A stretch of 64,000 bases of DNA, from positions 1 through 64,000 of the forward strand of contig JARLHO010000003.1 in assembly GCA_031292215.1 (NCBI GenBank), in the 5' to 3' direction. Below the pieces are notes generated by a model. That model had not been told where the DNA came from. It saw only the letters and a list, made by a program, of their open reading frames with translations, and did not search any database. This document shows, piece after piece, positions 1 through 64,000 of the stretch (its first letter is position 1; each line of letters begins with the position of its first letter). Source of the stretch: Syntrophobacteraceae bacterium (lineage in GTDB: Bacteria > Desulfobacterota > Syntrophobacteria > Syntrophobacterales > Syntrophobacteraceae). The translations under genes and the position numbers were made by a program.

Positions 1-336
1 CTTACAATTACCCACACATGCGCCCACCTATCTCCTTTTGCAAAGTTGCAAATAAGCCCAGCCGCCGCCTCCTTGGATGCGGTTTGAATAAGAATGAAAC
101 TTGACGTTTCCTATACGATTAATTTGTTGGGTTGCGCTGCGCTTAACCCAACCTACAAATGAAGTTTCATAAGAGGGAGGCGAGCGAGCCCGGCCGGTCC
201 ATGCGCGTCATTGCAAGCGGCTGGAGAGTAAATCCCCCCAACCCCCTTTTGCAAAAAAGGGGGGCGATCGGGCCAAGCCCCTTTCTTGGGAGTCTCCGCT
301 AAGGGGTAAGTGGGCGCATGTGTGGGTAATTGTCAG
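1..336. repeat. Dispersed inverted-repeat element, copy A, with nested insertion
   Basis: The ends 1-27 and 310-336 are inverted copies of each other over 27 nt with one mismatch. The interior matches the copy at 51942-52155 in reverse orientation, including the G-rich block near 235-265 and the segment near 265-310. Relative to that copy, 57-173 is extra sequence flanked by ATAAG at 52-56 and 169-173, so this copy was itself invaded. There is no ORF of note inside. The element abuts the window edge and could extend to the left. It looks like a non-autonomous MITE-like repeat. Confidence 0.8.
94..170. repeat. Nested palindromic module inside copy A
   Basis: The ends ATGAAACTT (94-102) and AAGTTTCAT (162-170) are perfect inverted repeats. 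Between them, around 126-152, lies a second palindrome with GTTGGGTT / AACCCAAC arms. The whole module can fold into one long hairpin. It is absent from the otherwise matching copy at 51942-52155, so it is a secondary insertion. The GTTGGGTT palindrome resembles short repeats common in many bacterial genomes (from memory, not checked). Confidence 0.65.
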
Positions 337-458
337 CGTTTAGAAGGTAACAGCTCGGGAGCCCCGGCCCGAGTGAACCCCTGGTTTTCAGTATGATCAC
401 GTGTTATGTTTACGTATTGTGTGCAATGCAATCATGCTGTTACGGTATGGAGTAGATC

Positions 459-713
459 ATGCCCGGCGCCACCATAACCATTCGGATCGACCCGGAATTG
501 GCCGAAAATATTGGAGCCCTTGCCTCGGCTATGGACCGTTCGATGAATTGGTTGATCGAAGACGCTCTGAAGCAATATGTCCAGGAGCAAATGTGGCAAA
601 TCGAAGGTATTAAGGCCGCCATTGTCTCCCTTGACAAAGGGGAAGGTATTTCTCACGAGCAGGTCATGGCTGAGGCCGAGGCGGTTCTTAGCGAAAAAAA
701 TTCTTCACGATGA
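459..713 (+). CDS. CopG/RHH-family antitoxin of a ParDE-type pair
   Basis: An 84-residue protein. The N-terminus (residues 4-45) has the ribbon-helix-helix pattern: a short strand TITIRID, then two helices around LAENIGALASAMDRS and MNWLIEDALKQYV. Proteins of this kind bind their own promoter as dimers and neutralise the partner toxin through a C-terminal tail. The stop overlaps the start of the next gene (ATGA, 710-713), which is typical translational coupling of antitoxin and toxin. The pair sits just to the right of a mobile repeat. I assign the family by fold pattern; the exact subfamily (ParD or RelB-like) is uncertain. Confidence 0.85.
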   Translation: MPGATITIRIDPELAENIGALASAMDRSMNWLIEDALKQYVQEQMWQIEGIKAAIVSLDKGEGISHEQVMAEAEAVLSEKNSSR

Positions 714-997
714 AGATTCTTTGGTCTCGCCAGGCACGAGACGACCTTCTGGACATTTATCGATACATCTTTGCTGAAAATCCCGGCGCAGCCCGCGCCT
801 TGCATAAAAAAATTGTGTCCGGAGTACTGGCCCTTTTGGAAACACCACAAATCGGACGGCCGGGACGTGTGCCCGGCACGCGGGAAGTCGTTATTCCCGG
901 AGTCCCCTACATTGTCCCCTATCGGATAAGCGGCGAAATTCTGCAAATTCTGCGGGTTTATCACTACAAAAGGCTTTGGCCGGACTCCTTCGATTAA
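710..997 (+). CDS. RelE/ParE-family toxin
   Basis: A 95-residue protein with the RelE/ParE fold signature: an N-terminal WSRQARDDLLDIYRYI helix, a middle strand region with a basic IGRPGRVPGTRE segment, and a C-terminal strand ending in LRVYHYKR. Family members either inhibit gyrase (ParE) or cleave mRNA on the ribosome (RelE). The YRYI helix and the RVYHYKR tail fit ParE better. The gene overlaps its antitoxin by 4 nt. The ORF looks intact, so the pair is probably functional. Confidence 0.88.
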   Translation: MKILWSRQARDDLLDIYRYIFAENPGAARALHKKIVSGVLALLETPQIGRPGRVPGTREVVIPGVPYIVPYRISGEILQILRVYHYKRLWPDSFD

Positions 998-1083
998 TTG
1001 CTGAGCGGGTAAAGAACTCACTGTTTAGCAGTAGACGTTCCGGTCGCCCCACGCACGGAGCTAGCCACATCCAGCCCCCCGAT

Positions 1084-2865
1084 CTACCGCACTTCAAGAG
1101 GATAAGTTTTCCCGTCCTTTAGATTCACCAGCCCCTCTTCGCAGATCTTTAAGTAGGGAATGGCAGCGCTTGTCTGGATGCACAGGGAAAGCAGCGGGTC
1201 GCAAAAAGGCATCCCTAAGTCGCGCGCAGCGCGCCTCACCGACTTGACCCTTCGGGCAAGCGGCTCCATGTCGAGATCCGATAAAACCGCAAAAATCGGA
1301 AGAGGTAGCTCAGCCGCTATGTGGCCGTCCTTACACACCACGGCCCCGCCCCCCATCTCCCGGACCCTTTCGGCGGCTTGGGCCATATCTTCTTCGCCCG
1401 CCCCGGCGACGATGATGTTCGTACTGTCCCAGGCCGCGCTGCACGCTATTGCCCCCTTCTTGATCCCGAATCCCTTTATCAGCCCGGTGAAAGAACGGCC
1501 GGGATTGTGGCAGTAATCGATCGCCGAAATCTTTATGATGTCTCGCCCGGGGTCGATCCGGATTTTCCCCTCAACCGGGAAAACCTCAACGTGTGATTCC
1601 TTGCTCACCAGATCGCTCACCATATCGATTACCCGCACCGTGACGGGACCCTTTGATCCTGCTGCTGCGCAAATGTCAAAATCCGAAGCGGTTACAGGTC
1701 TTGGGAGCTTCATGCTGCGGCGCGAGCTGTCCGAATACCGGTGCTTTCGGGGCGCGGCCAGAAACTCCCGGTCCTTGTAGATGATGCGGCCATCGCTTAT
1801 GACCACCTCGGGCGCTATGGTCTTCGCATCGGGGATCACCAGGATATCGGCGCGCCTGCCGGGCGCAATGCCCCCGATGACCGAGTCCAGGCCGAAATGC
1901 TCGGCCACGTTTAGAGAAGCCATCTGAATGGCGGCCACAGGGTCGAAGCCGCAGTCGATGGCCTTTTGAACGACGACTTCCAGGTAGCCCTTCTCCACGA
2001 GCTCCGTTGGCTCGATACTGTCCGTTGCAAGAATTAGCCTTCTTAAATCCACCCCGGCGTGCCGTATCCGGGAGATGCTTTCGAGGTCCTTTCGAATGCT
2101 GCCCTCGCGAACCATTACGTAAATGCCAAGACGCAGTCGCTCCAAAGCTTCCTCGGCGGTAATCGGTTCGTGGCACGAGGAGATTCCGGTAGCGGCATAG
2201 GCCGCCAGTTTCTTGCCCCGTGCGCCTGCGGAGTGACCCTCCAGTCGCTTTCCGCGATCAAGGGCTGCCTGAAACCTTGGCGCCATGGCCTCCGGGGCTT
2301 GCAGCACCGCCTGCCAGAAAGACTCCCCAAGACCTACGATGTCGTCTCTATCAAGAAGCTTTTCAAGATTTTCCAGGGAAAAGTTGCTCTGGGCTTTGCT
2401 GGTTGAAATCAAGGCGGGAGCTGTCCCCAGGACCTTTATCGGCTGCTCCCCGGCCGAGTCGAGAAACTCCGTTACTCCCTCGTAGCCGCCCATCGGGAGA
2501 AATTCCATCGTCTCCGTAATGATGGTGGTCACACCGCCCTTTATCGCGTAGGGCAAAAAAGCGCCCAATGTAAAGAACCACACGTGCGTATGGCCGTCTA
2601 TTAGGCCGGGCGAAAGAGTTTTTCCCGAAGCGTCGAGCACCAGCGTGGACTCACCCACTGCCGATGCGCTATCTGCCCCAACAGATGCGATCCACTTTCC
2701 CTTGATGGCCACCGGGCAGTTATCCATGATCTCCCCGGTGTACACATTGACCACCGACCCGTTTAGGATCACCGCGTCCGCAGGCTCCACCCCCGATGCC
2801 ACCCGCATCAACGCCGCTCTTTGGTCGGCGTTGCACATGAGCTTTTGAAAAGCTTGATTTCCCAT
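1084..2865 (-). CDS. Adenine deaminase-like amidohydrolase
   Basis: A 593-residue protein of the Ade family, which converts adenine to hypoxanthine in purine salvage. Residues about 30-100 form the composite domain leading into PGLIDGHTH, the first metal-binding motif. A GHSAG block and a CHEPIT segment follow in the middle, matching the GHAPG and DHE blocks of Ade. The C-terminal third from about residue 400 resembles the Ade C-terminal domain (CHNPGRSFTG, SAAWDSTN). Length agrees with Ade (about 570-600). The residues after the first HxH are VWFF where classical Ade has IESS, so substrate specificity may differ. The gene stands alone, with TTGACA near 2947-2952 on the minus strand as a possible promoter element. 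Confidence 0.82.
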   Translation of the reverse strand: MGNQAFQKLMCNADQRAALMRVASGVEPADAVILNGSVVNVYTGEIMDNCPVAIKGKWIASVGADSASAVGESTLVLDASGKTLSPGLIDGHTHVWFFTLGAFLPYAIKGGVTTIITETMEFLPMGGYEGVTEFLDSAGEQPIKVLGTAPALISTSKAQSNFSLENLEKLLDRDDIVGLGESFWQAVLQAPEAMAPRFQAALDRGKRLEGHSAGARGKKLAAYAATGISSCHEPITAEEALERLRLGIYVMVREGSIRKDLESISRIRHAGVDLRRLILATDSIEPTELVEKGYLEVVVQKAIDCGFDPVAAIQMASLNVAEHFGLDSVIGGIAPGRRADILVIPDAKTIAPEVVISDGRIIYKDREFLAAPRKHRYSDSSRRSMKLPRPVTASDFDICAAAGSKGPVTVRVIDMVSDLVSKESHVEVFPVEGKIRIDPGRDIIKISAIDYCHNPGRSFTGLIKGFGIKKGAIACSAAWDSTNIIVAGAGEEDMAQAAERVREMGGGAVVCKDGHIAAELPLPIFAVLSDLDMEPLARRVKSVRRAARDLGMPFCDPLLSLCIQTSAAIPYLKICEEGLVNLKDGKTYPLEVR

Positions 2866-3327
2866 GGTTTTCTCCCCTGCGAAGACGGTTACCTTCGGCT
2901 GAAAATTAGCTATAATAGAGCTACAACCTAGCTTTTGAGGAAAAAGCTGTCAACAAGGATTTCACCCCCGCAGTCGATGCGGCGCACTCCTGCCATTCAC
3001 GCAAAGGTGGCGGGTAGCGCCAATGGAAAACCTCATCCCCTTCCCGGTAAAGGACCATCACTTGTTCCGGAGAAGGTCATTTCTTTAGACGATGATGAAA
3101 TATCACAATTTTAAATCCTTAACCGATACGCGCCGGAGGCCGGTCGCACCAACGCACCGGCCGCCCGATTGGGGTCGCATTGCCGCAAACCCCACCCAAA
3201 GGTTAGCGAGCAGGACGCTTTCGGCGTATTTGCGCCGGCCGCCCCGGCCGTTTCCATTTTCAATCAAAACCTCTCAAAGCATTTGCCGCAGATTCTTGCC
3301 CGAAAAGACGTTGGTTTCTTAAGCTTT
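2866..3327. other. Non-coding spacer between ade-like gene and rhodanese gene
   Basis: The spacer lies upstream of the adenine deaminase-like gene and downstream of the rhodanese gene, both on the minus strand. The part near 2905-2955 is AT-rich and probably carries the ade-like promoter. The rest is GC-rich with no ORF resembling a protein family. Confidence 0.5.
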
Positions 3328-3963
3328 TTAGCAGCCCATGTTGTTGTCGAAGAACTTCTCCGGAGGCGCCGGCTTTCCCAAGCCCGGTGTGTGACCCCCC
3401 GCACCGTGTTTTTTGGGCGCCGTCCCTTCCCCGGACGTCGTTGCCTGAGGGTGCAACTTGCGCCAACCACGCATTCCTCCTTCCACTGAATAGACCACAT
3501 ACCCGTGTTTCGCCAGAAGCTTGGCCGCTTTCAAACTTCTGTATCCACTTCTGCAAATGAGTACCAGGGTCTTGTCACGCGGAAACCGCCCGGGGTTCTT
3601 TGCAACTTCTTCCAAAGGCACGTTTCGAGCTTGAGAAATCTTGCCCAGGGGACCGGTCAACTCAGCAGGTGTGCGAATGTCGATGAGGAGCAGATTGGGA
3701 TCGGAGTGCACCAGAATGTCGAGGCTTCGGGCATCGAGGTGCAGCACCTTTCCCCGAGACAACGGTTTCCCGGCCCGCGCCGGAAGCCACGACAAAAAAG
3801 CCGTGAAGGTCACGGGAGCAATCGACAGGCCCTTCGAGCAAAAAAAGATCCGATTTTTTTTCTCAACCTCTGGCGCGACTCGCATAAAGAAATCCATTTC
3901 CGGGTTGTTCCGGACATTTGTCCCTGATGGAAAACCCGAAGATCCCGTTTTCATTGGAAACAT
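3328..3963 (-). CDS. Rhodanese-domain protein, probably exported
   Basis: A single rhodanese domain occupies about residues 75-170: LLLIDIRTPAEL at its start, the catalytic-loop cysteine in LVLICRSGYRS, and EGGMRGWRK at its end. Rhodanese domains carry sulfane sulfur on this cysteine. The N-terminus is uncertain. An internal ATG at 3885 would give a positively charged segment and a hydrophobic stretch ending in PARAG, resembling a signal peptide, so the true start may be 3885 or 3897. The tail of about 40 residues is Gly/Pro/Lys-rich and looks disordered. The gene is monocistronic, well separated from its neighbours. Confidence 0.8.
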   Translation of the reverse strand: MFPMKTGSSGFPSGTNVRNNPEMDFFMRVAPEVEKKNRIFFCSKGLSIAPVTFTAFLSWLPARAGKPLSRGKVLHLDARSLDILVHSDPNLLLIDIRTPAELTGPLGKISQARNVPLEEVAKNPGRFPRDKTLVLICRSGYRSLKAAKLLAKHGYVVYSVEGGMRGWRKLHPQATTSGEGTAPKKHGAGGHTPGLGKPAPPEKFFDNNMGC

Positions 3964-4302
3964 GGCGTTCGGTAATTGCTGCGATTTGTTTATAAAAATC
4001 CGAAAAGACCCTTTGGCCCATTTGGTTCAAGAAAATATTTATCCAACTTTGAATAAAGCGTTCAAAGAACCATTTTTCCGCGCAAACAATATCGTTAAAC
4101 AAAGCAGAACTTTCATGGAGACATGCCTTTTCCTTTTCTATAAGGAAAGACATAAAGTTAAACAAAGTTGCAATATGGTCGGGATGAAAAACGAAGACGC
4201 CTTCTACAGTTGCTACGGCTCACTTGATATTGGCCAAGGCCTCGGCCTCCATGGAAGAGGCCGGAAGCGACGTTTTCGAGACACTGAGTTGGGTGAGGTC
4301 GA
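3964..4302. other. AT-rich non-coding spacer
   Basis: 339 bases upstream of the rhodanese gene and downstream of the ABC permease. It is markedly more AT-rich than its surroundings. Overlapping ORFs exist on both strands but none shows a recognisable domain. It probably contains the rhodanese promoter on the minus strand. Confidence 0.45.
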
Positions 4303-5037
4303 TTACTCCATGGATCGTCTGACGGAGAGAAAAGCAAAGATAAATAGCGCTACCCCAAGGGTGGCCAATACGAGAAAAGACAAGAGCTGTGGCCTCTCGC
4401 CAAAGGCGGCTGCCCGTATCGCTTTGGAGGCGTGGGTTAGTGGGAGGAAAAAAAGGATCCGCTGTGCCCAGGGCGGCATTTGGGCGATCGGAAAAAATGT
4501 TCCGCCAAGAAAGGCCATCGGGGTGATAAAAAAATTCGAAAGAAGCGCCTGGTCGGAATGCGATTTTACGAGCATCGCCAGGCCGACGGCAAGGGATGCG
4601 AAAACGAAGCTGTTTAGTAGGACGGCGATCCAAAAATAGAGGTTGTAGGAAAGGGTGACCCCCGAAAGGGCAGCGATCGCAATAATCAAGACGACCGAAA
4701 AAAGCGCCCGGGTGACTCCCGCAACCACCTCCCCCGCCACATAGGAAATGTTTGTTATGGGCGCTGCCTGAAACTCCTCGAAAATATGCCAGTAGAACCG
4801 CGCAATGTTTATTTCGCTTCCTATGGCGAACGCCTGGATCATGCTGTTCATCGCCACAAGCCCCGGGATCAGAAATTCGAGATACGAGCGCGACCCGACC
4901 GTTAAGCCCCGTCCCATCCCAAACCCGAAGGCCACCAGGTAGAGCAGCGGGCTTACCGACATGGAAGCCAGTTGCCTTAAAAACCTCTTGCGAAGGATCA
5001 GCATCTCCCGCAGGTAGATTGCGAGCATGCCGTTCAT
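4303..5037 (-). CDS. ABC-2 type transporter permease
   Basis: A 244-residue integral membrane protein with about six hydrophobic segments, for example near residues 25-45, 50-75, 100-130, 135-160, 165-190 and 220-240. The motif PMAFLGGTFFPIAQMP is characteristic of ABC-2 permeases (NodJ/DrrB type), where the loop before the last helices contains FxGxxFP. It should form an exporter with the ATPase encoded just upstream: the ATPase stop overlaps this start by 4 nt (5034-5037). Substrate unknown; relatives move lipids, polysaccharides or drugs outward. Confidence 0.88.
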   Translation of the reverse strand: MNGMLAIYLREMLILRKRFLRQLASMSVSPLLYLVAFGFGMGRGLTVGSRSYLEFLIPGLVAMNSMIQAFAIGSEINIARFYWHIFEEFQAAPITNISYVAGEVVAGVTRALFSVVLIIAIAALSGVTLSYNLYFWIAVLLNSFVFASLAVGLAMLVKSHSDQALLSNFFITPMAFLGGTFFPIAQMPPWAQRILFFLPLTHASKAIRAAAFGERPQLLSFLVLATLGVALFIFAFLSVRRSME

Positions 5038-5897
5038 GGCAAGACCTTCCTGCCGGTGCGGGAAATGAAAACATCTTCGAGGTTTACGCGCCGCAGGGAA
5101 AAATCCGCCTTAAATTCGGCTATATGGTTATTGGCCTCGTCTCTATCCCCGAAATAAAGAGTTTCCATGCTTCCCTCGACGATTCGGTCCAAAGCCCATA
5201 CGCCCATGGAGTTCATGAGGTTTTGAGGTGAATCCAGAGCCACTATTTTCCCATCGTCTAGGAATGCGACCCGGTCTGCCAGAAATTCCGCCTCTTCTAT
5301 GTAATGGGTGGTTAGAAAGATTGTCGCCCCGCTCTTCTGGATATTTTTTACAAGAGACCAGATGCGGCGTCTTATGGCCGGATCAAGACCCACCGTCGGC
5401 TCGTCTAGAAAAAGTATTCGGGGGGAATGCATGAGAGCCCGTGCGATCATGACTCTTCGTTTCAGCCCTCCGGAGAGCACCTTGACCGGGCTGTCGACCC
5501 TGTCGGCAAGCTCCACGTATTCCAGGACTTCGCCGATTCGCCGGGCGCGTTCCTTTCGCTCCATCTGGAAGAGTCTGCCGTGGAGGTTAAGGTTTTCGCA
5601 CACCGTGAGTTCGCTATCGAGATTTACATTCTGAGGGACGACTCCGCATTGACGCTTTGCCTGAAGGCTATCTTTACCTGTGTGAAACCCGTTTAGCCAC
5701 GCGTTGCCGGCAGTCGGGACCGCCAGGCCTGTCAGTATCTTTATGGTCGTAGTCTTACCCGAGCCGTTGGGCCCCAGGTAGGCAAACAGTTCCCCTTGCG
5801 GGACCTCCAGGCTAACCCCTCGCAGCGCCTCGATCCGGTTGTATTTCTTGTATAAATTCTCAAATCGAATCATCTCGGGTTCATCCTTGAACGGCAA
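5034..5897 (-). CDS. ABC transporter ATP-binding protein
   Basis: A 287-residue ATPase with all nucleotide-binding motifs: Walker A GPNGSGKTTT near residue 43, Q-loop near VPQNV, signature LSGGLKRR, Walker B ILFLDEPTVGLD, and the switch histidine in FLTTHY. The C-terminal 60 residues form the extra domain seen in DrrA/NodI-type exporter ATPases. First gene of a two-gene operon with the ABC-2 permease (4-nt overlap). Well supported as an exporter ATPase; the cargo cannot be told from sequence. Confidence 0.93.
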   Translation of the reverse strand: MPFKDEPEMIRFENLYKKYNRIEALRGVSLEVPQGELFAYLGPNGSGKTTTIKILTGLAVPTAGNAWLNGFHTGKDSLQAKRQCGVVPQNVNLDSELTVCENLNLHGRLFQMERKERARRIGEVLEYVELADRVDSPVKVLSGGLKRRVMIARALMHSPRILFLDEPTVGLDPAIRRRIWSLVKNIQKSGATIFLTTHYIEEAEFLADRVAFLDDGKIVALDSPQNLMNSMGVWALDRIVEGSMETLYFGDRDEANNHIAEFKADFSLRRVNLEDVFISRTGRKVLP

Positions 5898-6103
5898 AAA
5901 TTGGGGGATGAAAAAAGGAAATATTCTTCAAGAGCAGGTGCTTAAATTCCAGCCCTATGGTTAATGTCCACCATAACGCAACATAGGAGAGTTTTTTCCT
6001 TTTCGAGCCGGCATAGAGGGACGATGTATCGATGGAGTACGTTTTGAGACCCTGTGCTACCTTTTCACAAGAATGGAATTCGTTTAAAAACCGGAGAATA
6101 CTT

Positions 6104-6133
6104 TTGACATAAATGGAAATTCAACGCAATGAT
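6104..6133 (+). promoter_or_regulatory. Possible sigma-70 promoter of the methylase cassette
   Basis: A perfect -35 hexamer TTGACA (6104-6109) is followed after 18 nt by AATGAT (6128-6133), a four-of-six match to the -10 consensus. It lies about 24 nt before the ATG at 6157 and in the divergent spacer from the ABC operon. Confidence 0.4.
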
Positions 6134-6156
6134 AGGTATCAACCGGGAATAAAAAA

Positions 6157-6440
6157 ATGACTGTCATCAGCGGATTCACGTGTATTGGTGAGACTGGTTT
6201 TCCGGTAATTTGCGATGCTTGGGGAAATAACGTAGCATTTTGTCGAATCGGCTGCAGCCTCCCATCCTTGCAGTCGTTAGGGAACATCAGCGTGGTGTGT
6301 CGGTTTCAAGACCATCCGAATGGCCGGCGGGCAGCGCAGGAATCTGGATTGAGGTTCGAACGAAGACGCTTGCCCCCTTTGCTGATTCATTGGACAAAAG
6401 TGCTTCAATGTCAATTGATCGAATGAGAGCTTGCGGATGA
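6157..6440 (+). pseudogene. Frameshifted small ORF, possible zinc-ribbon protein, coupled to the methylase
   Basis: Reading from ATG 6157 gives a plausible start, MTVISGFTCIGETGFP, followed by DAWGNNVAFCRIGC. The natural continuation, PILAVVREHQRGVSV, lies in another frame that stays open to a TGA at 6438-6440. That stop overlaps the methylase ATG (6437) as ATGA, the usual sign of coupling, so the second frame appears to be genuine coding sequence. The frame change falls near 6238-6265 and corresponds to one missing base (or a -1 shift at CATTTTG). Joined, the product would have about 94 residues with a CxxC pair like half of a zinc ribbon. It may be a true pseudogene, an assembly error or a recoded gene. 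Confidence 0.55.
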
Positions 6441-9286
6441 GCAATCCCGGGAATTGGCTGACCGATTTCAGTGTTGGCGACAGCAGTGCTCTTGTGGACG
6501 GCCTTGTGCCCGTTCAGGGGTACGTTAAGGAGGGGCGACCATTCGAAGAAGTAGCGATCATGGAAAAGGCCGAGCATTACCGGGCGAATGCGGTTTTCTT
6601 CGAAGCACCTCGCGATGGTAAAGCTCCCGTGGCTCAGGCGTTTATCTATCGTTCGGATGGCCCGGCGCTAGACCCTGAGTTCGCTCAATTGCACCAACGA
6701 CTTTGGAGTTGGGGCGGCGTGCCGCTTGTCTATCGCGTTACAAGTGGGTTAGTTCAGCTTTTCCGTTGTGCGCACCGTCCTGATTTCGAGAGTGGCGGCA
6801 AAATCGTTTTCAAGCCTTTCAAGAAGCTGAAACTCGCTTCTCAAATCGCTGCAGATCCATGGTGGGACGCCGAACGTCTCCGCACTGGAACACTGTGGGA
6901 CGATCCGGCGGTGTGCAAGCAGCTTCTATCAAGCAAACAAGCGGCGCAAAAGACGCTTATTAACGCAATCAAGGAACTTTACCAGAAACTCGACAACCAA
7001 GACATCCTCCCCAAGGTGCTTTTGCGACGATTGCTCATCCTGTCGGTGCTTATTGCATATCTTGAAAAGCGAGGGGTTTTTGAGGACGGCTTCTTCGCCC
7101 GTTTCCTGCCTGGCGCGGGCGAGTTCTTTCAGGTGCTTGCCAACGGTCCAGCTCTTGTCGATTTGCTGAATCACCTGGAAGAACGGTTCAACGGACATGT
7201 GTTTATCATTGGCGACGAGGATTGCGGTCGGCTTCGCGATAGCAAGGAATTACCCCATTATGCCCGCCTGGTGGAAGGGCGGCAGGAGCCCGGCGGCCAA
7301 CTTACGCTCTGGCAGCGATACTCTTTTGCCGACCTTCCCGTAGAACTTATCAGTCACATCTACCAGCTTTTTGTGAAAGACATGGCAGCGGCGGTCTACA
7401 CCCCGCATTTTGTCGTCCGCCTACTGCTTGGTGAAGTTCTAAGCCCGGAGCGCCTGGATCGGCTGGAAAAAAACGACGAAATCATTCTGGATCCAGCTTG
7501 TGGATCCGGGATCTTCCTCGTCGAAGCTTACAAGAGGCTGGTGCTGCACTGGCGTTCTCGCAACAACTGGAAGCGCCCGGACCAGGCTACCCTTCAAAGA
7601 TTGCTGACGACAAGGCTCTGCGGCATTGATTTAGAGGAAGGCGCCGTCGAGCTCGCCGCTTTCAGCCTTTGTCTCGCGCTCTGCGATGCCTTGGAGCCGG
7701 AGGCGATTCGAGCCAGTGTAAAGCTCTTCCCGCCCTTAAAGGAAAAAACCATCCACACCGGTTGCTTTTTTGAGGCCCGCGAGTTGCAGACGGTGCAAGA
7801 GCGGGTTGGTGTAATCGTCGGAAATCCTCCGTTCGCATCAGAACTTGAGACATACGGTGCGCAACGGGCCTACGAGAGGTATCAGGAAGAACACGGCGCG
7901 CTCCCCGACAAGCAGGTTGCGTATCTCTTTCTCCACGAATCCATGGGGATGCTGGCGCCTGGCGGCGTGCTCTGCATGCTCCAGCAATATAACTTCCTCT
8001 ACAACCAGAGGTCGCTTGGGTTTCGGCGCAAGTTCATCGAGCTTTGGGATGTCCGGGAAATCCTGGATCTCATCTCGGTTCGCGGTCTCTTTCAGAAGGG
8101 AGGAGCCGATACCAAGGTCGTAGTCATCGTTGCCGAGGCACAATCGCCGCCACCGAAGCGGCAGATACTCCACGCGACCTTCCGCCGCAGCGGCCGTGCC
8201 AGCGCGGAACAGGGCTTCGACATTGATTATTATGATATGCACTGGCTGCCGCGAGATCTGGTGCTCGAAAATGATGGCGTGTGGCGATGTGACCTGCTGG
8301 GCGGCGGGCGCGTGCTTGGATTCGTAGATCGGCTGAGGAAGTTCAGGACTCTTGGGCAGTTTGCTGTCGAGCTGGGATGGGACCATGGAGAGGGATTCAT
8401 CGTCGGGAAATCGGGTAAGCGACCACCGGCAAGCCATCTGACTGGAAAGCCCTTTTTGCCTTCCAAGGCCATCATGGCCGATGGTATTGACGAGAACGCG
8501 ATAACTGAAGTGAAAGACGACTCGTTCAAGACAGCCTATAGCCCAAAGCGCTTTTCTCCGCCGATGCTGCTGATTCGTGAGCATATGGATATTGAGTGTG
8601 CGACTTGGTTTTCCAGTTACCTAACTTACAAGAATAAGGTTGTTGGTATCAACGGCGCCAAGCCAAATGACGCTTCTTTGCTCACCCAAATCGAAAGCTG
8701 GCTCAAGAAAGAGAGACTTCCACTTCGAGCATATGCTGCTGCCGTCAGCGTTAGACTCTTTACGCAGAAAGCCACTACATTGTCCGAGGTGGATATCCTC
8801 TCGCTTCCATTTCCAGAGAGCGGCTCACTTTCTATGGCCGCCCACGAGCAAATCATAGTCGCAGACATCGTGGACTACTATCGCGACCTTGTCCGTCTCG
8901 GCGAAGACTCTAAAGCTATGAAGGAACCAGGGATTTCTGCTTTGCCCGCGTTCAATGACGTCTTCACCTCCCGGATCAACGCCGTTTACAAAAAGAACAA
9001 ACTGCACGCACTAGATGAGCACGCTTGGCCGGGCGTGATTTGTCAGCCCTATATTTTCGGCGAGGGAAGGGTGGACTGGACCGGAGCGAACGAGCTCAAA
9101 GGAAAACTCGATGTCCTTCTGCGCGAAAAGCGGGGCGGCGGCCTCAATGTCACACGAATTGCCCGGCTCTACGATGGCGCATGCATATACCTGCTCAAGC
9201 CTGATCGGCTGCGATACTGGCTGCGCTCCATCGCTCTCCGGGACGCGGATGAGACACTGGCGGATTTGGCCGAACAGGGATTCTGA
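6437..9286 (+). CDS. N6-adenine DNA methylase, Eco57I/type IIG-like
   Basis: A 949-residue protein starting at ATG 6437, chosen over the in-frame TTG at 6431 because ATGA overlaps the stop of the preceding small frame. The SAM-binding motif I DPACGSGIF begins near residue 352 and the catalytic motif IV NPPF is at about 463-466, so it is an amino-methyltransferase of the gamma class that methylates adenine N6. The N-terminal 330 residues are mostly helical and resemble the front part of type IIG enzymes (RLWSWGGVPLVYRV block), but I see no PD-(D/E)XK triad there. The C-terminal about 350 residues probably recognise the target. With the nuclease candidate 12 nt downstream it may form a restriction-modification unit. 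Confidence 0.9.
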   Translation: MSNPGNWLTDFSVGDSSALVDGLVPVQGYVKEGRPFEEVAIMEKAEHYRANAVFFEAPRDGKAPVAQAFIYRSDGPALDPEFAQLHQRLWSWGGVPLVYRVTSGLVQLFRCAHRPDFESGGKIVFKPFKKLKLASQIAADPWWDAERLRTGTLWDDPAVCKQLLSSKQAAQKTLINAIKELYQKLDNQDILPKVLLRRLLILSVLIAYLEKRGVFEDGFFARFLPGAGEFFQVLANGPALVDLLNHLEERFNGHVFIIGDEDCGRLRDSKELPHYARLVEGRQEPGGQLTLWQRYSFADLPVELISHIYQLFVKDMAAAVYTPHFVVRLLLGEVLSPERLDRLEKNDEIILDPACGSGIFLVEAYKRLVLHWRSRNNWKRPDQATLQRLLTTRLCGIDLEEGAVELAAFSLCLALCDALEPEAIRASVKLFPPLKEKTIHTGCFFEARELQTVQERVGVIVGNPPFASELETYGAQRAYERYQEEHGALPDKQVAYLFLHESMGMLAPGGVLCMLQQYNFLYNQRSLGFRRKFIELWDVREILDLISVRGLFQKGGADTKVVVIVAEAQSPPPKRQILHATFRRSGRASAEQGFDIDYYDMHWLPRDLVLENDGVWRCDLLGGGRVLGFVDRLRKFRTLGQFAVELGWDHGEGFIVGKSGKRPPASHLTGKPFLPSKAIMADGIDENAITEVKDDSFKTAYSPKRFSPPMLLIREHMDIECATWFSSYLTYKNKVVGINGAKPNDASLLTQIESWLKKERLPLRAYAAAVSVRLFTQKATTLSEVDILSLPFPESGSLSMAAHEQIIVADIVDYYRDLVRLGEDSKAMKEPGISALPAFNDVFTSRINAVYKKNKLHALDEHAWPGVICQPYIFGEGRVDWTGANELKGKLDVLLREKRGGGLNVTRIARLYDGACIYLLKPDRLRYWLRSIALRDADETLADLAEQGF

Positions 9287-9298
9287 GGCTTCGCAACA

Positions 9299-10015
9299 AT
9301 GCTTACCGACAGTTTCAAAATGGTTCAATCAGGCAGGTTGGACCGGGACATTCACCTGCCTTCCACAGCGAAGATGGAGCTCGTTGGTTTCATCGCCGAG
9401 GAACTGCCACGTTGGCGCGATCACCCTGACCGGCCGGTCGCAGATGCGGAATCCACCCTGACCTCACAGCTATGCGAGCATCTCAATAGCGCTGTCTACT
9501 ACTCGGCCGCCTGGAGCCATGTCCAGTTTCGCACCGAGACTCCTGATGAAACGCGTGGTGGCAGGAGGATAGACCTCACGGTGAAGCCCCTTTCCGCCGC
9601 GCTCATCATAGAAGGCCGACGGCACAGCCAGTTTGACGCGCTGTTTCCAATTGAGTGCAAACGGCTCCCAACTCCGAGAGGAAGGGACCGGGATGAGCGG
9701 GAATACGTTATCACCGAATCCGGTACGACAGGCGGCATCCAGCGTTTCAAATTCGGATACCACGGCGCCGCGCATACCTTTGCGGCCATGATCGCTTACA
9801 TTCAGGAGCACTCGTTTTCCCACTGGCTGACCAAGATAAACTGCTGGATTCTGGACTTAGCGGCGCAGCCCAACTCGACCTGGAGTGACTCCGATATTCT
9901 CCGAACGCTGGGAGAGGACTCGACCACCCGGGTTAGCATTCTCAAGTCTCAGCATCAACGAGAGGGTGGTCTTGACGGATGCGAGTTGCGTCACCTTTGG
10001 ATCAGGGTAAGCTGA
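9299..10015 (+). CDS. Putative PD-(D/E)XK endonuclease of the methylase cassette
   Basis: A 238-residue protein not recognised as a named family. It shows the spaced residues of the PD-(D/E)XK nuclease fold: an early helix with E60 (SQLCEHLN), RRIDL with D92, the strand IECKRL with E119 and K121, and GIQRF with Q148, a position often conserved in restriction enzymes of this fold. The start ATG 9299 follows the methylase stop by 12 nt, so the two genes are almost certainly cotranscribed. Inference: it supplies cleavage in a two-component restriction system whose methylase lacks a visible nuclease domain. It could instead act only on nicked or modified DNA. Confidence 0.6.
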   Translation: MLTDSFKMVQSGRLDRDIHLPSTAKMELVGFIAEELPRWRDHPDRPVADAESTLTSQLCEHLNSAVYYSAAWSHVQFRTETPDETRGGRRIDLTVKPLSAALIIEGRRHSQFDALFPIECKRLPTPRGRDRDEREYVITESGTTGGIQRFKFGYHGAAHTFAAMIAYIQEHSFSHWLTKINCWILDLAAQPNSTWSDSDILRTLGEDSTTRVSILKSQHQREGGLDGCELRHLWIRVS

Positions 10016-10379
10016 ATCCACTTGGCTGAAATTGATAAAAGCATAGAGGCTGAGTGCCGGATTACCAGAAAGATCAGTCGGTCGTATCCTCCACTCTCCA
10101 GTCTTTTTTCTTCAATCCAAAACAGAATTCTGTATTTCTTTATAGCTTGCGCTTGTGTCCCATAATCTCCTCCAGCAGAGGAGACAAGCCTTATCGGGCA
10201 AGGATAAACGGAGGGGAATTCGTGCCGGCGGCAGCGGGGTTTTCGAATAGATTTGGCGTCTTGCCTGAAGAAAGCCCGTAATCTTTACGGGCAGCCTGGA
10301 TGTGTTCCAATTCCAACCCCCGGGAGGAGGCAAGCCAGGGGAAAAACAATCGCTACGGTCCGGGCCTTAGGCCGCCCGG
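10016..10379. other. Convergent spacer between methylase cassette and TauE operon
   Basis: 364 bases between two converging operons. Apart from the hairpin at 10274-10292 I see no gene; short ORFs here have no recognisable composition or domain. It marks the right border of the restriction-modification-like cassette. Confidence 0.5.
10274..10292 (-). terminator. Hairpin, possible terminator of the minus-strand operon
   Basis: A perfect 8-bp stem, GCCCGTAA / TTACGGGC, with a 3-nt loop. On the minus strand it is followed by TTTCTTC. The weak T-run makes it a modest intrinsic terminator. It lies about 90 nt beyond the stop of the receiver gene. Confidence 0.45.
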
Positions 10380-10778
10380 TTAATCTTTTTTCCTGCTCTC
10401 TTCGAAGCGACGGACCGCATCGAGGATATCGCCCAGCTTGAAGGGCTTGGCTACAAAATCGAAGGCCCCCTTTCTAAACGATTCCTTGGCGGTCTCCGAG
10501 GTGGCGAATCCCGTTATGACGATTATGCCCGTCTCCGGATAGAGCTCTTTTACCCGCGAGAGGAAAACCATTCCGTCGGCGCCTTCCATCTTGAGATCGG
10601 TAATCACTATGTCGAAGCGCTTTTCTTCGACCCTGGTCAAGGCGGAGGCGCTGTCGTTAAAGGTTTCAACGGCGTAGCCCGCCTTCTGGAAGGCGGGTTT
10701 TAGCCGTTTACAAACTATGGGCTCATCGTCGAGAATCAAAATCTCTGTTTCCCGGGCGCAATTCGCACATGGGGGCAT
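10380..10778 (-). CDS. Stand-alone response regulator receiver protein
   Basis: A 132-residue CheY-like protein without an output domain. The acidic pair is in ILDDEP, the phosphoacceptor aspartate in IVITDLKM, the conserved threonine in IVITGFAT, and the lysine in VAKPF. The start at 10778 is supported by a strong AAGGAGG site about 8 nt upstream, which places the gene 56 nt inside the end of the preceding PPDK-like gene. The tail CANCAR before the domain is unusual. Last gene of the operon. It may be phosphorylated by the histidine kinase at 15818-17347, but its target is unknown. Confidence 0.9.
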   Translation of the reverse strand: MPPCANCARETEILILDDEPIVCKRLKPAFQKAGYAVETFNDSASALTRVEEKRFDIVITDLKMEGADGMVFLSRVKELYPETGIIVITGFATSETAKESFRKGAFDFVAKPFKLGDILDAVRRFEESRKKD

Positions 10779-13365
10779 CGTCTCTCACCTCCTTAAGAAC
10801 ATGAATCCTTTGCATGAAATCGGCTAGATGAAAATCGATCCTCTCATCGCTGGTCATGTTGACATCGAGTTGGCGCGTATAACCTATCAGGCCGCCAAGG
10901 ACTTTCATCCTGCCGACCATTCTTTCCCGGGATAACTTCTTTAGCCTGCCGACAATCAGATCTCCGTGAATTTCGGCTAGAAAATCAAATCCCACCATGA
11001 CGTCGGCGATAAATTTCGCCCGTCGCGAGCGGCGCTCAACGGTGGAAACGCCGCCGAGAAAGCGAAAATAGATGTAATTATCGTTTATCTCCTCCCCGAT
11101 ATAGGAGTCGAGGATACTGAAGTGGTAGCCCAACCGGAGGTGCAGATTCATGTAGGTATCCGACACCACCGCGAGGTTTCGCCCGACATCTTCGGGGCGC
11201 GCCATCGTGGAACTGAAGGTGCGCGAAAAGCTCGACATGAAGCTGCCCATGTCCACCGCGACAGGCGCCGTCTCCCACATGCGGCTCTCAATAAGTCCTT
11301 CCAGGAGCGCTTTCATGGGCGTTGAGGTAACCTGCTCAAGGGTAAGGGACTTGGCCTCGGGGAGCGCACTCGTTCCCTTGCCGATGTCGATGATCGTCAG
11401 GTCGAGCGGAATCGGGTATTTTAACCGCTTGGACCCCTTGTCGTGATAGCGCTGGTAATTCTCGCTCAAATCTATGAGACTCTCAACAGCTTTTTCATGA
11501 ACGAAGCGGGTGATGTCGTGAAATGTCTGGCAGCGGGCCGCCCGGAAGATTTCACTGTTGGGGTCCACGAGATTTAGCGGGGTCACCTTTTTTAGCACCC
11601 TTTTTAGCATGCGGTATTCGTAGGTTTCCTCGAATACCTCCTCCTGGGTGATTTCAAATTGGCTGAGCTCTTTTACCGTGCCCGCATAGACCACGTTCCG
11701 GATAGCGTCGAGAGTCACTACGTCTCCGGTTTTCAGCACCTTGGTAGCTATCCCGGTATCCACAACCGTTGGGACGCGGTATTCGCGAGCCAGGGTGGCC
11801 ATATGGCCCGTGGCCGAACCGATATCGGTCAGTATGGCCCGCGCCTTGCGCATGATCCGCGAATACTTGGGCGAGGTGTGATGGGCGACCAGGATGGCCC
11901 CGAAGGGGAAATCCTTTAAATCGTCATCGGTCGCGGTAACATAGACCGTTCCCGACGCCACGCCCCCCTGCACAACGGTGCCTTTACCCGAAAAGAGCGC
12001 CTGCGCGGACAGGGCGGCGTTATCGATATGGGGCCTGTGGAGTTCGGGCTGGGTGGGCTTAACATTTAAAGGCCTTGATTGCAGGATGAAAAGATTTCCC
12101 TGCCTGTCAATGGCCCACTCCACGTCCTGCGGGCGCCTGTAGTATCTTTCAATCATCGCCGCCGTCTGGGCAAGCCTTTGGATGTACTCCCCGGAAAGGC
12201 ACGCCGCATCCTGGAGCTCTTCTGGGACATCGACCCAGGCGGTCCCTCCGTTTTGTTCCCCGATGATTTTACTTGCCTTGTGGCCCGCCTCGATAGAAAG
12301 GACGCGGTGAGGGGGAAGCCTGTCTAGAAAAATGGTGTCCGATTCGGCCGTGCCGCTCACAACGGCCTCGCCAAGGCCCCAGGCGGCGCTTATCACCATG
12401 GCTTCGGTTTCCGCGGCTACCGGCGCATACGTGTACATCGCCCCGCTCACCTCGGCTTCGACCATCAACTGGCACCCCACGGCCATGGCCGTCTCGCTTT
12501 CGCGGTACCCCCGGTGAAGCCTGTAGCGCAGAGCCTCGGGCGTGTAGACACTCGCCGCCACCTCCCGCCAGGCATCGATAACTCCTTTCCTCGGGACATT
12601 CAGGACGCTCTCATACTGGCCGGCGAAGCTGAATTCGGAATCCTCGCCCCAGGCGCTGCTGCGCACCGCAAACCGGAGGGTGTTTGCCCGGTTCCTGCCG
12701 CAAATGATGTCAAGGGCCGCATGGATCGCCGAGACTATGTGCCGGGGCATGGTCCCGGACAAAATCCGCCGGCGCACCTCCTCGCAGAAAGCTTCGAGAA
12801 TGGACTCATCGGCCAAATCCAACTCGGCAAGCCCTTTTTCTATATGTTTAAAGAGGCCGTTGGCCTCCATGAAATCGAAAAAAGATCTCGTCGTTACAAC
12901 GAATCCATCCATGGTGGGAAGATCGAGCGTGTTTCGGATTTCCCCGAGGTTTGCGAACTTGTTGCCGGCCTCCTCGCTAAAGTCGCCGTTTAGCTCGTCT
13001 AGCAGCAGCACCGGTTTTGTAACAGGCACCGCCCTCCTGCCCGCCAACTCTTCCTGGATTTGAAATTGAATGCGTTCGAAGGCGACAAAAAGATCCACTA
13101 TCTCGCTCTGCGTCATGACGCACAGATCCGAGATCAGCTTAAAGACCAGATCGCTGATTCTCCCCGTGCTGTCTACAACAAACTGGCTGTCGAATATATA
13201 TTCTCCTCCCAGCTTGTCGCCCATGTCCGCCATCAGTTCCAAAATGAGGTTGTTGCGCTCCAGGATGCTCCTGAATTTTTTGAAAAGCACGGTGAAGGGC
13301 AAAACCGGCTGCGAAGAGGACCGGAAAAGGGTAAAGAACTTTTTGAGCCCGCAAACGATATCCAT
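10723..13365 (-). CDS. PPDK/PEP synthase-like protein lacking the PEP-binding barrel
   Basis: 880 residues. After about 110 N-terminal residues of unknown type comes the ATP-grasp pyruvate/PEP synthase domain, recognisable by KFANLGEI, the RSSAWGEDS loop and SFAGQYESVLNV, ending near VEWAIDRQGNLFILQSRP. Then comes the swivelling phosphohistidine domain with the histidine in SATGHMATLAREY (usual form TSHAA). The C-terminal TIM barrel that binds PEP in full-length enzymes is absent. Instead there are about 300 residues of unrecognised sequence. Real PEP synthesis is therefore doubtful; phosphotransfer to another acceptor is an alternative. Such PEP/pyruvate-binding proteins occur beside tauE and two-component genes in deltaproteobacteria (family knowledge). 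Confidence 0.82.
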   Translation of the reverse strand: MDIVCGLKKFFTLFRSSSQPVLPFTVLFKKFRSILERNNLILELMADMGDKLGGEYIFDSQFVVDSTGRISDLVFKLISDLCVMTQSEIVDLFVAFERIQFQIQEELAGRRAVPVTKPVLLLDELNGDFSEEAGNKFANLGEIRNTLDLPTMDGFVVTTRSFFDFMEANGLFKHIEKGLAELDLADESILEAFCEEVRRRILSGTMPRHIVSAIHAALDIICGRNRANTLRFAVRSSAWGEDSEFSFAGQYESVLNVPRKGVIDAWREVAASVYTPEALRYRLHRGYRESETAMAVGCQLMVEAEVSGAMYTYAPVAAETEAMVISAAWGLGEAVVSGTAESDTIFLDRLPPHRVLSIEAGHKASKIIGEQNGGTAWVDVPEELQDAACLSGEYIQRLAQTAAMIERYYRRPQDVEWAIDRQGNLFILQSRPLNVKPTQPELHRPHIDNAALSAQALFSGKGTVVQGGVASGTVYVTATDDDLKDFPFGAILVAHHTSPKYSRIMRKARAILTDIGSATGHMATLAREYRVPTVVDTGIATKVLKTGDVVTLDAIRNVVYAGTVKELSQFEITQEEVFEETYEYRMLKRVLKKVTPLNLVDPNSEIFRAARCQTFHDITRFVHEKAVESLIDLSENYQRYHDKGSKRLKYPIPLDLTIIDIGKGTSALPEAKSLTLEQVTSTPMKALLEGLIESRMWETAPVAVDMGSFMSSFSRTFSSTMARPEDVGRNLAVVSDTYMNLHLRLGYHFSILDSYIGEEINDNYIYFRFLGGVSTVERRSRRAKFIADVMVGFDFLAEIHGDLIVGRLKKLSRERMVGRMKVLGGLIGYTRQLDVNMTSDERIDFHLADFMQRIHVLKEVRDDAPMCELRPGNRDFDSRR

Positions 13366-13425
13366 TTGTCCTCATACTCCGCTTGGGCGCAATTATCTTT
13401 TACAAGCGCCAAACACTTTGCCGCC

Positions 13426-14190
13426 TCAATGGGCGCCCTTGCTCTGAAAAACCAGTCCGATCCCAAGACCGGCAAGTAAGGCGATGAGTGTTGCCAAAAA
13501 TCCGTAGAGGATCGAATGGTTGAAAGCCAAAGAGGCCATGAGGGCCGGCGCGCCCACCAGTTTGGCATCGATTGTCTCCTGGCCTCGGGCCACTATCTGT
13601 CCGTTTCTTACCGCGGCCACATCGACCGTATAGACGCCGGGGCTAAGGCGGGAAGGAAGCGGGATGGACACCTGAAAAGTTTTAACCCCTTTTGAGATCT
13701 TCCCGTACGAGATGTTTCCGCTTACCTCACGGTAGAGACCTTCCTTTTTTTTCATTTTCAGAAATTCGGCGAAAACATCCAATCCCTTGCATTCCCTGGC
13801 ATCAATCACGATGGATTTCCTAAGGCCCGCAAGGCTCAGGTCGTCTACCGGCCCCGGTGTCGTCTCCAGTTTCTTTAAATCCTGCGTCGAAGAGACAATA
13901 CAGACCGAGGGCGCTTTTTCAAAATCGACCGAAGCCGTGTTCATCCATACGACGCCGCCGACTTTGGCCGTTTGCTTCATGTGAACCTTGGACGGGACTC
14001 CGAGGAACCGCACAACCGCTTCGCTGTCCGCGGGGATTGCTCCGCTCGCCTGAACGGTGGTTCCGTTGTAAAGGGTTCCAATGTCGACAGCCTGAGGTTT
14101 TACCGTGAGGCGGACGCTATCCTGCGCCGAGGCTGCGGAGGCGGAAGAAAGACAAAGGACTGCGAAAAGTAGTAAGAGTCGAATTTTCAT
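13426..14190 (-). CDS. TIGR02186/Alph_Pro_TM family membrane-anchored protein
   Basis: 254 residues from ATG 14190, two bases after the tauE stop. An open frame continues upstream into tauE, but a signal peptide (KIRLLLLFAVLCLSSASAASA) begins exactly here. A beta-rich extracytoplasmic domain follows, then one C-terminal membrane helix near residues 225-250 (ILYGFLATLIALLAGLGIG) with a short cytoplasmic end. This is the pattern of the TIGR02186 family, usually encoded next to TauE/SafE exporters. It probably assists the exporter on the periplasmic side; no enzymatic motif is visible. Confidence 0.8.
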   Translation of the reverse strand: MKIRLLLLFAVLCLSSASAASAQDSVRLTVKPQAVDIGTLYNGTTVQASGAIPADSEAVVRFLGVPSKVHMKQTAKVGGVVWMNTASVDFEKAPSVCIVSSTQDLKKLETTPGPVDDLSLAGLRKSIVIDARECKGLDVFAEFLKMKKKEGLYREVSGNISYGKISKGVKTFQVSIPLPSRLSPGVYTVDVAAVRNGQIVARGQETIDAKLVGAPALMASLAFNHSILYGFLATLIALLAGLGIGLVFQSKGAH

Positions 14191-14192
14191 TT

Positions 14193-15125
14193 TTAGTGCC
14201 CCTTTACGTAAGCCAGGAGAATGTCGGGCCGGGCGATAAGTCCGTAGAGCATCTGGCACCAGACGACCAGCACGATGCAGGCCAAAAGAATTTTTAGCTG
14301 GTCGCCTCGCAGCTTCCTGCCAAGCTTTGCTCCCACCTGCGCGCCGATCGAGGAGCCGATCAAAAGCAAAAGGGCCAGGACAAAGTCGACCGTGTGGTTC
14401 TGCCACGACTGCATGATCGTAACGTCTGCGCAGGTGAAAAGAATCTGGAAAAGACTCGTTCCCACAACGACGTGCATGGGCATGCGCAACAGGTACACCA
14501 TTATCGGCACCATGATGAAGCCGCCCCCCACACCCATTATCGCGGCAAGGATTCCGACAAAGCCCCCCAGGATGAGCGGGAGTAACATCGATAGCCGCAC
14601 ACCGGATCTTTCGAAGTCGGTCTGCAAAGGGAGTTTGTTCACGATGCGCGAATACAGCGATTCCTTCCCGGCCTCCGGCGGCGGCGTATCCTTTCGCGCC
14701 TTGCGAAGGGCCTGCAAACTCTCGGCGAACATGTAGGCCCCGATCACCCCGAGCATCACCACGTAGCACATCTGGATCAGGAAATTGGCGTTTCCCATCG
14801 CCCGAAGGACCTTGATGATCTGGACTCCCACCGTTCCGCCCAGGATGCCTCCGATCAGCAGCAAAAACCCCATTTTAAAGTCTACGTTTCCCAGCCGAAA
14901 ATGGGCCAGGGTCCCCGATGTCGAAGCCCCGACAATCTGGTTGGAATCCGTTGCCGCGGCCACCGTGGGCGGAATGCCGATCATTATCAGCAGCGGCGTC
15001 ATAAGGAAGCCTCCGCCAACGCCGAAAAGACCCGACAGCAGCCCCACCCCGCCCCCCAGGGCCAGGATGATAAGAATGTTTACGCTGTTTCCCGCAATTG
15101 GAAGATACAAGTGGAATAGGCTCAT
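14193..15125 (-). CDS. TauE/SafE family sulfite/organosulfur exporter
   Basis: 310 residues with about eight to nine hydrophobic helices and the two repeated glycine-rich motifs of the family: GLFGVGGGFLMTPLL near residue 35 and AAIMGVGGGFIMVPI near residue 195. Family members export sulfite, sulfoacetate or related anions. It overlaps the upstream Usp gene by 4 nt (ATGA) and is followed after 2 nt by the TIGR02186 gene, a conserved pairing. In a sulfur-respiring organism, sulfite or a sulfonate is a reasonable but unproved substrate. Confidence 0.9.
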   Translation of the reverse strand: MSLFHLYLPIAGNSVNILIILALGGGVGLLSGLFGVGGGFLMTPLLIMIGIPPTVAAATDSNQIVGASTSGTLAHFRLGNVDFKMGFLLLIGGILGGTVGVQIIKVLRAMGNANFLIQMCYVVMLGVIGAYMFAESLQALRKARKDTPPPEAGKESLYSRIVNKLPLQTDFERSGVRLSMLLPLILGGFVGILAAIMGVGGGFIMVPIMVYLLRMPMHVVVGTSLFQILFTCADVTIMQSWQNHTVDFVLALLLLIGSSIGAQVGAKLGRKLRGDQLKILLACIVLVVWCQMLYGLIARPDILLAYVKGH

Positions 15126-15577
15126 GACGGTTGATTTCTCCTTTGCTCCGGATGATGTTTTCGCGGACTCACCAACTCGACCCGGCAGGAAATGCGGTGC
15201 CCAATCCTGCGAATCTGCCCCAGCTTTCGCTCGGACAGAGGGTCCTTCTCCTCGGGACGCTCGACTATAGCCAGCGTAACCCGCTCAAGTTCTACGAACC
15301 GGCTTACTTCTTCCTCGTAGTCTCCCTCGGAGACAAAGCACTCGATGTGGACGCCCTGCGCTCTGGCCGCCTGAACCAGATTTTCCAGACGCTCCAAAAC
15401 GGCCCCGCAGGTCGCATCGGATGTGTTGTCGGCGTTAGCCCCGCATAGCGGCGGCGGCATTACCAGCAGGGCAAAGACCTTGGCCTCGATCCTTTCGGCC
15501 AGCGATATGGCCCTCGACAGCGCCCCCCACCCCCCGCTCCGGCAATCCATGCTCACAAGAATTCGTTCCATTGGCAT
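15122..15577 (-). CDS. Universal stress protein-like protein
   Basis: 151 residues. The start RILVSMDCRSGGWGALSRAISLA matches the first strand and helix of UspA, but the usual ATP-binding GxxG-9x-G(S/T) motif near the C-terminus is not present; instead the protein ends in a basic SPRKHHPEQRRNQ tail. It is the first gene of the operon, about 13 nt downstream of the predicted sigma-54 transcription start, with an AAAGGGA ribosome site about 5 nt before ATG 15577. Its stop overlaps the TauE start. Possibly a regulatory partner of the exporter. Confidence 0.75.
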   Translation of the reverse strand: MPMERILVSMDCRSGGWGALSRAISLAERIEAKVFALLVMPPPLCGANADNTSDATCGAVLERLENLVQAARAQGVHIECFVSEGDYEEEVSRFVELERVTLAIVERPEEKDPLSERKLGQIRRIGHRISCRVELVSPRKHHPEQRRNQPS

Positions 15578-15600
15578 TTTTCCCTTTGCCTGGACCTATA

Positions 15601-15616
15601 GGCAATGGACGTGCCA
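15601..15616 (-). promoter_or_regulatory. Sigma-54 (-24/-12) promoter of the Usp-TauE operon
   Basis: On the minus strand the sequence reads TGGCACG-TCCA-TTGCC. It matches the -24/-12 consensus TGGCACG-N4-TTGCW in all but the last base. Transcription would begin near 15590, just before the Usp gene. Enhancer-like dyads lie about 90 and 130 bp upstream. Confidence 0.85.
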
Positions 15617-15684
15617 AGCGGGCAAAAGCCTTGACGATGTTCGTTTACTTGCGGTCGCGGACGTCATATAATTGAGCGGCTGGA

Positions 15685-15715
15685 AAGTGGTTGTTTCAAA
15701 ATGAAACGACCACTT
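15685..15715. promoter_or_regulatory. Enhancer-like dyad UAS1 for a sigma-54 activator
   Basis: A 31-nt palindrome: outer arms AAGTGG / CCACTT, inner arms TTGTTTCA / TGAAACGA, and a 3-nt centre. Thirteen of fourteen arm positions pair. The TGTTTCA-N3-TGAAAC core is of the kind bound by NtrC-family regulators. Its centre is about 87 bp upstream of the -24 element at 15613. Confidence 0.75.
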
Positions 15716-15731
15716 GTCTCGGGTCGCCGTT

Positions 15732-15752
15732 GCGTCTCACTTTGAAACATGC
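15732..15752. promoter_or_regulatory. Second, weaker enhancer-like dyad UAS2
   Basis: GTCTCA-CTT-TGAAAC repeats the core of the dyad at 15685-15715 with the same 3-nt centre and one imperfect arm. Centre-to-centre spacing from the first dyad is about 42 bp, four helical turns, as expected for cooperative activator binding on one face of the DNA. Confidence 0.6.
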
Positions 15753-15817
15753 CCCTCGAGACGCCTTTTGGCACACCTTCCGGTGTGCGTGACAACTTGC
15801 CTTGCGGGGAGAAGTTC

Positions 15818-17347
15818 ATGAGCGAGCCCAGCCATTTTCTACCGCTTCCGCGTCTTCTGAAAACTCAGCCGCTCAGGTGGTTGCTCGGGTCGGTAAAGGG
15901 ACAAATACTCGCTCTTTTCCTGGTGACCTCCATCTCGGCTTCCGTACTGACGCTTATGGACTATCGGGACCTTTCGATGTTAAAGCGCCGCCTTCTGCTG
16001 GAAGACCGCTACCACGACCTTCTAGATAATGTACTTGAAGTGCGCAGATACGAAAAGAATTACCTTCTCTACAAAGACCGCTCGAACCTGGTGGAGGGGG
16101 GACATTACCTGGCTAAGATCGAGCCTCTTGTTTTGAACCTGTCGGGTGACATGGTGGAGATCACCAGCCGGAAGACGTTTGAAGAGTTCCATGACGTCGT
16201 GGTTGGTTACGCGAAAACCCACAGGGTCTATCAGGCGAGTGCCGCCCCCCCCGGCGACGGCGCGCTCATGCGCCGCCAGGGCAGGGAGTTGACCGATTTC
16301 GCGACTATGTTTTTGCGGGCCAAGCAGAAGGAAACCCGAAAGGCCATCGAAAACGTTTTGCTTCTGCCCTTCGCCTTCCTCGGGGTTTTTTTCCTGCTCA
16401 TGCTCCTGGTGATGAGGCTGGTCTCCCTGGGTCTGCTGCGTCCTTTAAAGAGGCTCCAGACCATTATCCGGGACGTGGCCACAGGCGACTACAACCCCGG
16501 CGGCTACGAGGGGTTTCAAACAGAAGAGATGCACGGGCTGATAGAAGCCTTCGACAGGATGGCCCGGGAACTCGCAGTCAACCAGGAGCACCTGCTGCAG
16601 GCAGGAAAAATGGCGGCCTTGGGCACGTTTACGGCGGGCATAGCCCATGAGCTCAATAACCCTCTAAACAACATTTCGCTTACCGCCGAGACCTACCTGG
16701 AAGAATACGGCGACCGGATGGACGATGAAGGTCGGGAGTTGATAGGAGATGTTCTCGCGCAATCCGAGAGGGCGTGCGATATCGTGAAAAACCTTCTGGA
16801 CTTCTCGCGCACCCGGCAAAGGATTAGAACGAGCGTCGACGCCTCGGAAATCGTGCGCAGCACGGTGTCGCTGGTTAAAAACCAGGCAGCGCTCTCCGGG
16901 GTAAAGCTAGACATTCGCCTCCCCGAGGGGTTGCCGCCGGTGCGGGGAAGCTTACGAAGCCTGCAGCAGGTCTTCTCCAATCTTTTGATAAACGCGGTGC
17001 AGGCAATGGCCGGCGGGGGCACCCTAACGGTTGATGTAAAAGATGAGCCCCCCGACTCTTTGCGGTTTGACATCCGGGATACCGGCATGGGTATGGACCC
17101 CGAAACGGTGGGGCGCATCTTTGAGCCCTTTTTTACCACAAAGGAAGCGGGCAAGGGGACAGGTCTTGGGCTGGCCGTTGTCTATTCCATCGTAAAAAGG
17201 CACGGGGGCAGCATCGGGGTCAAAAGCGAAATCGGCGCCGGAACTGTTTTCACCGTTCTTCTGCCGGTTGCCGAAACGGAGGGGGAACCGGCCGGGCCGG
17301 AACAGGAAAGAAGCGAAAATGCAGCACATGCGGGTGGCAATAGTTGA
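15818..17347 (+). CDS. Membrane sensor histidine kinase (HAMP-HisKA-HATPase)
   Basis: 509 residues from ATG 15818, preferred over 15749 because a GGGGAGA site lies 6 nt upstream and the earlier ATG falls in the second enhancer dyad. A first membrane helix is near residues 30-50, followed by a sensor region of about 120 residues rich in charged helices, a second helix (LLLPFAFLGVFFLLMLLVM), a HAMP linker, the phosphoacceptor histidine in GIAHELNNPL and the ATPase motifs N (LLINAVQA), G1 (DTGMGMD) and G2 (GTGLGLAVVYSI). It overlaps the downstream regulator by 29 nt, so the two form a cognate pair. The signal is unknown. Confidence 0.92.
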   Translation: MSEPSHFLPLPRLLKTQPLRWLLGSVKGQILALFLVTSISASVLTLMDYRDLSMLKRRLLLEDRYHDLLDNVLEVRRYEKNYLLYKDRSNLVEGGHYLAKIEPLVLNLSGDMVEITSRKTFEEFHDVVVGYAKTHRVYQASAAPPGDGALMRRQGRELTDFATMFLRAKQKETRKAIENVLLLPFAFLGVFFLLMLLVMRLVSLGLLRPLKRLQTIIRDVATGDYNPGGYEGFQTEEMHGLIEAFDRMARELAVNQEHLLQAGKMAALGTFTAGIAHELNNPLNNISLTAETYLEEYGDRMDDEGRELIGDVLAQSERACDIVKNLLDFSRTRQRIRTSVDASEIVRSTVSLVKNQAALSGVKLDIRLPEGLPPVRGSLRSLQQVFSNLLINAVQAMAGGGTLTVDVKDEPPDSLRFDIRDTGMGMDPETVGRIFEPFFTTKEAGKGTGLGLAVVYSIVKRHGGSIGVKSEIGAGTVFTVLLPVAETEGEPAGPEQERSENAAHAGGNS

Positions 17348-18677
17348 CGACGAGGTTGTCGTTTGCCGCAGGTTGAGCCTGGCCCTTTCCAAGGACGGCC
17401 TGGAGGTCGAAGCGTTTACCAACGGGCAGCCGTATCTGGAGCGGATGCGTGAGGCCCCGTTCGACGTTGTGTTCTGCGATCTGAACCTCCCGGACATCAA
17501 CGGAATGGATATTCTTGCACGGATCAAGGCGTTTCGAAATGAAACGGAAGTGATCATCATAACGGGACAGGGGAGCATAGACAGCGCCGTTTACGCCATA
17601 AAGGAAGGCGCCTTCAATTATGTCGCCAAGCCTTTGAAGCTAAACGAGATCCGAGCATTGTGCCGGAGCGCGCTCGCCAGGGCCGGCCTGTGCAGGGCAA
17701 ACCCCTCGCTTTGCGCAGGGCTAAAAGGCGCCGACGATCTGGGGGCGATCGGGCTGAGCGCGATCGTTGGGACAAGCCCGGCTGTCAGAAAGATTTTCTC
17801 GATGGTCCAAAAGATCGCCCCGGTTGACTGCAATATCTTGCTGCAGGGGGCAAGCGGGACGGGCAAGGCATTGGTTGCCAGGGCGATCCACGAGCTTAGT
17901 CCCAGGAAAAATCATCCCTTCGTCTGCTTTAACTGCGGGGGCTTTACCGATGAGCTGATCGCAAGCGAGCTTTTCGGCTACGAAAAGGGCGCTTTCACCG
18001 GCGCTACGGCAGCCAAGATCGGTTTGCTCGAATCGGCCTCCAAGGGCACGGTATTTTTAGACGAGGTCGGAGAAATGCCGCCGGCCATGCAGGTGAAGCT
18101 CCTCCACGTCATTCAGGACAGGCGCATACTTCGCGTGGGCTCGGTTCGCCCCCTGGATCTCGACATCCGCATCATCGCCGCCACCAACCGGGACTTAAAA
18201 CATGAAGTGGGGCTTCGAAACTTCCGAGAAGACCTGTTCTACCGGCTAAACGTCGTTAGCATCAACTTGCCGGCGCTAAGCGAGCGGGGTAAAGACATTC
18301 CGCTCCTGGTCGATCATTTCATCGAAAAATACAGCCTTGCTTTTCGAAAAAAAGTGACCGCCATAGAGCCCCAGGCGCTAAATATTCTTATGAGTTATAC
18401 ATTCCCTGGAAATATCAGGGAGCTTGAAAACATCATCGAAAGGGCGGTCGCTCTAACCGACTGCGATCAGATACGGCAAAGCGATCTGCCCCGGGACATC
18501 CAGAGTCTTGAGTTCGACACGGTGGAAGGCGAGGGGCTGCTGCCGCTTGCCGAGTTCGAAAAGCGCTATATCGGCAAAGTGCTCGAGCGGACCGGCTACA
18601 ACAAGGGTTTGGCAGCCAAGCTGCTCGACATTCCGCGCACTACGCTCTGGCGAAAGCTAAAGGAATACAATCTTTAA
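17319..18677 (+). CDS. NtrC-family sigma-54 response regulator
   Basis: 452 residues from ATG 17319 (AGGAAAG upstream). The receiver has DD in AIVDDE and the phosphoacceptor in VVFCDLNLPD. The AAA+ domain has Walker A GASGTGKAL, an intact sigma-54 contact loop GAFTGA, Walker B VFLDEVGE and the arginine finger region FREDLFYRL. A Fis-type helix-turn-helix ends the protein (NKGLAAKLLDIPRTTLWRKL). Encoded directly after its kinase. The sigma-54 promoter and dyads in front of the divergent TauE operon are the obvious target, and autoregulation is possible. Confidence 0.94.
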   Translation: MQHMRVAIVDDEVVVCRRLSLALSKDGLEVEAFTNGQPYLERMREAPFDVVFCDLNLPDINGMDILARIKAFRNETEVIIITGQGSIDSAVYAIKEGAFNYVAKPLKLNEIRALCRSALARAGLCRANPSLCAGLKGADDLGAIGLSAIVGTSPAVRKIFSMVQKIAPVDCNILLQGASGTGKALVARAIHELSPRKNHPFVCFNCGGFTDELIASELFGYEKGAFTGATAAKIGLLESASKGTVFLDEVGEMPPAMQVKLLHVIQDRRILRVGSVRPLDLDIRIIAATNRDLKHEVGLRNFREDLFYRLNVVSINLPALSERGKDIPLLVDHFIEKYSLAFRKKVTAIEPQALNILMSYTFPGNIRELENIIERAVALTDCDQIRQSDLPRDIQSLEFDTVEGEGLLPLAEFEKRYIGKVLERTGYNKGLAAKLLDIPRTTLWRKLKEYNL

Positions 18678-18682
18678 ACAAA

Positions 18683-18882
18683 GAAGCGGGAAGCGGGAAG
18701 CGGGAAGCGGGAAGCGGGAAGCAGGAAGCAGGAAGCGGGAAGCAGGAAGCGGGAAGCAGGAAGCGGGAAGCAGGAAGCGGGAAGCGGGGAGCGGGAAGCA
18801 GGAAGCGGGGAGCGGGAAGCGGGGAGCGGGGAGCGGGAGACGGGGAGCGGGAGACGGGGAGCGGGAGACGGGAGACGGGAAG
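18683..18882. repeat. Heptanucleotide tandem repeat (GAAGCGG-type)
   Basis: About 200 bases made of roughly 28 tandem 7-nt units. Units are mostly GAAGCGG and GAAGCAG on the left and shift to GGAGCGG and GAGACGG on the right. It lies between the sigma-54 regulator stop and serA. The reverse strand has an open frame rich in Pro, Ala, Ser and Arg that I regard as a by-product. Strand slippage could change its length between strains. Confidence 0.9.
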
Positions 18883-18952
18883 AAAACTTGCCTCGAACAT
18901 TTCCATTGTTTCGGGTGCTCCGAAGAAAAAATAGAGACTGGGGTGACTAGAG

Positions 18953-20539
18953 ATGTTTAAGATTCTCATTTGCGATGGGCTGGATGATAGCGGTTTGGCC
19001 ATTTTGCGCGCGGCCGAAGGAATCGAGATAGACATGCCGGGCGGGCTTTCGGCGGATCAAATCAAGGAGGTCCTTCCCGGCTTCGACGCCATGATCGTGC
19101 GCAGCAGGACCAAGGTCACCTCCGATTTGATCGAGGGGGCCACAAGGCTCAAGGTCATCGGCCGGGCCGGGACCGGGGTGGACAATATCGATGTGGAGGC
19201 CGCGGCCGAACGGGGCATCCTGGTCATGAACACGCCGGGGGCAAACGCCATGGCGGCGGCCGAACATACTCTTGCGATGATGCTCTCGCTTGCGCGCCAC
19301 ATCCCTCAGGCCACCGAGTCCATGCGGCGCGGGCTGTGGGAGAAAAAAAAGTTTCTCGGCGCCGAGCTCTATCACCAAACGCTGGGAATCCTGGGGCTTG
19401 GAAGAATAGGCTCGTTAGTCGCCGAGCGCGCTCTGGCGATGAAGATGCGAGTCCTTGCCTTCGACCCGCACATCGCGCCGGAGGCGGCCAAAGCGCTTGG
19501 CGTCGACTACGTTTGTTTGGACGAGCTCCTTGGGGCATCGGATTTTATTACCCTGCACACGTCTTTAACCGATGAAACCCGCAGGCTGCTAAACCGGGAG
19601 ACGCTGGCGAAAACAAAGCCGGGCGTAAGGATCATAAATTGCGCGCGCGGGGGTCTAATAGACGAGGAAGCTCTTTTCGAGCTTCTTTCCACAGGCCACG
19701 CAGCCGGGGCGGCCCTCGATGTTTTCGAAAAAGAGCCCCCTGCGGGAAGCTCGCTTCTTGGAATGGAAAACGTAATTTTTACCCCTCACCTGGGGGCCTC
19801 GAGCCGGCAGGCGCAGGAAAACGTATCCCTTGCCATCGCCTCCCAGATCCTCGATTACCTCCAGCGCGGCCTGATACGAAACGCGGTGAATTTTCCGTCG
19901 ATAAGCCTCAAAGACTACGAAAGGCTAAAGCCCTACCTGCTTCTTGCCGAAAGGCTCGGAAGGCTTCAGGGGCAGCTTTGCAGGCCGGTGCTGGAGATCC
20001 GCGTAACCTACGGGGGGGCCGATCTTGTCGATGTTTCAACCCAACCCCTTACCCAGAGCGTGATAAAAGGGCTGCTCGATCCGATCCTGGCCGAAAAGGT
20101 AAACCTCATAAACGCGCCGGTTTTGCTAAAACAGCGCCAGATAGAGCTTACCTCCTCGACAACCTCCCAGTCGAGGGGCTATACGGGGGAGATTACGGTT
20201 ACTGCCGTTGGACCGGGAAACATGAAATTTACGGCCACCGGGGCTGTTTTTTTAGGGCGGGAAGTCCGCCTGGTCCGTTTAAACGACTACATGCTGGAGG
20301 CCGGGCTGGAAGGGATAAACCTCATCGTCCAAAACTACGACAAACCGGGGACCATCGGACACATTGGCACGACGCTCGGAAAATTTAACGTAAATATTGC
20401 CAACATGCACCTGGCCAGGAGCAGCGCGGAAAAAAGAGCCCTGGCCATAATAAAGCTGGACCGCGAAGCTCCCCGCGAGGTCCTGGAAGCTTTGCTGTCT
20501 CATCCCAACATTATTTCCGCCCAGCAGGTGAAACTGTGA
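18953..20539 (+). CDS. serA: D-3-phosphoglycerate dehydrogenase
   Basis: 528 residues, the long three-domain form. It oxidises 3-phosphoglycerate with NAD as the first step of serine synthesis. The NAD-binding loop is GILGLGRIGSLVAERA (near residue 145), the catalytic arginine and glutamate lie in NCARGGLIDEEAL and DVFEKEPP, and the histidine is in FTPHLGASS. Residues about 320-450 form the intervening regulatory domain and 455-528 the ACT domain (NYDKPGTIGHIG), which binds serine for feedback control. The gene follows the heptamer repeat. Confidence 0.96.
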   Translation: MFKILICDGLDDSGLAILRAAEGIEIDMPGGLSADQIKEVLPGFDAMIVRSRTKVTSDLIEGATRLKVIGRAGTGVDNIDVEAAAERGILVMNTPGANAMAAAEHTLAMMLSLARHIPQATESMRRGLWEKKKFLGAELYHQTLGILGLGRIGSLVAERALAMKMRVLAFDPHIAPEAAKALGVDYVCLDELLGASDFITLHTSLTDETRRLLNRETLAKTKPGVRIINCARGGLIDEEALFELLSTGHAAGAALDVFEKEPPAGSSLLGMENVIFTPHLGASSRQAQENVSLAIASQILDYLQRGLIRNAVNFPSISLKDYERLKPYLLLAERLGRLQGQLCRPVLEIRVTYGGADLVDVSTQPLTQSVIKGLLDPILAEKVNLINAPVLLKQRQIELTSSTTSQSRGYTGEITVTAVGPGNMKFTATGAVFLGREVRLVRLNDYMLEAGLEGINLIVQNYDKPGTIGHIGTTLGKFNVNIANMHLARSSAEKRALAIIKLDREAPREVLEALLSHPNIISAQQVKL

Positions 20540-20705
20540 ACATTATGGAGAAGGAATCGAGAAGCGGGAGGCGGGTTTTTCCCCCGTTGCCCCGCAGCCG
20601 ATCGAAGAGTGAAAATTGACAGTGAACGGTGAGCGGTCGGTGAACGCAGAGCAAGAAAAATCCGAGGGCAGGCCCGCCGAAGCTGCGCACCCCGAGCAGG
20701 CGGCG

Positions 20706-22622
20706 ATGGAAAAGTATTTTGGTCCCCGGGGAGTCCTGGCTTCCAAGGTCGAGGGCTTTGAGCCCCGCGCCGGCCAGATCGAGATGGCCCGGGCGGTCTT
20801 TGAAGCCTTCCGGTCGCGCGCCACTCTCATGGCGGAGGCCGGCACCGGCACGGGCAAAACCTGGGCATATCTTGTCCCGGCGATGCTTTGCCGCAAAAAG
20901 GTGGTGGTGTCAACGGGCACCAAGACTCTCCAGGACCAGATACTGGATCACGACATCCCGTTTCTTAAGAAAAACATCGATTCCAAACTCAAGGTCGTCT
21001 GCCTCAAGGGGCGAAGAAATTATCTTTGCAGGCGACGCTTCCTGGAGTTTTGCTATCAGCCCACGATTTGGGCCAAGGATGAAGCCACACTTTTCCGACG
21101 GTTCCAGAAATGGGCGGCGACTTCCAATTCCGGCGACCGTTCGGAAATACATTGGCTGCCCGATAACTTTCGCGCCTGGAACGATGTGTGTTCGAGTTCG
21201 GAATACTGCCTCGGGCGCCAGTGCCCGGAATTTTCGCGCTGCCACCTGACGCGGGTAAGACTTGATGCGGCCCGGGCCGATATCGTGGTGGTAAATCATC
21301 ACCTGTTTTTCGCCGACATGGCGCTTCGCATAAAAGGTCTGGATGGAGTCATCCCGGAATACGAAGCTGTCGTTTTCGACGAGGCCCACCAGTTGGAAGA
21401 TGTCGCCGGCGAATACTTTGGCCTCAACTTCAGCAGCTTCGCCCTGAGCCAGCTTTCCCGGGACATCCTCAAAGGGTGCGGGGGCGGCAAAAATCAGGAT
21501 TCGAGCGCGGTCCAGGCCGTGGGCAGGCAGCTCGAGGTCTTGAGCCGTCTTTTTGTCTCCGGCCTCGCCCAACCGGGCAGAGGGGCCGGCCGTTTGCGCT
21601 TTGACCCCCGAAGGGCCGCTAACGATTTCGACGCCACGTGCGCTCAGATTGTCCACGCCCTGGGCGAGTTGCCCGCCATGGTCAAGCCTTTTGAGGAAAA
21701 GGATGAAAATCTCGCCTGCGCCGGAAGGCGGGCGGGCGAGCTCTCCACGGCTCTTACTTCGCTTCTCGAGCAAAAGGACCAGTCGCTTGTCTACTGGCAG
21801 GAGGCCACCCAGCAGGGGGTTTTCCTCCGGGCGACACCCATCGCGATCGGACCGATCCTCTCCGAGCTTCTCTTTGCCACCGTCTCCTCGGTAGTGATGA
21901 CCTCCGCCACGCTTTCGGTGGCCGGGGCTTTTGATTTTGTGCGAAACTCCCTCGGGGTTCCGGCAAAGGGTCGCGAGTTGTTGGTGCCCTCTCCTTTCGA
22001 ATACGGGCGCCAGGCCATAGCGTACATACCCGTGCGGTTTCCGGCGCCAAACGAGGCGTCGTTTTGCGCCCGAATGGCCGAAGAGGCCGCCGAAATTATC
22101 GAAAAGACCCGCGGGCGAACGCTTTTGCTCTTTACCAGCTACAAAAATATGCACGAGGTCCACAAAATACTGGAGGGCAAGATTTCTTTTCCGCTTCTCG
22201 TCCAGGGGCAGAAGACCAAGCGAGCGCTTCTCCAGGAGTTTAAAGACCGGGTGGAGTCGGTCCTTTGCGCCACAAGTTCTTTCTGGCAGGGCATCGATGT
22301 GCCGGGGGAAGCGCTAAGTTGCGTGATTATCGACAAATTGCCATTCGAAGTTCCCGACGATCCGGTGACCGCCTCAAGGCTTGAGCGCATCGCCGGGCAG
22401 GGTGGCAACGGTTTCTATGACTACCAGGTGCCAAGGGCCGCCATCCAGTTGAAACAGGGAATCGGCCGGCTCATTCGCTCCTCGGGAGACCGCGGGGTTA
22501 TCGCTGTTTTCGACATCCGGATGATGACCAAAAGCTACGGCCAGGTTTTTGTCAAAAGCCTGCCGCCCTGCCCGATTGTCCACCATCTCGATCAAATCGA
22601 CACCTTCTGGAAGGGCTCGTAA
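20706..22622 (+). CDS. DinG/YoaA-type ATP-dependent DNA helicase with iron-sulfur cluster
   Basis: 638 residues from ATG 20706; an in-frame TTG at 20616 would add 30 poorly structured residues. Motif I AEAGTGTGKTWAYLVP, DEAH box VVFDEAHQLED and motif VI GIGRLIRSSGD identify an XPD-like superfamily 2 helicase. Cysteines in RNYLCRRRF, CSSSEYCLGRQCPEFSRC are placed as in the 4Fe-4S domain of DinG and XPD, which unwind 5' to 3' at forks and R-loops. It stands between serA and a Usp gene, apparently monocistronic. Confidence 0.9.
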   Translation: MEKYFGPRGVLASKVEGFEPRAGQIEMARAVFEAFRSRATLMAEAGTGTGKTWAYLVPAMLCRKKVVVSTGTKTLQDQILDHDIPFLKKNIDSKLKVVCLKGRRNYLCRRRFLEFCYQPTIWAKDEATLFRRFQKWAATSNSGDRSEIHWLPDNFRAWNDVCSSSEYCLGRQCPEFSRCHLTRVRLDAARADIVVVNHHLFFADMALRIKGLDGVIPEYEAVVFDEAHQLEDVAGEYFGLNFSSFALSQLSRDILKGCGGGKNQDSSAVQAVGRQLEVLSRLFVSGLAQPGRGAGRLRFDPRRAANDFDATCAQIVHALGELPAMVKPFEEKDENLACAGRRAGELSTALTSLLEQKDQSLVYWQEATQQGVFLRATPIAIGPILSELLFATVSSVVMTSATLSVAGAFDFVRNSLGVPAKGRELLVPSPFEYGRQAIAYIPVRFPAPNEASFCARMAEEAAEIIEKTRGRTLLLFTSYKNMHEVHKILEGKISFPLLVQGQKTKRALLQEFKDRVESVLCATSSFWQGIDVPGEALSCVIIDKLPFEVPDDPVTASRLERIAGQGGNGFYDYQVPRAAIQLKQGIGRLIRSSGDRGVIAVFDIRMMTKSYGQVFVKSLPPCPIVHHLDQIDTFWKGS

Positions 22623-22714
22623 CTGCTTAGATTGAGAAGTAGGGGAGGCAACCTGTTTTCGCCGTTTTCTGCCTAAACGTTTGGCTGTTCATCGTGAAGT
22701 AAAGGGGGAAGGCT

Positions 22715-23665
22715 ATGCAGAAAGTGCTTATCGCAGCAGATGGAACTCAAAAAGGGCTCGAGATGGTGTCGGTGCTGGGCCGGCTGCTAAAGGAAAAAAA
22801 AGATGTGAAGGTTTTGCTCTTTCACTGCGTCCAGCAGGTTTCGGCCCTGCTTCCCGAAGATCTTTGCATGGATGTGGTGGATAGCTGCAGGCTGTCCTAC
22901 GATTCGCAGGAAAGATTGGGGCAGGCGGTTCTAAAGGCCTCCGCGGCCCGGTTGAGCGAGGCGGGTTTCCCGGAGCAAAACGTGGAGCTTCGCCTGAAGA
23001 TCGAAAGCGTGGACCCTGCCGGGGACATAATCGCGCAGGCAGATATCGAGGGGATCCGCACGGTAGCCGTAGGCAGGCGGGGAAGACGCCAGGTCGAGGC
23101 GCTGTTGCTTGGAAGCGTTTCCGCCAAGGTGGCCCAATCTGCGGGCGATAAGGTCGTATGGGTCGTTGACCCGCCCGTAAACGATTCCATGAATGTGCTG
23201 ATCGCCATGGAAGGAACGCCTGAGGCCCGGGCGCTCTCCGACTATGCGGCCGAGTTTTTCGCGGGCTCTCCCGGGTTTAGCTATTCCTTCATTCACGTTA
23301 TCCCCCCTCTGCCTCCGGAATTTTGGGACGACGGTCACATACTAAACGATTCCGAGCAGGAAAAGAGGCGAGCCCGGATTGAAAAATGGAAGGCGGATTG
23401 GACCGGCGGAGTCGAGCGGTGCATGTCGCAGGGGCGAAACATTTTTGCCGAGCACGGCGCCGACCCGCAGAAGGTCCAGACCCTGATTCTTCCGACACGC
23501 GAGGGCATCGCGCGCGATCTGCTAACGGAAATCGAGGCGCACAAATTCCGCATCGTGGTGATGGGCAGGAAAAGCTTTCGGGAAAAAAAGCCCTTCGCGC
23601 TGGGAAGCCATGCCGCAAAGATTCTCCAAAATTCGAAGGGAGTCATTCTCTGTCTGGTGAGCTAG
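22715..23665 (+). CDS. Tandem universal stress protein (two Usp domains)
   Basis: 316 residues: domain 1 at about 1-150 (start KVLIAADGTQKGLEMV, end GRRGRRQVEALLLGSVSAKV) and domain 2 at about 160-316 (start NVLIAMEGTPEARAL, end VMGRKSFREKKPFALGSHAAKIL). Each end resembles the G-2x-G-9x-G(S) nucleotide-binding motif of ATP-binding Usp proteins, degenerate in domain 1. Double Usp proteins act in stress and energy sensing. The gene stands alone and is followed by a hairpin terminator at 23704. Confidence 0.88.
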   Translation: MQKVLIAADGTQKGLEMVSVLGRLLKEKKDVKVLLFHCVQQVSALLPEDLCMDVVDSCRLSYDSQERLGQAVLKASAARLSEAGFPEQNVELRLKIESVDPAGDIIAQADIEGIRTVAVGRRGRRQVEALLLGSVSAKVAQSAGDKVVWVVDPPVNDSMNVLIAMEGTPEARALSDYAAEFFAGSPGFSYSFIHVIPPLPPEFWDDGHILNDSEQEKRRARIEKWKADWTGGVERCMSQGRNIFAEHGADPQKVQTLILPTREGIARDLLTEIEAHKFRIVVMGRKSFREKKPFALGSHAAKILQNSKGVILCLVS

Positions 23666-23703
23666 GCCTTCCCCGGTACAACTCGGGACGCGCATTTTTA
23701 GAG

Positions 23704-23740
23704 ACCAGGGCTGCCGAGGGTGTCCGCAGCCTTGGTTTCA
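23704..23740 (+). terminator. Terminator after the tandem Usp gene
   Basis: An 11-bp stem, ACCAGGGCTGC (23704-23714) with GCAGCCTTGGT (23726-23736), one G-T pair, an 11-nt loop and a following TTTCA. It is a plausible intrinsic terminator 40 nt after the Usp stop. Confidence 0.6.
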
Positions 23741-23878
23741 TCCAACCTCCGGCCTGTCTTTCGAAGCCGCCTCAGGTCAAATTCACTCTGATCATGAGTT
23801 AGCCAAACATATTTTGCAAACCGGGGACCGGTAATAATCACGCCCGTCGGCGCTCCTTTTTACCGGACCGCAAAAAAA

Positions 23879-23930
23879 TTGAACTACACTCCGAAAACTG
23901 CTATATGTCAAAGGCATCTCCACGACATAT
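23879..23930 (+). promoter_or_regulatory. Promoter with operator-like dyad before the Vsr-methylase-endonuclease genes
   Basis: TTGAAC (23879-23884), a 17-nt spacer and TATATG (23902-23907) form a good sigma-70 promoter. A dyad with perfect 7-nt arms, ATATGTC (23903-23909) and GACATAT (23924-23930), overlaps the -10 element and the start region. A repressor bound there would block transcription. Autoregulation by the methylase or another protein is possible. Confidence 0.55.
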
Positions 23931-23939
23931 TGAGGGTAC

Positions 23940-24362
23940 ATGGATAGGCTTACCACCGAGCAGAGAAGCGAAAGAATGAGTTGCGTGCGCGGTAAGGACA
24001 CCAAGCCGGAAATGTTGGTGCGCCGCCTGGTCCATGGGCAAGGTTACCGATACCGGCTTCACGCAAGGGACATTCCGGGTTGTCCGGACATTGTCTTCTC
24101 TAAACGCAAGAAGGCCATTTTCGTTCATGGTTGCTACTGGCGCCGTCATCGGGGCTGCCCTTTGGCCCGTATGCCAAAATCCCGGATCGCGTTCTGGGAG
24201 AGCAAATTAAATGGTAATAGGGAGCGTGATATTTTGAATCTGCAGAGGCTGACCGAAATGGGCTGGGAATGCCTCGTCGTTTGGGAATGTGAACTGAAGG
24301 ATAAAAAGGCCTTACAGGACCGAACAATGGTCTTCTTGGAGGGTAACGGTGCGGTCGCTTGA
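23940..24362 (+). CDS. vsr: Very short patch repair endonuclease
   Basis: 140 residues. Vsr nicks 5' of a T in T:G mismatches created by deamination of 5-methylcytosine and so protects cytosine-methylated sites. The family hallmarks are present: MSCVRGKDTKPEMLVRR near residue 13, GCPDIVF with the catalytic aspartate near residue 50, and the histidine/cysteine zinc-site segment FVHGCYWRRHRGC. The end overlaps the methylase start by 14 nt. Vsr genes are habitually linked to C5-methylase genes, as here. Confidence 0.96.
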   Translation: MDRLTTEQRSERMSCVRGKDTKPEMLVRRLVHGQGYRYRLHARDIPGCPDIVFSKRKKAIFVHGCYWRRHRGCPLARMPKSRIAFWESKLNGNRERDILNLQRLTEMGWECLVVWECELKDKKALQDRTMVFLEGNGAVA

Positions 24363-25545
24363 ATTGTTCACGGGAGCCGGTGGACTTGCCATAGGAACAT
24401 CAAGGGCTGGTTTCAGACATCAAGCTGTCATTGAACGGGACGGAAACGCGTGTTCCACAATGCGGTACAACCGCGACCTGGGGATTCATCCTGTATCCGA
24501 ATGGCCCATCTACGAAATGGACGTTGCGGATTTCGACTATGCAACCATCCAGGGTGAAGTTGATCTATTGGCCGGAGGCCCTCCATGCCAGCCATTCTCG
24601 ATCGGCGGTAAGCATCGAGGGCATAATGATGAAAGAAATATGTTCCCGGAAGTCCTCCGCGCAATCCGTGAATTGAAACCGCGTGCGATTCTCATAGAGA
24701 ACGTGAAGGGGCTTCTAAGGCAGTCTTTTTCAACCTACTTCGAATATATCCGACTGCAATTGGAGCACCCCGAAATCACCCGCCGCAACGACGAACTCTG
24801 GACACAACACCTATCCCACCTGGAGCGCCACCACACCGGTGGGTTATACGAGGGCCTACACTACAAGATTGTGGTCCGTCTTCTCAATGCCGCCAATTAC
24901 GGGATACCACAGAAACGGGAGCGAGTCTTCATCGTCGGGTTTCGATCCGACATAGAACAAAAATGGTCTTTCCCCGCCCCGACTCACTCCCTTGACGCTT
25001 TGCTCTGGACTCAATGGAAATCGGGTGAGTATTGGGAGCGGCACGAGATAGCCAGAAATGACCGACCCAAACAGCCGGCAAGATTCCAATCGCGAATAAG
25101 ACAGATTCCCCCGATATGTCGCTTTTCCCTAGAACCTTGGAAAACCGTAAGGGACACAATTTCCGACCTTCCTGACCCTGAGAATGACGGATTTTCGGAC
25201 GCCATTCCCAATCATCGGCTCAATCCTGGCGCAAAAGGCTATACGGGGCACACGGGAAGCCCGTTAGACGAACCGGCTAAGACCCTGAAAGCCGGGGATC
25301 ACGGCGTTCCGGGAGGTGAAAACATGCTCGTGAAGGACAATGGAAAGGTAAGATACTTCACCGTCAGGGAATCGGCGCGACTACAAACATTTCCCGATGA
25401 CTTCGTGTTTCAAGGCTCATGGACCGAAGCAATGCGGCAACTGGGCAATGCAGTCCCGGCAACGCTGGCTGAAATAGTGGCTAAAGAGATCCATGGCGTA
25501 TTGAAAGGGAAGGTGGGCATTGAGTCCGGACAGACCACCCTATAA
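24349..25545 (+). CDS. DNA (cytosine-5-)-methyltransferase
   Basis: 398 residues beginning at GTG 24349 (GGAGGG about 6 nt upstream). Motif I ELFTGAGGLAIG, motif IV GGPPCQPFSIGG with the catalytic cysteine, motif VI ENVKGL, motif VIII near QKRERVFIVGFR, and motifs IX-X (TVRESARLQTFPDDF, QLGNAVPATLA). The target-recognition domain lies between about residues 220 and 300. Its place between vsr and an Eco29kI-type endonuclease suggests it protects that enzyme's site; Eco29kI itself recognises CCGCGG, but the specificity here is inferred. Confidence 0.95.
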   Translation: MRSLELFTGAGGLAIGTSRAGFRHQAVIERDGNACSTMRYNRDLGIHPVSEWPIYEMDVADFDYATIQGEVDLLAGGPPCQPFSIGGKHRGHNDERNMFPEVLRAIRELKPRAILIENVKGLLRQSFSTYFEYIRLQLEHPEITRRNDELWTQHLSHLERHHTGGLYEGLHYKIVVRLLNAANYGIPQKRERVFIVGFRSDIEQKWSFPAPTHSLDALLWTQWKSGEYWERHEIARNDRPKQPARFQSRIRQIPPICRFSLEPWKTVRDTISDLPDPENDGFSDAIPNHRLNPGAKGYTGHTGSPLDEPAKTLKAGDHGVPGGENMLVKDNGKVRYFTVRESARLQTFPDDFVFQGSWTEAMRQLGNAVPATLAEIVAKEIHGVLKGKVGIESGQTTL

Positions 25546-26125
25546 CCCTCTGGATAAACGAAACCTCGCGGAAAGTATTGTTCGCGCTCTGTTTGAAAAA
25601 CCCGTTTCCCCATTGCCGCCACAGGACTCCTTTGAGGGAGCGGGTCTGTACGTTATCTATTACACGGGTGACTTTCCGGTATATAATCCAATTGCAGAAC
25701 TAAACCGTGACAATCGATTCCAGCACCCGATTTACGTAGGCAGGGCCGAACCACCGGGAGGAAGACGGGGGGGATTCGGGCTAGATACGCCGGTGGGCTT
25801 TTACTTGCAGCGGCGTTTGGAGGAACATGCGGAGTCCATCCGGCAAGCCCGGAACTTGGAGCTTGCCCACTTCAGTTGCCGGTATTTAGTGGCTGACACC
25901 TTTTGGATACCTCTCGGTGAAGCCCTTTTAATTCAAAATTACCGTCCCATATGGAATAAACTCATTGTGGGTTTCGGCAATCATGACCCTGGCAGTGGAC
26001 GTTACAAACAACGAAAATCCTACTGGGATGTTTTACACCCGGGTAGGCAATGGGCTGATCGGTGTCAACCCAATCCCCTCGATGAGAGTGCGCTCATCGA
26101 GCGGCTACGGAAATCTCTGGCCTAG
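25520..26125 (+). CDS. Eco29kI-family GIY-YIG restriction endonuclease
   Basis: 201 residues starting at TTG 25520, inside the end of the methylase gene (26-nt overlap). The GIY-YIG nuclease core is visible as GLYVIYYTG near residue 41 and PIYVGRA near residue 72, followed by RRLEEH with the catalytic arginine region and GEALLIQNYRPIWN, giving the glutamate and asparagine of the active site. Eco29kI-type enzymes are among the few type II restriction enzymes with this fold and cleave CCGCGG. With the methylase and Vsr it completes a type II system. The ORF appears intact. Confidence 0.93.
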   Translation: MSPDRPPYNPLDKRNLAESIVRALFEKPVSPLPPQDSFEGAGLYVIYYTGDFPVYNPIAELNRDNRFQHPIYVGRAEPPGGRRGGFGLDTPVGFYLQRRLEEHAESIRQARNLELAHFSCRYLVADTFWIPLGEALLIQNYRPIWNKLIVGFGNHDPGSGRYKQRKSYWDVLHPGRQWADRCQPNPLDESALIERLRKSLA

Positions 26126-26137
26126 CTATGCAGCTCC

Positions 26138-26165
26138 GCCGATTATTCCAATAATCGGCTTCTTG
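26138..26165 (+). terminator. Hairpin after the endonuclease gene
   Basis: A perfect 10-bp stem GCCGATTATT / AATAATCGGC with 2 unpaired centre bases, beginning 12 nt after the endonuclease stop and followed by TTCTTG. It is a compact symmetrical hairpin, probably ending the three-gene transcript, though the T-run is poor. Confidence 0.55.
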
Positions 26166-26286
26166 AAAACCGTTCGGCCCCACCGGTCTCAACCATTGTG
26201 TCCAGTTTCGGCAGGACGACATCCGTTATTATCGATCCGGTCATCGCGGAAAAATCCTGATGCAGGTTTAACTACACGGACGCCCT

Positions 26287-26618
26287 TTACCGCCACGCAA
26301 CATCGCCGACAGGTTTTACTTCCTGTTCGATTCTCATGCCCAGCCGCTCCTCTGCGACGTCAAGGTCATAGGAAACCTGCAGGTTCAGCCAGAGTCTGGC
26401 CGTTGTCCCGAAGAACCTGGCCAGACGCAGGGCGGTATCGGGCGAAATGGCCCTCCTGCCATGTAGAATAGCGCTAATCCCGCTTTTGGGGACATTTAAC
26501 TCTCGTGCCGCGGCCGGTAAGGGGTTATCCCCATGGGCTTAAGGAAATCCTCGAGCAAAACCTTCCCCGGATGAACCGGCGCCATCTTTTCATTCTGCTC
26601 GTTCACACAACTCTCCAT
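26287..26618 (-). pseudogene. HigA-family antitoxin remnant with one frameshift
   Basis: The first part reads KMAPVHPGKVLLEDFLKPMG then ITPYR. The frame then breaks, and one base later continues as AARELNVPKSGISAILHG and on through RRAISPDTALRLARFFGT to a TAA at 26287. This is a typical HigA/VapI antitoxin: a HigA leader (HPGxxLxEDFLxPMG) and an XRE helix-turn-helix. A single missing base near 26507-26512 disrupts it. The higB remnant lies immediately upstream in the usual order. Confidence 0.75.
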
Positions 26619-26620
26619 TC

Positions 26621-26768
26621 TCAGTGGTAGTAGACGATCTCGACTTCAAAAGGCGTGACCGTCACGCCAATCAAAACAGATTCGCCACTGATCGTTTATT
26701 CGTATACTCCACTGCCCCTCACGCTTCCCTCTCAGCTTCTCCAGCCGATTTGCAGATATATAGCAACG
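26621..26768 (-). pseudogene. HigB-family toxin remnant, C-terminal part with frameshift
   Basis: On the minus strand NRLEKLRGKREGQWSIRIND and QWRICFDWRDGHAF are clearly the C-terminal half of a HigB/RelE-like toxin. One extra T then shifts the frame, and the expected ending EVEIVYYH followed by TGA (26621-26623) appears in the next frame. The N-terminal half is not recognisable beyond an in-frame TGA near 26769. With the higA remnant just downstream this is a dead toxin-antitoxin pair. Confidence 0.72.
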
Positions 26769-27066
26769 TCAAGCGGAACTATTGTAAGCCGTTATCGTTA
26801 CCCGGGAAATCACTGCTCACCTCGACCTCGCCCCCCCCAAAAAATGAAAGCCATGCTCATCGGCCGGCTCATTGTTCGCCTTCCCTGCGCGTTCGAGATG
26901 CCAACCGGTGTCTGCCACCTGCTCTCGATGGCCCGGGAAACCGATAATCCCGATGTTTTTCGCTTTCCACCGTTTATCCCATGATTTACTATTAGCTCGC
27001 CATCGGGAGCATGATGCCCCGGGCGGGCTTTTCCCCAATTGACCAAAACCTGGTCGCCGAGCGGTG
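26769..27066. other. Spacer before the second two-component cluster
   Basis: About 300 bases between the higB remnant and the histidine kinase. It may include decayed N-terminal toxin sequence at its left. I see no intact gene. The promoter of the kinase operon should lie towards 27000. Confidence 0.4.
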
Positions 27067-28518
27067 ATGAAGATTAAATTCGGAATACTGGTCAAACTTT
27101 TTACCTGGTATCTTTTGGCATGCCTCATTTTTTACGCCACTATCCTGCTTCTTTTCGCCAATATTAAGAGCCTTGGCGGGATCACCGAAAATATCGTAAA
27201 CCGAAACTACCTCATTTCGACTTCTTCCAAGATGATGATTGACGCACTCTGGTCGATGGCCGAAAATCAAAAGAAATTCGAGCTGATGCAGGAGGAGGGA
27301 TACCGCAAGTATTTTGAAGACGGGCTCAAACAATACGAAACCGGCCTCTTCAATATCCTGTGGCTCAGCGCGTCCAATAGCGGCGACAACCCCTGGGACG
27401 TTCTCTACCGGGAATTCGAGGCGCAGTTCGGGTCGGGAAAAACCGAGTCCGCCTACGTTCATTCGAGCCCTCCCTGGCTAAAAGACGAGGTGATAAGCCA
27501 ATGGGCCGATCAGATCCAGAAAGCCAGGGCGGCCAACGAGCAACAAATCGAGGAGATGGTGCGAAGCCTGAACGTCCGAGGCCGAAGGGCCGATGAGTAC
27601 GGCATCGTCGGCGTGCTTGCCTCCCTCGTGATCGGTCTTCTCGGGATCATCGGGTTTAGCTTCGGAATGATCCGCCCGCTCCGCGAGCTAAGGCGCGGCA
27701 TCAAGTCCTTGTCGAGTTCCGGGCTAACCGCCCCGATTCGGATTCACTCAAACGATGAGTTCGGCGATCTTGCCGGCGCCTTTAACGATATGGCGGCGCG
27801 GCTTACGCAAGAAGAGCGCATGCGGTCGGATTTCATATCGATGCTCAGCCACGAAATCCGAACCCCTCTTACTTCCATCCGCGAATCGGTGAACCTGATT
27901 TGCGAGGAGGTAATGGGGGGCATAAACGAAAGACAAAGGCGCTTCCTGCTTATAGCGAGTCGTGAACTGGAGCGCATTACGATTCTTTTAAACCATCTGA
28001 TGCAGATATCCAGGCTGGAGGCCGGAGTGGTGGAAATTCATCCGAGGCGCATCGCTCTCAGCCAATTCGTTGAGGGCGCCCTGTCGAGACTGGCGCCCGC
28101 CGCGGAGGCCAAGGACATTTCCATACGCTCGGACACTACCCGTGAAATATCCGAATTTTTTTGCGACCCGGAAAATTTACAGCAGGTTTTGCTCAATCTG
28201 ATAGGAAATGCTATAAAGTTTTCGCCCGGCGGGAGTGAGGTTCTGGTCTCGGTCAGGCAGGGTGAGTCGGCTAAGGCGCCCTTTCTGGTATTTGCCGTTA
28301 CCGACAAGGGCCCCGGGATCCCCGATTCAGAGCAGACCCTGGTGTTCAATAAATACTACAGGGCCTCAGGGGTTCGGGAAGAAGTCGACGGAGTCGGCCT
28401 GGGGCTAAGTATTTCCAAGTACATCGTCGAGGCGCACGGGGGCGAAATCCGCCTTCTCAGTAAACCCGGGGAAGGCAGTACGTTTAGCTTCACGTTGCCT
28501 GTGCATGGGGAAGATTGA
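27067..28518 (+). CDS. Membrane sensor histidine kinase, GlrK/QseE-like
   Basis: 483 residues from ATG 27067 (a GTG lies 3 nt earlier). One membrane helix near residues 10-32, a periplasmic region of about 140 residues, a second helix near residues 180-205 (VGVLASLVIGLLGIIGF), then HAMP, HisKA with the histidine in MLSHEIRTPL, and the HATPase with N-box LLNLIGNAIKF, DKGPGIP and GVGLGLSIS. Followed by a TPR-like exported protein and a sigma-54 regulator, the same order as glrK-qseG-glrR of enterobacteria. The signal is unknown. Confidence 0.9.
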   Translation: MKIKFGILVKLFTWYLLACLIFYATILLLFANIKSLGGITENIVNRNYLISTSSKMMIDALWSMAENQKKFELMQEEGYRKYFEDGLKQYETGLFNILWLSASNSGDNPWDVLYREFEAQFGSGKTESAYVHSSPPWLKDEVISQWADQIQKARAANEQQIEEMVRSLNVRGRRADEYGIVGVLASLVIGLLGIIGFSFGMIRPLRELRRGIKSLSSSGLTAPIRIHSNDEFGDLAGAFNDMAARLTQEERMRSDFISMLSHEIRTPLTSIRESVNLICEEVMGGINERQRRFLLIASRELERITILLNHLMQISRLEAGVVEIHPRRIALSQFVEGALSRLAPAAEAKDISIRSDTTREISEFFCDPENLQQVLLNLIGNAIKFSPGGSEVLVSVRQGESAKAPFLVFAVTDKGPGIPDSEQTLVFNKYYRASGVREEVDGVGLGLSISKYIVEAHGGEIRLLSKPGEGSTFSFTLPVHGED

Positions 28519-28522
28519 AAAA

Positions 28523-29158
28523 ATGGGGTTTAAGACGCTTACGCAGCGCAAGTTCTTCATCCTTGCGGCTGTAATATTTCTTTTGATTGCCACGGCTCCT
28601 CAAGTGTTGCCGGCTGTTGAGACCAACCAGGCCACGGCCCGGTCCATCCGGCGCGATGTCGAGTTGGAGGCCCTCCAAAACGGGATGAAGGCTTTCGATT
28701 CGGGCCAATACGAAAAGGCGCAGACCACCTTCGAGATGCTAAGCGGCCTGGCGAAAAACCCCGATATCCGGCGGCGGGCCCTCTTTGGGCTTGCTTCCAC
28801 CAAACTGGTCCTGGCCGATAGCCAAGGCGCATACAACAGTGCGGTCGCGACCTGGGAAAAATGGGCTGCCGAGGCTAAGCCATCCAACGACGGGGAAGAT
28901 GCGAGAATGATCACCCCATTTCTTTTGAACCTCCAGTCGGCCATCGGGAAAGGCTGCGGAGGCCCGCTGGGCGCAAAAGAAAAAGCCAAACATGACGATT
29001 TCCCTCGGATAGTCATCATGCGGGAAAAGGTGGTTCAGGCCCTTCGGGCCAAGCTCCGGCTCGCTGAGCGCCAAATCGTCCGACTGCGCCACGATCTTCG
29101 GTCCCTTGACGAAATACATCGCAAATACGAGGAGAAAAAGCAGGAAATAACGCCGTGA
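28523..29158 (+). CDS. Exported TPR-like protein in the QseG position
   Basis: 211 residues from ATG 28523; ATG 28505 is also in frame but lacks a ribosome site, while GGGGAAG precedes 28523. The N-terminus has a hydrophobic segment (FILAAVIFLLIATA) like a signal peptide or anchor. Residues about 40-110 resemble tetratricopeptide helices (MKAFDSGQYEKAQTTFEML). The C-terminal 45 residues form a charged coiled coil. It begins just after the kinase stop. In glrK-qseG-glrR operons the middle gene encodes an outer-membrane lipoprotein that modulates the kinase. There is no lipobox cysteine here, so the analogy is positional. Confidence 0.6.
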   Translation: MGFKTLTQRKFFILAAVIFLLIATAPQVLPAVETNQATARSIRRDVELEALQNGMKAFDSGQYEKAQTTFEMLSGLAKNPDIRRRALFGLASTKLVLADSQGAYNSAVATWEKWAAEAKPSNDGEDARMITPFLLNLQSAIGKGCGGPLGAKEKAKHDDFPRIVIMREKVVQALRAKLRLAERQIVRLRHDLRSLDEIHRKYEEKKQEITP

Positions 29159-29174
29159 TTTCCTGCATATCGCT

Positions 29175-30563
29175 ATGAACACGCCCGCCAAACCGACAAT
29201 TCTTGTAGTCGATGACGATCTGGATATCCTGGCTGTCCTGGAGGCCAGGCTCTCGTCGATCGACTATCGGGTCCTTACCGCCTCCGGAGGCGAGAAGGCC
29301 TTGAAGCTTTTAAAGAGCGGGCCGGTGGACCTTTTGATCTCCGATGTGAAGATGCCGGGCCTTGGGGGCATGGATCTTTTTTCCGCCGTCCAGCAGATCT
29401 ATCCGGGGCTGCCCGTCATGTTTCTTACCGCCTATGGGACGATTCCCGATGCGGTAAAGGCCATGAAAGCCGGGGCCGTCGAATACCTCACCAAACCGTT
29501 TAACGGCCGTGAGCTTGTTTCCAAAGTCCAGGAGGTGCTAAGCAAAAGCGCCCCCAGGCAACCCCTCGATTCCCTTCCGCCCCTCAGTGAGTCGCTTTGG
29601 GGAGTGAAAAGCGCGGCCATGAGCGAATTATACGACTTGGTCGACCGCATCGCCAGAAGTGACGTAAACGTGCTGCTCCTTGGCGAATCCGGGGTGGGAA
29701 AGGAGAGGATAGCCCACCTGCTGCACGAGAGGGGACCGCGCCGCGAGCAGCCCTTCGTCGTCGTGGACTGCGGCTCGACACCCACAGGGCTTTTGGAAAG
29801 CGAGCTTTTCGGCCATGTGCGAGGGGCTTTTACCCATGCCATAAAGGACAAGAAGGGGTTGATCGAGGCTGCGGACAAGGGCACCCTTTTTCTAGACGAG
29901 ATCGGAAATATTTCCCATGACATGCAGGTGAGGCTGCTACGATTTCTGGAAGACAAAAAAATCAGACGGATAGGAGATCTTAAGGAAATTCCGGTGAACT
30001 GCAGGGTTATATCGGCCACAAATTCCGATCTGCGCGAGGAAGTCGCCTCGGGAAATTTTCGTGAGGACCTCTATTACCGGCTTCGCGTGGTGACTTTAAA
30101 GATTCCGCCGCTAAGGGATCGGCGCGAAGATATTCCCGGCCTTGCCCAGTACTTTGTGGAAAACTTCTGTAAGACTCACGACTTGCCGCTGGTAAAACTC
30201 CCCGCCGAAACTACCAGATACCTCTGCGAGTACCCGTGGCCGGGAAACGTCAGGGAACTAAAAAATGCCCTGGAAGGAGCCGTAGTCCTTTGTCGCGACT
30301 CCGTTTTGCACAAAAGCGACCTGGGTCTTACCGGCCTTCCCGAAAATCCGCCCAAAAGCCGGACGCCCGCAGCCGATACCTCATCGCTCTCTTTGGAGGA
30401 AAGCGAGCGAAACGCGATCTTGCGCGCGCTCCAGCAGGCGGGGTTTGTGCAAAAGGAGGCGGCTCATCTTCTGGGAATAAGCCGCAGGGCCATCCACTAC
30501 AAGATCAAAAAGTACGGGATCGACTGCGGAAAGCGGTCAAATAAAAACGATGAGGACGACTGA
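29175..30563 (+). CDS. NtrC-family response regulator with altered GAFTGA loop (GAFTHA)
   Basis: 462 residues. Receiver: VVDDDLD, phosphoacceptor in LLISDVKMPG. AAA+ domain: Walker A GESGVGKE, Walker B LFLDEIGN, and the sigma-54 contact loop reads GAFTHA (near 29823-29840) where activators have GAFTGA. A Fis-type HTH is at the end (QKEAAHLLGISRRAIHYKIKKYG). The glycine-to-histidine change affects the residue pair that contacts sigma-54, so activation could be weakened or altered. Partner of the kinase two genes upstream. Confidence 0.92.
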   Translation: MNTPAKPTILVVDDDLDILAVLEARLSSIDYRVLTASGGEKALKLLKSGPVDLLISDVKMPGLGGMDLFSAVQQIYPGLPVMFLTAYGTIPDAVKAMKAGAVEYLTKPFNGRELVSKVQEVLSKSAPRQPLDSLPPLSESLWGVKSAAMSELYDLVDRIARSDVNVLLLGESGVGKERIAHLLHERGPRREQPFVVVDCGSTPTGLLESELFGHVRGAFTHAIKDKKGLIEAADKGTLFLDEIGNISHDMQVRLLRFLEDKKIRRIGDLKEIPVNCRVISATNSDLREEVASGNFREDLYYRLRVVTLKIPPLRDRREDIPGLAQYFVENFCKTHDLPLVKLPAETTRYLCEYPWPGNVRELKNALEGAVVLCRDSVLHKSDLGLTGLPENPPKSRTPAADTSSLSLEESERNAILRALQQAGFVQKEAAHLLGISRRAIHYKIKKYGIDCGKRSNKNDEDD

Positions 30564-30564
30564 T

Positions 30565-30768
30565 ATGGAATGCAAAAAGGAACAAAACAGCGCGAGGTGC
30601 GCGTGCACCTACGAAGGATGCCCCAAAAGCGGTCTGTGCTGCGAATGCATCCAATATCACCTCAAAAGCCGGCAGCTTCCGGCGTGCTGTTTTCCCCCCG
30701 AGGCCGAAAAAACTTATGACCGCTCGTTTGAGCATTTCGCCCGGCTCGTTACGGGAAATAAAGTCTAA
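30565..30768 (+). CDS. Small cysteine-rich protein, DUF6485-like
   Basis: 67 residues from ATG 30565, one base after the regulator stop; ATG 30550 is also in frame. Nine cysteines are clustered in MECKKEQN, CACTYEGCPKSGLCCEC and LPACCFP, suggesting a metal-binding fold. The composition matches the small conserved family I know as DUF6485, common in anaerobes. Function unknown. Close spacing to the regulator suggests cotranscription. Confidence 0.75.
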   Translation: MECKKEQNSARCACTYEGCPKSGLCCECIQYHLKSRQLPACCFPPEAEKTYDRSFEHFARLVTGNKV

Positions 30769-31016
30769 CCGGCGCCCGGTCCTTTAAACCCGCGTGCCGT
30801 GATGGCGGGCGACCACTATGACATCTCCTCCCTTGCCGGGCGATAATCCCCCCGTGGGGTGAGCGCAAGCTTTTCCCGGGGTTCGAGCAGGAGCGCGAGA
30901 AAAAAGATCGGAGTTCATTTCGCGAGCAGGAAAAGAAGCCCGCGCCCGCTACCGCGCGGGGCTTGAAAGGCAGGGGGAGTGGGCGCCTCACGGGTGCCGG
31001 GGCGAAGTCGGAGGAC
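30769..31016. other. GC-rich non-coding stretch left of the AT-rich element
   Basis: About 250 bases with no convincing ORF after the cysteine-rich gene. It ends at the first inverted repeat of the AT-rich element at 31017. I see no clear terminator. Confidence 0.4.
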
Positions 31017-31348
31017 GGCAACGATTCGTTCACTGTACTGCGCTGGGACGATGAAACCCGTGTAGATTTAGGTGGTTAGCCGAATATTATCAATCTTTCG
31101 TGAATTATGTGCCGATTTTTCGTCCAGAGTAGCAGTCAGAGCCAATCCACCTGTCTGTTAAACAAAACCCATTACATAGTTTATTTCATACACCTTCAGT
31201 TCGAAATAAACCTATTTTTCATTATATAACGTATGGTTAGAAGAAATGAGCGTTTTAATTACCTGGTCTTGAATGGCATGTACGTTTAATTATCTAGGAT
31301 CATTAAGAAAACAGGCGTCTAGTGCAGTACGGTGAACGAATCGTTGCC
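31017..31348. repeat. 332-bp AT-rich element bounded by 25-nt inverted repeats
   Basis: The ends 31017-31041 and 31324-31348 are inverted copies over 25 nt with one mismatch (GGCAACGATTCGTTCAC at the left end). The interior is strongly AT-rich, unlike the GC-rich sequence on its left, and has no ORF of note. This is the form of a non-autonomous insertion (MITE), unrelated to the 27-nt-ended family elsewhere in the window. A structured RNA is the alternative reading. Confidence 0.7.
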
Positions 31349-31467
31349 ATGGTCCACTCTGTTGTAAATTGTCCAGTTATGACAAACGACAAATCCTTTT
31401 TCTGTCGTGAAGTCAACAGAAACTCTTCAATAAATTACTTAGTGTTGAAAAAGGACCGTCTGAGAAT

Positions 31468-31770
31468 ATGAAATCGGCTGGAATATGTGAGATGTGCGGC
31501 CATCATGTAGGAGTAAGGCAAAAAGCCCATATATTGGCCGAGGGGAAGAAGGCGGAAAAAAACCTGTTGATGCTCTGTCCAACTTGCCACATCATGTTCG
31601 ATACCCATCTGAAGCCTAAGATATTCGGTGCCATGATAGATTTTGGTTTTAAGGACATGCCAGAGTCGTGGAAAAAATCAATTTACGATCAAGCCTCAGA
31701 GGCATCAGTAAAGGCAAAAGCATTGAAAAGAAAAATGGATACTGAGCCTACACAAAAACATCCGCTGTAA
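31468..31770 (+). CDS. HNH-type nuclease-like protein
   Basis: 100 residues. CEMCG near residue 8, KAHIL near residue 19, NLLMLCPTCHIMFD near residues 32-45 give the paired CxxC motifs and the central histidines and asparagine of an HNH / zinc-finger nuclease domain. The rest is a lysine-rich tail. The domain alone cannot separate a defence nuclease from a repair or homing enzyme. The gene is AT-rich relative to the core genes and stands alone right of the inverted-repeat element. Confidence 0.7.
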   Translation: MKSAGICEMCGHHVGVRQKAHILAEGKKAEKNLLMLCPTCHIMFDTHLKPKIFGAMIDFGFKDMPESWKKSIYDQASEASVKAKALKRKMDTEPTQKHPL

Positions 31771-32294
31771 TTTCCCAATGTAGTAAATACCGCTATGAAC
31801 TCCGGCGTGTTTGCGATGAGACGAAGCCTTTGATTCTTTTTATTTGGGGGAACCCCCACAACGGCGCTGTCAGGGATCATCTGAGGACATTCATTTTCTG
31901 GCGGCGGAGAAAATTGACGTTAGGGCGAGGTTTCGAAAGATCAGATGCTCGAATTATCAAGGCTTTTTCGTGGCGTCGAAATTGTCCCGTATCGCCCGAG
32001 ACCGCCCGAAACTGAGAGCTGGCGGGTCGATCTGGTCCGGGATGTGACGTTATGTAAACCAAGGGGAAACCAGGGCCAAAATAAGTCGCCAGGCGACAGG
32101 TGGACCGGGGTCCCCGGGGCAAAACGCCGGGGAGCTGGCGGAGCAAAAAACTGGTCAACCCCGAATAGAGATCGTATAGTGTAGGTGGAGATGGAATGGA
32201 GAAACGGGGTCGCCCCTTGGTGGCAGGTTCGCGCGGATCGCGGCGAGGACCTCGATGTTTTTGTCACCAGGCGCCTTTGGAAAGGAGACACGAA
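31771..32294. other. Non-coding stretch before the Uma2 gene
   Basis: About 520 bases with several overlapping ORFs but none with a family resemblance. A 13-nt sequence GGATCGCGGCGAG at 32235-32247 recurs directly at 32794-32806 on the other side of the Uma2 gene. Confidence 0.4.
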
Positions 32295-32780
32295 ATGGAA
32301 TGGCGTGAAGTGGTCGAGCATCCAAGCCTGAAAGACCTGCCCTTCAAGATCGAAACAAATGCGGAAGGGTACATTATGATGGTTGCGGCAAAAAACATAC
32401 ATAGGGAATATCAAATGCGTATGGCCGCTTGGTTCGAGGACCATGGAGAAAAAAAGAAAGCAACTATTGAATGCAACATCCAGACTTCTGACGGTGTTAA
32501 AATTGCCGATGTCGCATGGAGAAGCGCCGAGTTTCTTAAAAGAAACAAGTATAGCGATCCGTACCAGGAATCCCCCGAAGTGGTTGTCGAAGTGATATCG
32601 CCTTCCAACAGCGAAACGGCAATGAAACGCAAAATGTCATTGTATTTTGAGAGGGGCGCCAAGGAATTTTGGCTTTGCGGCGATGATGGCGATATGCGTT
32701 TTTTTAATCCTCAAAGGGAACTCGAAAGAAGCGAGCTTTTCAGAGAATTCCCGAAGCGCATTGAAATCGACGTTGCATAA
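32295..32780 (+). CDS. Uma2-family (DUF820) putative endonuclease
   Basis: 161 residues from ATG 32295, which has AAAGGAGA about 6 nt upstream; the frame is open further left without support. The family signature lies in the second half: KIADVAWRS, PEVVVEVISPSN, MKRKMSLYFERGAKEFWLC. It corresponds to the PD-(D/E)XK core with D, E and K. Uma2 proteins are numerous in cyanobacteria and other bacteria, with unclear roles. Direct 13-nt repeats flank the gene, so it may have been inserted here. Confidence 0.82.
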   Translation: MEWREVVEHPSLKDLPFKIETNAEGYIMMVAAKNIHREYQMRMAAWFEDHGEKKKATIECNIQTSDGVKIADVAWRSAEFLKRNKYSDPYQESPEVVVEVISPSNSETAMKRKMSLYFERGAKEFWLCGDDGDMRFFNPQRELERSELFREFPKRIEIDVA

Positions 32781-33026
32781 CAGAAATGCGCAGGGATCGC
32801 GGCGAGACCTTGGGGGGGATTTACTCTGCTGCCGCCGGAAACAACGGAACAACTGTCCAATATGCTTCAGTCCGGGGGGCAAAAATCCGAACAGATGATG
32901 GCAGGGCAAAAGATGAGATCGGAGACAAGGCCCTTGTAAATTCAGGGCTATCGGTACCCGGGTTTTCCGACCTTGATATTCTTAAGAACAGGGACGGAAT
33001 TTTATCCGTGCCGTACGAACAGACTC
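32781..33026. other. Spacer with weak coding-like remnant
   Basis: A frame beginning near 32826 reads LLPPETTEQLSNMLQSGGQK and runs on for about 20 further residues, without a good start and with no family I recognise. It may be a decayed gene end. Otherwise nothing is seen. Confidence 0.3.
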
Positions 33027-33135
33027 GAAATCCCCCCAACCCCCCTTTGAAAAAAAGGGGGGCGATTGAGCCAAGCCTCTCCATGCGAGTTATTGCAAAA
33101 GGAGGTAAGCGGGGGTATGTGTGGGTCATTGTCAG
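33027..33135. repeat. Dispersed inverted-repeat element, copy B (half)
   Basis: Same orientation as the right part of the copy at 1-336: G-rich block near 33030-33065, then the 27-nt end at 33109-33135 with a few changes (GGGGGTATGTGTGGGTCATT). The opposite end is missing, so this is a truncated copy. Confidence 0.7.
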
Positions 33136-33214
33136 AAGCTTTTCGCGCCCGCCAAAAAGTTCCCATCCGGCCCGAGCTGGGGCTTAATCTATCGGGCCAG
33201 TTGGGGGCGCCGGC

Positions 33215-34804
33215 TCACACCTCCCGGGAAGCAGCCGATTTTTCAGCCTTGTACATCTTGAAGTTGTAGGAGTCGGCCAGCGCCTGCCAGCTTGCTTCGA
33301 TGATGTCGTGGGAAACGCCCACCGTACCCCACGTATCCTTTCCGTCCGTCGATTCGATCAGCACCCGCACTCTCGCGCCCGTGCCGGGCTTTTCAGGCAG
33401 AACGCGCACCTTGTAGTCGCTTAGTTCGACGCTTTTTAGCTCGGGGTAGAATTTTTCAAGGGATTTACGAAGCGCCTTGTCCAGCGCGTTCACCGGCCCT
33501 TTGCCAAGGGCTGCTGTGTGTTCGAGTTGTCCGCCCACCCGGATCTGGATGGTCGCCTCGGCTACCGGCTCCTTGTCCTCGCTGTGCTTTTGATCGATCA
33601 CGCGAAAGCCCACAAGCTCGAAATATTTTTTACTCTTCCCCATGGCCTTGTTCAGGAGAAGCTCAAAACTTGCCTCCGCCGCTTCGAACTGGAAGCCCTG
33701 GTTTTCGAGTTCCTTTATCTCTTCCAGCACCTGCATGGCCACGGGATCGCTTTTTGAGAGCTCGAGGCCGAATTCTTCGGCCTTTTGCTTTATCGTGGCG
33801 CGCCCGGAAAGATCGGATATGAGAAACCTTCGGCTGTTGCCCACAACGGCCGGGTCGATATGCTCGTAGGTCTTGGGGTTTTTGGCCACAGCACTTATGT
33901 GTACGCCTCCCTTGTGAGTAAAAGCGCTTCGGCCCACAAACGGCTGGTAGCGGTCCGGCGTAACATTTGCCAGCTCCAGGACCAACCGGCTCACCTGCCT
34001 CAGTTTCTTGAGGTTCTCATCGGTCAGGCACGCGCATCCCAGTTTGAGGCAGAGGTTGGCCATAATGGAGCACAGGTCGGCGTTTCCGCACCTTTCACCC
34101 ATGCCGTTTATCGTTCCCTGGACCTGGGTCGCGCCCATCTCCACCGCCGTAAGGGAGTTTGCGACCGCAAGCTCGGAGTCGTTGTGCGCATGGATCCCGA
34201 ACTGGATGTCCGGGAAGTTTTCCTTGACCCTCTTTATGGTGCGCAGGATATGGCTGGGCAGACTCCCGCCGTTTGTGTCGCAAAGAATGACGCACTCAGC
34301 TCCCGCGTCGATAGCCCTTCCGAGGGTCGCAAGGGCATATTCGGCATCGTCTTTGTACCCGTCGAAAAAATGCTCGGCGTCGTAGAAGACGGTCTTGCCC
34401 TTCTGCCTGAGATAGTCGATGCTCTCGGAAATGATCTGAAGGTTTCGCTCCGGGGTCGTGTGGAGCGCATCCTTTACGTGCACCGTCCAGCTTTTCCCAA
34501 AGATGGTCACCAGTTCGGTATTGGCGTCTAGAAGCGCCTTGATGTTCAGGTCGGAGGATGCGGTCGAACTGGGATGGATGGTCGAGCCAAAAGCTGCAAT
34601 CCTTGCCTGTTTTAGCTGATAATTGCCGATTTCTCTAAAAAAGCCCACGTCCTTGGGGTTCGATCCGGGCCAGCCTCCCTCGATGTAATGAATGCCCAGA
34701 TCATCGAGCTTTAGGGCTATGCGGACCTTATCCTCGACGGAAAAGGCGAAATCCTCGGCTTGGGTGCCGTCCCGGAGCGTAGTGTCGTAGATCTTTACCT
34801 GCAT
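33215..34804 (-). CDS. cimA: (R)-citramalate synthase
   Basis: 529 residues. CimA condenses pyruvate with acetyl-CoA to citramalate, opening the threonine-independent route to isoleucine. The N-terminal TIM barrel starts IYDTTLRDGTQAEDFAFS and has the family's HAHND metal motif (FGIHAHNDSELAVANS). The C-terminal about 150 residues form the LeuA-type regulatory dimer domain. Length and the GGWPGSNPKD segment fit the CimA group rather than 2-isopropylmalate synthase. It lies 49 nt downstream of aspartate kinase, both on the minus strand, so amino-acid pathway genes are grouped. Confidence 0.92.
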   Translation of the reverse strand: MQVKIYDTTLRDGTQAEDFAFSVEDKVRIALKLDDLGIHYIEGGWPGSNPKDVGFFREIGNYQLKQARIAAFGSTIHPSSTASSDLNIKALLDANTELVTIFGKSWTVHVKDALHTTPERNLQIISESIDYLRQKGKTVFYDAEHFFDGYKDDAEYALATLGRAIDAGAECVILCDTNGGSLPSHILRTIKRVKENFPDIQFGIHAHNDSELAVANSLTAVEMGATQVQGTINGMGERCGNADLCSIMANLCLKLGCACLTDENLKKLRQVSRLVLELANVTPDRYQPFVGRSAFTHKGGVHISAVAKNPKTYEHIDPAVVGNSRRFLISDLSGRATIKQKAEEFGLELSKSDPVAMQVLEEIKELENQGFQFEAAEASFELLLNKAMGKSKKYFELVGFRVIDQKHSEDKEPVAEATIQIRVGGQLEHTAALGKGPVNALDKALRKSLEKFYPELKSVELSDYKVRVLPEKPGTGARVRVLIESTDGKDTWGTVGVSHDIIEASWQALADSYNFKMYKAEKSAASREV

Positions 34805-34853
34805 TACAGAATCTTTCCGATTGTAAAGTTTAGCTGTTTGCCGAAGCTCTCTA

Positions 34854-36080
34854 TCAAACCGGTTTTTTATCCAGTTCGAAGGCGTCGTGAAGAACCCTTA
34901 CCGCCAGTTCGCTGTACTTCTCGTCGATGATGCAGGAAACTTTTATCTCGGAAGTTGCGATCATCTTGATATTGATGTTTTCGGCGGCAAGCGTTTGGAA
35001 CATCTTGGTCGCCACCCCGCTGTGGCTCCTCATTCCCACCCCGATGATGGACACCTTGGCTATGGCCGGGTCGCCCACCACCTGGCAGTCGCCGATCTCG
35101 GGCGCAATGGACTGGAGGAGGCGGATCGTCTCGTCGTAGGAGCTTCTCGGGACGGTGAACGAAATATGGGCCCTGCCCGGGACCCCGCTTGCGCCTTGAA
35201 CGATGAGATCGACGTTTATCTTTGCCGCCGAGATGGGCCGGAAGACTTTGGCGGCGATTCCGGGCTGGTCGGGAATGTTGGTGATCGTAACCCGGCTTTC
35301 GTTTTTATTGCAGGTAATTCCGGAAACCACTACTTTTTCCATGGTTTCATCCTCCCGTGAGACAAGCGTGCCCGGAGCGTCGGTAAACGAGGAGAGCACC
35401 ATTATGGGCACATTGTAGTTGATGCCGAATTCGACCGAACGAAGGTGAAGGACTTTTGCGCCCATGCTCGCCATCTCGAGCATCTCTTCGTAGCTTATCC
35501 TGTCGAGCTTGCGCGCCTTGGGGCATATGTTGGGGTCGGCGGTAAACACCCCCTCGACGTCGGTGTAGATCTCGCATACGCTCGCCTCAAGAGCTGCGGC
35601 AAGAGCCACTGCAGTCGTATCGGAGCCCCCGCGGCCAAGTGTTGTAATGTTGCCTTCGTCGTCATAACCCTGGAACCCGGCCACAACCACGATTTTCCCC
35701 GCCGCGAGCTGATCGAGCATCGTTTGGGTCTGTATCCAGCTTATGCGCGCCTGGCCAAATTGTCCGTCGGTCATGATCCCCGCCTGGTACCCGGTCATCG
35801 ATACGGCTTCCTCGCCCATCGCCTTAACGGCGATGCAGAAAAGAGCTATGGTCGTTTGCTCGCCGGTGGAGAGCAAAACGTCCATCTCGCGGGGGTCGGG
35901 AGAAGCGCAGATCTCTTTTCCCAGCTTGAGTAGCCGGTCGGTTTCCCCGGCGCGGGCGGAAAGAACGATAACGAGTTGGTCGCCCGCTCTTTTCCTCGCG
36001 AGCACCCGCTGGACCACAGCATTGATTCTTTCGGCATTTGCGACAGAAGTCCCGCCGTATTTTTGCACAACGAGAGCCAT
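34854..36080 (-). CDS. lysC: Aspartate kinase
   Basis: 408 residues from ATG 36080, where the conserved start VVQKYGGTSVAN begins; an open frame runs further upstream without support. Phosphorylates aspartate at the entry of the lysine, threonine and methionine pathways. Kinase motifs: FQGYDDEGNITTLGRGGSDT and the VEGVFTADPN loop. Two ACT domains follow from about residue 265 (NIPDQPGIAAKVF and GVGMRSHSGVATKMF), which confer feedback control. Length fits the single-function alpha-type enzyme. It may be cotranscribed with cimA. Confidence 0.95.
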   Translation of the reverse strand: MALVVQKYGGTSVANAERINAVVQRVLARKRAGDQLVIVLSARAGETDRLLKLGKEICASPDPREMDVLLSTGEQTTIALFCIAVKAMGEEAVSMTGYQAGIMTDGQFGQARISWIQTQTMLDQLAAGKIVVVAGFQGYDDEGNITTLGRGGSDTTAVALAAALEASVCEIYTDVEGVFTADPNICPKARKLDRISYEEMLEMASMGAKVLHLRSVEFGINYNVPIMVLSSFTDAPGTLVSREDETMEKVVVSGITCNKNESRVTITNIPDQPGIAAKVFRPISAAKINVDLIVQGASGVPGRAHISFTVPRSSYDETIRLLQSIAPEIGDCQVVGDPAIAKVSIIGVGMRSHSGVATKMFQTLAAENINIKMIATSEIKVSCIIDEKYSELAVRVLHDAFELDKKPV

Positions 36081-36284
36081 TAGCTCTAAGTCCTCCGTGG
36101 CGATAGGTTTGCGGTGCGTAAAATTAGGCAAGTAACCAAAAAGAGCCGAGTTGTCCACAAGAAAACAAATTTTTTGGCTCATAATCTGCCAACTCGGGCC
36201 GATATCCCGTTGACCCTGGACATCCGCGGCTATAGACTCGGGGTAGATTCTACTGCAGTTACTCCATGCCAAAGGACCGCCCTA

Positions 36285-37808
36285 ATGAAGATTTTGTTTG
36301 TATATCCGATGGTGTCCGATACTTTCTGGAGTTTTAAGCATGCTTTGAGACTGGTGCGAAAAAAGGCGGCTTTCCCGCCCCTTGGGGCCTTGAGCGTTGC
36401 CGCGATGCTGCCGGCTTACTGGGAAAAAAGGCTTATCGATCTCAATGTGCGGGAGCTTTGCGATGAGGAGCTGCTGTGGGCGGACTACGTGTTTATAAGT
36501 GCGATGATCGCCCAGAAAAGTTCGGCTCACCAGGTGGCGGAGCGCTGCCGGCGGCTGGGCGTAAAAGTCGTTGGAGGCGGGCCGTTGTTTAAGGCCTTTC
36601 CGGACGAGTTCGCGCGTCTTGACAGCCTGGTTTTCGGGGAGGCCGAGGCCCTTATCCCCCGGCTGGCGAAGGACATGGAGGATGACCGGCTTAAGAGCTC
36701 TTACTCCGCTTCGGGTTTTCCCGACCTCGACGCCGTACCCACACCCATGTGGGAGCTCATAAATCTTAACGACTATGCGACCATGTCCGTTCAGTATTCC
36801 CGGGGATGTCCTTTCAACTGCGAATTCTGCGATGTGATCGTTTTGAACGGGCGGGTCCCAAGGCTTAAGCGAAACGATCAGGTGGTGGCCGAACTCGATG
36901 CCCTCTATGCCAGGGGCTGGCGCGGATCGGTTTTCATCGTCGATGACAACTTCATTGGCAACAAAGAAAAGGTAAAGGGGCTGCTTAAGGCGATCATTTC
37001 CTGGCAAAAGCAGAAACTGCACCGGATGAACTTCTTTACGGAAGCTTCGGTGAACCTGGCCGAAGACCCCGAATTGATGAACCTGATGGTGCAGGCAGGC
37101 TTTAACAAAGTATTCCTGGGGCTCGAGACTCCGGTCGAAGACGCCTTGCGGGAATGCGGAAAAGCGCAAAATCTAAGGCGCGGCCTCTCGGAGTCGGTCG
37201 CAGCGATTCAGGGGAGCGGGCTGGCCGTTATGGGCGGCTTCATAATCGGCTTTGACTCCGACCCCCCCGACGTCTTCCAGAGGCAGGTAAATTTCATCCA
37301 GAAAAACGGGATCGTTACCGCCATGATCGGTTTGCTTACCGCCATCCCGGGCACCCGGCTCCATTCGCGCCTCGAAGAGGAGGGAAGAATGCTCTTTAAC
37401 TCCTCCGGCGACAACACCGATGTCGAGGGCTCCCTTAATTTCATCACCCGGATGGATCGCGCGAAGGTAATCGAGGGCTACCGGTGGGTGATGAACAGCG
37501 TCTATTCTCCGGAGATGTATTATAACCGGGTGCTGGCATTTCTTCGCGCCTATCGCCCGAGGGCCAGGACCTACCTGCAAAACAATGACCTGAAGGCCTT
37601 CGCCCGCTCGATCTGGTACCTGGGGGTTGTCGATAACAAGTCCAGAAACTATTACTGGAAGCTCTTGCAAAAAGCCTTCTCCAACTACAATGACTCCTTT
37701 GGCGAGATAGTCACCATGGCGATATACGGCTATCATTTCCGAAAGCTCTTCTGGTCCCCCAAGCTCCCCGTTAAACTCGAGGAGTGGCTTGCGGGGATTA
37801 CCGGGTAA
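36285..37808 (+). CDS. B12-binding-type radical SAM protein, DUF4070 family (HpnP-like)
   Basis: 507 residues from ATG 36285 (AAAGGA about 8 nt upstream). The N-terminus KILFVYPMVSDTFWSF and residues 60-130 form a cobalamin-binding-like domain (VVGGGP). The radical SAM cluster is RGCPFNCEFCDV with the CxxxCxxC spacing near residue 180. The C-terminal 150 residues match the DUF4070 extension found in HpnP, the hopanoid C-2 methylase, and relatives. No hopanoid genes are seen nearby, so methylation of another lipid or metabolite is equally possible. Divergent from lysC across 204 nt. Confidence 0.85.
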   Translation: MKILFVYPMVSDTFWSFKHALRLVRKKAAFPPLGALSVAAMLPAYWEKRLIDLNVRELCDEELLWADYVFISAMIAQKSSAHQVAERCRRLGVKVVGGGPLFKAFPDEFARLDSLVFGEAEALIPRLAKDMEDDRLKSSYSASGFPDLDAVPTPMWELINLNDYATMSVQYSRGCPFNCEFCDVIVLNGRVPRLKRNDQVVAELDALYARGWRGSVFIVDDNFIGNKEKVKGLLKAIISWQKQKLHRMNFFTEASVNLAEDPELMNLMVQAGFNKVFLGLETPVEDALRECGKAQNLRRGLSESVAAIQGSGLAVMGGFIIGFDSDPPDVFQRQVNFIQKNGIVTAMIGLLTAIPGTRLHSRLEEEGRMLFNSSGDNTDVEGSLNFITRMDRAKVIEGYRWVMNSVYSPEMYYNRVLAFLRAYRPRARTYLQNNDLKAFARSIWYLGVVDNKSRNYYWKLLQKAFSNYNDSFGEIVTMAIYGYHFRKLFWSPKLPVKLEEWLAGITG

Positions 37809-38886
37809 ACGGTGAGTAGGACCGTTGTAACGGGCAGCCCGGCGATCTTCGTAAACCGGTGAAACGAGCGGTTCATGACGCGGCGCCGGTTGCAGGCATT
37901 ATTCCGTGCGGCGTCCGATCTCGTGGCGACTCGGTTTCAACTCCGGCCGCTGACCGAGTAATGCCGGGTGGCGTTCAAGATTTGCCTGCCGGGTTGTGCT
38001 TCGCGCTCCACCCATCCTGCGCCAGTCCGTCGAGAGCCGCTGCAGGGTGGGTGAAACGCAGTGAAACCCATCTGTTTCACGCCGTCTTGAACGCAACTTC
38101 GTATAAAACGTATGGACTGAAATCTGCGGCGGAATCGGACGTAAGGAGAGCCAAAAACTTTCAAAAAGTTTTTTCGGGCCCATGGAATCCAAATGCGCTC
38201 AAACAGTTCACTGATTCATGCCCCCTTGTAAACTTGTCTCGCATGTACGTTTAAGACGCCCCGAACATCAATACCTGTAGGTCTACTAAAAGACATGGCT
38301 CAACCCTTATGGGCGATTCGACCTGGATAGGGATGGTCGGATTCCGACTAGCCTCGCAGCGTAAACTTGTTTTGTCGCCGTTGTAGGCGGGTAGTGCGAG
38401 TGTCGGGCTTACCCCGACCCCGGAGACATTTGCATATTACCCCGAAAGCTATAATTCATTACCAGTGCTCTCCGCTCTGGCTGGAGGCGTCCAAGCGAGC
38501 CAAGGCCCGCCATCCGGAGCGGTGGGATGGCTGGACCGGGACATCTCGAAATCCGAGGAGCGGGAGCATGAGTTGGAGTTCGATCGGGATGATTTAGAGA
38601 TTGATTTCCAGGTATCGCTTCATCAAAAAAACACGGAAGAAAACGATACACTTTGTTGTACTGTAATAGAATAAAAGATGTTGCATTCCTTTTGAACGTT
38701 TGGTAGCCTTTGAAACCAAACCTCGGAAAATGGTGTAGTGCAGTTAGAAAGTCGGTTTACGATATGCTGAATTGCTGAAACACGTAAGAACTTCTTTTAG
38801 TTGTCGATCCAAACCAAAGGGCCATGAGGTGGGTGAAATACTTTGGCTTCAGTTGGGATTTCCTATTTTCAGAAAGGGAGACGCTG
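37809..38886. other. Gene-poor 1.1-kb stretch
   Basis: No convincing gene. It contains the palindrome at 38003-38059 and several short ORFs of unlikely composition. Base composition shifts from GC-rich to AT-rich near 38630, where the PEP-CTERM-like gene region begins. A frame with KARHPERW near 38500 faintly recalls transposase endings but is too short to call. Confidence 0.45.
38003..38059. repeat. Imperfect palindrome with GGGTGGGTGAAACGC arm
   Basis: Arms 38003-38020 and 38042-38059 pair at 15 of 18 positions. The sequence GCAGGGTGGGTGAAACGCAGTG belongs, by appearance, to a type of short genomic repeat seen in many bacteria, similar in style to the nested module at 94-170. Confidence 0.5.
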
Positions 38887-39588
38887 ATGAAGAAGGTTTT
38901 ATTTTTCATGTTTATTGCCGGCATGGTCAGTATTTTTTATCTATCTTTGGCCAAGGCCGATGAAATCCAACTGAATGTTGATGCTGCTCCTAATGCATAT
39001 GGGTCATCCAACTACTCTACATGGTGGAGTAATGCGGAAAATGCTATAGTAAATGGAACATTTGTTAATATGGCGAATGGTTACAATCCAGCCAATGTTG
39101 GAACAACTAATTTCGAAGTTCAAGATGCTACAGTATACAGCTTTGGAAATTTAGGGAGTAGACTTACTTTCACCTATTATATTCCTGATACTACAATTAG
39201 CGATCTAGAAAAAACCAATTTCGCGTTAAGTTTTTATTATCAATGGGGTGGAGTCACTCACGACTATTATGCCGAAACGTATGGATCTACGTGGCTTCAA
39301 CCTTCTCAATGGGTAAATTATGAGGGTGGAGTGATCGGAAACTACGGTTTTGCTTGGTGGGGAGCCCAAAATACGAATACCCAAGCAGAATTGGATTCCG
39401 ACTTGTTCTTGGAAAATCTTTATCAGGGCAATATGACTCTCGAGGCGCGATACGGTGCAGGCGTTACCTCATTGACGGCGTATCACACAGCCGCTGCTTC
39501 TGAACCGTCCAGCATATTTCTGGTTATTGTGGCTCTTCTTGGATTTGCCATAGTGAAAAGAAAATACGGAACCCACGGTCTACATTGA
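38887..39588 (+). CDS. Exported PEP-CTERM-like protein
   Basis: 233 residues from ATG 38887 (AAAGGGAGA about 6 nt upstream). The signal peptide is KKVLFFMFIAGMVSIFYLSLAKA. The mature part is rich in Asn, Tyr, Trp and Ser and predicted mostly beta. The end SEPSSIFLVIVALLGFAIV followed by KRK fits the tripartite PEP-CTERM sorting signal: near-PEP motif, membrane helix, basic tail, here with SEP in place of PEP. Such proteins are processed by exosortase and displayed or secreted; no exosortase gene is in this window. The gene is much more AT-rich than its neighbours, a sign of recent transfer. Confidence 0.72.
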   Translation: MKKVLFFMFIAGMVSIFYLSLAKADEIQLNVDAAPNAYGSSNYSTWWSNAENAIVNGTFVNMANGYNPANVGTTNFEVQDATVYSFGNLGSRLTFTYYIPDTTISDLEKTNFALSFYYQWGGVTHDYYAETYGSTWLQPSQWVNYEGGVIGNYGFAWWGAQNTNTQAELDSDLFLENLYQGNMTLEARYGAGVTSLTAYHTAAASEPSSIFLVIVALLGFAIVKRKYGTHGLH

Positions 39589-39975
39589 ATAGATCCAAAA
39601 ATCAGGGGCCGCGATGAAAGTCAAAACTGGATCATTAGCGCCTCGGCTTTCGAGATGTCCCCGGCCCGGCTACCGGCGACCCGGGGCTCCGATGTTGTTG
39701 AGATAACCGACTCAACTGGAATCGGTGCTGCTCTTTTAGAGCGACGATCGTGATCCCGGAGCACCTGTTTTGAATGTCGAGGACCTTACGCCATCTTCGG
39801 GTTCGATGATGTCGAGTTTTCGATCATGGCGTGGAAAATGGGTAAAAGCTTTCGCATGCAGGCTGCAATGGGTTTCTTTCCGGCTGCAAGGAGTCGGTTG
39901 CTGGAACGCCGGACGGCCCCACGGCGCCCATGTCGCGTAAATGGGCAAGGCCCAATCGCCCCCCTTTTTTTCAAA
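39589..39975. other. Spacer between PEP-CTERM-like gene and repeat copy C
   Basis: Nearly 400 bases without a convincing gene. GC content returns to the local norm. The stretch ends in a C-run / T-run block (39955-39972) that resembles the interior of the dispersed repeat family. Confidence 0.4.
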
Positions 39976-40130
39976 CTTGCAATTACCCACACATACGCCC
40001 ACTTACCACCTTTTGCAATGACTTGCATCGAGGGGCTTGGCTCGATTCCCCCCTTATGCGATGATTCGCCTGGAGGGGCAAGGCTCGATCGCCCCCCTTT
40101 TTTTCAAAGGGGGGGTGGGGGGATTTCAAC
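39976..40130. repeat. Dispersed inverted-repeat element, copy C (partial)
   Basis: The left end 39976-40002 matches the 27-nt terminus (CAATTACCCACACATACGCC). The following sequence contains two degenerate versions of the element interior with C-rich and G-rich blocks, ending near GGGGGGATTTCAAC. The right terminus is missing. Confidence 0.68.
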
Positions 40131-40227
40131 TCTTTTCATACAGCCCGGCGATGGTTGTGACCTCTTCGCGCCTGCATGCTGTGCGCTTCCGAAGGTCGTC
40201 ATTCCGGCAGGATTTTAGCCGGAATCC

Positions 40228-40542
40228 ATGTTTTTAGAAATATCAAAGAACTTAAGGGATGTCACACTAGTTGAACGGGAGAGCACGCGATCCGATTGGG
40301 ACAGGGTCTCTCGCATGACGCAGGCAGAGATAGATGCCAACGTGGCTTCCGTCCCCGATGAGGAGGATATGGTTGTCGACTGGGATAATGTTACGGTCGA
40401 GATGCCTCAGCCCAAAGCCGTATTGAACATGCGAGTCGATAAAGACGTACTCGAGTTTTTTCGCAGGAAGGGCAAGGGCTATCAAACGGCGATCAACGCG
40501 GTCCTTCGGGCCTACATGAAGGCCCATGAAGATCGGCGTTAA
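40228..40542 (+). CDS. brnA: BrnA-family antitoxin, truncated duplicate
   Basis: 104 residues. From residue 15 on (VERESTRSDWDR onwards) it is nearly identical to the protein at 41661-41987, including the BrnA hallmark VLNMRVDKDVLEFFRRKGKG. The first 14 residues differ because the duplicated block begins at 40270 and an unrelated upstream ATG is used. BrnA proteins neutralise BrnT ribonuclease toxins and bind DNA, but no brnT is adjacent. It may be non-functional or a decoy antitoxin. Confidence 0.6.
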   Translation: MFLEISKNLRDVTLVERESTRSDWDRVSRMTQAEIDANVASVPDEEDMVVDWDNVTVEMPQPKAVLNMRVDKDVLEFFRRKGKGYQTAINAVLRAYMKAHEDRR

Positions 40543-40590
40543 AGCCGCCGGTTGCCGCGCCACCGCATTACACAGGCCCCGTTTATCTTG
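40270..40590. repeat. Duplicated brnA segment, left copy
   Basis: About 321 bases nearly identical to 41715-42036. The block covers the body of brnA and about 48 bases after its stop. Differences are few and include one missing G after the stop. Sequence on either side is unrelated, so this is a direct duplication of a defined segment. Confidence 0.9.
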
Positions 40591-41095
40591 TGGCGCAGCC
40601 CTTCTCGGGGCAGCCGGCTTCCTCAGGGCTGAACCCCTCTTTCTTTTTTTCAGACAAACTCTTACGCAGATTACGTTCAGGATCAGGCTGGGATAGTCAA
40701 GCGAAGCGAGCGTAGCCGTTAACTTATGCTCGTAAGCGACGAAGGGAACCAACAGAAAAACGACAAACCGTAATGCGAGGGAACCAACGGGAGCCTTCAT
40801 GGGTTTCGAATTTCCATCTCAGGTGCTGAGCATCGCCCGCAGATCTTTTAGCAAACGATAAAGAACAAAGGGAGCCCTGGAGAAAGACTACCCTCAGCGG
40901 CGCTTGTTCGCAAAGACCGAACCGAAAGAGGAGGAAAACGACAGAGCTTGCCTGCATGCTGTTTTCTCCCGAGAAATGAACGGCAAAATTCGATGGCTGA
41001 GATCGAAATGAAAATTATATTTCAATTCAGGGCGCCGGTAGCGACAAATCCGGTCATGTGATAGGAAGAAAAGAAAACAACATGGAGCAAACGAA
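40591..41095. other. Spacer inside the duplication
   Basis: About 500 bases between the left brnA copy and hicB. No gene recognised. The last part should contain the hicBA promoter; no strong consensus was found. Confidence 0.35.
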
Positions 41096-41287
41096 ATGAA
41101 CAGGCGGCTTACCCTTGTCTACTGGAAAAGTGAGAAATTCTGGCTCGGCAAGCTTCTTGAGTATCCCGAGATCATGACCCAGGGGGAAACATTAGAGGAA
41201 CTTGAGGAAAATATTAAGGACGCCTACCGCCTCATGGCTATGGAGGACGTCCCGGAGGGGTATTTCACGAAAGAGATAGCCCTTTGA
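41096..41287 (+). CDS. hicB: HicB-family antitoxin
   Basis: 63 residues: the single small HicB domain, with LVYWKSEKFWLGKLLEYPEI, the GETLEELEENIKDAYRL helix and a short tail. There is no DNA-binding domain. GGAG lies 8 nt before the ATG. The stop overlaps the TTG start of the toxin gene (TTGA, 41284-41287). The gene order antitoxin-toxin is the reverse of classical hicAB but common in this subgroup. Confidence 0.88.
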   Translation: MNRRLTLVYWKSEKFWLGKLLEYPEIMTQGETLEELEENIKDAYRLMAMEDVPEGYFTKEIAL

Positions 41288-41463
41288 AACGAAGCGAATT
41301 CATTCGCGAACTGCTGGCGGCCGGGTGTGTTCTTCACCGTCACGGCGCCAAGCATGACATATTCCGCAATCCTGGCACAGGTCAAAAGCAGCCGGTTCCA
41401 AGACATAGTGAAATTGATGACGGGCTTGCTCAACATATCAGAAGGTTTCTTGGTCTGAAATAG
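41284..41463 (+). CDS. hicA: HicA-family mRNA interferase toxin (59 residues)
   Basis: A gene short enough to be overlooked. From TTG 41284 it encodes KRSEFIRELLAAGC, then VLHRHGAKHDIFRNP, then PVPRHSEI, ending at TAG 41461-41463. These are the HicA signatures: a double-stranded-RNA-binding-like fold with the catalytic histidine in the RHGxKHD segment and the conserved VPRHxEI. HicA cleaves mRNA when HicB is lost. The overlap with hicB and full length of the small form indicate an intact pair. Confidence 0.88.
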   Translation: MKRSEFIRELLAAGCVLHRHGAKHDIFRNPGTGQKQPVPRHSEIDDGLAQHIRRFLGLK

Positions 41464-41660
41464 CCTCGCAATGATGAAACAACCGAAGGCCCCGTCTGAA
41501 GGATATAAGTAAGAGCACCTTTGAGGTGCCTGAATTCTATATTGTGGAAATTACCTCCCGGCTCTGGCGGGTGAGTAGGCCGGGAGAATCGCACCCCCAA
41601 CCTCCATCTGGTCTTGGCGCGATGGCCGGCGCCGGGTCATATCCTTTACGAGGGCGCGGG

Positions 41661-41987
41661 ATGGCGCAAAAAGAGCATACCGTCAGATATACGGATAAAG
41701 AGCTTGCCGAACTGGTTGAACGGGAGAGCACGCGATCCGATTGGGACAGAGCCTCTCGCATGACGCAGGCAGAGATAGAGGCAAACGTGGCTTCCGACCC
41801 CGATGAGGAGGATATGGTTGTCGACTGGGATAATGTTACGGTCGAGATGCCTCAGCCCAAAGTCGTATTGAACATGCGAGTCGATAAAGACGTACTCGAG
41901 TTTTTTCGCAGGAAGGGCAAGGGTTATCAAACGGCGATCAACGCGGTCCTTCGGGCCTACATGAAGGCCCATGAAGATCGGCGTTAA
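41661..41987 (+). CDS. brnA: BrnA-family antitoxin, complete copy
   Basis: 108 residues starting MAQKEHTVRYTDKELAEL. The C-terminal half carries the BrnA pattern PKVVLNMRVDKDVLEFFRR then KGKGYQTAINAVLRAYM, a ribbon-helix-helix DNA-binding motif. BrnA normally follows brnT; no brnT-like gene is found within a kilobase, so this is an orphan antitoxin. It lies within the right copy of a 322-nt duplication (41715-42036) and downstream of hicBA. Confidence 0.82.
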   Translation: MAQKEHTVRYTDKELAELVERESTRSDWDRASRMTQAEIEANVASDPDEEDMVVDWDNVTVEMPQPKVVLNMRVDKDVLEFFRRKGKGYQTAINAVLRAYMKAHEDRR

Positions 41988-42036
41988 AGCCCCCGGTTGG
42001 CCGCGCCACCGCATTACTCAGGCCCCGTTTATCTTG
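41715..42036. repeat. Duplicated brnA segment, right copy
   Basis: Matches 40270-40590 over 321-322 bases. Here the coding frame continues upstream into a natural N-terminus, so this is the parental copy and the left one the derivative. Its last bases run into the 3' end of the HTH antitoxin gene on the minus strand (stop at 42029). Confidence 0.9.
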
Positions 42037-42370
42037 CATCCTCATAGGTATCTAATCCGCTCTGTAAAGAATGGCTGGTTCGCCGCCGGAAGGTAACGTG
42101 AACCTCTATATCCTTGTCCAGCTTGCCAAGGATCGCAATCATCCGATCGAGCGTGAAGCGTTCGAGCCTGGCGTTACGGATGCGCGAGAACTCCGAATGC
42201 GATACGCCTGTAAGCTTTTCGGCCTCGCGTGTTGATAGTCCGCGTTCGTCGAGTGCGAGGATAATCCTGGCGGCAAGAATGGCGCGAGCCTGTTCAACAT
42301 TGGCATTCCTGCGGCTAAAGTCACGAAACACATTGCCGCTGCCGCGAATAAGTTCAAAATCGTCATTCAT
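42029..42370 (-). CDS. XRE/HTH_37-type antitoxin
   Basis: 113 residues. Residues about 25-95 form a helix-turn-helix of the XRE class: ARIILALDERGLSTREAEKL then TGVSHSEFSRIRNARLERFT. Proteins of this type (NadS/HigA-like) bind the operator and neutralise the toxin encoded just before them. The start overlaps the toxin stop by 4 nt (42367-42370). Intact. Confidence 0.86.
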   Translation of the reverse strand: MNDDFELIRGSGNVFRDFSRRNANVEQARAILAARIILALDERGLSTREAEKLTGVSHSEFSRIRNARLERFTLDRMIAILGKLDKDIEVHVTFRRRTSHSLQSGLDTYEDAR

Positions 42371-42711
42371 TGTAAAGCCTCATTTAATCGCTTCAGGCGC
42401 TCACAGGTGAGATCGACCTCCGTTTGAGGCGTCTTAATTCCGGATTTGGATTTCTTGTGAAAGGCGTGAATGACCCAGATATCAGCGCCAATCTTAACTG
42501 CATATATGACGCGGAAGGCATCGCCTCCATGCCGCAGCGCTATTTCAAACACCCCGCCTTCAACGCCCCTTAACGGTTTCGCCTTGTCCGACTTGCCGCC
42601 CTCGGCTGCAATGGTGAGTGCGCTTAGCATGTTTGCTTGCACCTCTTCGGGGAATTGCTCGAAATCCCTGCGCGCCGCCTTGATCCATGAAATAGGCCGC
42701 GTATTTCTCAT
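42367..42711 (-). CDS. Gp49/RelE-like toxin
   Basis: 114 residues of the phage-derived Gp49-like / HigB group: PISWIKAARRDFEQFP at the start, PLRGVEGGVFEIAL, and the core FRVIYAVKIGADIWVIHAFHKKS near the C-terminus. Such toxins cleave mRNA in the ribosome. Partner of the HTH antitoxin directly downstream, in toxin-first order. Confidence 0.87.
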   Translation of the reverse strand: MRNTRPISWIKAARRDFEQFPEEVQANMLSALTIAAEGGKSDKAKPLRGVEGGVFEIALRHGGDAFRVIYAVKIGADIWVIHAFHKKSKSGIKTPQTEVDLTCERLKRLNEALQ

Positions 42712-42992
42712 ATAACCCGCGTTGACATATTTGTCACCGTTTCCAAATTATTATTTTCCCCGTGTCTGCTTCTTGGGTCGTTTTGTGCGTCCTGTGTGGT
42801 AAAGGACGTTGATGGTCCTCCGGCGCCATTCGAACTCGCTAAGCCGGGTCTGCCGGAAACAAATTGGTTCCTCCTGGTCAACTGGCTTATCGGTATTGCA
42901 TCAGGCGCCCAACCGTGGAAAATGTTGTAGTTCGCTCCAGCTTACCCGGAACCTAACTGATTCTGACTCGGATTTTCATCGCAAATCCTCTT

Positions 42993-43280
42993 TCAAAAGA
43001 GGACATCGATATCCCTCATGCCGTGAAGAACCCTGACTACGTCTATCCCACCCTCGATTGGCAGGTAGAAAATCAGATAGCTGGCGACCGCAAGACTTCG
43101 CAAGCCGGCCATAATTTCGTCCGGGCTTGTCCCGATGAATGGGGACTGAGCAAGCGCCCGGCAGCGTTTCTCGATCTCGTCAAGGAATGCATCGGCTTTC
43201 TCGGGGTTCTCTTGGGCTATGTAGAGCCAGATTTCATCAAGGTCGGTTTGGGCTTGGGGTCGCTTCAGGATGCGCGCCAT
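42993..43280 (-). CDS. parE: ParE-family toxin
   Basis: 95 residues from ATG 43280; an open frame extends further but starts inside parD. ARILKRPQAQTDLDEIWLYI, RCRALAQSPFIGTSPDE and VVRVLHGMRDI are typical of ParE, which poisons DNA gyrase. The start lies 16 nt inside the end of parD, so the pair is translationally coupled. Confidence 0.88.
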   Translation of the reverse strand: MARILKRPQAQTDLDEIWLYIAQENPEKADAFLDEIEKRCRALAQSPFIGTSPDEIMAGLRSLAVASYLIFYLPIEGGIDVVRVLHGMRDIDVLF

Positions 43281-43543
43281 CGGGCAGGCGTCTTCTTTTG
43301 TGCGCAAAGCCGCTCGCGCCCGCGCACTTTCACGCTATTAACGTCTAATGGCGTCGGCTCACCGCTCTCCAATCCTTTTTTGATTTCCGCCCTCAACTCT
43401 TCAATGCGCACGGCCTGAAGGCGGTCCTGCTCCTCGAGAAGACGCAACGCCTCACGCATGACCTCGCTTGCGGAACCATAGAGGCCGCTTTCTACTTTCC
43501 TTTTGACCATCTCTTCAAGCTGTGGCGTGAGGGAAACATTCAT
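43265..43543 (-). CDS. parD: ParD-family antitoxin
   Basis: 92 residues from ATG 43543 (MNVSLTPQLEEM); an earlier in-frame start at 43564 adds 7 residues. The N-terminal half is a ribbon-helix-helix with the ParD signature KVESGLYGSASEVMREALRL then LEEQD. The C-terminal tail is basic and likely wraps ParE. First gene of the parDE pair. Confidence 0.88.
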   Translation of the reverse strand: MNVSLTPQLEEMVKRKVESGLYGSASEVMREALRLLEEQDRLQAVRIEELRAEIKKGLESGEPTPLDVNSVKVRGRERLCAQKKTPARWRAS

Positions 43544-43583
43544 GCTGCCGGGCTGCCTTCTCACAATAACAAGCCTTCTCGGA

Positions 43584-44222
43584 TCACAATGGCAACTGTG
43601 ATTGTATCTCTTTTAGCAAATCCAAAGCGTCAAAATGTCCTCCCTTAAATTTCTCGGTGTTCACCGTAATATCCGCAAACTGGCTATAAAGACGATCGCG
43701 GCTGGCTATAAGATCCTCGTAGCATCTCGCCATGGCCTGTTCATTTGTTTCACCGTCCCTCTTGGAATACATGTCGTTCCACACCATTGGCCTGGGATTG
43801 GAACTATACGATAAAAGCATTTCCTTCCATAGAGATGGTGGAGAATGGAAATACACAAACGTAGTATGGCGTTTGAGACGTTCTAGTAATTTTGTATCCA
43901 GATAGATCAGGCTTCCCGTTGAATCCACCACCACATCCATGTTGTCTTCCAAGGTTCCTGATTCAAAATCGCAAACGATGTCTCGGATAACCTCCTCTTC
44001 GACTGCCAGGTACCGTCTTTCTTTCCGGTTATATCCCGGATGATAGGGAAATCCCATCCACTCGCCCAGTTCCAACAGGATGTCGTCATGAGTTTTCAAC
44101 CGCACCAAGAGCTTGCGCGCAATCAGTTCGTCACAGGCAAAACACTTAAATCCTTGTTGGGTAAGCGCCTTGGACCAGTGAGACTTTCCGCAGCCAGACA
44201 TCCCGATAAGCGTCAATTTCAT
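43584..44222 (-). CDS. P-loop kinase-like protein of unknown function
   Basis: 212 residues. Walker A is at the N-terminus (GMSGCGKSHWSKAL), and the shape resembles shikimate or adenylate kinases: VVVDSTGSLIYL as a possible Walker B / substrate strand, and a lid-like basic region. I do not recognise a specific enzyme. It lies upstream of the parD start with 40 nt between, on the same strand, so it might share a transcript with parDE, although functions seem unrelated. Confidence 0.65.
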   Translation of the reverse strand: MKLTLIGMSGCGKSHWSKALTQQGFKCFACDELIARKLLVRLKTHDDILLELGEWMGFPYHPGYNRKERRYLAVEEEVIRDIVCDFESGTLEDNMDVVVDSTGSLIYLDTKLLERLKRHTTFVYFHSPPSLWKEMLLSYSSNPRPMVWNDMYSKRDGETNEQAMARCYEDLIASRDRLYSQFADITVNTEKFKGGHFDALDLLKEIQSQLPL

Positions 44223-44308
44223 TGTGTGCGCTCTCCCACGAGTGGCTATGTCTCCTGTTGCCGGAGAGCCCCACTTTTTCGTTTGCTACAAGAGGTGTCA
44301 ACACGACT

Positions 44309-45718
44309 TCACTTTTGCCGCTCGATAATCTGTCGCTCGATCATCTCACCACTTTCCCGCACGGCCTCGGACAGCGTCGGGTGCGCATGAACGGTTTGGC
44401 TAAGCTCGTGTGCGCTCATGTGAGTCTTGACCGCGACAACGCATTCGCCGATCAACTCGGAGGCGCGCGGACCGATGATGTGCACACCCAGTATGCGCCC
44501 CGAGCGCGCGTGCGAAAGAAGCTTTACAAATCCTTGGGTCTCGCCGATGCACTGCGCCCGCGCGGTCCCGGAAAACGGGTAAACCCCTGCTTTGTACTCT
44601 ACGCCAAGCTCCTTTAACTCCTGCTCGCTTTTTCCAACCGAGGCCGCCTCCGGCGAAGTATAGACCACACCCGGGATGGCATCGTAGTCGACTTCGCTTG
44701 CAAGTCCCGCCAGTCTTTCGACTGCGGCAATTCCTTCAGCCGATGCCTTGTGGGCGAGCATCGGGCCGGCTATGAGGTCCCCTATGGCGTACACCCCCGG
44801 GACATTTGTCCGGTAATCCTCGTCCACCATGACAAAGCCTCTCTTATCGAGTCTTATTCCCGGCTCCTCCAAACCAAGACCCCGCACCAGGGGCTTTCTG
44901 CCGACAGCTACCAACACCTTTTCGAATTCGGATTCCTCCTGCCGGCCATCTCCTGTCTCGAGTAAAAGTCTTACCTTTCCGTCTCTTTTTTCTGCGCGAA
45001 CGACCTTTGTTTTCACCCGAAACTCGATCCCCTGCCTGTCGAGCAGCCGTTCGAGAAGCCGCCCTACCTGCCCGTCTACCGTATAGGCTATGCGCGGCAA
45101 AAGCTCGATCACGGTCACCTTCGACCCAAGGCGCGCCCAGACCGAGCCCAATTCAAGGCCTATGTAGCCTCCTCCGACGATCCCCAGTCGCTCGGGCGCC
45201 GCTTCGAATGCCAGCGCCCCGGTGGAACTCACGACCAGGTCGTCGTCAAAGGGCAGGAAAGGCAGCTCTATCGGTTCGGAGCCGGTAGCCAGCAGCACCG
45301 CTTTGGCGCTGTAGGTCTCAAGGCTTTTGTCCGGGGCGGCCACTTCCACCTCCCCTGCGGACTTAAGCCTGGCCGTTCCCCAAATGAGCTCCACGCCTTT
45401 TCTTTCCATAAGCTTTCGGACATTTTCAACCAGGCCCGAGACTATTCTGCGCTTGCGCTCCATGAGGCCGCCAAGATCGATCGATACCTCCTCGGCGCGG
45501 ATTGCGTGTTCGCTTAGCCCGTTTTTCGCTATACGATAGTTTTCCGTGGATTCCAGGAGCGCCTTGCTCGGAATGCACCCCACGTTTAAGCACACCCCGC
45601 CGGGGCCAGCCTCTTTTTCCACGCAGGCCGTCTTCATCCCCAGCTCCGCGGCCCGGATGGCCGCGACGTATCCGCCCGGTCCCGCGCCGATTACGATCAA
45701 ATCGTACTGTTTAGCCAT
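44309..45718 (-). CDS. lpdA: Dihydrolipoyl dehydrogenase (E3)
   Basis: 469 residues. FAD-binding GAGPGGYVAAIRAAE at the N-terminus, the redox disulfide in GGVCLNVGCIPSKALL, NAD-binding GIVGGGYIGLELG near residue 180, and the active-site HAHPTLSE at the C-terminus. It reoxidises dihydrolipoamide on E2 and makes NADH. Third gene after sucA and sucB with a 4-nt gap, so the complete 2-oxoglutarate dehydrogenase is encoded in one operon. Confidence 0.96.
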   Translation of the reverse strand: MAKQYDLIVIGAGPGGYVAAIRAAELGMKTACVEKEAGPGGVCLNVGCIPSKALLESTENYRIAKNGLSEHAIRAEEVSIDLGGLMERKRRIVSGLVENVRKLMERKGVELIWGTARLKSAGEVEVAAPDKSLETYSAKAVLLATGSEPIELPFLPFDDDLVVSSTGALAFEAAPERLGIVGGGYIGLELGSVWARLGSKVTVIELLPRIAYTVDGQVGRLLERLLDRQGIEFRVKTKVVRAEKRDGKVRLLLETGDGRQEESEFEKVLVAVGRKPLVRGLGLEEPGIRLDKRGFVMVDEDYRTNVPGVYAIGDLIAGPMLAHKASAEGIAAVERLAGLASEVDYDAIPGVVYTSPEAASVGKSEQELKELGVEYKAGVYPFSGTARAQCIGETQGFVKLLSHARSGRILGVHIIGPRASELIGECVVAVKTHMSAHELSQTVHAHPTLSEAVRESGEMIERQIIERQK

Positions 45719-45722
45719 CTCT

Positions 45723-47066
45723 TTATATCTCCATCAGGATCCGCTCCGGGTTTTCGACGAATTCCTTGATCCTTCGCAGGAAAGTCACCGCCTCCCTGCC
45801 GTCGACTATCCGGTGATCGTAGCTAAGAGCGACGTACATCATCGGCCGGATCACCACCTGGCCGGCAACCGCGATCGGCCTCTCCTCGATTTTATGCAGC
45901 CCCAGGATGGCGCTCTGGGGAGGGTTTAATATCGGGGTGCTAAGAAGCGAACCAAAGACCCCCCCGTTGGTTATCGTGAATGTTCCCCCTGCGAGATCCG
46001 AGATATCGAGTTTGTTTTCCTTTACCTTTTCGGCAAAATCCGAGATGGCCCGCTCGATGGCCGCAAATCCCAGCCTGTCGCTATTTCTTATCACCGGGAC
46101 GACCAGCCCTCGCTCGGCGCCTATGGCCATTCCGATGTGGTAGTAGTTGTGGTAGACGATTTCCTGTCCCTCGATGAAAGCATTCACCACGGCCATTTCC
46201 TTTAGCGCGGCAACCGTTGCCTTTACAAAAAAGGACATCAGCCCGAGCCGGACCCCGTATTTTTTGTGGAAACTCTCCCCCAGGCTTTTTCTTAGCGCCT
46301 GGATCCGGCTCATGTCGATTTCGTTAAACGTAGTCAGCATCGCCGTATTCTGACGGGCTTCGAGAAGCCGTGCGGCTATGCGCTGCCGGATCGGAGTCAT
46401 GGGCTTTCGAACGGTTTCCTCACCTGAGGCAGCGCCCGGGTATTCCCAGACAGGCGCTGCCGCGGGCGCGTGTCCCGGTTGTTCTGCTGCCCGGGTCCTG
46501 GGCGCCTCCGGGACAGCCCCCGGTTTTTGCGCTCCGCCCCCTTCAAGATACAAAAGGACGTCTCCCTGCGTGATTCTTCCCCCCGGACCCGTTGGGGCGA
46601 CACCCGAAAGATCGACTCCTTTTTCCTCGGCCAGGGCGCGGACGGCCGGAGAAATTACGGGCTTGGCGCCAACGGCGGGTTCTTCGGCCGAACCACCCTC
46701 TTGCACCTTAGGCCGTGAGACGGCTTCGGCCCTCGTCTGGTCGGAAGGGGCCCGCTCCCCGGAGGGCTTTGCCGGGGCGGCCTCCCGCACAGGTTTATCC
46801 TCGGCTTTTTCAGACGCCCGGGGCGCCTTTCCGGCAGCCTCTTCGATTTGGCCGACCACCGTCCCAATCTTTACCGTCGTTCCCTCGGCCACGAGGATTT
46901 TTAACGCTCCGTCCGCGGGGGCCGAGATTTCGAGTGTGACCTTGTCGGTCTCTATTACGAACAGGATATCGTCTTTGTGGACCGATTCTCCCTCGCGCTT
47001 CATCCACTGGGCAAGGAGCGCTTCCTGGACCGATTCGCCAACTTCAGGGATTTTTAGTTCCGTCAT
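45723..47066 (-). CDS. sucB: Dihydrolipoamide succinyltransferase (E2)
   Basis: 447 residues: lipoyl domain 1-80 with the lipoylated lysine in [10 protein letters not shown], an Ala/Pro-rich linker, the E3-binding domain at about 135-170 ([20 protein letters not shown]), a second linker, and the catalytic domain from about 215 with [11 protein letters not shown] near the end. Transfers succinyl from lipoamide to CoA. ATGA overlap with sucA upstream and 4 nt before lpdA. Confidence 0.95.
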
Positions 47067-49789
47067 AATTTCTCCTGGTACGGGGATCCGAACGCCATTT
47101 CCATCAGCACGTCCTGCTCTTGCCGGTATGTTGTGAGGTAGCCGGAGGCGGGGCTTGCCGCCGGCGCTCTTCCAATATAAGCCGCGTCTTTGCCGGTAAG
47201 TCTTTTAAGTCTTGATTGGATAAAATTCCATGCGCCCATGTTTTCGGGCTCCTCCTGGACCCAGTGGAACGTGGAGGCCAAAGGATAGGCGGCAAGAACG
47301 CCCAATATCTGCGCTTCGGGAAAGGGGTGGAGCTGTTCGATCCGCAGGATCGCCGTGTCGGAGACGCCGGCGGCTTTACGCCTTTGGACCAGGTCGTAAT
47401 AGATTTTTCCGGTGCAAAAATATATTTTTTGCGCTTTTTCAAAACCGGGGTCGCCGATTATTTCCAGGAAATGGCCCGAAGACATCTCGGGTAGCGTAGA
47501 CACTGCCTCGGGAAGCCTTAGCAGGCTTTTGGGGGTTAGAACGATCAGCGGTTTTCGAAATTTTTTGCGCACCTGCCGGCGCAGAAGATGGAAATACTGC
47601 GCGGGCGTGGTCGGATAGCAGACCTGCATGTTGTCCTCTGCGCAAAGCTGCAGGTATCTTTCCAACCGGGCGCTCGAATGCTCCGGCCCCTGTCCCTCCA
47701 GGCCGTGAGGCAGAAGGATCGTCAGCCCGCTTGACCGGCGCCACTTGGACTCGGCCCCCGAGATGAACTGATCGAAAACCGGCTGGGCGTTATTGGCGAA
47801 ATCGCCAAACTGGGCCTCCCAGATCGTGAGGGTTTCGGGGGTGGTAAGCGAGTAGCCGTATTCGAACGCGAGGACAGCTTCTTCCGAAAGCATGCTGTCG
47901 TAGACCATGAACCTTGCCTGGCCGGCCAAGAGGTTGTTTAGCGGCGTGTAGTGCGCCTCGGTATTGACGTCGAAAAGGACGCTGTGGCGCTGGCTGAAGG
48001 TGCCCCTGCCCGAGTCCTGGCCGCTTAGGCGAACCGGAGTCCCCTCCGCTGCAAGGGAGGCAAACGCCAGGGCTTCCCCGTTTGCCCAATCGATTTCTTT
48101 TCCGCTCTCAACGCTTTGGAGTCTTCTGTCGAGTATGCGCTTAAGGCGGGGGTGAACGGCAAAGCCCTGCGGAAAGGAGTTTAGCTTTCTTGCCAGTTCC
48201 AGGAGATGCTCGGCCGCGACTCCCGTTTCCACCGGTTCATGGCTATATTTGCCGCCAGGTTCTCCCCAGAAGTCGTAATGGTTTTCTTCGGGCATCTGGC
48301 AGAGCTTGTCGTGCACCCTTTGATAGGCAAGTTCCATGCACTCGCTCATACCCGTTGTAAACCGGTCCAGATCCTCTTGAGAAGCAATCCCCAAGTCCTT
48401 TAAGGAAGTAAAATATATCCTGTAGAGCGGGGGGCGGTCCTTAATCCGGCCATACATTTTCGGCTGGGTGTAGTAAGGCTCGTCTCCTTCATTGTGTCCG
48501 TAGCGCCGAAAGCACACAAGATCTATTACCACGTCCTTTCCGAATTCCAGGCGATAGTCCAGGGCCAGTTTCACGGCGTGGACAGCGGCTTCGGGGTCTT
48601 CGCCATGGACGTGAAAAATCGGCGCCGACAGCATCTTGGCAATGTCTGTTGCGTAGCGGGTCGAGCGGGCGTGTTCGGGGAGGGTGGTAAATCCTATCTG
48701 GTTATTTATCACCAGGTGCAGGGTCCCTCCGTTCGAATAGCCTTCGAGCTGCGAGAGGTTAAGGGTTTCGGCCACCACTCCCTGGCCCGCGAAGGCCGCA
48801 TCTCCGTGGATCAAAACGGGAAGCACCTGTTTTGGCCCATTGGCGCCGAGCTTTTCCTGCCGCGCGTGCGCAAGCCCTTCGACCACGGGATCGACCGCCT
48901 CCAGGTGGCTCGGATTGCTTGGAATCACCACCTTTATCCTGCGGCCTTCCCCCACCTCGAGGTCGTCTACCATGTAGCCCCTGTGGTACTTTACGTCCCC
49001 AGAGCCAAAGAGGGAGTGGGGGTCGTAATGCTCTTCGAATTCACAGAAAAGATGTTCGAAGAGTTTTCCCAAAACGTTTACCTGTATGTTTAGACGCCCA
49101 CGGTGAGCCATGCCCATTAAAATTTCGCTGCATCCCGCCTGCCCCGCGTACCGCAGCAGGAAATGGAGCATCGCAATGATGACCTCGGCGCCTTCCAGGG
49201 AGAACCGTTTCTGGCCGATGTAGCGCGTGTGCAGGAAATGTTCGAAAAGAGTCGCCTGGCAGAGCTTGTTTAGAATTTCCAGTTGTTCGTCCCGGTTAAA
49301 ACGGGGACGGTTCCGAGTGGGCTCCATCCGCTCCTGGAGCCAGTAGCGCTCACCCGGGTCCTGCATGTGCATGTATTCGACCCCAAAGGAGCTGCAGTAG
49401 GTTTGCTTTAGCGCCTCAACGATCTGCCTGAGCGGCATTTCCCGTCCAAACAACGTGGGAGGGGTGAAAAAAGAGCGGTCCAGATCCTCTTCCGAGAGCC
49501 CGAAGGCGGAAAGCGAAAGTAGCGCATGCTCGTCTTCGCACGCGCCTAGTGGGTCCAGGCAGGTTAAAAGGTGGCCCAGTTCGCGGTAGCGGTAAATGAG
49601 TTCCTGTACGCCGCATTGCTTTACAATTTCGGCTTTGTCGCAGAGCCCCGCCCCCGGTTTTGCGCGACCGGCCAGATCGAACCCCTCAAAAAAAATCCGC
49701 CACTCTCGGTTTACGCTCTCCGGGTTCGATTTCCATTGTGCATACTCCGATTCGATGAAGTCGGTTTGCAAATTCAAAGAATAATTCAT
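47063..49789 (-). CDS. sucA: 2-oxoglutarate dehydrogenase E1 component
   Basis: 908 residues from ATG 49789 ([18 protein letters not shown] is the usual OGDH start); upstream ATGs at 49828 and 49867 are in frame but add atypical sequence. The thiamine-diphosphate site is visible in [19 protein letters not shown] and NNQIGFTT, with [13 protein letters not shown] and the C-terminal pyrimidine-binding domain around [13 protein letters not shown]. It decarboxylates 2-oxoglutarate in the citric acid cycle. First gene of the sucAB-lpdA operon. Confidence 0.95.
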
Positions 49790-50147
49790 AGGCAAAAGAA
49801 CCTGTCGTGAAAAGTTCCGGTTTTGCATGGCCGAGCCGCAAAAAAGCCATGCGCCAGGCGAATTCATCCGGTTATCGGACAGATGGCGGAGATTGGCCCG
49901 CCTCTTGGCCTTACGGTTTTTTTATTTATTTTCACACATAAGATCGGCGCATATTCACCGTATGTCGATCGTAAAAATTACGTCAGCCAAAAGACTAGCT
50001 ATGATGAACCTGATGTCAAGGCCGGCGGTGTTTGGCGCGGGGCGCCGAAAGGGAAGCCGGCGATAGTAAAATTGCATGCGATTTACGAGAAGAAAAGAAA
50101 TAGAGAAGCAAGAGGCTGGAACGGCACGAAATAAACGGCGGACCAGG
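49790..50147. other. Spacer upstream of the suc operon
   Basis: About 360 bases between sucA and the PilZ gene. It should hold the suc promoter on the minus strand. A plus-strand ORF crossing it has no recognisable features. Confidence 0.4.
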
Positions 50148-50558
50148 CTAGCTCGCCGTTGAAGTCTCCTGCCCGTTTGACATAACGCCAAATGAGCCTA
50201 TGAAATCTTCCAGCAGGACCTTGTCTTTGACCGAGAGGTTTTCAAACTCGACTCCGCAGCGCCGGGTGCTGATCTGCTCCCAGGTCCCTTCCGGGACCTC
50301 GCAATCATAGGCTACCCTGCACCGGACCTTGTCCAGGTGGATGAAGCGCTCATTGCTGCCAAATATTTTTATCGAGCTGTGATCCCCGCCGCCGCCGGTG
50401 TCCATGGACAGATAGCGCAGACAAAGCCCTCCCATGCCGATATCTTGAATCCGGCCCATATGTATCAGCTCATTGGGCGTGACGAAAGCTGCAAACGCCC
50501 CTTCTTTTACCCGGAACCTCTTGAATTTTCTTTTTTCTTCACACATTTCTTCATCCAA
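50148..50558 (-). CDS. PilZ-domain protein
   Basis: 136 residues. The cyclic-di-GMP-binding pattern is seen as KRKFKRFRVKEG (RxxxR-like basic segment) near the N-terminus and DIGMGGLCLRYLS (D-x-S/G-x-x-G motif) about 30 residues later, followed by beta strands to GVEFENLSVKDK. A methionine at 50546 could be the start instead. PilZ proteins transmit cyclic-di-GMP signals to motility, pili or polysaccharide systems. Convergent with nothing; it faces a second PilZ protein across 330 nt. Confidence 0.78.
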   Translation of the reverse strand: MDEEMCEEKRKFKRFRVKEGAFAAFVTPNELIHMGRIQDIGMGGLCLRYLSMDTGGGGDHSSIKIFGSNERFIHLDKVRCRVAYDCEVPEGTWEQISTRRCGVEFENLSVKDKVLLEDFIGSFGVMSNGQETSTAS

Positions 50559-50889
50559 GAAGAACGTTGACGATAGAAACTTTCAACCAATGTGACTCTA
50601 GCAGTTCTGCGAACAAAACACAAATTCTGCGCGTAGCCTGACTCACCGTACAATACGCTAATCTAAAACGTGAGCACCGTGTCGGCGAAAGTCCAGTGGG
50701 TAAAGCTTAGAAAAAAATGCCCGGAGGGCTCCTCTTTTTCGAGGAAACCGTCCCCCTTTGTCTGCTGCGCTATAAAAGCAATGGACGGCGCCGCCATTGC
50801 GAATTAAAATACTAAAGAATTCGCTGGTTCATCCGAATCTATTAGCAACAGTATTCTCATTTGCGGGGCACCCTTTTGCGGTAAACGAT
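50559..50889. other. Divergent spacer between two PilZ genes
   Basis: About 330 bases shared as promoter region by the minus-strand PilZ gene and the plus-strand cNMP-PilZ gene. An in-frame TTG at 50797 would start the latter earlier. No clear promoter hexamers are asserted. Confidence 0.4.
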
Positions 50890-51918
50890 ATGGAAAACAT
50901 GGTCGAGAAGGAAAAACGAGCCCAGGACCACGCCGATAGTGGCAATAACAGTGCGGCAATAGAGATTCTGTTCGATCTTGTAATCGAATACGCCAGGGCC
51001 GGCAACTTCGAAGCCGCGGAGTCGATGAGATCGCGCATTGTCGCCATCAACCCGATGGCGCTAAGCGAGATAATCCGCTCGGGGGAGATCATCGAAGAGG
51101 AAAAGAAGCAAAAGATCGATGAAAACCACCGGCAACTCTTTGCCGGCCTCTACGAAGGTTTGAGCGTCGAGGAAGCCAATGCCCTCTACTTCGGCTCCAA
51201 CAAAGCGAACTATGAGGCCGGAGAAACGATTATTCGCCAGGGCGACTGGCAGCCCCGGCTCTATTTGATCGACAGTGGGCGGGCCAATATCACCTATATA
51301 CGGGGCGACGGAGAATTTTTGTTAAAGACCGTCGAAGCCGGTCAGTTCACGGGAGAAGATGTCTTTTTCTCGCTTGCTGTCTGCACGACGTCCATGATCG
51401 CTCAGTCCCGGCTGGAAGTGCGCTACCTCGATGCAAAGGTCCTCAAAGGGTGGAGGAGCGTGCAACCGGGGCTCGAAGCCAAATTGCTGGGCTTTGTCGC
51501 AGGCGTCCAGAGCACCTCGGAACTGCTACGAGCCAGGGAACTGGACAGGCGGACCATGAGAAGGGTTTGTCTTGGGGGAAAGGCCACGGCCTTTTTGGTG
51601 AACCTGGAGGCAGAACCGGCGGGCAATCCTTTCCGGGTGGATTTGTGCGATATCTCCCGAGGCGGAGTTTGCTTCATGGTAAGAACCGCCAAAAGAGAAG
51701 CCGCCGCCCGACTGCTTGGAAACAGGCTTTGCATCAGCTATTTCGATCCGAAAATGGGCTCCCCGCAAAATATCGAGCGATGCGGAACGGTTGTGGGAAT
51801 CCAGTTTCATCCCTTTGAAGACTGCACGGTCAACGTTAAATTCGACGAACTTCTTCCCGAAGGCGTATTGGAACTTTTGGAAAAATCTTCACCGCCGACG
51901 CAGACTTTCGACTTCTAG
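50890..51918 (+). CDS. Cyclic-nucleotide-binding domain fused to PilZ domain
   Basis: 342 residues from ATG 50890. Residues about 1-90 are helical (TPR-like AAIEILFDLVIEYARAGNFE). Residues about 100-210 resemble a Crp-type cyclic-nucleotide-binding domain (YEAGETIIRQGDWQPRLYLI, then GRANITYI, GQFTGEDVFF). Residues about 235-330 form a PilZ domain (RRTMRRVCL, DLCDISRGGVCFMV, CTVNVKFDEL). The combination suggests integration of a cyclic nucleotide signal with cyclic-di-GMP, possibly for the Tad pili encoded next door. Repeat copy D begins 24 nt after its stop. Confidence 0.75.
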   Translation: MENMVEKEKRAQDHADSGNNSAAIEILFDLVIEYARAGNFEAAESMRSRIVAINPMALSEIIRSGEIIEEEKKQKIDENHRQLFAGLYEGLSVEEANALYFGSNKANYEAGETIIRQGDWQPRLYLIDSGRANITYIRGDGEFLLKTVEAGQFTGEDVFFSLAVCTTSMIAQSRLEVRYLDAKVLKGWRSVQPGLEAKLLGFVAGVQSTSELLRARELDRRTMRRVCLGGKATAFLVNLEAEPAGNPFRVDLCDISRGGVCFMVRTAKREAAARLLGNRLCISYFDPKMGSPQNIERCGTVVGIQFHPFEDCTVNVKFDELLPEGVLELLEKSSPPTQTFDF

Positions 51919-51941
51919 CCTCTCCTTCTTACTTCTTACTT

Positions 51942-52155
51942 CTTACAATTACCCACACATACGCCCACTTACCCCTTAGCGGAGACTCCCAAGAAAGGGG
52001 CTTGGCCCGATCGCCCCCCTTTTTTGCAAGGGGTTGGGGGGATTTACTCTCCAGCCGCTTGCAATGACGCGCATGGACCGGCTGGGCTCGCTCGCCCCCC
52101 TTATTTGCAACTTTGCAAAAGGAGATAGGTGGGCGTATGTGTGGGTAATTGTCAG
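51942..52155. repeat. Dispersed inverted-repeat element, copy D (complete, reference)
   Basis: A 214-bp unit with ends 51942-51968 and 52129-52155 that are inverted over 27 nt with one mismatch. The interior contains C-rich and G-rich blocks that can form an internal stem. It is the cleanest copy and the reference for the other four. The right end supplies the TGA stop codon (52152-52154) of the neighbouring Sel1 gene on the minus strand. Confidence 0.88.
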
Positions 52156-52988
52156 TTCTTACTTAAGGGGGCTGAAGACTTGCGCCATTTTTCGACCAGT
52201 TTTTTGGCGAGCAAAACCTCCCCGGGGCTCATTTTGCCGGAAATAATACCCCACGATGCGGCAGCGTTTTTTTCGCCCCCCGCCGCCGCAAGGCGCAACC
52301 ACATAGAGGCAAGAACGTAATTGCGGCCGACCCCGCATCCCTTGGCATACATCAGGCCAAGCTTATACTGAGACTCGGCGCTACCCCTTCGGGCCGCAGC
52401 GGTAAACCATTTGGCGGCATCCTCCGGGCTCTTTGCAACCCCCCAGCCGTGTAGATACATGACCCCAAGGTTGTTCATCGCCGCGGCTATGCCCCCTGCG
52501 GCAGCTTTTCGGAAATGAGAGGCCGCGGCCGCGTAATCGCGCGGGCCGTTTTTGCCCTCGTATCGCATCTGCCCCAGGGTAAATTGCGCGATCGCCTCAC
52601 CCCGGCGCGCGGCCCTGGAGAATAGCCGCTCGGCCATGGCGTAGTCGCAAACCGCTCCAACGCCCGTATAATACATAAACCCCAGATGGAACATGGCCTT
52701 CGAGTTGCCCCCGGCTGCCGCCAGGCTAAGCCATCTGAAGGCTTCCTCGTAATTTCGGGCAACCCCCTGGCCGTTTAGGAACATATAACCCACGAAATAC
52801 TCGGCCCTTACATTGCCGCGCATCGCCAGGGGGGCGAATTGCTTAAAACTTTGCGCAAAACGTCCCCGCCCATAAGCCCTTAGCCCGGAGGCAAGGCTTG
52901 CCTCGCATACGGGCGGCTCTACTGCGCACAAAAGCGATAGAATGCACACAAGAGCAAGCAAAAAGACTTTTCGAATGGTTTTTTTCAC
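52152..52988 (-). CDS. Exported Sel1-repeat protein
   Basis: 278 residues with a signal peptide (KKTIRKVFLLALVCILSLL). About six Sel1-like repeats follow, each of the form A-x2-G-x4-Y-x3-G-x2-A (for example AEYFVGYMFLNGQGVARNY, AMFHLGFMYYTGVG, SQYKLGLMYAKGCGV). These helical hairpins mediate protein contacts. The last codons, PLSKN and the stop, run into the end of repeat copy D, so the native C-terminus may have been replaced. Likely part of the Tad gene group by position. Confidence 0.85.
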   Translation of the reverse strand: MKKTIRKVFLLALVCILSLLCAVEPPVCEASLASGLRAYGRGRFAQSFKQFAPLAMRGNVRAEYFVGYMFLNGQGVARNYEEAFRWLSLAAAGGNSKAMFHLGFMYYTGVGAVCDYAMAERLFSRAARRGEAIAQFTLGQMRYEGKNGPRDYAAAASHFRKAAAGGIAAAMNNLGVMYLHGWGVAKSPEDAAKWFTAAARRGSAESQYKLGLMYAKGCGVGRNYVLASMWLRLAAAGGEKNAAASWGIISGKMSPGEVLLAKKLVEKWRKSSAPLSKN

Positions 52989-53018
52989 GATAGGACCGCT
53001 ACAGTGATCACATCCGCC

Positions 53019-54125
53019 CTAATCCTGCTCTACCCCTTCGATGCGAATGTCTCGGGGAGCTTGCGGAAGTTCCCGCTCGGGCGCCATCACCGAAGCTTTT
53101 TCGGCTCGGGGAGCCGAGGGTTTCCCCGGCGACATCTGTGAGTCGAGCATGGCGGCACGGGCTTTTTCTACATTATCGCCAGCCTCGGGATAAAAGCCGC
53201 CCCTAAGCCTTACCGCATTTTGGAAAGCCTCCACGGCCTGTGCATACTCGCCTTTTTGCATGTAAAAGGAGCCGATGTTGTTATAGGCCCGGGCTTGGTC
53301 TCCCGAACGTTTGAACGCCTGAAGAGCTTCGCTAAACCTTCCGACATGACAGAGCGCAAGCCCCAGGTTATTTCCCGCCTGCTGTTGCGAATAGCCCCTT
53401 TTGAGGGCCTCTTCGAAGGCCACGACCGCCTTGTCCCACTTGCCCTGCAGCGACCAGCACACCCCCAGGTTATTATAGAGAGCCCCCCCGTCAGGGTTTA
53501 GCGCTATGGCGGTTTGGTACTGTCGTACCGCCAGGTCGTAGCGATGGTTGTAATCATAGATGATCCCCAGAAAATCGTGGGCGAGCCAAAGCCTGTCGTT
53601 TATCGCCAAGGCGAGCTCGAACTCTTTTTGGGCATCATCTAGGTGTTTTAACTGGAAAAGAGCCTGGCCAGCCCCCGCGTGAGCGCTGGGGTTATTGGGC
53701 TCTTTTTCCAAAACGGTCCGAAAATCCGAAAGCCCCTGCTCATTACGCCCCTTCAGCAGGTAGACCATGCCCCTTTTGTAGAGAAGCCGGCAGTCGCCGG
53801 GGTGTTTGTGGAGCAGTTTGTCGTATTGCGTGAAGGCTTCGACCAGTTTGCCCTGGCGCAGGTAGCTATCTCCCAGTCTTTCCACGTCATCGTCGGTCAT
53901 CGCCGGAAGTTTTTTCGGGTAGAGAAGCTTTGCGGGAATCCTTTGCTGTTCCTGAATTCGCGCCCCATTGGGGGGGGAGGTCGCACCCGCTTTCGATGCG
54001 TTGGTGGTGGCGCAGCCGCTAAGCCCCAAAGCGATCGAGCAAACAAGCGCCAGCCCTCGTAAAATCTTACGCATGCTCGCGCCTTGAGCCGGCGCGCACA
54101 GCTTCTTAAGTGATCGCTCCATCAT
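53019..54125 (-). CDS. TPR lipoprotein, TadD-like
   Basis: 368 residues from ATG 54125; ATG 54122 has a well-placed AGGAAG, while ATG 54074 would start directly at the signal peptide RKILRGLALVCSIALGLSGC, whose LSGC is a lipobox. Seven or more tetratricopeptide repeats follow (such as AFTQYDKLLHKHPGDCRLLY and YNNLGVCWSLQGKWDKAVVA). TadD-type TPR lipoproteins help secretin assembly in Tad systems, and this gene follows tadC with 171 nt between. The C-terminal 50 residues are disordered. Confidence 0.85.
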   Translation of the reverse strand: MMERSLKKLCAPAQGASMRKILRGLALVCSIALGLSGCATTNASKAGATSPPNGARIQEQQRIPAKLLYPKKLPAMTDDDVERLGDSYLRQGKLVEAFTQYDKLLHKHPGDCRLLYKRGMVYLLKGRNEQGLSDFRTVLEKEPNNPSAHAGAGQALFQLKHLDDAQKEFELALAINDRLWLAHDFLGIIYDYNHRYDLAVRQYQTAIALNPDGGALYNNLGVCWSLQGKWDKAVVAFEEALKRGYSQQQAGNNLGLALCHVGRFSEALQAFKRSGDQARAYNNIGSFYMQKGEYAQAVEAFQNAVRLRGGFYPEAGDNVEKARAAMLDSQMSPGKPSAPRAEKASVMAPERELPQAPRDIRIEGVEQD

Positions 54126-54296
54126 CTCTTCCTAACTCCGCTAAACGGCAGGGCCCCCGCTGCCCGGGCGGCGTGTCGCCGCAGACGGGTTGCCAAGCCC
54201 CGACCTGCCCGACTGGCTGCGCCGGCGGCAGCTCGGACCGCAGTCCGCAAGGCCTGCCGGGTGACGTATTCAATGAATCTCGAACCCAACCTGGTA

Positions 54297-55271
54297 TCAG
54301 TGCTTTATAGTCATCAAATGAGAGAGCTGATGATAGATTTTAAGAGCCGCAGGTCCAAGGACCACGATGAATAAGCAGGGAAGGATAAATAATCCCAGGG
54401 GCAGGAGCATTTTGACCGGGAGCTTTGCCGCTGCCTCCTCAGCCTTCTGGACCCTGCGTGTCCTGAACGCATCGGAGTAGACCCGCAGCGACTGAGCAAC
54501 GCTTGTGCCAAATTTTTCGGCCTGAATGAGCAACGTCACCAGGCTGCTCACATCGTCTAAGTCGGTCCTGATCGCAAGCCCTTTCATTGCGTCCCGCTTC
54601 GCCTTGCCCGCCCGCACCTCCAGGGTGAACAACTTGAATTCCTCGCTTACTGCCGTGCAGGTCAGTTTCATTTCCTCCCCCACCCGGCTTATCGCCTGAT
54701 CCAACCCCATCCCCGCTTCCACACAAACGACTAAAAGATCCAGGGCATCGGGCAGGGCGTTACGGATTTTTTCTTTCCGGCTCGAAGTTTTCAACCTCAG
54801 CCAGACCTCGGGTATATAGAAACCGGCCGTCACCAGGCAAAGGCCTACGAGCAACGTGAGGGAAAGTTTCGCCTCCTTCATGGTAAACGACCTGGTGAAG
54901 ACAAAAAGCACTCCGAGCAGGACCGCAGACACGTATTTGGTCCCCCAGAACGTGAACGGCGCGTTTTCACCACGAATTCCCGCCCGCAGGAAAGCGAGGC
55001 GCTTTCCCGTTATATCGACCTTTTTGTCGGTTCTTACGGCAAACCGTCCCACCGCGCGCAGGATATGGAGAGCCACTCCAAAAAAGCTTACCGAATCGCC
55101 GGCGCCAAGTTCTTCGCCAGTAAATCCCGTTTCGCTGTCCTGGACCCTTGCCAGCATCTTTTTGCGCCGGGCCAGGGAATTGGAGTAGCGATAGACCCCT
55201 ATATAGAAGAGCAAAATGGATACGAAAAGTAGCGCTGCGGCGGCGATCGGGAAAAGACCGGTTTCGGACAT
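54297..55271 (-). CDS. tadC: Tad pilus inner-membrane protein TadC
   Basis: 324 residues of the type II secretion F superfamily. Hydrophobic segments lie near residues 8-25, 110-130, 135-155 and at the C-terminus (LFILPCLFIVVLGPAAL). The cytoplasmic T2SSF domain is marked by ALDLLVVCVEAGMGLDQAI and LIQAEKFGTSVAQSL. With TadB it forms the inner-membrane platform for Flp pilus assembly. 112 nt after tadB. Confidence 0.9.
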   Translation of the reverse strand: MSETGLFPIAAAALLFVSILLFYIGVYRYSNSLARRKKMLARVQDSETGFTGEELGAGDSVSFFGVALHILRAVGRFAVRTDKKVDITGKRLAFLRAGIRGENAPFTFWGTKYVSAVLLGVLFVFTRSFTMKEAKLSLTLLVGLCLVTAGFYIPEVWLRLKTSSRKEKIRNALPDALDLLVVCVEAGMGLDQAISRVGEEMKLTCTAVSEEFKLFTLEVRAGKAKRDAMKGLAIRTDLDDVSSLVTLLIQAEKFGTSVAQSLRVYSDAFRTRRVQKAEEAAAKLPVKMLLPLGLFILPCLFIVVLGPAALKIYHQLSHLMTIKH

Positions 55272-55383
55272 GTGTCGCTCTCCAAGCGGATTGACTACTC
55301 AAAATCCGGTATGAAAAAATAAATCCACCGCAGAGCATTCCCTGCCCACGACCGGATTTTGCGGCGTAATTTCTTTTTTCTGC

Positions 55384-56352
55384 TCACACCTTTATGCGAA
55401 TTATCCTTCTCATGACAAGGACTCCAAGGAGCATCATGACAAAACCCGCAAGGATAATTTTCTTTCCTGTCGGGTCTTCCATAAACGGAACAAAATAATT
55501 CCTGTTTACCACAAAAAGCAGCAGGGCCATCATGAATGGAAGCAGGCAGAGGATGGCGGCCGAAAACTTTCCTTCCGCGGTGAGGATCCTGATCTTGCCA
55601 AACAGCTTGAACCTCTCGCGGATCACATGAGCGATGTTTTCTATAATCTCGGCGAGGTTTCCACCCGATTCGCGCTGAATGGCCACAGCGACCACAAAGA
55701 AGCTAAGATCCGGGCAGTCGACTCGTGCCGCAAGGTTTTTCAAGGCGTCCTGGACGCTAAAGCCAAAATTTATCTCATCTAAGGTTCGTTGGAATTCGGT
55801 CCCGATCGGGTCGTTAAATTCCTCGCAGGCAATGGACATTCCTCCGGCAAAAGGCTGGCCGGCTCGAAGCGTTCGGGCAATCAACTCCAGAGCGTCGGGA
55901 AGCTGCTTTTCAAAGGCCTGCATCCGTGCCTTTTTCTTTTGGCGCACCCAGGCAAAGGGAGCATATCCCAAAACGAGAGCTATCGAAACCGGAACGATCT
56001 CCCCGCCCTTCGTAAGCGCATGGCCGGCAAAGTATCCGAACACGGCAAGAAGCGGAGTCAGAAGAAGGAAAAAACCGATGCTGTATTCGAGATTGGCCTG
56101 GAGAATCAGGTCGTCGAGCTTTCTTATTCCCGGCATGGCGCCGAGCAGGCTGTTTAGCCATGCCATATCGCTATAGCGCCTCCTGCGAAGAATATCGACG
56201 TCATCGCTTTCATAGGCTATGGAGGGAAGTCTTTTGAGGCGCTTTCGAACGGTTTTTAGCTCGGGCCTGGTTATGTTTATGTAAGCATGGCGAAACGTCT
56301 CCATAAGAAAAAGGCAAATGACAAATATCGACACGATCACGATAAAGTTCAT
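55384..56352 (-). CDS. tadB: Tad pilus inner-membrane protein TadB
   Basis: 322 residues from ATG 56352 (AAGGAA about 6 nt upstream), a second T2SSF-domain protein. It has an N-terminal helix (FIVIVSIFVICLFL), a helix pair near residues 100-130, the T2SSF core (LPDALELIARTLRAGQPFAG, VAIQRESGGNLAEIIENI) and C-terminal helices. Lies 20 nt after tadA. Confidence 0.9.
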   Translation of the reverse strand: MNFIVIVSIFVICLFLMETFRHAYINITRPELKTVRKRLKRLPSIAYESDDVDILRRRRYSDMAWLNSLLGAMPGIRKLDDLILQANLEYSIGFFLLLTPLLAVFGYFAGHALTKGGEIVPVSIALVLGYAPFAWVRQKKKARMQAFEKQLPDALELIARTLRAGQPFAGGMSIACEEFNDPIGTEFQRTLDEINFGFSVQDALKNLAARVDCPDLSFFVVAVAIQRESGGNLAEIIENIAHVIRERFKLFGKIRILTAEGKFSAAILCLLPFMMALLLFVVNRNYFVPFMEDPTGKKIILAGFVMMLLGVLVMRRIIRIKV

Positions 56353-56372
56353 AGGTGTTCCTTCCGGCAAGA

Positions 56373-57782
56373 CTATATGTCGAACTGTCTGCCCGGGTCG
56401 AACATACCGGCCTGGACCGCAATACCCATGGACTGGAATTTATCGATGAATTTGGGCCTGATCCCTGTCGCCCGAAACTTTCCCTTCACTCTCCTGTCGG
56501 TGTCGATCCCGGTCTGATCGAAGACAAATATTTCCTGCAGCGAGGTCACGTTACCCTCCATGCCGGTAATTTCCTGGATGCTCGTAAGCTTTCTTGTCCC
56601 GTCGGATAGCCGCGCGGTCTGCACCACCACCTGGAGGGCCGAACTGATGTATTTGCGCAAAAACTCGCTCGCTATCTCCACCCCGGTCATGGCGATCATC
56701 GTTTCCAGCCGCATGAGAGCGTCCCGGGGCGAGTTGGCGTGAATGGTGGTCAAAGACCCGTCGTGGCCCGTATTCATCGCCTGGAGCATATCGAAGGCTT
56801 CCTGGCCCCTCACTTCCCCGACAACTATCCTGTCCGGGCGCATACGCAGGGAATTTCTGACAAGATCTCTTTGGTTTATCTCGCCTTTTCCCTCGATGTT
56901 GGGCGGCCGGGTCTCCAACCGCACCACGTGCTCCTGTTTCAACTGCAGCTCGGCTGCGTCCTCTATCGTGATAATGCGCTCGTCTTCGGGGATAAAACTC
57001 GATAGAACGTTTAAAAGGGTCGTTTTGCCGCTGCCTGTCCCGCCCGAGATCAAAATATTCAGCCTCGCCCGGACAATGCCTTTTAGAATTTCAGCGATCT
57101 CCGGGGTTACGGTCTTTAAGGCTATTAAGTCTTTCATCTCCAGCACATCTTTTCCAAACCGGCGGATAGATAGAGCGGGCCCATCGAGGGCAAGAGGTGG
57201 GATAATCGCGTTCACTCTGGAGCCGTCCGGCAGTCTCGCGTCAACCATCGGAGAGGCCTCATCGACCCTGCGCCCCACCGCCGAGACGATTTTATCGATG
57301 ATCTTTCTAAGGTGCTGGTCATCTTTAAACCGGGTCTCGGTCGCCTCGAGCTTTCCGTAGCGCTCGATATATACCTGCCGGTAATTGTTGACCAAAATAT
57401 CGGAAATCGTAGGGTCTTTTAGAAACAGTTCGAGGGGCCCCAGGCCGAAGACCTCGTCTTGGATTTCCGTAAAAAGCAACTCCCTCTCGCTTTGGTTTAG
57501 GGGAACGCGATCCTTTTGCTCATCTAACATCTGTTCGACAAGCCGCCGGATCTGAGGTTTTAGAGCATCCTGGTCGAGGGTGTCTAGAAGCGACAGGTCG
57601 ATTAGATCGAGCAGCCGGTCGTGAATCCTGGTCTTTAGTTCGTAATACTCGTTGGGGACCCTGGAGCGAATCCGCGCTCGTCTTGGCAAAGGGCGTTGGG
57701 AAGGAACCTGGGGCTCCGTCAGGCCCACCTGATTGTCCGGGGTATTTCCAGGACTTCTGGGCGATCGATTGAACAGGTTCAC
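56373..57782 (-). CDS. tadA: Tad secretion ATPase TadA/CpaF
   Basis: 469 residues from GTG 57782, chosen because GGAGGAAAC lies directly before it; ATG 57842 in the same frame lacks a ribosome site. The hexameric secretion ATPase motifs are Walker [14 protein letters not shown], Asp box [14 protein letters not shown], Walker B and His box [12 protein letters not shown] and TIHANSP. It powers Flp pilus extension and retraction. The N-terminal region begins with a Pro/Arg-rich disordered stretch. Downstream of tadZ and the repeat copy E. Confidence 0.93.
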
Positions 57783-57851
57783 CGTTTCCTCCAATGATTC
57801 ATGGCGATCGAATTCATTACCGCCTCTTTCGATAAGCTGCATTTGTAGCAC

Positions 57852-58029
57852 ACGTCCGCCCACCTACCTCTAAACGGAGACGCGCAGGAAGGGGCTTGGC
57901 TCAATGGCCCCCCTTTTTTTCAAAGCTGACAATTACCCACACATGCGCCCACTTACCCCTTAGCGGAGATTCCCAAGAAAGGGGCTTGGCCCGATCGCCC
58001 CCCTTTTTTGCGGGGTTGGGGGGATTTGG
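57852..58029. repeat. Dispersed inverted-repeat element, copy E (degenerate tandem)
   Basis: The left terminus 57926-57952 (GACAATTACCCACACATGCG) begins a half element that runs to about 58029 with the usual C-rich and G-rich blocks. Just before it, 57852-57925 is a further degenerate copy of the same interior. It lies between tadA and tadZ, so it either interrupts or is transcribed with the Tad operon. Confidence 0.7.
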
Positions 58030-58112
58030 ACTCGGGATAAAACTCCCCCCCTAATCCCATGCTCTTTTAAGAGCCATCCGAAAAACCCCTGTGTCCGGAT
58101 GTATTTCCCCGC

Positions 58113-59279
58113 TCACGATCTTTTGAAAATCCGGTTTAGAAAGGAACCCTTTTTTTCTTCGATTTTTTCCCCGGACAAATCCTGCGCAATCTGGCGAATA
58201 GCGCGCGCAACGGGTGAATTCATGCTCACCTCGTAGAGACTTTTCCCCTGGTTTATGGCCGACATAGTCGTTACAAAGTCGTTTGGGACCCTCCAGGATA
58301 CTTTCATCCGGACGCTTTCCTCGGCATCCTTTATTGAAATGTGCGAGTCTTTTAAGTCCCGGTTTACGACGAGCTTAACGGAGTCATCCGATGTCAACCC
58401 CAAATCGTGTAGAAGGCGCGAGATCCTGTTTAAGTTTGTAAGACACGGCACGCTCAATATGGAGGTGACCAGCACGGTGTCGGAAAGCTCGATCACCCTT
58501 ATCGCGATATCGTCTGTGGCAAGCCCCGAATCTATCACCGTGTAGTCGAAAATAGACTTCATGAGACCCAGAAGGTTTTCAGCGATATCGGGCGAAAGAT
58601 AATGGTTTCCGTTCAGCTCGCTGGGGGCGGGAAGCACATAGATCCCGGAGGAATGGCGGTGAAGAACGCTCATAAGGAACATGGCGTCAAGGCGCGTAAT
58701 GTTGCGCGCGACCTCTCCCCAGTGGAAAGAGGGCCTTATGTCTAGAAAAAGCGGGACCTCGCCGAAAAGAAGGTTCATATCGACAAGGGCTACCGAGCGT
58801 CTCTTGTTGAGCTGGGCGAGCTCCACGGCAAGGTTTACGGCTATGGTGGTGTTTCCGCCGCCTCCCTTGCTGGGCGCGACATTAATGATTTTGCCGATCC
58901 TCTCGACTCTTTTACTCTCCTTTTCCAAGTCGCGCCGCTGCCTGAAGTTATCGAGGGCCTGCCGCACTTCCTGTTCGTTTATCGGCTGCGGGAAAAACTC
59001 CTTTATCCCCTCCCTCAAAGCCCGCAGCAGTATCGTTGGGTCCTGCTGCCCGGAGGTAAGAAATATTTCCCTGACCGTTCCAAGACTGGTAAAGGACTGC
59101 ACGATCTGGAATTCGTGCTCGACGTCTTGCCCCAGTTCCAAAATGAGAAGATCGAAGGGGTCGGTATCCTCCGCCCCCCGAAGGCGAAACCCCTCAGTTG
59201 AGTTAATGATCTGCCCGAGCGTTTCGCGAAGCGTGCTCGATTTGGTCTCAAGCCGTACATATATGATGTTTTTAGCCAT
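58113..59279 (-). CDS. Tad pilus localisation protein TadZ/CpaE
   Basis: 388 residues. Residues about 1-120 form an atypical receiver-like domain without the phosphoacceptor pattern. From about 130 comes a MinD/ParA-type ATPase with the deviant Walker A SKGGGGNTTIAVNL, in which asparagine replaces the expected lysine; CpaE/TadZ proteins often have such a change (commonly GATT). Later strands ALVDMNLLFGEVPLFLD and VLVTSILSVPCLTNL fit the fold. It places the pilus machine at the pole and recruits other Tad proteins. Confidence 0.88.
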   Translation of the reverse strand: MAKNIIYVRLETKSSTLRETLGQIINSTEGFRLRGAEDTDPFDLLILELGQDVEHEFQIVQSFTSLGTVREIFLTSGQQDPTILLRALREGIKEFFPQPINEQEVRQALDNFRQRRDLEKESKRVERIGKIINVAPSKGGGGNTTIAVNLAVELAQLNKRRSVALVDMNLLFGEVPLFLDIRPSFHWGEVARNITRLDAMFLMSVLHRHSSGIYVLPAPSELNGNHYLSPDIAENLLGLMKSIFDYTVIDSGLATDDIAIRVIELSDTVLVTSILSVPCLTNLNRISRLLHDLGLTSDDSVKLVVNRDLKDSHISIKDAEESVRMKVSWRVPNDFVTTMSAINQGKSLYEVSMNSPVARAIRQIAQDLSGEKIEEKKGSFLNRIFKRS

Positions 59280-59340
59280 TGCGATTTCTCATTTCCGAAA
59301 AATTACTCCCCCTTAACCTGTCAAGGATTTTCGGCCCCGA

Positions 59341-60660
59341 CTATTTTACCAGGCGCAGTTGGATATCCTGGGCGATTGTGCTGAAAATGGACTGCAGTTT
59401 GCTCGAATCGGGGGCAATGAAAAGATAGTCGCTGCCGCTCGCCAACTCCCCCAGGAACGTGGTATCGATTTCGTTTCCGAGCCCAATCGCGTAGACCTGC
59501 ACGGATCTGCTCTTTAACGCGGTAGCTATATCGAGCGTCATTTGATGCGCCGTCCGGCAGATATAGCCGCTTTGACCAGCGAACAGGGAGCCTTGGGCTT
59601 TGCAGTAGGCCGGATAAGATTCCCGGCCGAGACCGGGTAGAGGGTAAGAGGCAAAGGCGCCCCACCTGGTATTTGCGTAGCCCGTCTTGTTGCGTCCCGC
59701 TACGCAAACGGTCTTGGAAACGGGTAGTCCATCCCCGGTGGGAGGTGAAGTTACCTCGGTGCATGACGGGTTGGAGCTGTTGTCCTGCGCGCTGCTATAA
59801 GAGAGAAGTCCGCACGGTGTATCGAAATCGCTGTCGCAATTGCCGGAGCTGAGGCAAACCTCGGTGCTGGGAGCGCCGTTCGTCGTAAATGTGCTTGTAA
59901 ACGCGGTCGGGTGCCCATCGGTAAAAAATATTATGAACTGCGGGATGCGGTCGGCCGAATCCGTCTCGCTTTGGTCGGGGAGTTGCTGCCCTGCCTGGTC
60001 GAGAGCATCCTCCGAATTGGTGGCGCCTCTTGCGGTCATCGAGTATGTCGCGTTTAGAATCGGCGTGTAGTAGTTGGGCGCCAGCGGGCAAACCACCTTG
60101 GGGGCCGTGGCGAAAGTCACAAGCCCCATCTGGTTTTGGGCTTGCATATCCGTGTTCTCAAAATATCCGATGAATGTCCGGGCGGCCTTCGTTAAGTCGC
60201 TTATCGGGGTCCCGGCCATCGACCCCGAATTGTCCAGGACCAGCATGATCTGGAAGTGATTTACAGAAGCCGTCCCCTGTGATTTCACCGCTACATTGTT
60301 AATGCCCAGGACGCCGGCCAAAAGGGCGCTGGCATTGGTTTGCCCGGTCACGCTCACCTCATTGCCGGACGGCCGGGCCACCGTGAAAGACACCGCCCCG
60401 GTCCCGCTCGTAGGCGTTCCCAGGTATCCGGACTGAAAGTTTTGCGCTCCGATGTCTTGCACAATAGAGTTGAGCTTCGGGCTGGAAAGGTTGGCGACGC
60501 CTGCAAGGGACGCCGCGTCAACTGCCTTGGAAAGCTCCGCCTGGGTAAGATACCACTGGCCCGCCTCGATCCCCAGCGCGGTAAAACCTATTAAAACGAC
60601 CAGGGTCAGCGCGAAAATGACAAGAATCGAGCCTTTCTGCCCACCGATTGCGTTATGCAT
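59341..60660 (-). CDS. TadG-like pilus protein with von Willebrand A domain
   Basis: 439 residues from ATG 60660. The N-terminus is a Tad-type leader: GGQKGSILVIFALTLVVLIG then ALGIEAG, a hydrophobic segment like those of pseudopilins. A vWA domain begins near residue 150 with the MIDAS motif DNSGSM and continues to about residue 435. TadG-type proteins anchor the machine across the periplasm. Follows the TadE-like gene with 2 nt between. Confidence 0.85.
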   Translation of the reverse strand: MHNAIGGQKGSILVIFALTLVVLIGFTALGIEAGQWYLTQAELSKAVDAASLAGVANLSSPKLNSIVQDIGAQNFQSGYLGTPTSGTGAVSFTVARPSGNEVSVTGQTNASALLAGVLGINNVAVKSQGTASVNHFQIMLVLDNSGSMAGTPISDLTKAARTFIGYFENTDMQAQNQMGLVTFATAPKVVCPLAPNYYTPILNATYSMTARGATNSEDALDQAGQQLPDQSETDSADRIPQFIIFFTDGHPTAFTSTFTTNGAPSTEVCLSSGNCDSDFDTPCGLLSYSSAQDNSSNPSCTEVTSPPTGDGLPVSKTVCVAGRNKTGYANTRWGAFASYPLPGLGRESYPAYCKAQGSLFAGQSGYICRTAHQMTLDIATALKSRSVQVYAIGLGNEIDTTFLGELASGSDYLFIAPDSSKLQSIFSTIAQDIQLRLVK

Positions 60661-60662
60661 GG

Positions 60663-61259
60663 CTATCCCCCCACCGGGCTTATCGCCGTGCAAAACACCG
60701 CCCGGCTGCCGATCAAAATCCCCGCGCCGTTGTTTAAGATGCCCGGGATGAATGCGGGAAGCGGTGTCACCGGCGAATACTGGTAGAACACTTCGACAAC
60801 CGTTACGCCTTGGATGTCGGCGGCGGTATTGCTTGCCGTGTTGAAAACCAGGTGATCATACATGGCGGGCGTTAGCCCAAGATTTGTCGCCTGCGCGGTT
60901 ATGCCGCTCGATACGGCAAGATTGCCCTCGCAAAATTGAGGGTTTGACGTGCTGATCGTAGGCGAAGGGCTTGCCTCGGATGTTCCCGCCACTATGTTCG
61001 TAATGCAGATCTTTCCCGCTCCCTTTAGGTCGAGAGGTGTGGCCGATGTCTGCAGCATGGTGATCAGATCGCTTTGAGGTGTAGGGATTCCCAAAGGCCT
61101 GGAAGCAATATCTCCGCCCTCCCGCGAGACGTTGGTGACGATCAGCCGCGCCTGGATGAGCAGCCCGAAATCGATGATCGCCAAGGCAAACACGAGAAGG
61201 ATCGGCAAAATAAGGGCAAATTCGAGAAGGGCTGTTCCCTTGCTGTTCCTGATCGGCAT
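60663..61259 (-). CDS. TadE-family pseudopilin-like protein
   Basis: 198 residues. The N-terminus has the TadE leader: short basic segment, then GTALLEFALILPILLVFALA, with the conserved glutamate of prepilin-type sequences. The C-terminal part is extracytoplasmic and beta-rich. TadE and TadF are minor pseudopilins processed by the TadV peptidase. GAGGGAAAGG precedes the ATG. Between another TadE-like gene and the TadG-like gene. Confidence 0.88.
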   Translation of the reverse strand: MPIRNSKGTALLEFALILPILLVFALAIIDFGLLIQARLIVTNVSREGGDIASRPLGIPTPQSDLITMLQTSATPLDLKGAGKICITNIVAGTSEASPSPTISTSNPQFCEGNLAVSSGITAQATNLGLTPAMYDHLVFNTASNTAADIQGVTVVEVFYQYSPVTPLPAFIPGILNNGAGILIGSRAVFCTAISPVGG

Positions 61260-61291
61260 AGGCCTTTCCCTCTGTTAACGTGTCCGCCCGG

Positions 61292-61789
61292 TCAGAATAG
61301 TTCATTCCGGTAAGTTGCTTCCGATTGAATCAAAAGGTTGCCTTTCGGAAAGAAATACGCCATGAAAGGTGTAAAAAACGTGTACGTGTATTGCGTGATC
61401 ACCCGCATGGTATCCCCCGGACCGCCCGAGTCCAGCTCGCTTTGCCAGCCCGTGGGGTTGGTATAGGGGGGCGTGATCGGAAAAATGCTTATCGAAAGTT
61501 TAGACGGATCGACGGCCACGCCGGCATATTTTTTAATCGTATCGACTATCGATTGCGCCGTTGTTTCCGGATTTCCCTTGGCATCGTTTAACGTGCCGCC
61601 CACCAGCCCCAGCCTCTCCCCTTCGCGAGTCGCCCACTGCAGTGTGTGCTCTACGAAAAAATAACAGCCAAAATCGCAAATCGCACAAATTAGAAGCGCA
61701 AACAGGGGAAGCACTAGGGCAAATTCCACCATGGCCGCCCCCCGGGAACCTTTCGACCGATTCCTATATCCACCGACCGCATCTCTCAT
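61292..61789 (-). CDS. Second TadE-family pseudopilin-like protein
   Basis: 165 residues with the TadE leader GAAMVEFALVLPLFALLICA near residues 17-37 and a cysteine-containing end of the hydrophobic segment (ICDFGCYFF). The remaining 120 residues are probably periplasmic. Distinct in sequence from the copy encoded next to it, so the pair probably plays the TadE and TadF roles. 32 nt before the next gene. Confidence 0.87.
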   Translation of the reverse strand: MRDAVGGYRNRSKGSRGAAMVEFALVLPLFALLICAICDFGCYFFVEHTLQWATREGERLGLVGGTLNDAKGNPETTAQSIVDTIKKYAGVAVDPSKLSISIFPITPPYTNPTGWQSELDSGGPGDTMRVITQYTYTFFTPFMAYFFPKGNLLIQSEATYRNELF

Positions 61790-61823
61790 AAAAGTCTTCG
61801 CCCCTATTTGCCGCGGGCGCCCT

Positions 61824-62156
61824 CTAAGGCGCCATTCCCCCGGGGTTGGGCGTTATCGCAAACGACGTAAGGCCGCCCCCCGAAGACGCAGCCTTGGGCT
61901 TAAAGCTCTCGACGTACCCCTTCATTATCGTTACGGCCGCCCGGCCGTCCAGTCCCCCAACCGGGGTAAGACTCTCCCCCGCATCGGGATTGGCAATCTG
62001 TCCGTCCCTGGCCATCGCGTATGCCTGGCCGAAGTCTTCCCTCGGGCATGGACAACAGCCAAACCAGTCGGAATAGCAACCCGCAAACGCCGAAGGGCTA
62101 AAGGCGACAAGTGTTAGCATGACCATCATTGCCGTTATTGCCGTTTTGCCTTTCAT
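61824..62156 (-). CDS. Small exported protein of the Tad locus
   Basis: 110 residues from ATG 62156 (GGGAG about 10 nt upstream); the open frame extends upstream to 62312 without support. Signal peptide KGKTAITAMMVMLTLVAFSP then SAFA. The mature start GCYSDWFGCCPCPRE has four closely spaced cysteines, and the rest (EDFGQAYAMARDGQIANPDA) is short with a Gly/Ser-rich end. I do not recognise a family. Location between secretin and pseudopilin genes suggests an accessory role in pilus assembly, possibly a lipoprotein-like partner of the secretin. Confidence 0.6.
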   Translation of the reverse strand: MKGKTAITAMMVMLTLVAFSPSAFAGCYSDWFGCCPCPREDFGQAYAMARDGQIANPDAGESLTPVGGLDGRAAVTIMKGYVESFKPKAASSGGGLTSFAITPNPGGMAP

Positions 62157-62295
62157 TATAGGTTCTCCCGCCTTTTTTAAAACGACTCGACCCGATTCAC
62201 GCCGCCGCCGGTTGCCCTCACCATAGGTATCGGAGGATAAGCCTTCAACCGTGACTATTTTTGACCGCCGACCGGCAATTGCTCGCCCCTTTCGT

Positions 62296-63720
62296 TTACC
62301 TGGGCAAGGCATGTCCGAATTGTCCGTCCAGCCCCTGGTCCCCCGGTTGGCAAATGGGAGGAGGGGTGGCGCTCTGGCAGCCCTGCAAAAGCCCCTTCAG
62401 GAAAAAATCCGTATCGCTTGGCTCCGTGTAATGATCCGTTGGAAGAGGCTGGTTTTGCATATTGAGCGGCTTTACCAGGTGCGGCGTAACAATTACTATC
62501 AGCTCCGTCTGGTTTCTTTGGAATTTGCTGCTCCTGAAAAGGGGCCCCAATACCGGCAGATTTCCCAGTCCGGGAAATTTGGCGATGGTTTCCGTGATGT
62601 TATCCTGCAAAAGCCCGGCGATGGCAAAGCTTTGACCGTCGCCAAGCTCCAGCACAGTTTCGACCCCCCGCTCGGTCAATGCCGGGACGGTGGTGCCCTG
62701 GATGGTAATCGCATTGTTAAAATCGAGCTCGGATACGTCCGGGGCGACCTTCATGCTGATCCTGCCGCCGTCTAGAACGGTCGGCGTAAATTTTAGCTGC
62801 ACACCGTAAGGCTTGTACTCGATGCCCACGGTGCCCAGTCCCTGGGGGACAGGGACGGGAAACTGGCCGCCTGCAAGAAACTTAGCGGTTTGCCCGCTCA
62901 TCGCCACAAGAGTTGGTTCGGCCAGGATCTTCACCAGGCCGTCTTCTTTTAACGCATCGATGAACTGGGTCCAGGACACGGCGCCCCCGGCGATATGAAA
63001 AAGGGAATTGGCCGTTGTGGCAACGGTTGCGCTTAGCGGGGAGGACGATCCGCCGGTTAGGCCGGCCAAACCTCCGAGCACGCTCGTCCCGATGCTGCCA
63101 CCCGTTTGTGTCACAAAATCGAGCGACAACCGCTTCGTTAAACTCCGGTCCATTTCGGCCACGCGGACTTCCAGCATCACCTGCTGGATCCCCGAGACCC
63201 GGGCCGCGTTTATAACCGGCTTGCCTTCGCAGTACTGCTTGGCAAGCTCGCAGATCTGCGACATTACGGGGGCGCTCGAAACGGTCCCCGCCAGGGTCAC
63301 CGAATCGTTTCCCGCAGTCACTATAAGGCCTCTTTCGCCCGGAAACACCTGGCGGATCTTTTCCCGTACCCGCGACATGTCGGGCGAGACCTCCACATTG
63401 TAGATAGCGACGATTTTATCTTGCGCCTGCCACAAGGTAATGTTTGTAACCCCCGGGGTCTTTCCCGCCGTGACATAGACCTGGTTTGGCGAAATGGCCG
63501 CAACCGTTGCCACGCTCTCGTTTGCCGAGGATACGCGTATGATGGGGACCGCGCTCTTTATGACGACCGATTTCCCGGCGACAAGGTCGATCTTTCCCCC
63601 CCTGCCCGAGATTACCCCGACTCCGGCCGCCCGGCATCCGGTGTAAAGGACCAGGACCAGGGCCAAACCCACAAGGATCTCCCTGCGTTTGGCCGTTGGC
63701 AAACCCAAACGGTTGCACAT
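62296..63720 (-). CDS. cpaC: Tad pilus secretin CpaC/RcpA
   Basis: 474 residues with an N-terminal signal sequence ending near a cysteine (LVLVLYTGCRAAG). Residues about 30-110 form the pilus N-terminal domain (GKSVVIKSAVPIIRVSSANE), followed by a BON-like segment (LIVTAGNDSVTLAGTVSSA) and the secretin pore domain with FPVPVPQGLGTVGIEYKPYG and the family-typical QSFAIAGLLQDN, FPGLGNLPVLGPLFRS and ELIVIVTPHLV. It forms the outer-membrane channel for Flp pili. The C-terminal 50 residues are Pro/Gln-rich. Confidence 0.92.
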   Translation of the reverse strand: MCNRLGLPTAKRREILVGLALVLVLYTGCRAAGVGVISGRGGKIDLVAGKSVVIKSAVPIIRVSSANESVATVAAISPNQVYVTAGKTPGVTNITLWQAQDKIVAIYNVEVSPDMSRVREKIRQVFPGERGLIVTAGNDSVTLAGTVSSAPVMSQICELAKQYCEGKPVINAARVSGIQQVMLEVRVAEMDRSLTKRLSLDFVTQTGGSIGTSVLGGLAGLTGGSSSPLSATVATTANSLFHIAGGAVSWTQFIDALKEDGLVKILAEPTLVAMSGQTAKFLAGGQFPVPVPQGLGTVGIEYKPYGVQLKFTPTVLDGGRISMKVAPDVSELDFNNAITIQGTTVPALTERGVETVLELGDGQSFAIAGLLQDNITETIAKFPGLGNLPVLGPLFRSSKFQRNQTELIVIVTPHLVKPLNMQNQPLPTDHYTEPSDTDFFLKGLLQGCQSATPPPICQPGDQGLDGQFGHALPR

Positions 63721-63847
63721 TTGCTCCCTCCTCCTGCCTGCCTCTCCCCTCGGTAAAAAAGCGCGCCGTTCCCAAGCCCCCTTTGAAACGGCGCCACCCG
63801 GCGAAATACTCTCATCCCGCGTTCGAACCGCTCGGATCTTTTACGGT

Positions 63848-64000
63848 TTAAAACTGCACGTGGTCTACTTTGGTTCCATTTATGACTTCCATCTTGAACG
63901 TCCTGGCCGGCGTTTCCATCGTTTTTGGCGGCGCCATCCCGGCCGCGGGCTCGGTCACCTTTTCGAGCTTTGGCCGGCAGGAGTCGAGAAGGTCTGCAAC
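63848..64000 (-). CDS. cpaB: CpaB/RcpC family Flp pilus assembly protein, C-terminal end only
   Basis: The last 50 codons of a minus-strand gene that continues beyond the window, too short to stand out. The frame ends in FKMEVINGTKVDHVQF before TAA at 63848-63850. CpaB/RcpC proteins characteristically finish with a VEVIRGT-x-K/V-x-V-x-F segment, and cpaB usually precedes the secretin gene as here. The preceding part is Pro/Lys-rich, as often in this family. Confidence 0.75.
   Translation of the reverse strand, partial: VADLLDSCRPKLEKVTEPAAGMAPPKTMETPARTFKMEVINGTKVDHVQF

Follow-up and report, generated by a model that had tools for sequence, protein, structure and literature searches.

A probably mobile gene pair for a large DNA adenine methylase and its small, putative DNA-cutting partner in a Syntrophobacteraceae genome

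In Type IIG restriction-modification enzymes the nuclease is a permanent part of the N-terminus of the protein (PMC3874165). A split form of such an enzyme has been proposed for Haloferax volcanii, where a separate PD-(D/E)XK protein would serve a methylase without a nuclease (HVO_A0006 and HVO_A0237; PMC4389544). Here we describe a locus within a stretch of 64,000 nucleotides from a Syntrophobacteraceae bacterium (the window), which contains a probably mobile two-gene unit consisting of a large DNA adenine methylase, M, and a small putative DNA-cutting partner, R (Table 1). The best reading of the pair, judged from sequence, is a restriction-modification system whose R family is absent from the annotation libraries searched, and the cassette has no name in these libraries. 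A first-pass annotation of the same DNA had already suggested a restriction-modification cassette without a recognised name; this part of its proposal is retained, whereas the small upstream open reading frame (ORF) that it counted as a component is not. A description of the M-R pair was not found in the literature, covered mostly through open-access papers and with REBASE outside the scope, so curators may already type these M genes.

Table 1. Features of the cassette and of its two proteins (nucleotide positions are those of the window)
Feature	Position	Strand	Basis or remark
Inserted module, about 4.5 kb	5876-10391		Absent from congener G412; limits approximate, placed where similarity to the empty site ends
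Possible promoter before M, TTGGACA ... AATTGAT	6390-6419	+	Partly common to homologous loci; weak; inside the small ORF
M, 949-aa gamma-type N6-adenine DNA methyltransferase, Type IIG-like	6437-9283	+	Pfam, PADLOC, alignments
M, N-terminal domain without conserved catalytic residues	residues ~1-160
M, helical spacer	residues 160-310
M, methyltransferase core	DPACGSG at residues 352-358, NPPF at residues 463-466
M, probable variable target-recognition region	residues ~635-800 = 8339-8836	+	Inferred from position after the methyltransferase core and from variability
M, conserved C-terminal region	residues 800-949
R, 238-aa putative PD-(D/E)XK nuclease	9299-10012	+	Conserved residues in 16 sequences

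The ORF of M and the Pfam matches of its product (N6_Mtase 8e-13, MmeI_Mtase 6e-11, Eco57I 8e-11) bear out the earlier call of a 949-residue N6-adenine methylase. The best PADLOC model for M is that of a Type IIG enzyme (1e-30), which covers residues 164-723 and not the N-terminal domain. As in Type IIG enzymes, M combines a gamma-class methyltransferase with a probable C-terminal target-recognition region, the latter recognised by its variability and its position after the methyltransferase core: its identity among near homologues is 30-66%, and that of the other parts of the same proteins 62-87%. The active N-terminal nuclease that Type IIG enzymes carry in the same polypeptide was not found in M. 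Only L23, H86, W90, G93, P96, C111, F117 and P127 are invariant in the N-terminal 160 residues, no conserved D...ExK is present in this domain in an alignment of 10-12 homologues, and in place of ExK the corresponding strand has AQAF, PQVY or AAYV, depending on the member. These alignments agree with the first-pass remark that the methylase has no nuclease triad of its own, and no conserved signature was seen in this domain of the catalytic nuclease inside the methylase that had been considered as a possible objection. The N-terminal domain of M thus appears to be a degenerate nuclease-like domain. An AlphaFold2 model of M, built from 7 sequences, was too low in confidence for use (pLDDT 43.6).

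R begins 12 nt past the stop codon of M, where a 238-residue ORF had been predicted. The order of residues typical of the PD-(D/E)XK superfamily, E / D / (D,E)xK, is found in its alignment, E51, D92, E119 and K121 being invariant in 16 sequences. Of the residues originally assigned to this motif, D92 and E119-x-K121 are conserved, while E60 is not and gives way to E51; Q148 is mostly kept and is replaced by E or C in distant members. Conservation extends to R149, K151, H155, Q169 and H232. Distant members of the family (25-37% identity) keep E51, E119 and K121, as well as D92 except in one fragment (L049), and an R-like protein of Bradyrhizobium, with VDLAV...YECKRL, has the ECKRL motif too. 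The E...D...ExK order in a single R sequence would be a weak pattern, found in 28% of shuffles of R, and its significance comes from conservation across homologues. In one homologous pair R is under purifying selection (dS 0.44, dN 0.06, dN/dS ~0.14), and its last 60 residues are less conserved (37-63% in 30-aa windows). Only chance-level matches to R were obtained in Pfam, PADLOC, NCBIfam and PHROGs, with either the window protein or 14 diverse members as query, and sequence and profile searches of the PDB likewise gave no credible match, only chance-level ones such as focal adhesion kinase. By hhalign, nothing was found between R and the N-terminal domain of M, or between R and one MmeI N-domain sequence. 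An AlphaFold2 model of R, based on 7 sequences only, reached pLDDT 67.5 and fell below 50 around D92. Its surer elements are a helix (51-67), strands 75-79, 116-122 (with E119 and K121) and 161-168, and a helix (173-189), an order compatible with the alpha-beta-beta-beta-alpha-beta core, at a pLDDT of 67 and with D92 in an unreliable stretch; Foldseek gave no match of this model to the PDB at E <= 0.001. R, which shows no link by sequence to known nucleases, is accordingly described here as a putative PD-(D/E)XK nuclease.

On intact DNA, all inspected homologues of R directly follow a homologue of M, at an intergenic distance of -20 to +12 nt, and the pair is present on many plasmids and in no fewer than five bacterial phyla. 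It occurs on alphaproteobacterial plasmids and in genomes assigned to Thermodesulfobacteriota, Verrucomicrobiota, Planctomycetota and Armatimonadota. R was detected by tblastn in 20 plasmid records, all alphaproteobacterial, at 42-51% identity, and M adjoins it in all 20. M was detected in 22 plasmid records, with R next door in 20 of them by search and in 21 after inspection of a distant Bradyrhizobium pair; the single plasmid M without R is a truncated M of Rhizobium etli. The linkage that had been suspected for three ORFs therefore holds for M and R; a routine absence of R beside M homologues would have spoken against the original proposal and was not observed. The same M-then-R order is seen in the distant plasmid pairs of Bradyrhizobium, Mameliella, Sagittula and Agrobacterium. 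On six genome contigs, from metagenome-assembled genomes labelled Geobacteraceae, Verrucomicrobia/Akkermansiaceae, Phycisphaerales and Armatimonadetes, R is 57-70% identical to that of the window and M, directly upstream, 65-72%; further whole-genome loci that were inspected are mostly divergent (M 22-39%, R 25-37%), again with M followed by R. The pair is present in about 1% of the genomes of three phyla (2/395, 5/388 and 4/392). Among congeners, only 1 of 10 besides the window's own genome has a true M, in a copy at a contig end. No relative was found in phages, and the one relative in IMG/VR has its N-terminus cut by an insertion element. The existence of close relatives in other phyla indicates horizontal spread. 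The distances of the M core and of R are correlated (r 0.97 for 10 alphaproteobacterial pairs, Mantel p <0.001; r 0.73 for 7 near pairs, p 0.009), and adjacent genes for a methylase and an endonuclease (the latter putative, from its gene) that are inherited together are what is expected of a Type II system.

The insertion site itself can be read from congeners. In G412 the site is empty, with 94 bp between homologous flanks of ~80% identity: window positions 4304-5873 and 10392-13365 align to contig 30 of this genome (L077, 5305-3736 and 3641-680). The ABC genes, the response regulator gene and the PEP-synthase-like gene are contiguous there, which implies that the flanks are one minus-strand block interrupted by a cassette on the opposite strand, and not two separate operons bounding it, as had been supposed. 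At this position a further congener, G411, has a short insertion that differs from the cassette. Elsewhere, the pair frequently lies near defence genes: its neighbours include, at separate loci, Shedu together with a PIN protein, AbiH, SIR2, and TIR together with SIR2, and in other cases a Type ISP fragment, or an MmeI-type restriction-modification enzyme accompanied by a helicase and a GIY-YIG protein.

The small ORF upstream of M, taken as 6157-6426 (+) or as the 66-codon frame 6240-6440 ending in ATGA, almost certainly does not represent a gene. None of 22 other M genes has a homologue of it upstream, which removes it as the third component of the cassette, and neither frame has a family match in profile searches. 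Its GC3 is 51%, against 61-66% in M and R, and the DNA resembles the copy from the same genus from no more than ~20 bp ahead of the start codon of M; it is on these four grounds that it was rejected. A strict consensus promoter scan missed the possible promoter listed in Table 1 and gave 6104-6133 instead, in a number of hits no higher than chance; Rfam gave nothing. In alphaproteobacterial loci the place of the small ORF is taken by an unrelated protein of 61-70 aa, probably of the ribbon-helix-helix type, and the Bradyrhizobium locus carries, from reading of its sequence, a MerR-like protein of 158 residues. The window has neither a ribbon-helix-helix protein nor a MerR-like regulator.

We consider it likely that M and R make up a Type II-like restriction-modification system of two genes that moves horizontally. 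In such a system M would use its C-terminal target-recognition region to read an asymmetric DNA site and would methylate an adenine in the host's own DNA, and R would act as a small Mg2+-dependent PD-(D/E)XK endonuclease and cleave incoming DNA that lacks the modification. We infer the nuclease activity of R and restriction by the pair from the gene sequences, and likewise N6 rather than N4 methylation by M, the asymmetry of the site and the targeting guided by M. Within this explanation our preference, with slightly less than half of its weight, goes to a split Type IIG enzyme: R would provide the centre for cutting as a separate subunit aimed by the recognition domain of M. The preference comes from the Type IIG layout of M, yet with an N-terminal domain lacking conserved catalytic residues. 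It is only tentatively that we put forward the fuller proposal, a widespread class of split Type IIG systems whose cutting centre has left the methylase chain. M would retain an N-terminal domain that is catalytically dead and would guide to its site a detachable PD-(D/E)XK subunit of 238 aa, from a new nuclease family. If this class is real, recognition could be changed through the recognition region of M alone, with R left unchanged.

The question of which protein aims the cut separates the split form from a classical Type II system, in which R alone would recognise and cut the site and M would only protect it; this scheme overlaps with the explanation above and is a rival of the split form alone. 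At locus L010 the recognition region of M has been replaced (30-33% identity to the window, L043 and L012), and its R is nevertheless 64-66% identical to the R of these three loci, equal to the identity between the R proteins of the window and L043, whose recognition regions are 66% identical. Since the region was replaced with R no more diverged than in other pairs, this decoupling, seen at few loci, suggests that R takes its aim from the recognition region of M. When controlled for the M core, the recognition region and R have a partial correlation of 0.52 (p 0.001) over all 17 loci, a value that may be inflated by the mixing of two divergent groups, 0.40 (p 0.008) in the alphaproteobacterial group and 0.23 (p 0.23) in the near group alone. 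The positive values in the two larger sets fit an R with a specificity of its own; a recognition element might reside in its last 60 residues, which are less conserved, and a classical system ordinarily has R and M as separate genes. R has little length, however, to accommodate a recognition domain in addition to a catalytic core, and M has the layout of a large Type IIG enzyme and not that of a small stand-alone methylase. Together with L010, these features leave the classical scheme rather unlikely.

An epigenetic or orphan role for M, with R as a partner that is not a nuclease, e.g., a stability factor, is improbable in our judgement. Such a reading gains from the fact that the nuclease role of R is deduced from its primary structure, with a model of limited confidence that drew no Foldseek match, but the patchy distribution, the location on plasmids, the defence neighbours and the invariant E-D-ExK set all point to restriction. 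Still less probable is a single-chain Type IIG enzyme, with the nuclease in the N-terminal domain of M and R as a regulator or accessory factor. The PADLOC assignment of M is what would be expected of it, and one submitter names a homologue 'type I endonuclease-methyltransferase fusion protein'; however, the PADLOC match leaves the N-terminal domain outside, no D...ExK is kept in this domain across 12 homologues, and the conserved acidic and lysine residues of R would be left unexplained. Least probable of all is a BREX/Pgl-like defence, in which M methylates the host, foreign DNA is blocked without cutting and R is a minor effector. The M core does match PglX models and BrxX in the PDB, but the PglX scores are far under the cut-off (45 vs 900 bits and similar), and no BrxC, PglZ or other BREX component lies beside the pair in the annotated loci viewed.

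If the restriction-modification reading is correct, a restriction-nuclease family is missing from four family libraries (Pfam, PADLOC, NCBIfam and PHROGs), and annotation pipelines at present show the methylase alone and leave its partner R as a 'hypothetical protein'. The split form, if true, would provide a natural example of the modular arrangement discussed in models (PMC6158711) for the interconversion of Type I, Type IIG and ordinary Type II systems. A small nuclease subunit whose aim is set by a methylase that can be exchanged would also make a useful tool.

Compared with known systems, M shares with Type IIG enzymes (Eco57I, BpuSI, MmeI and the RM subunit of BcgI) the order of N-terminal domain, helical spacer, gamma N6-methyltransferase and target-recognition region, and differs from them in that its N-terminal domain has no conserved catalytic residues and the putative nuclease is encoded by a separate gene. 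A restriction subunit separate from a gamma-methyltransferase is also the arrangement of Type I systems (HsdR, HsdM, HsdS); however, R is a protein of 238 aa without a motor or translocase domain (no Pfam match), recognition is apparently fused to M, and the cassette has neither an HsdR with SF2 motor domains nor a separate HsdS gene. Like classical Type II pairs, the cassette consists of two adjacent genes, for a putative PD-(D/E)XK nuclease and a methylase, although M has 949 aa in a Type IIG layout and R is unlike known restriction enzymes by sequence. The methyltransferase core of M is related to those of BREX PglX/BrxX and of CamA; differently from these, the M-R pair has a different accessory protein and no BREX genes, the combination of PglX with BrxC/PglY and PglZ that marks a BREX locus not being annotated beside it. 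The Haloferax HVO_A0006 and HVO_A0237 genes likewise involve a separate PD-(D/E)XK protein proposed as the nuclease for a methylase, but they come from a single species, where they are fragments of Type IIG-like genes without linkage to each other, whereas in the M-R pair M has a full-length N-terminal domain, R has no hhalign homology to that domain, and the two genes are kept together across phyla.

At alphaproteobacterial loci, M, the N6-adenine methylase of the M-R pair, is immediately preceded on its 5′ side by a protein of 61-70 aa, probably of the ribbon-helix-helix type, which is a candidate regulator of the pair at these loci. At a distant Bradyrhizobium locus a MerR-like protein takes its place (L051 4297-4773). 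In another distant pair, carried by an Agrobacterium tumefaciens plasmid (L083 2495-5384), the annotated M is shorter (739 aa), and a neighbour resembling R, the putative PD-(D/E)XK nuclease, is still present and overlaps the end of this M.

Broken copies of both M and R occur, as expected for a costly mobile defence module. Compared with the stretch inserted in the window (approximately 5876-10391), the congener G411 (L078) carries a different, short insertion at the same junction, apparently containing a small GIY-YIG-type ORF, and the junction seems prone to insertion.

Small genes before M and broken copies, by DNA stretch
Feature	Position
Probable ribbon-helix-helix protein before M	L003 2926-3120; L004 2958-3152; L006 2831-3043; L007 2867-3052; and others
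R cut by IS3-type element	L015 636-1343
R with internal stop	L011 3138-3860
M interrupted by stop	L008 3031-5943

In L045 (227-11050), a complete MmeI-type enzyme (917 aa) lies upstream of the pair, which is followed on the same strand by a 260-aa unknown protein, a helicase of the DEAD/ResIII type and a GIY-YIG-type protein (T5orf172/MUG113). Genome G153, which shares its phylum with the window, contains a divergent M-R pair with two proteins encoded directly after it, leaving no gap: a DUF1156/HmaB-like methylase of 730 aa and a protein of 351 aa, the latter assigned to no family. This stretch (L033 2921-9858) is possibly a larger system built upon the M-R pair.
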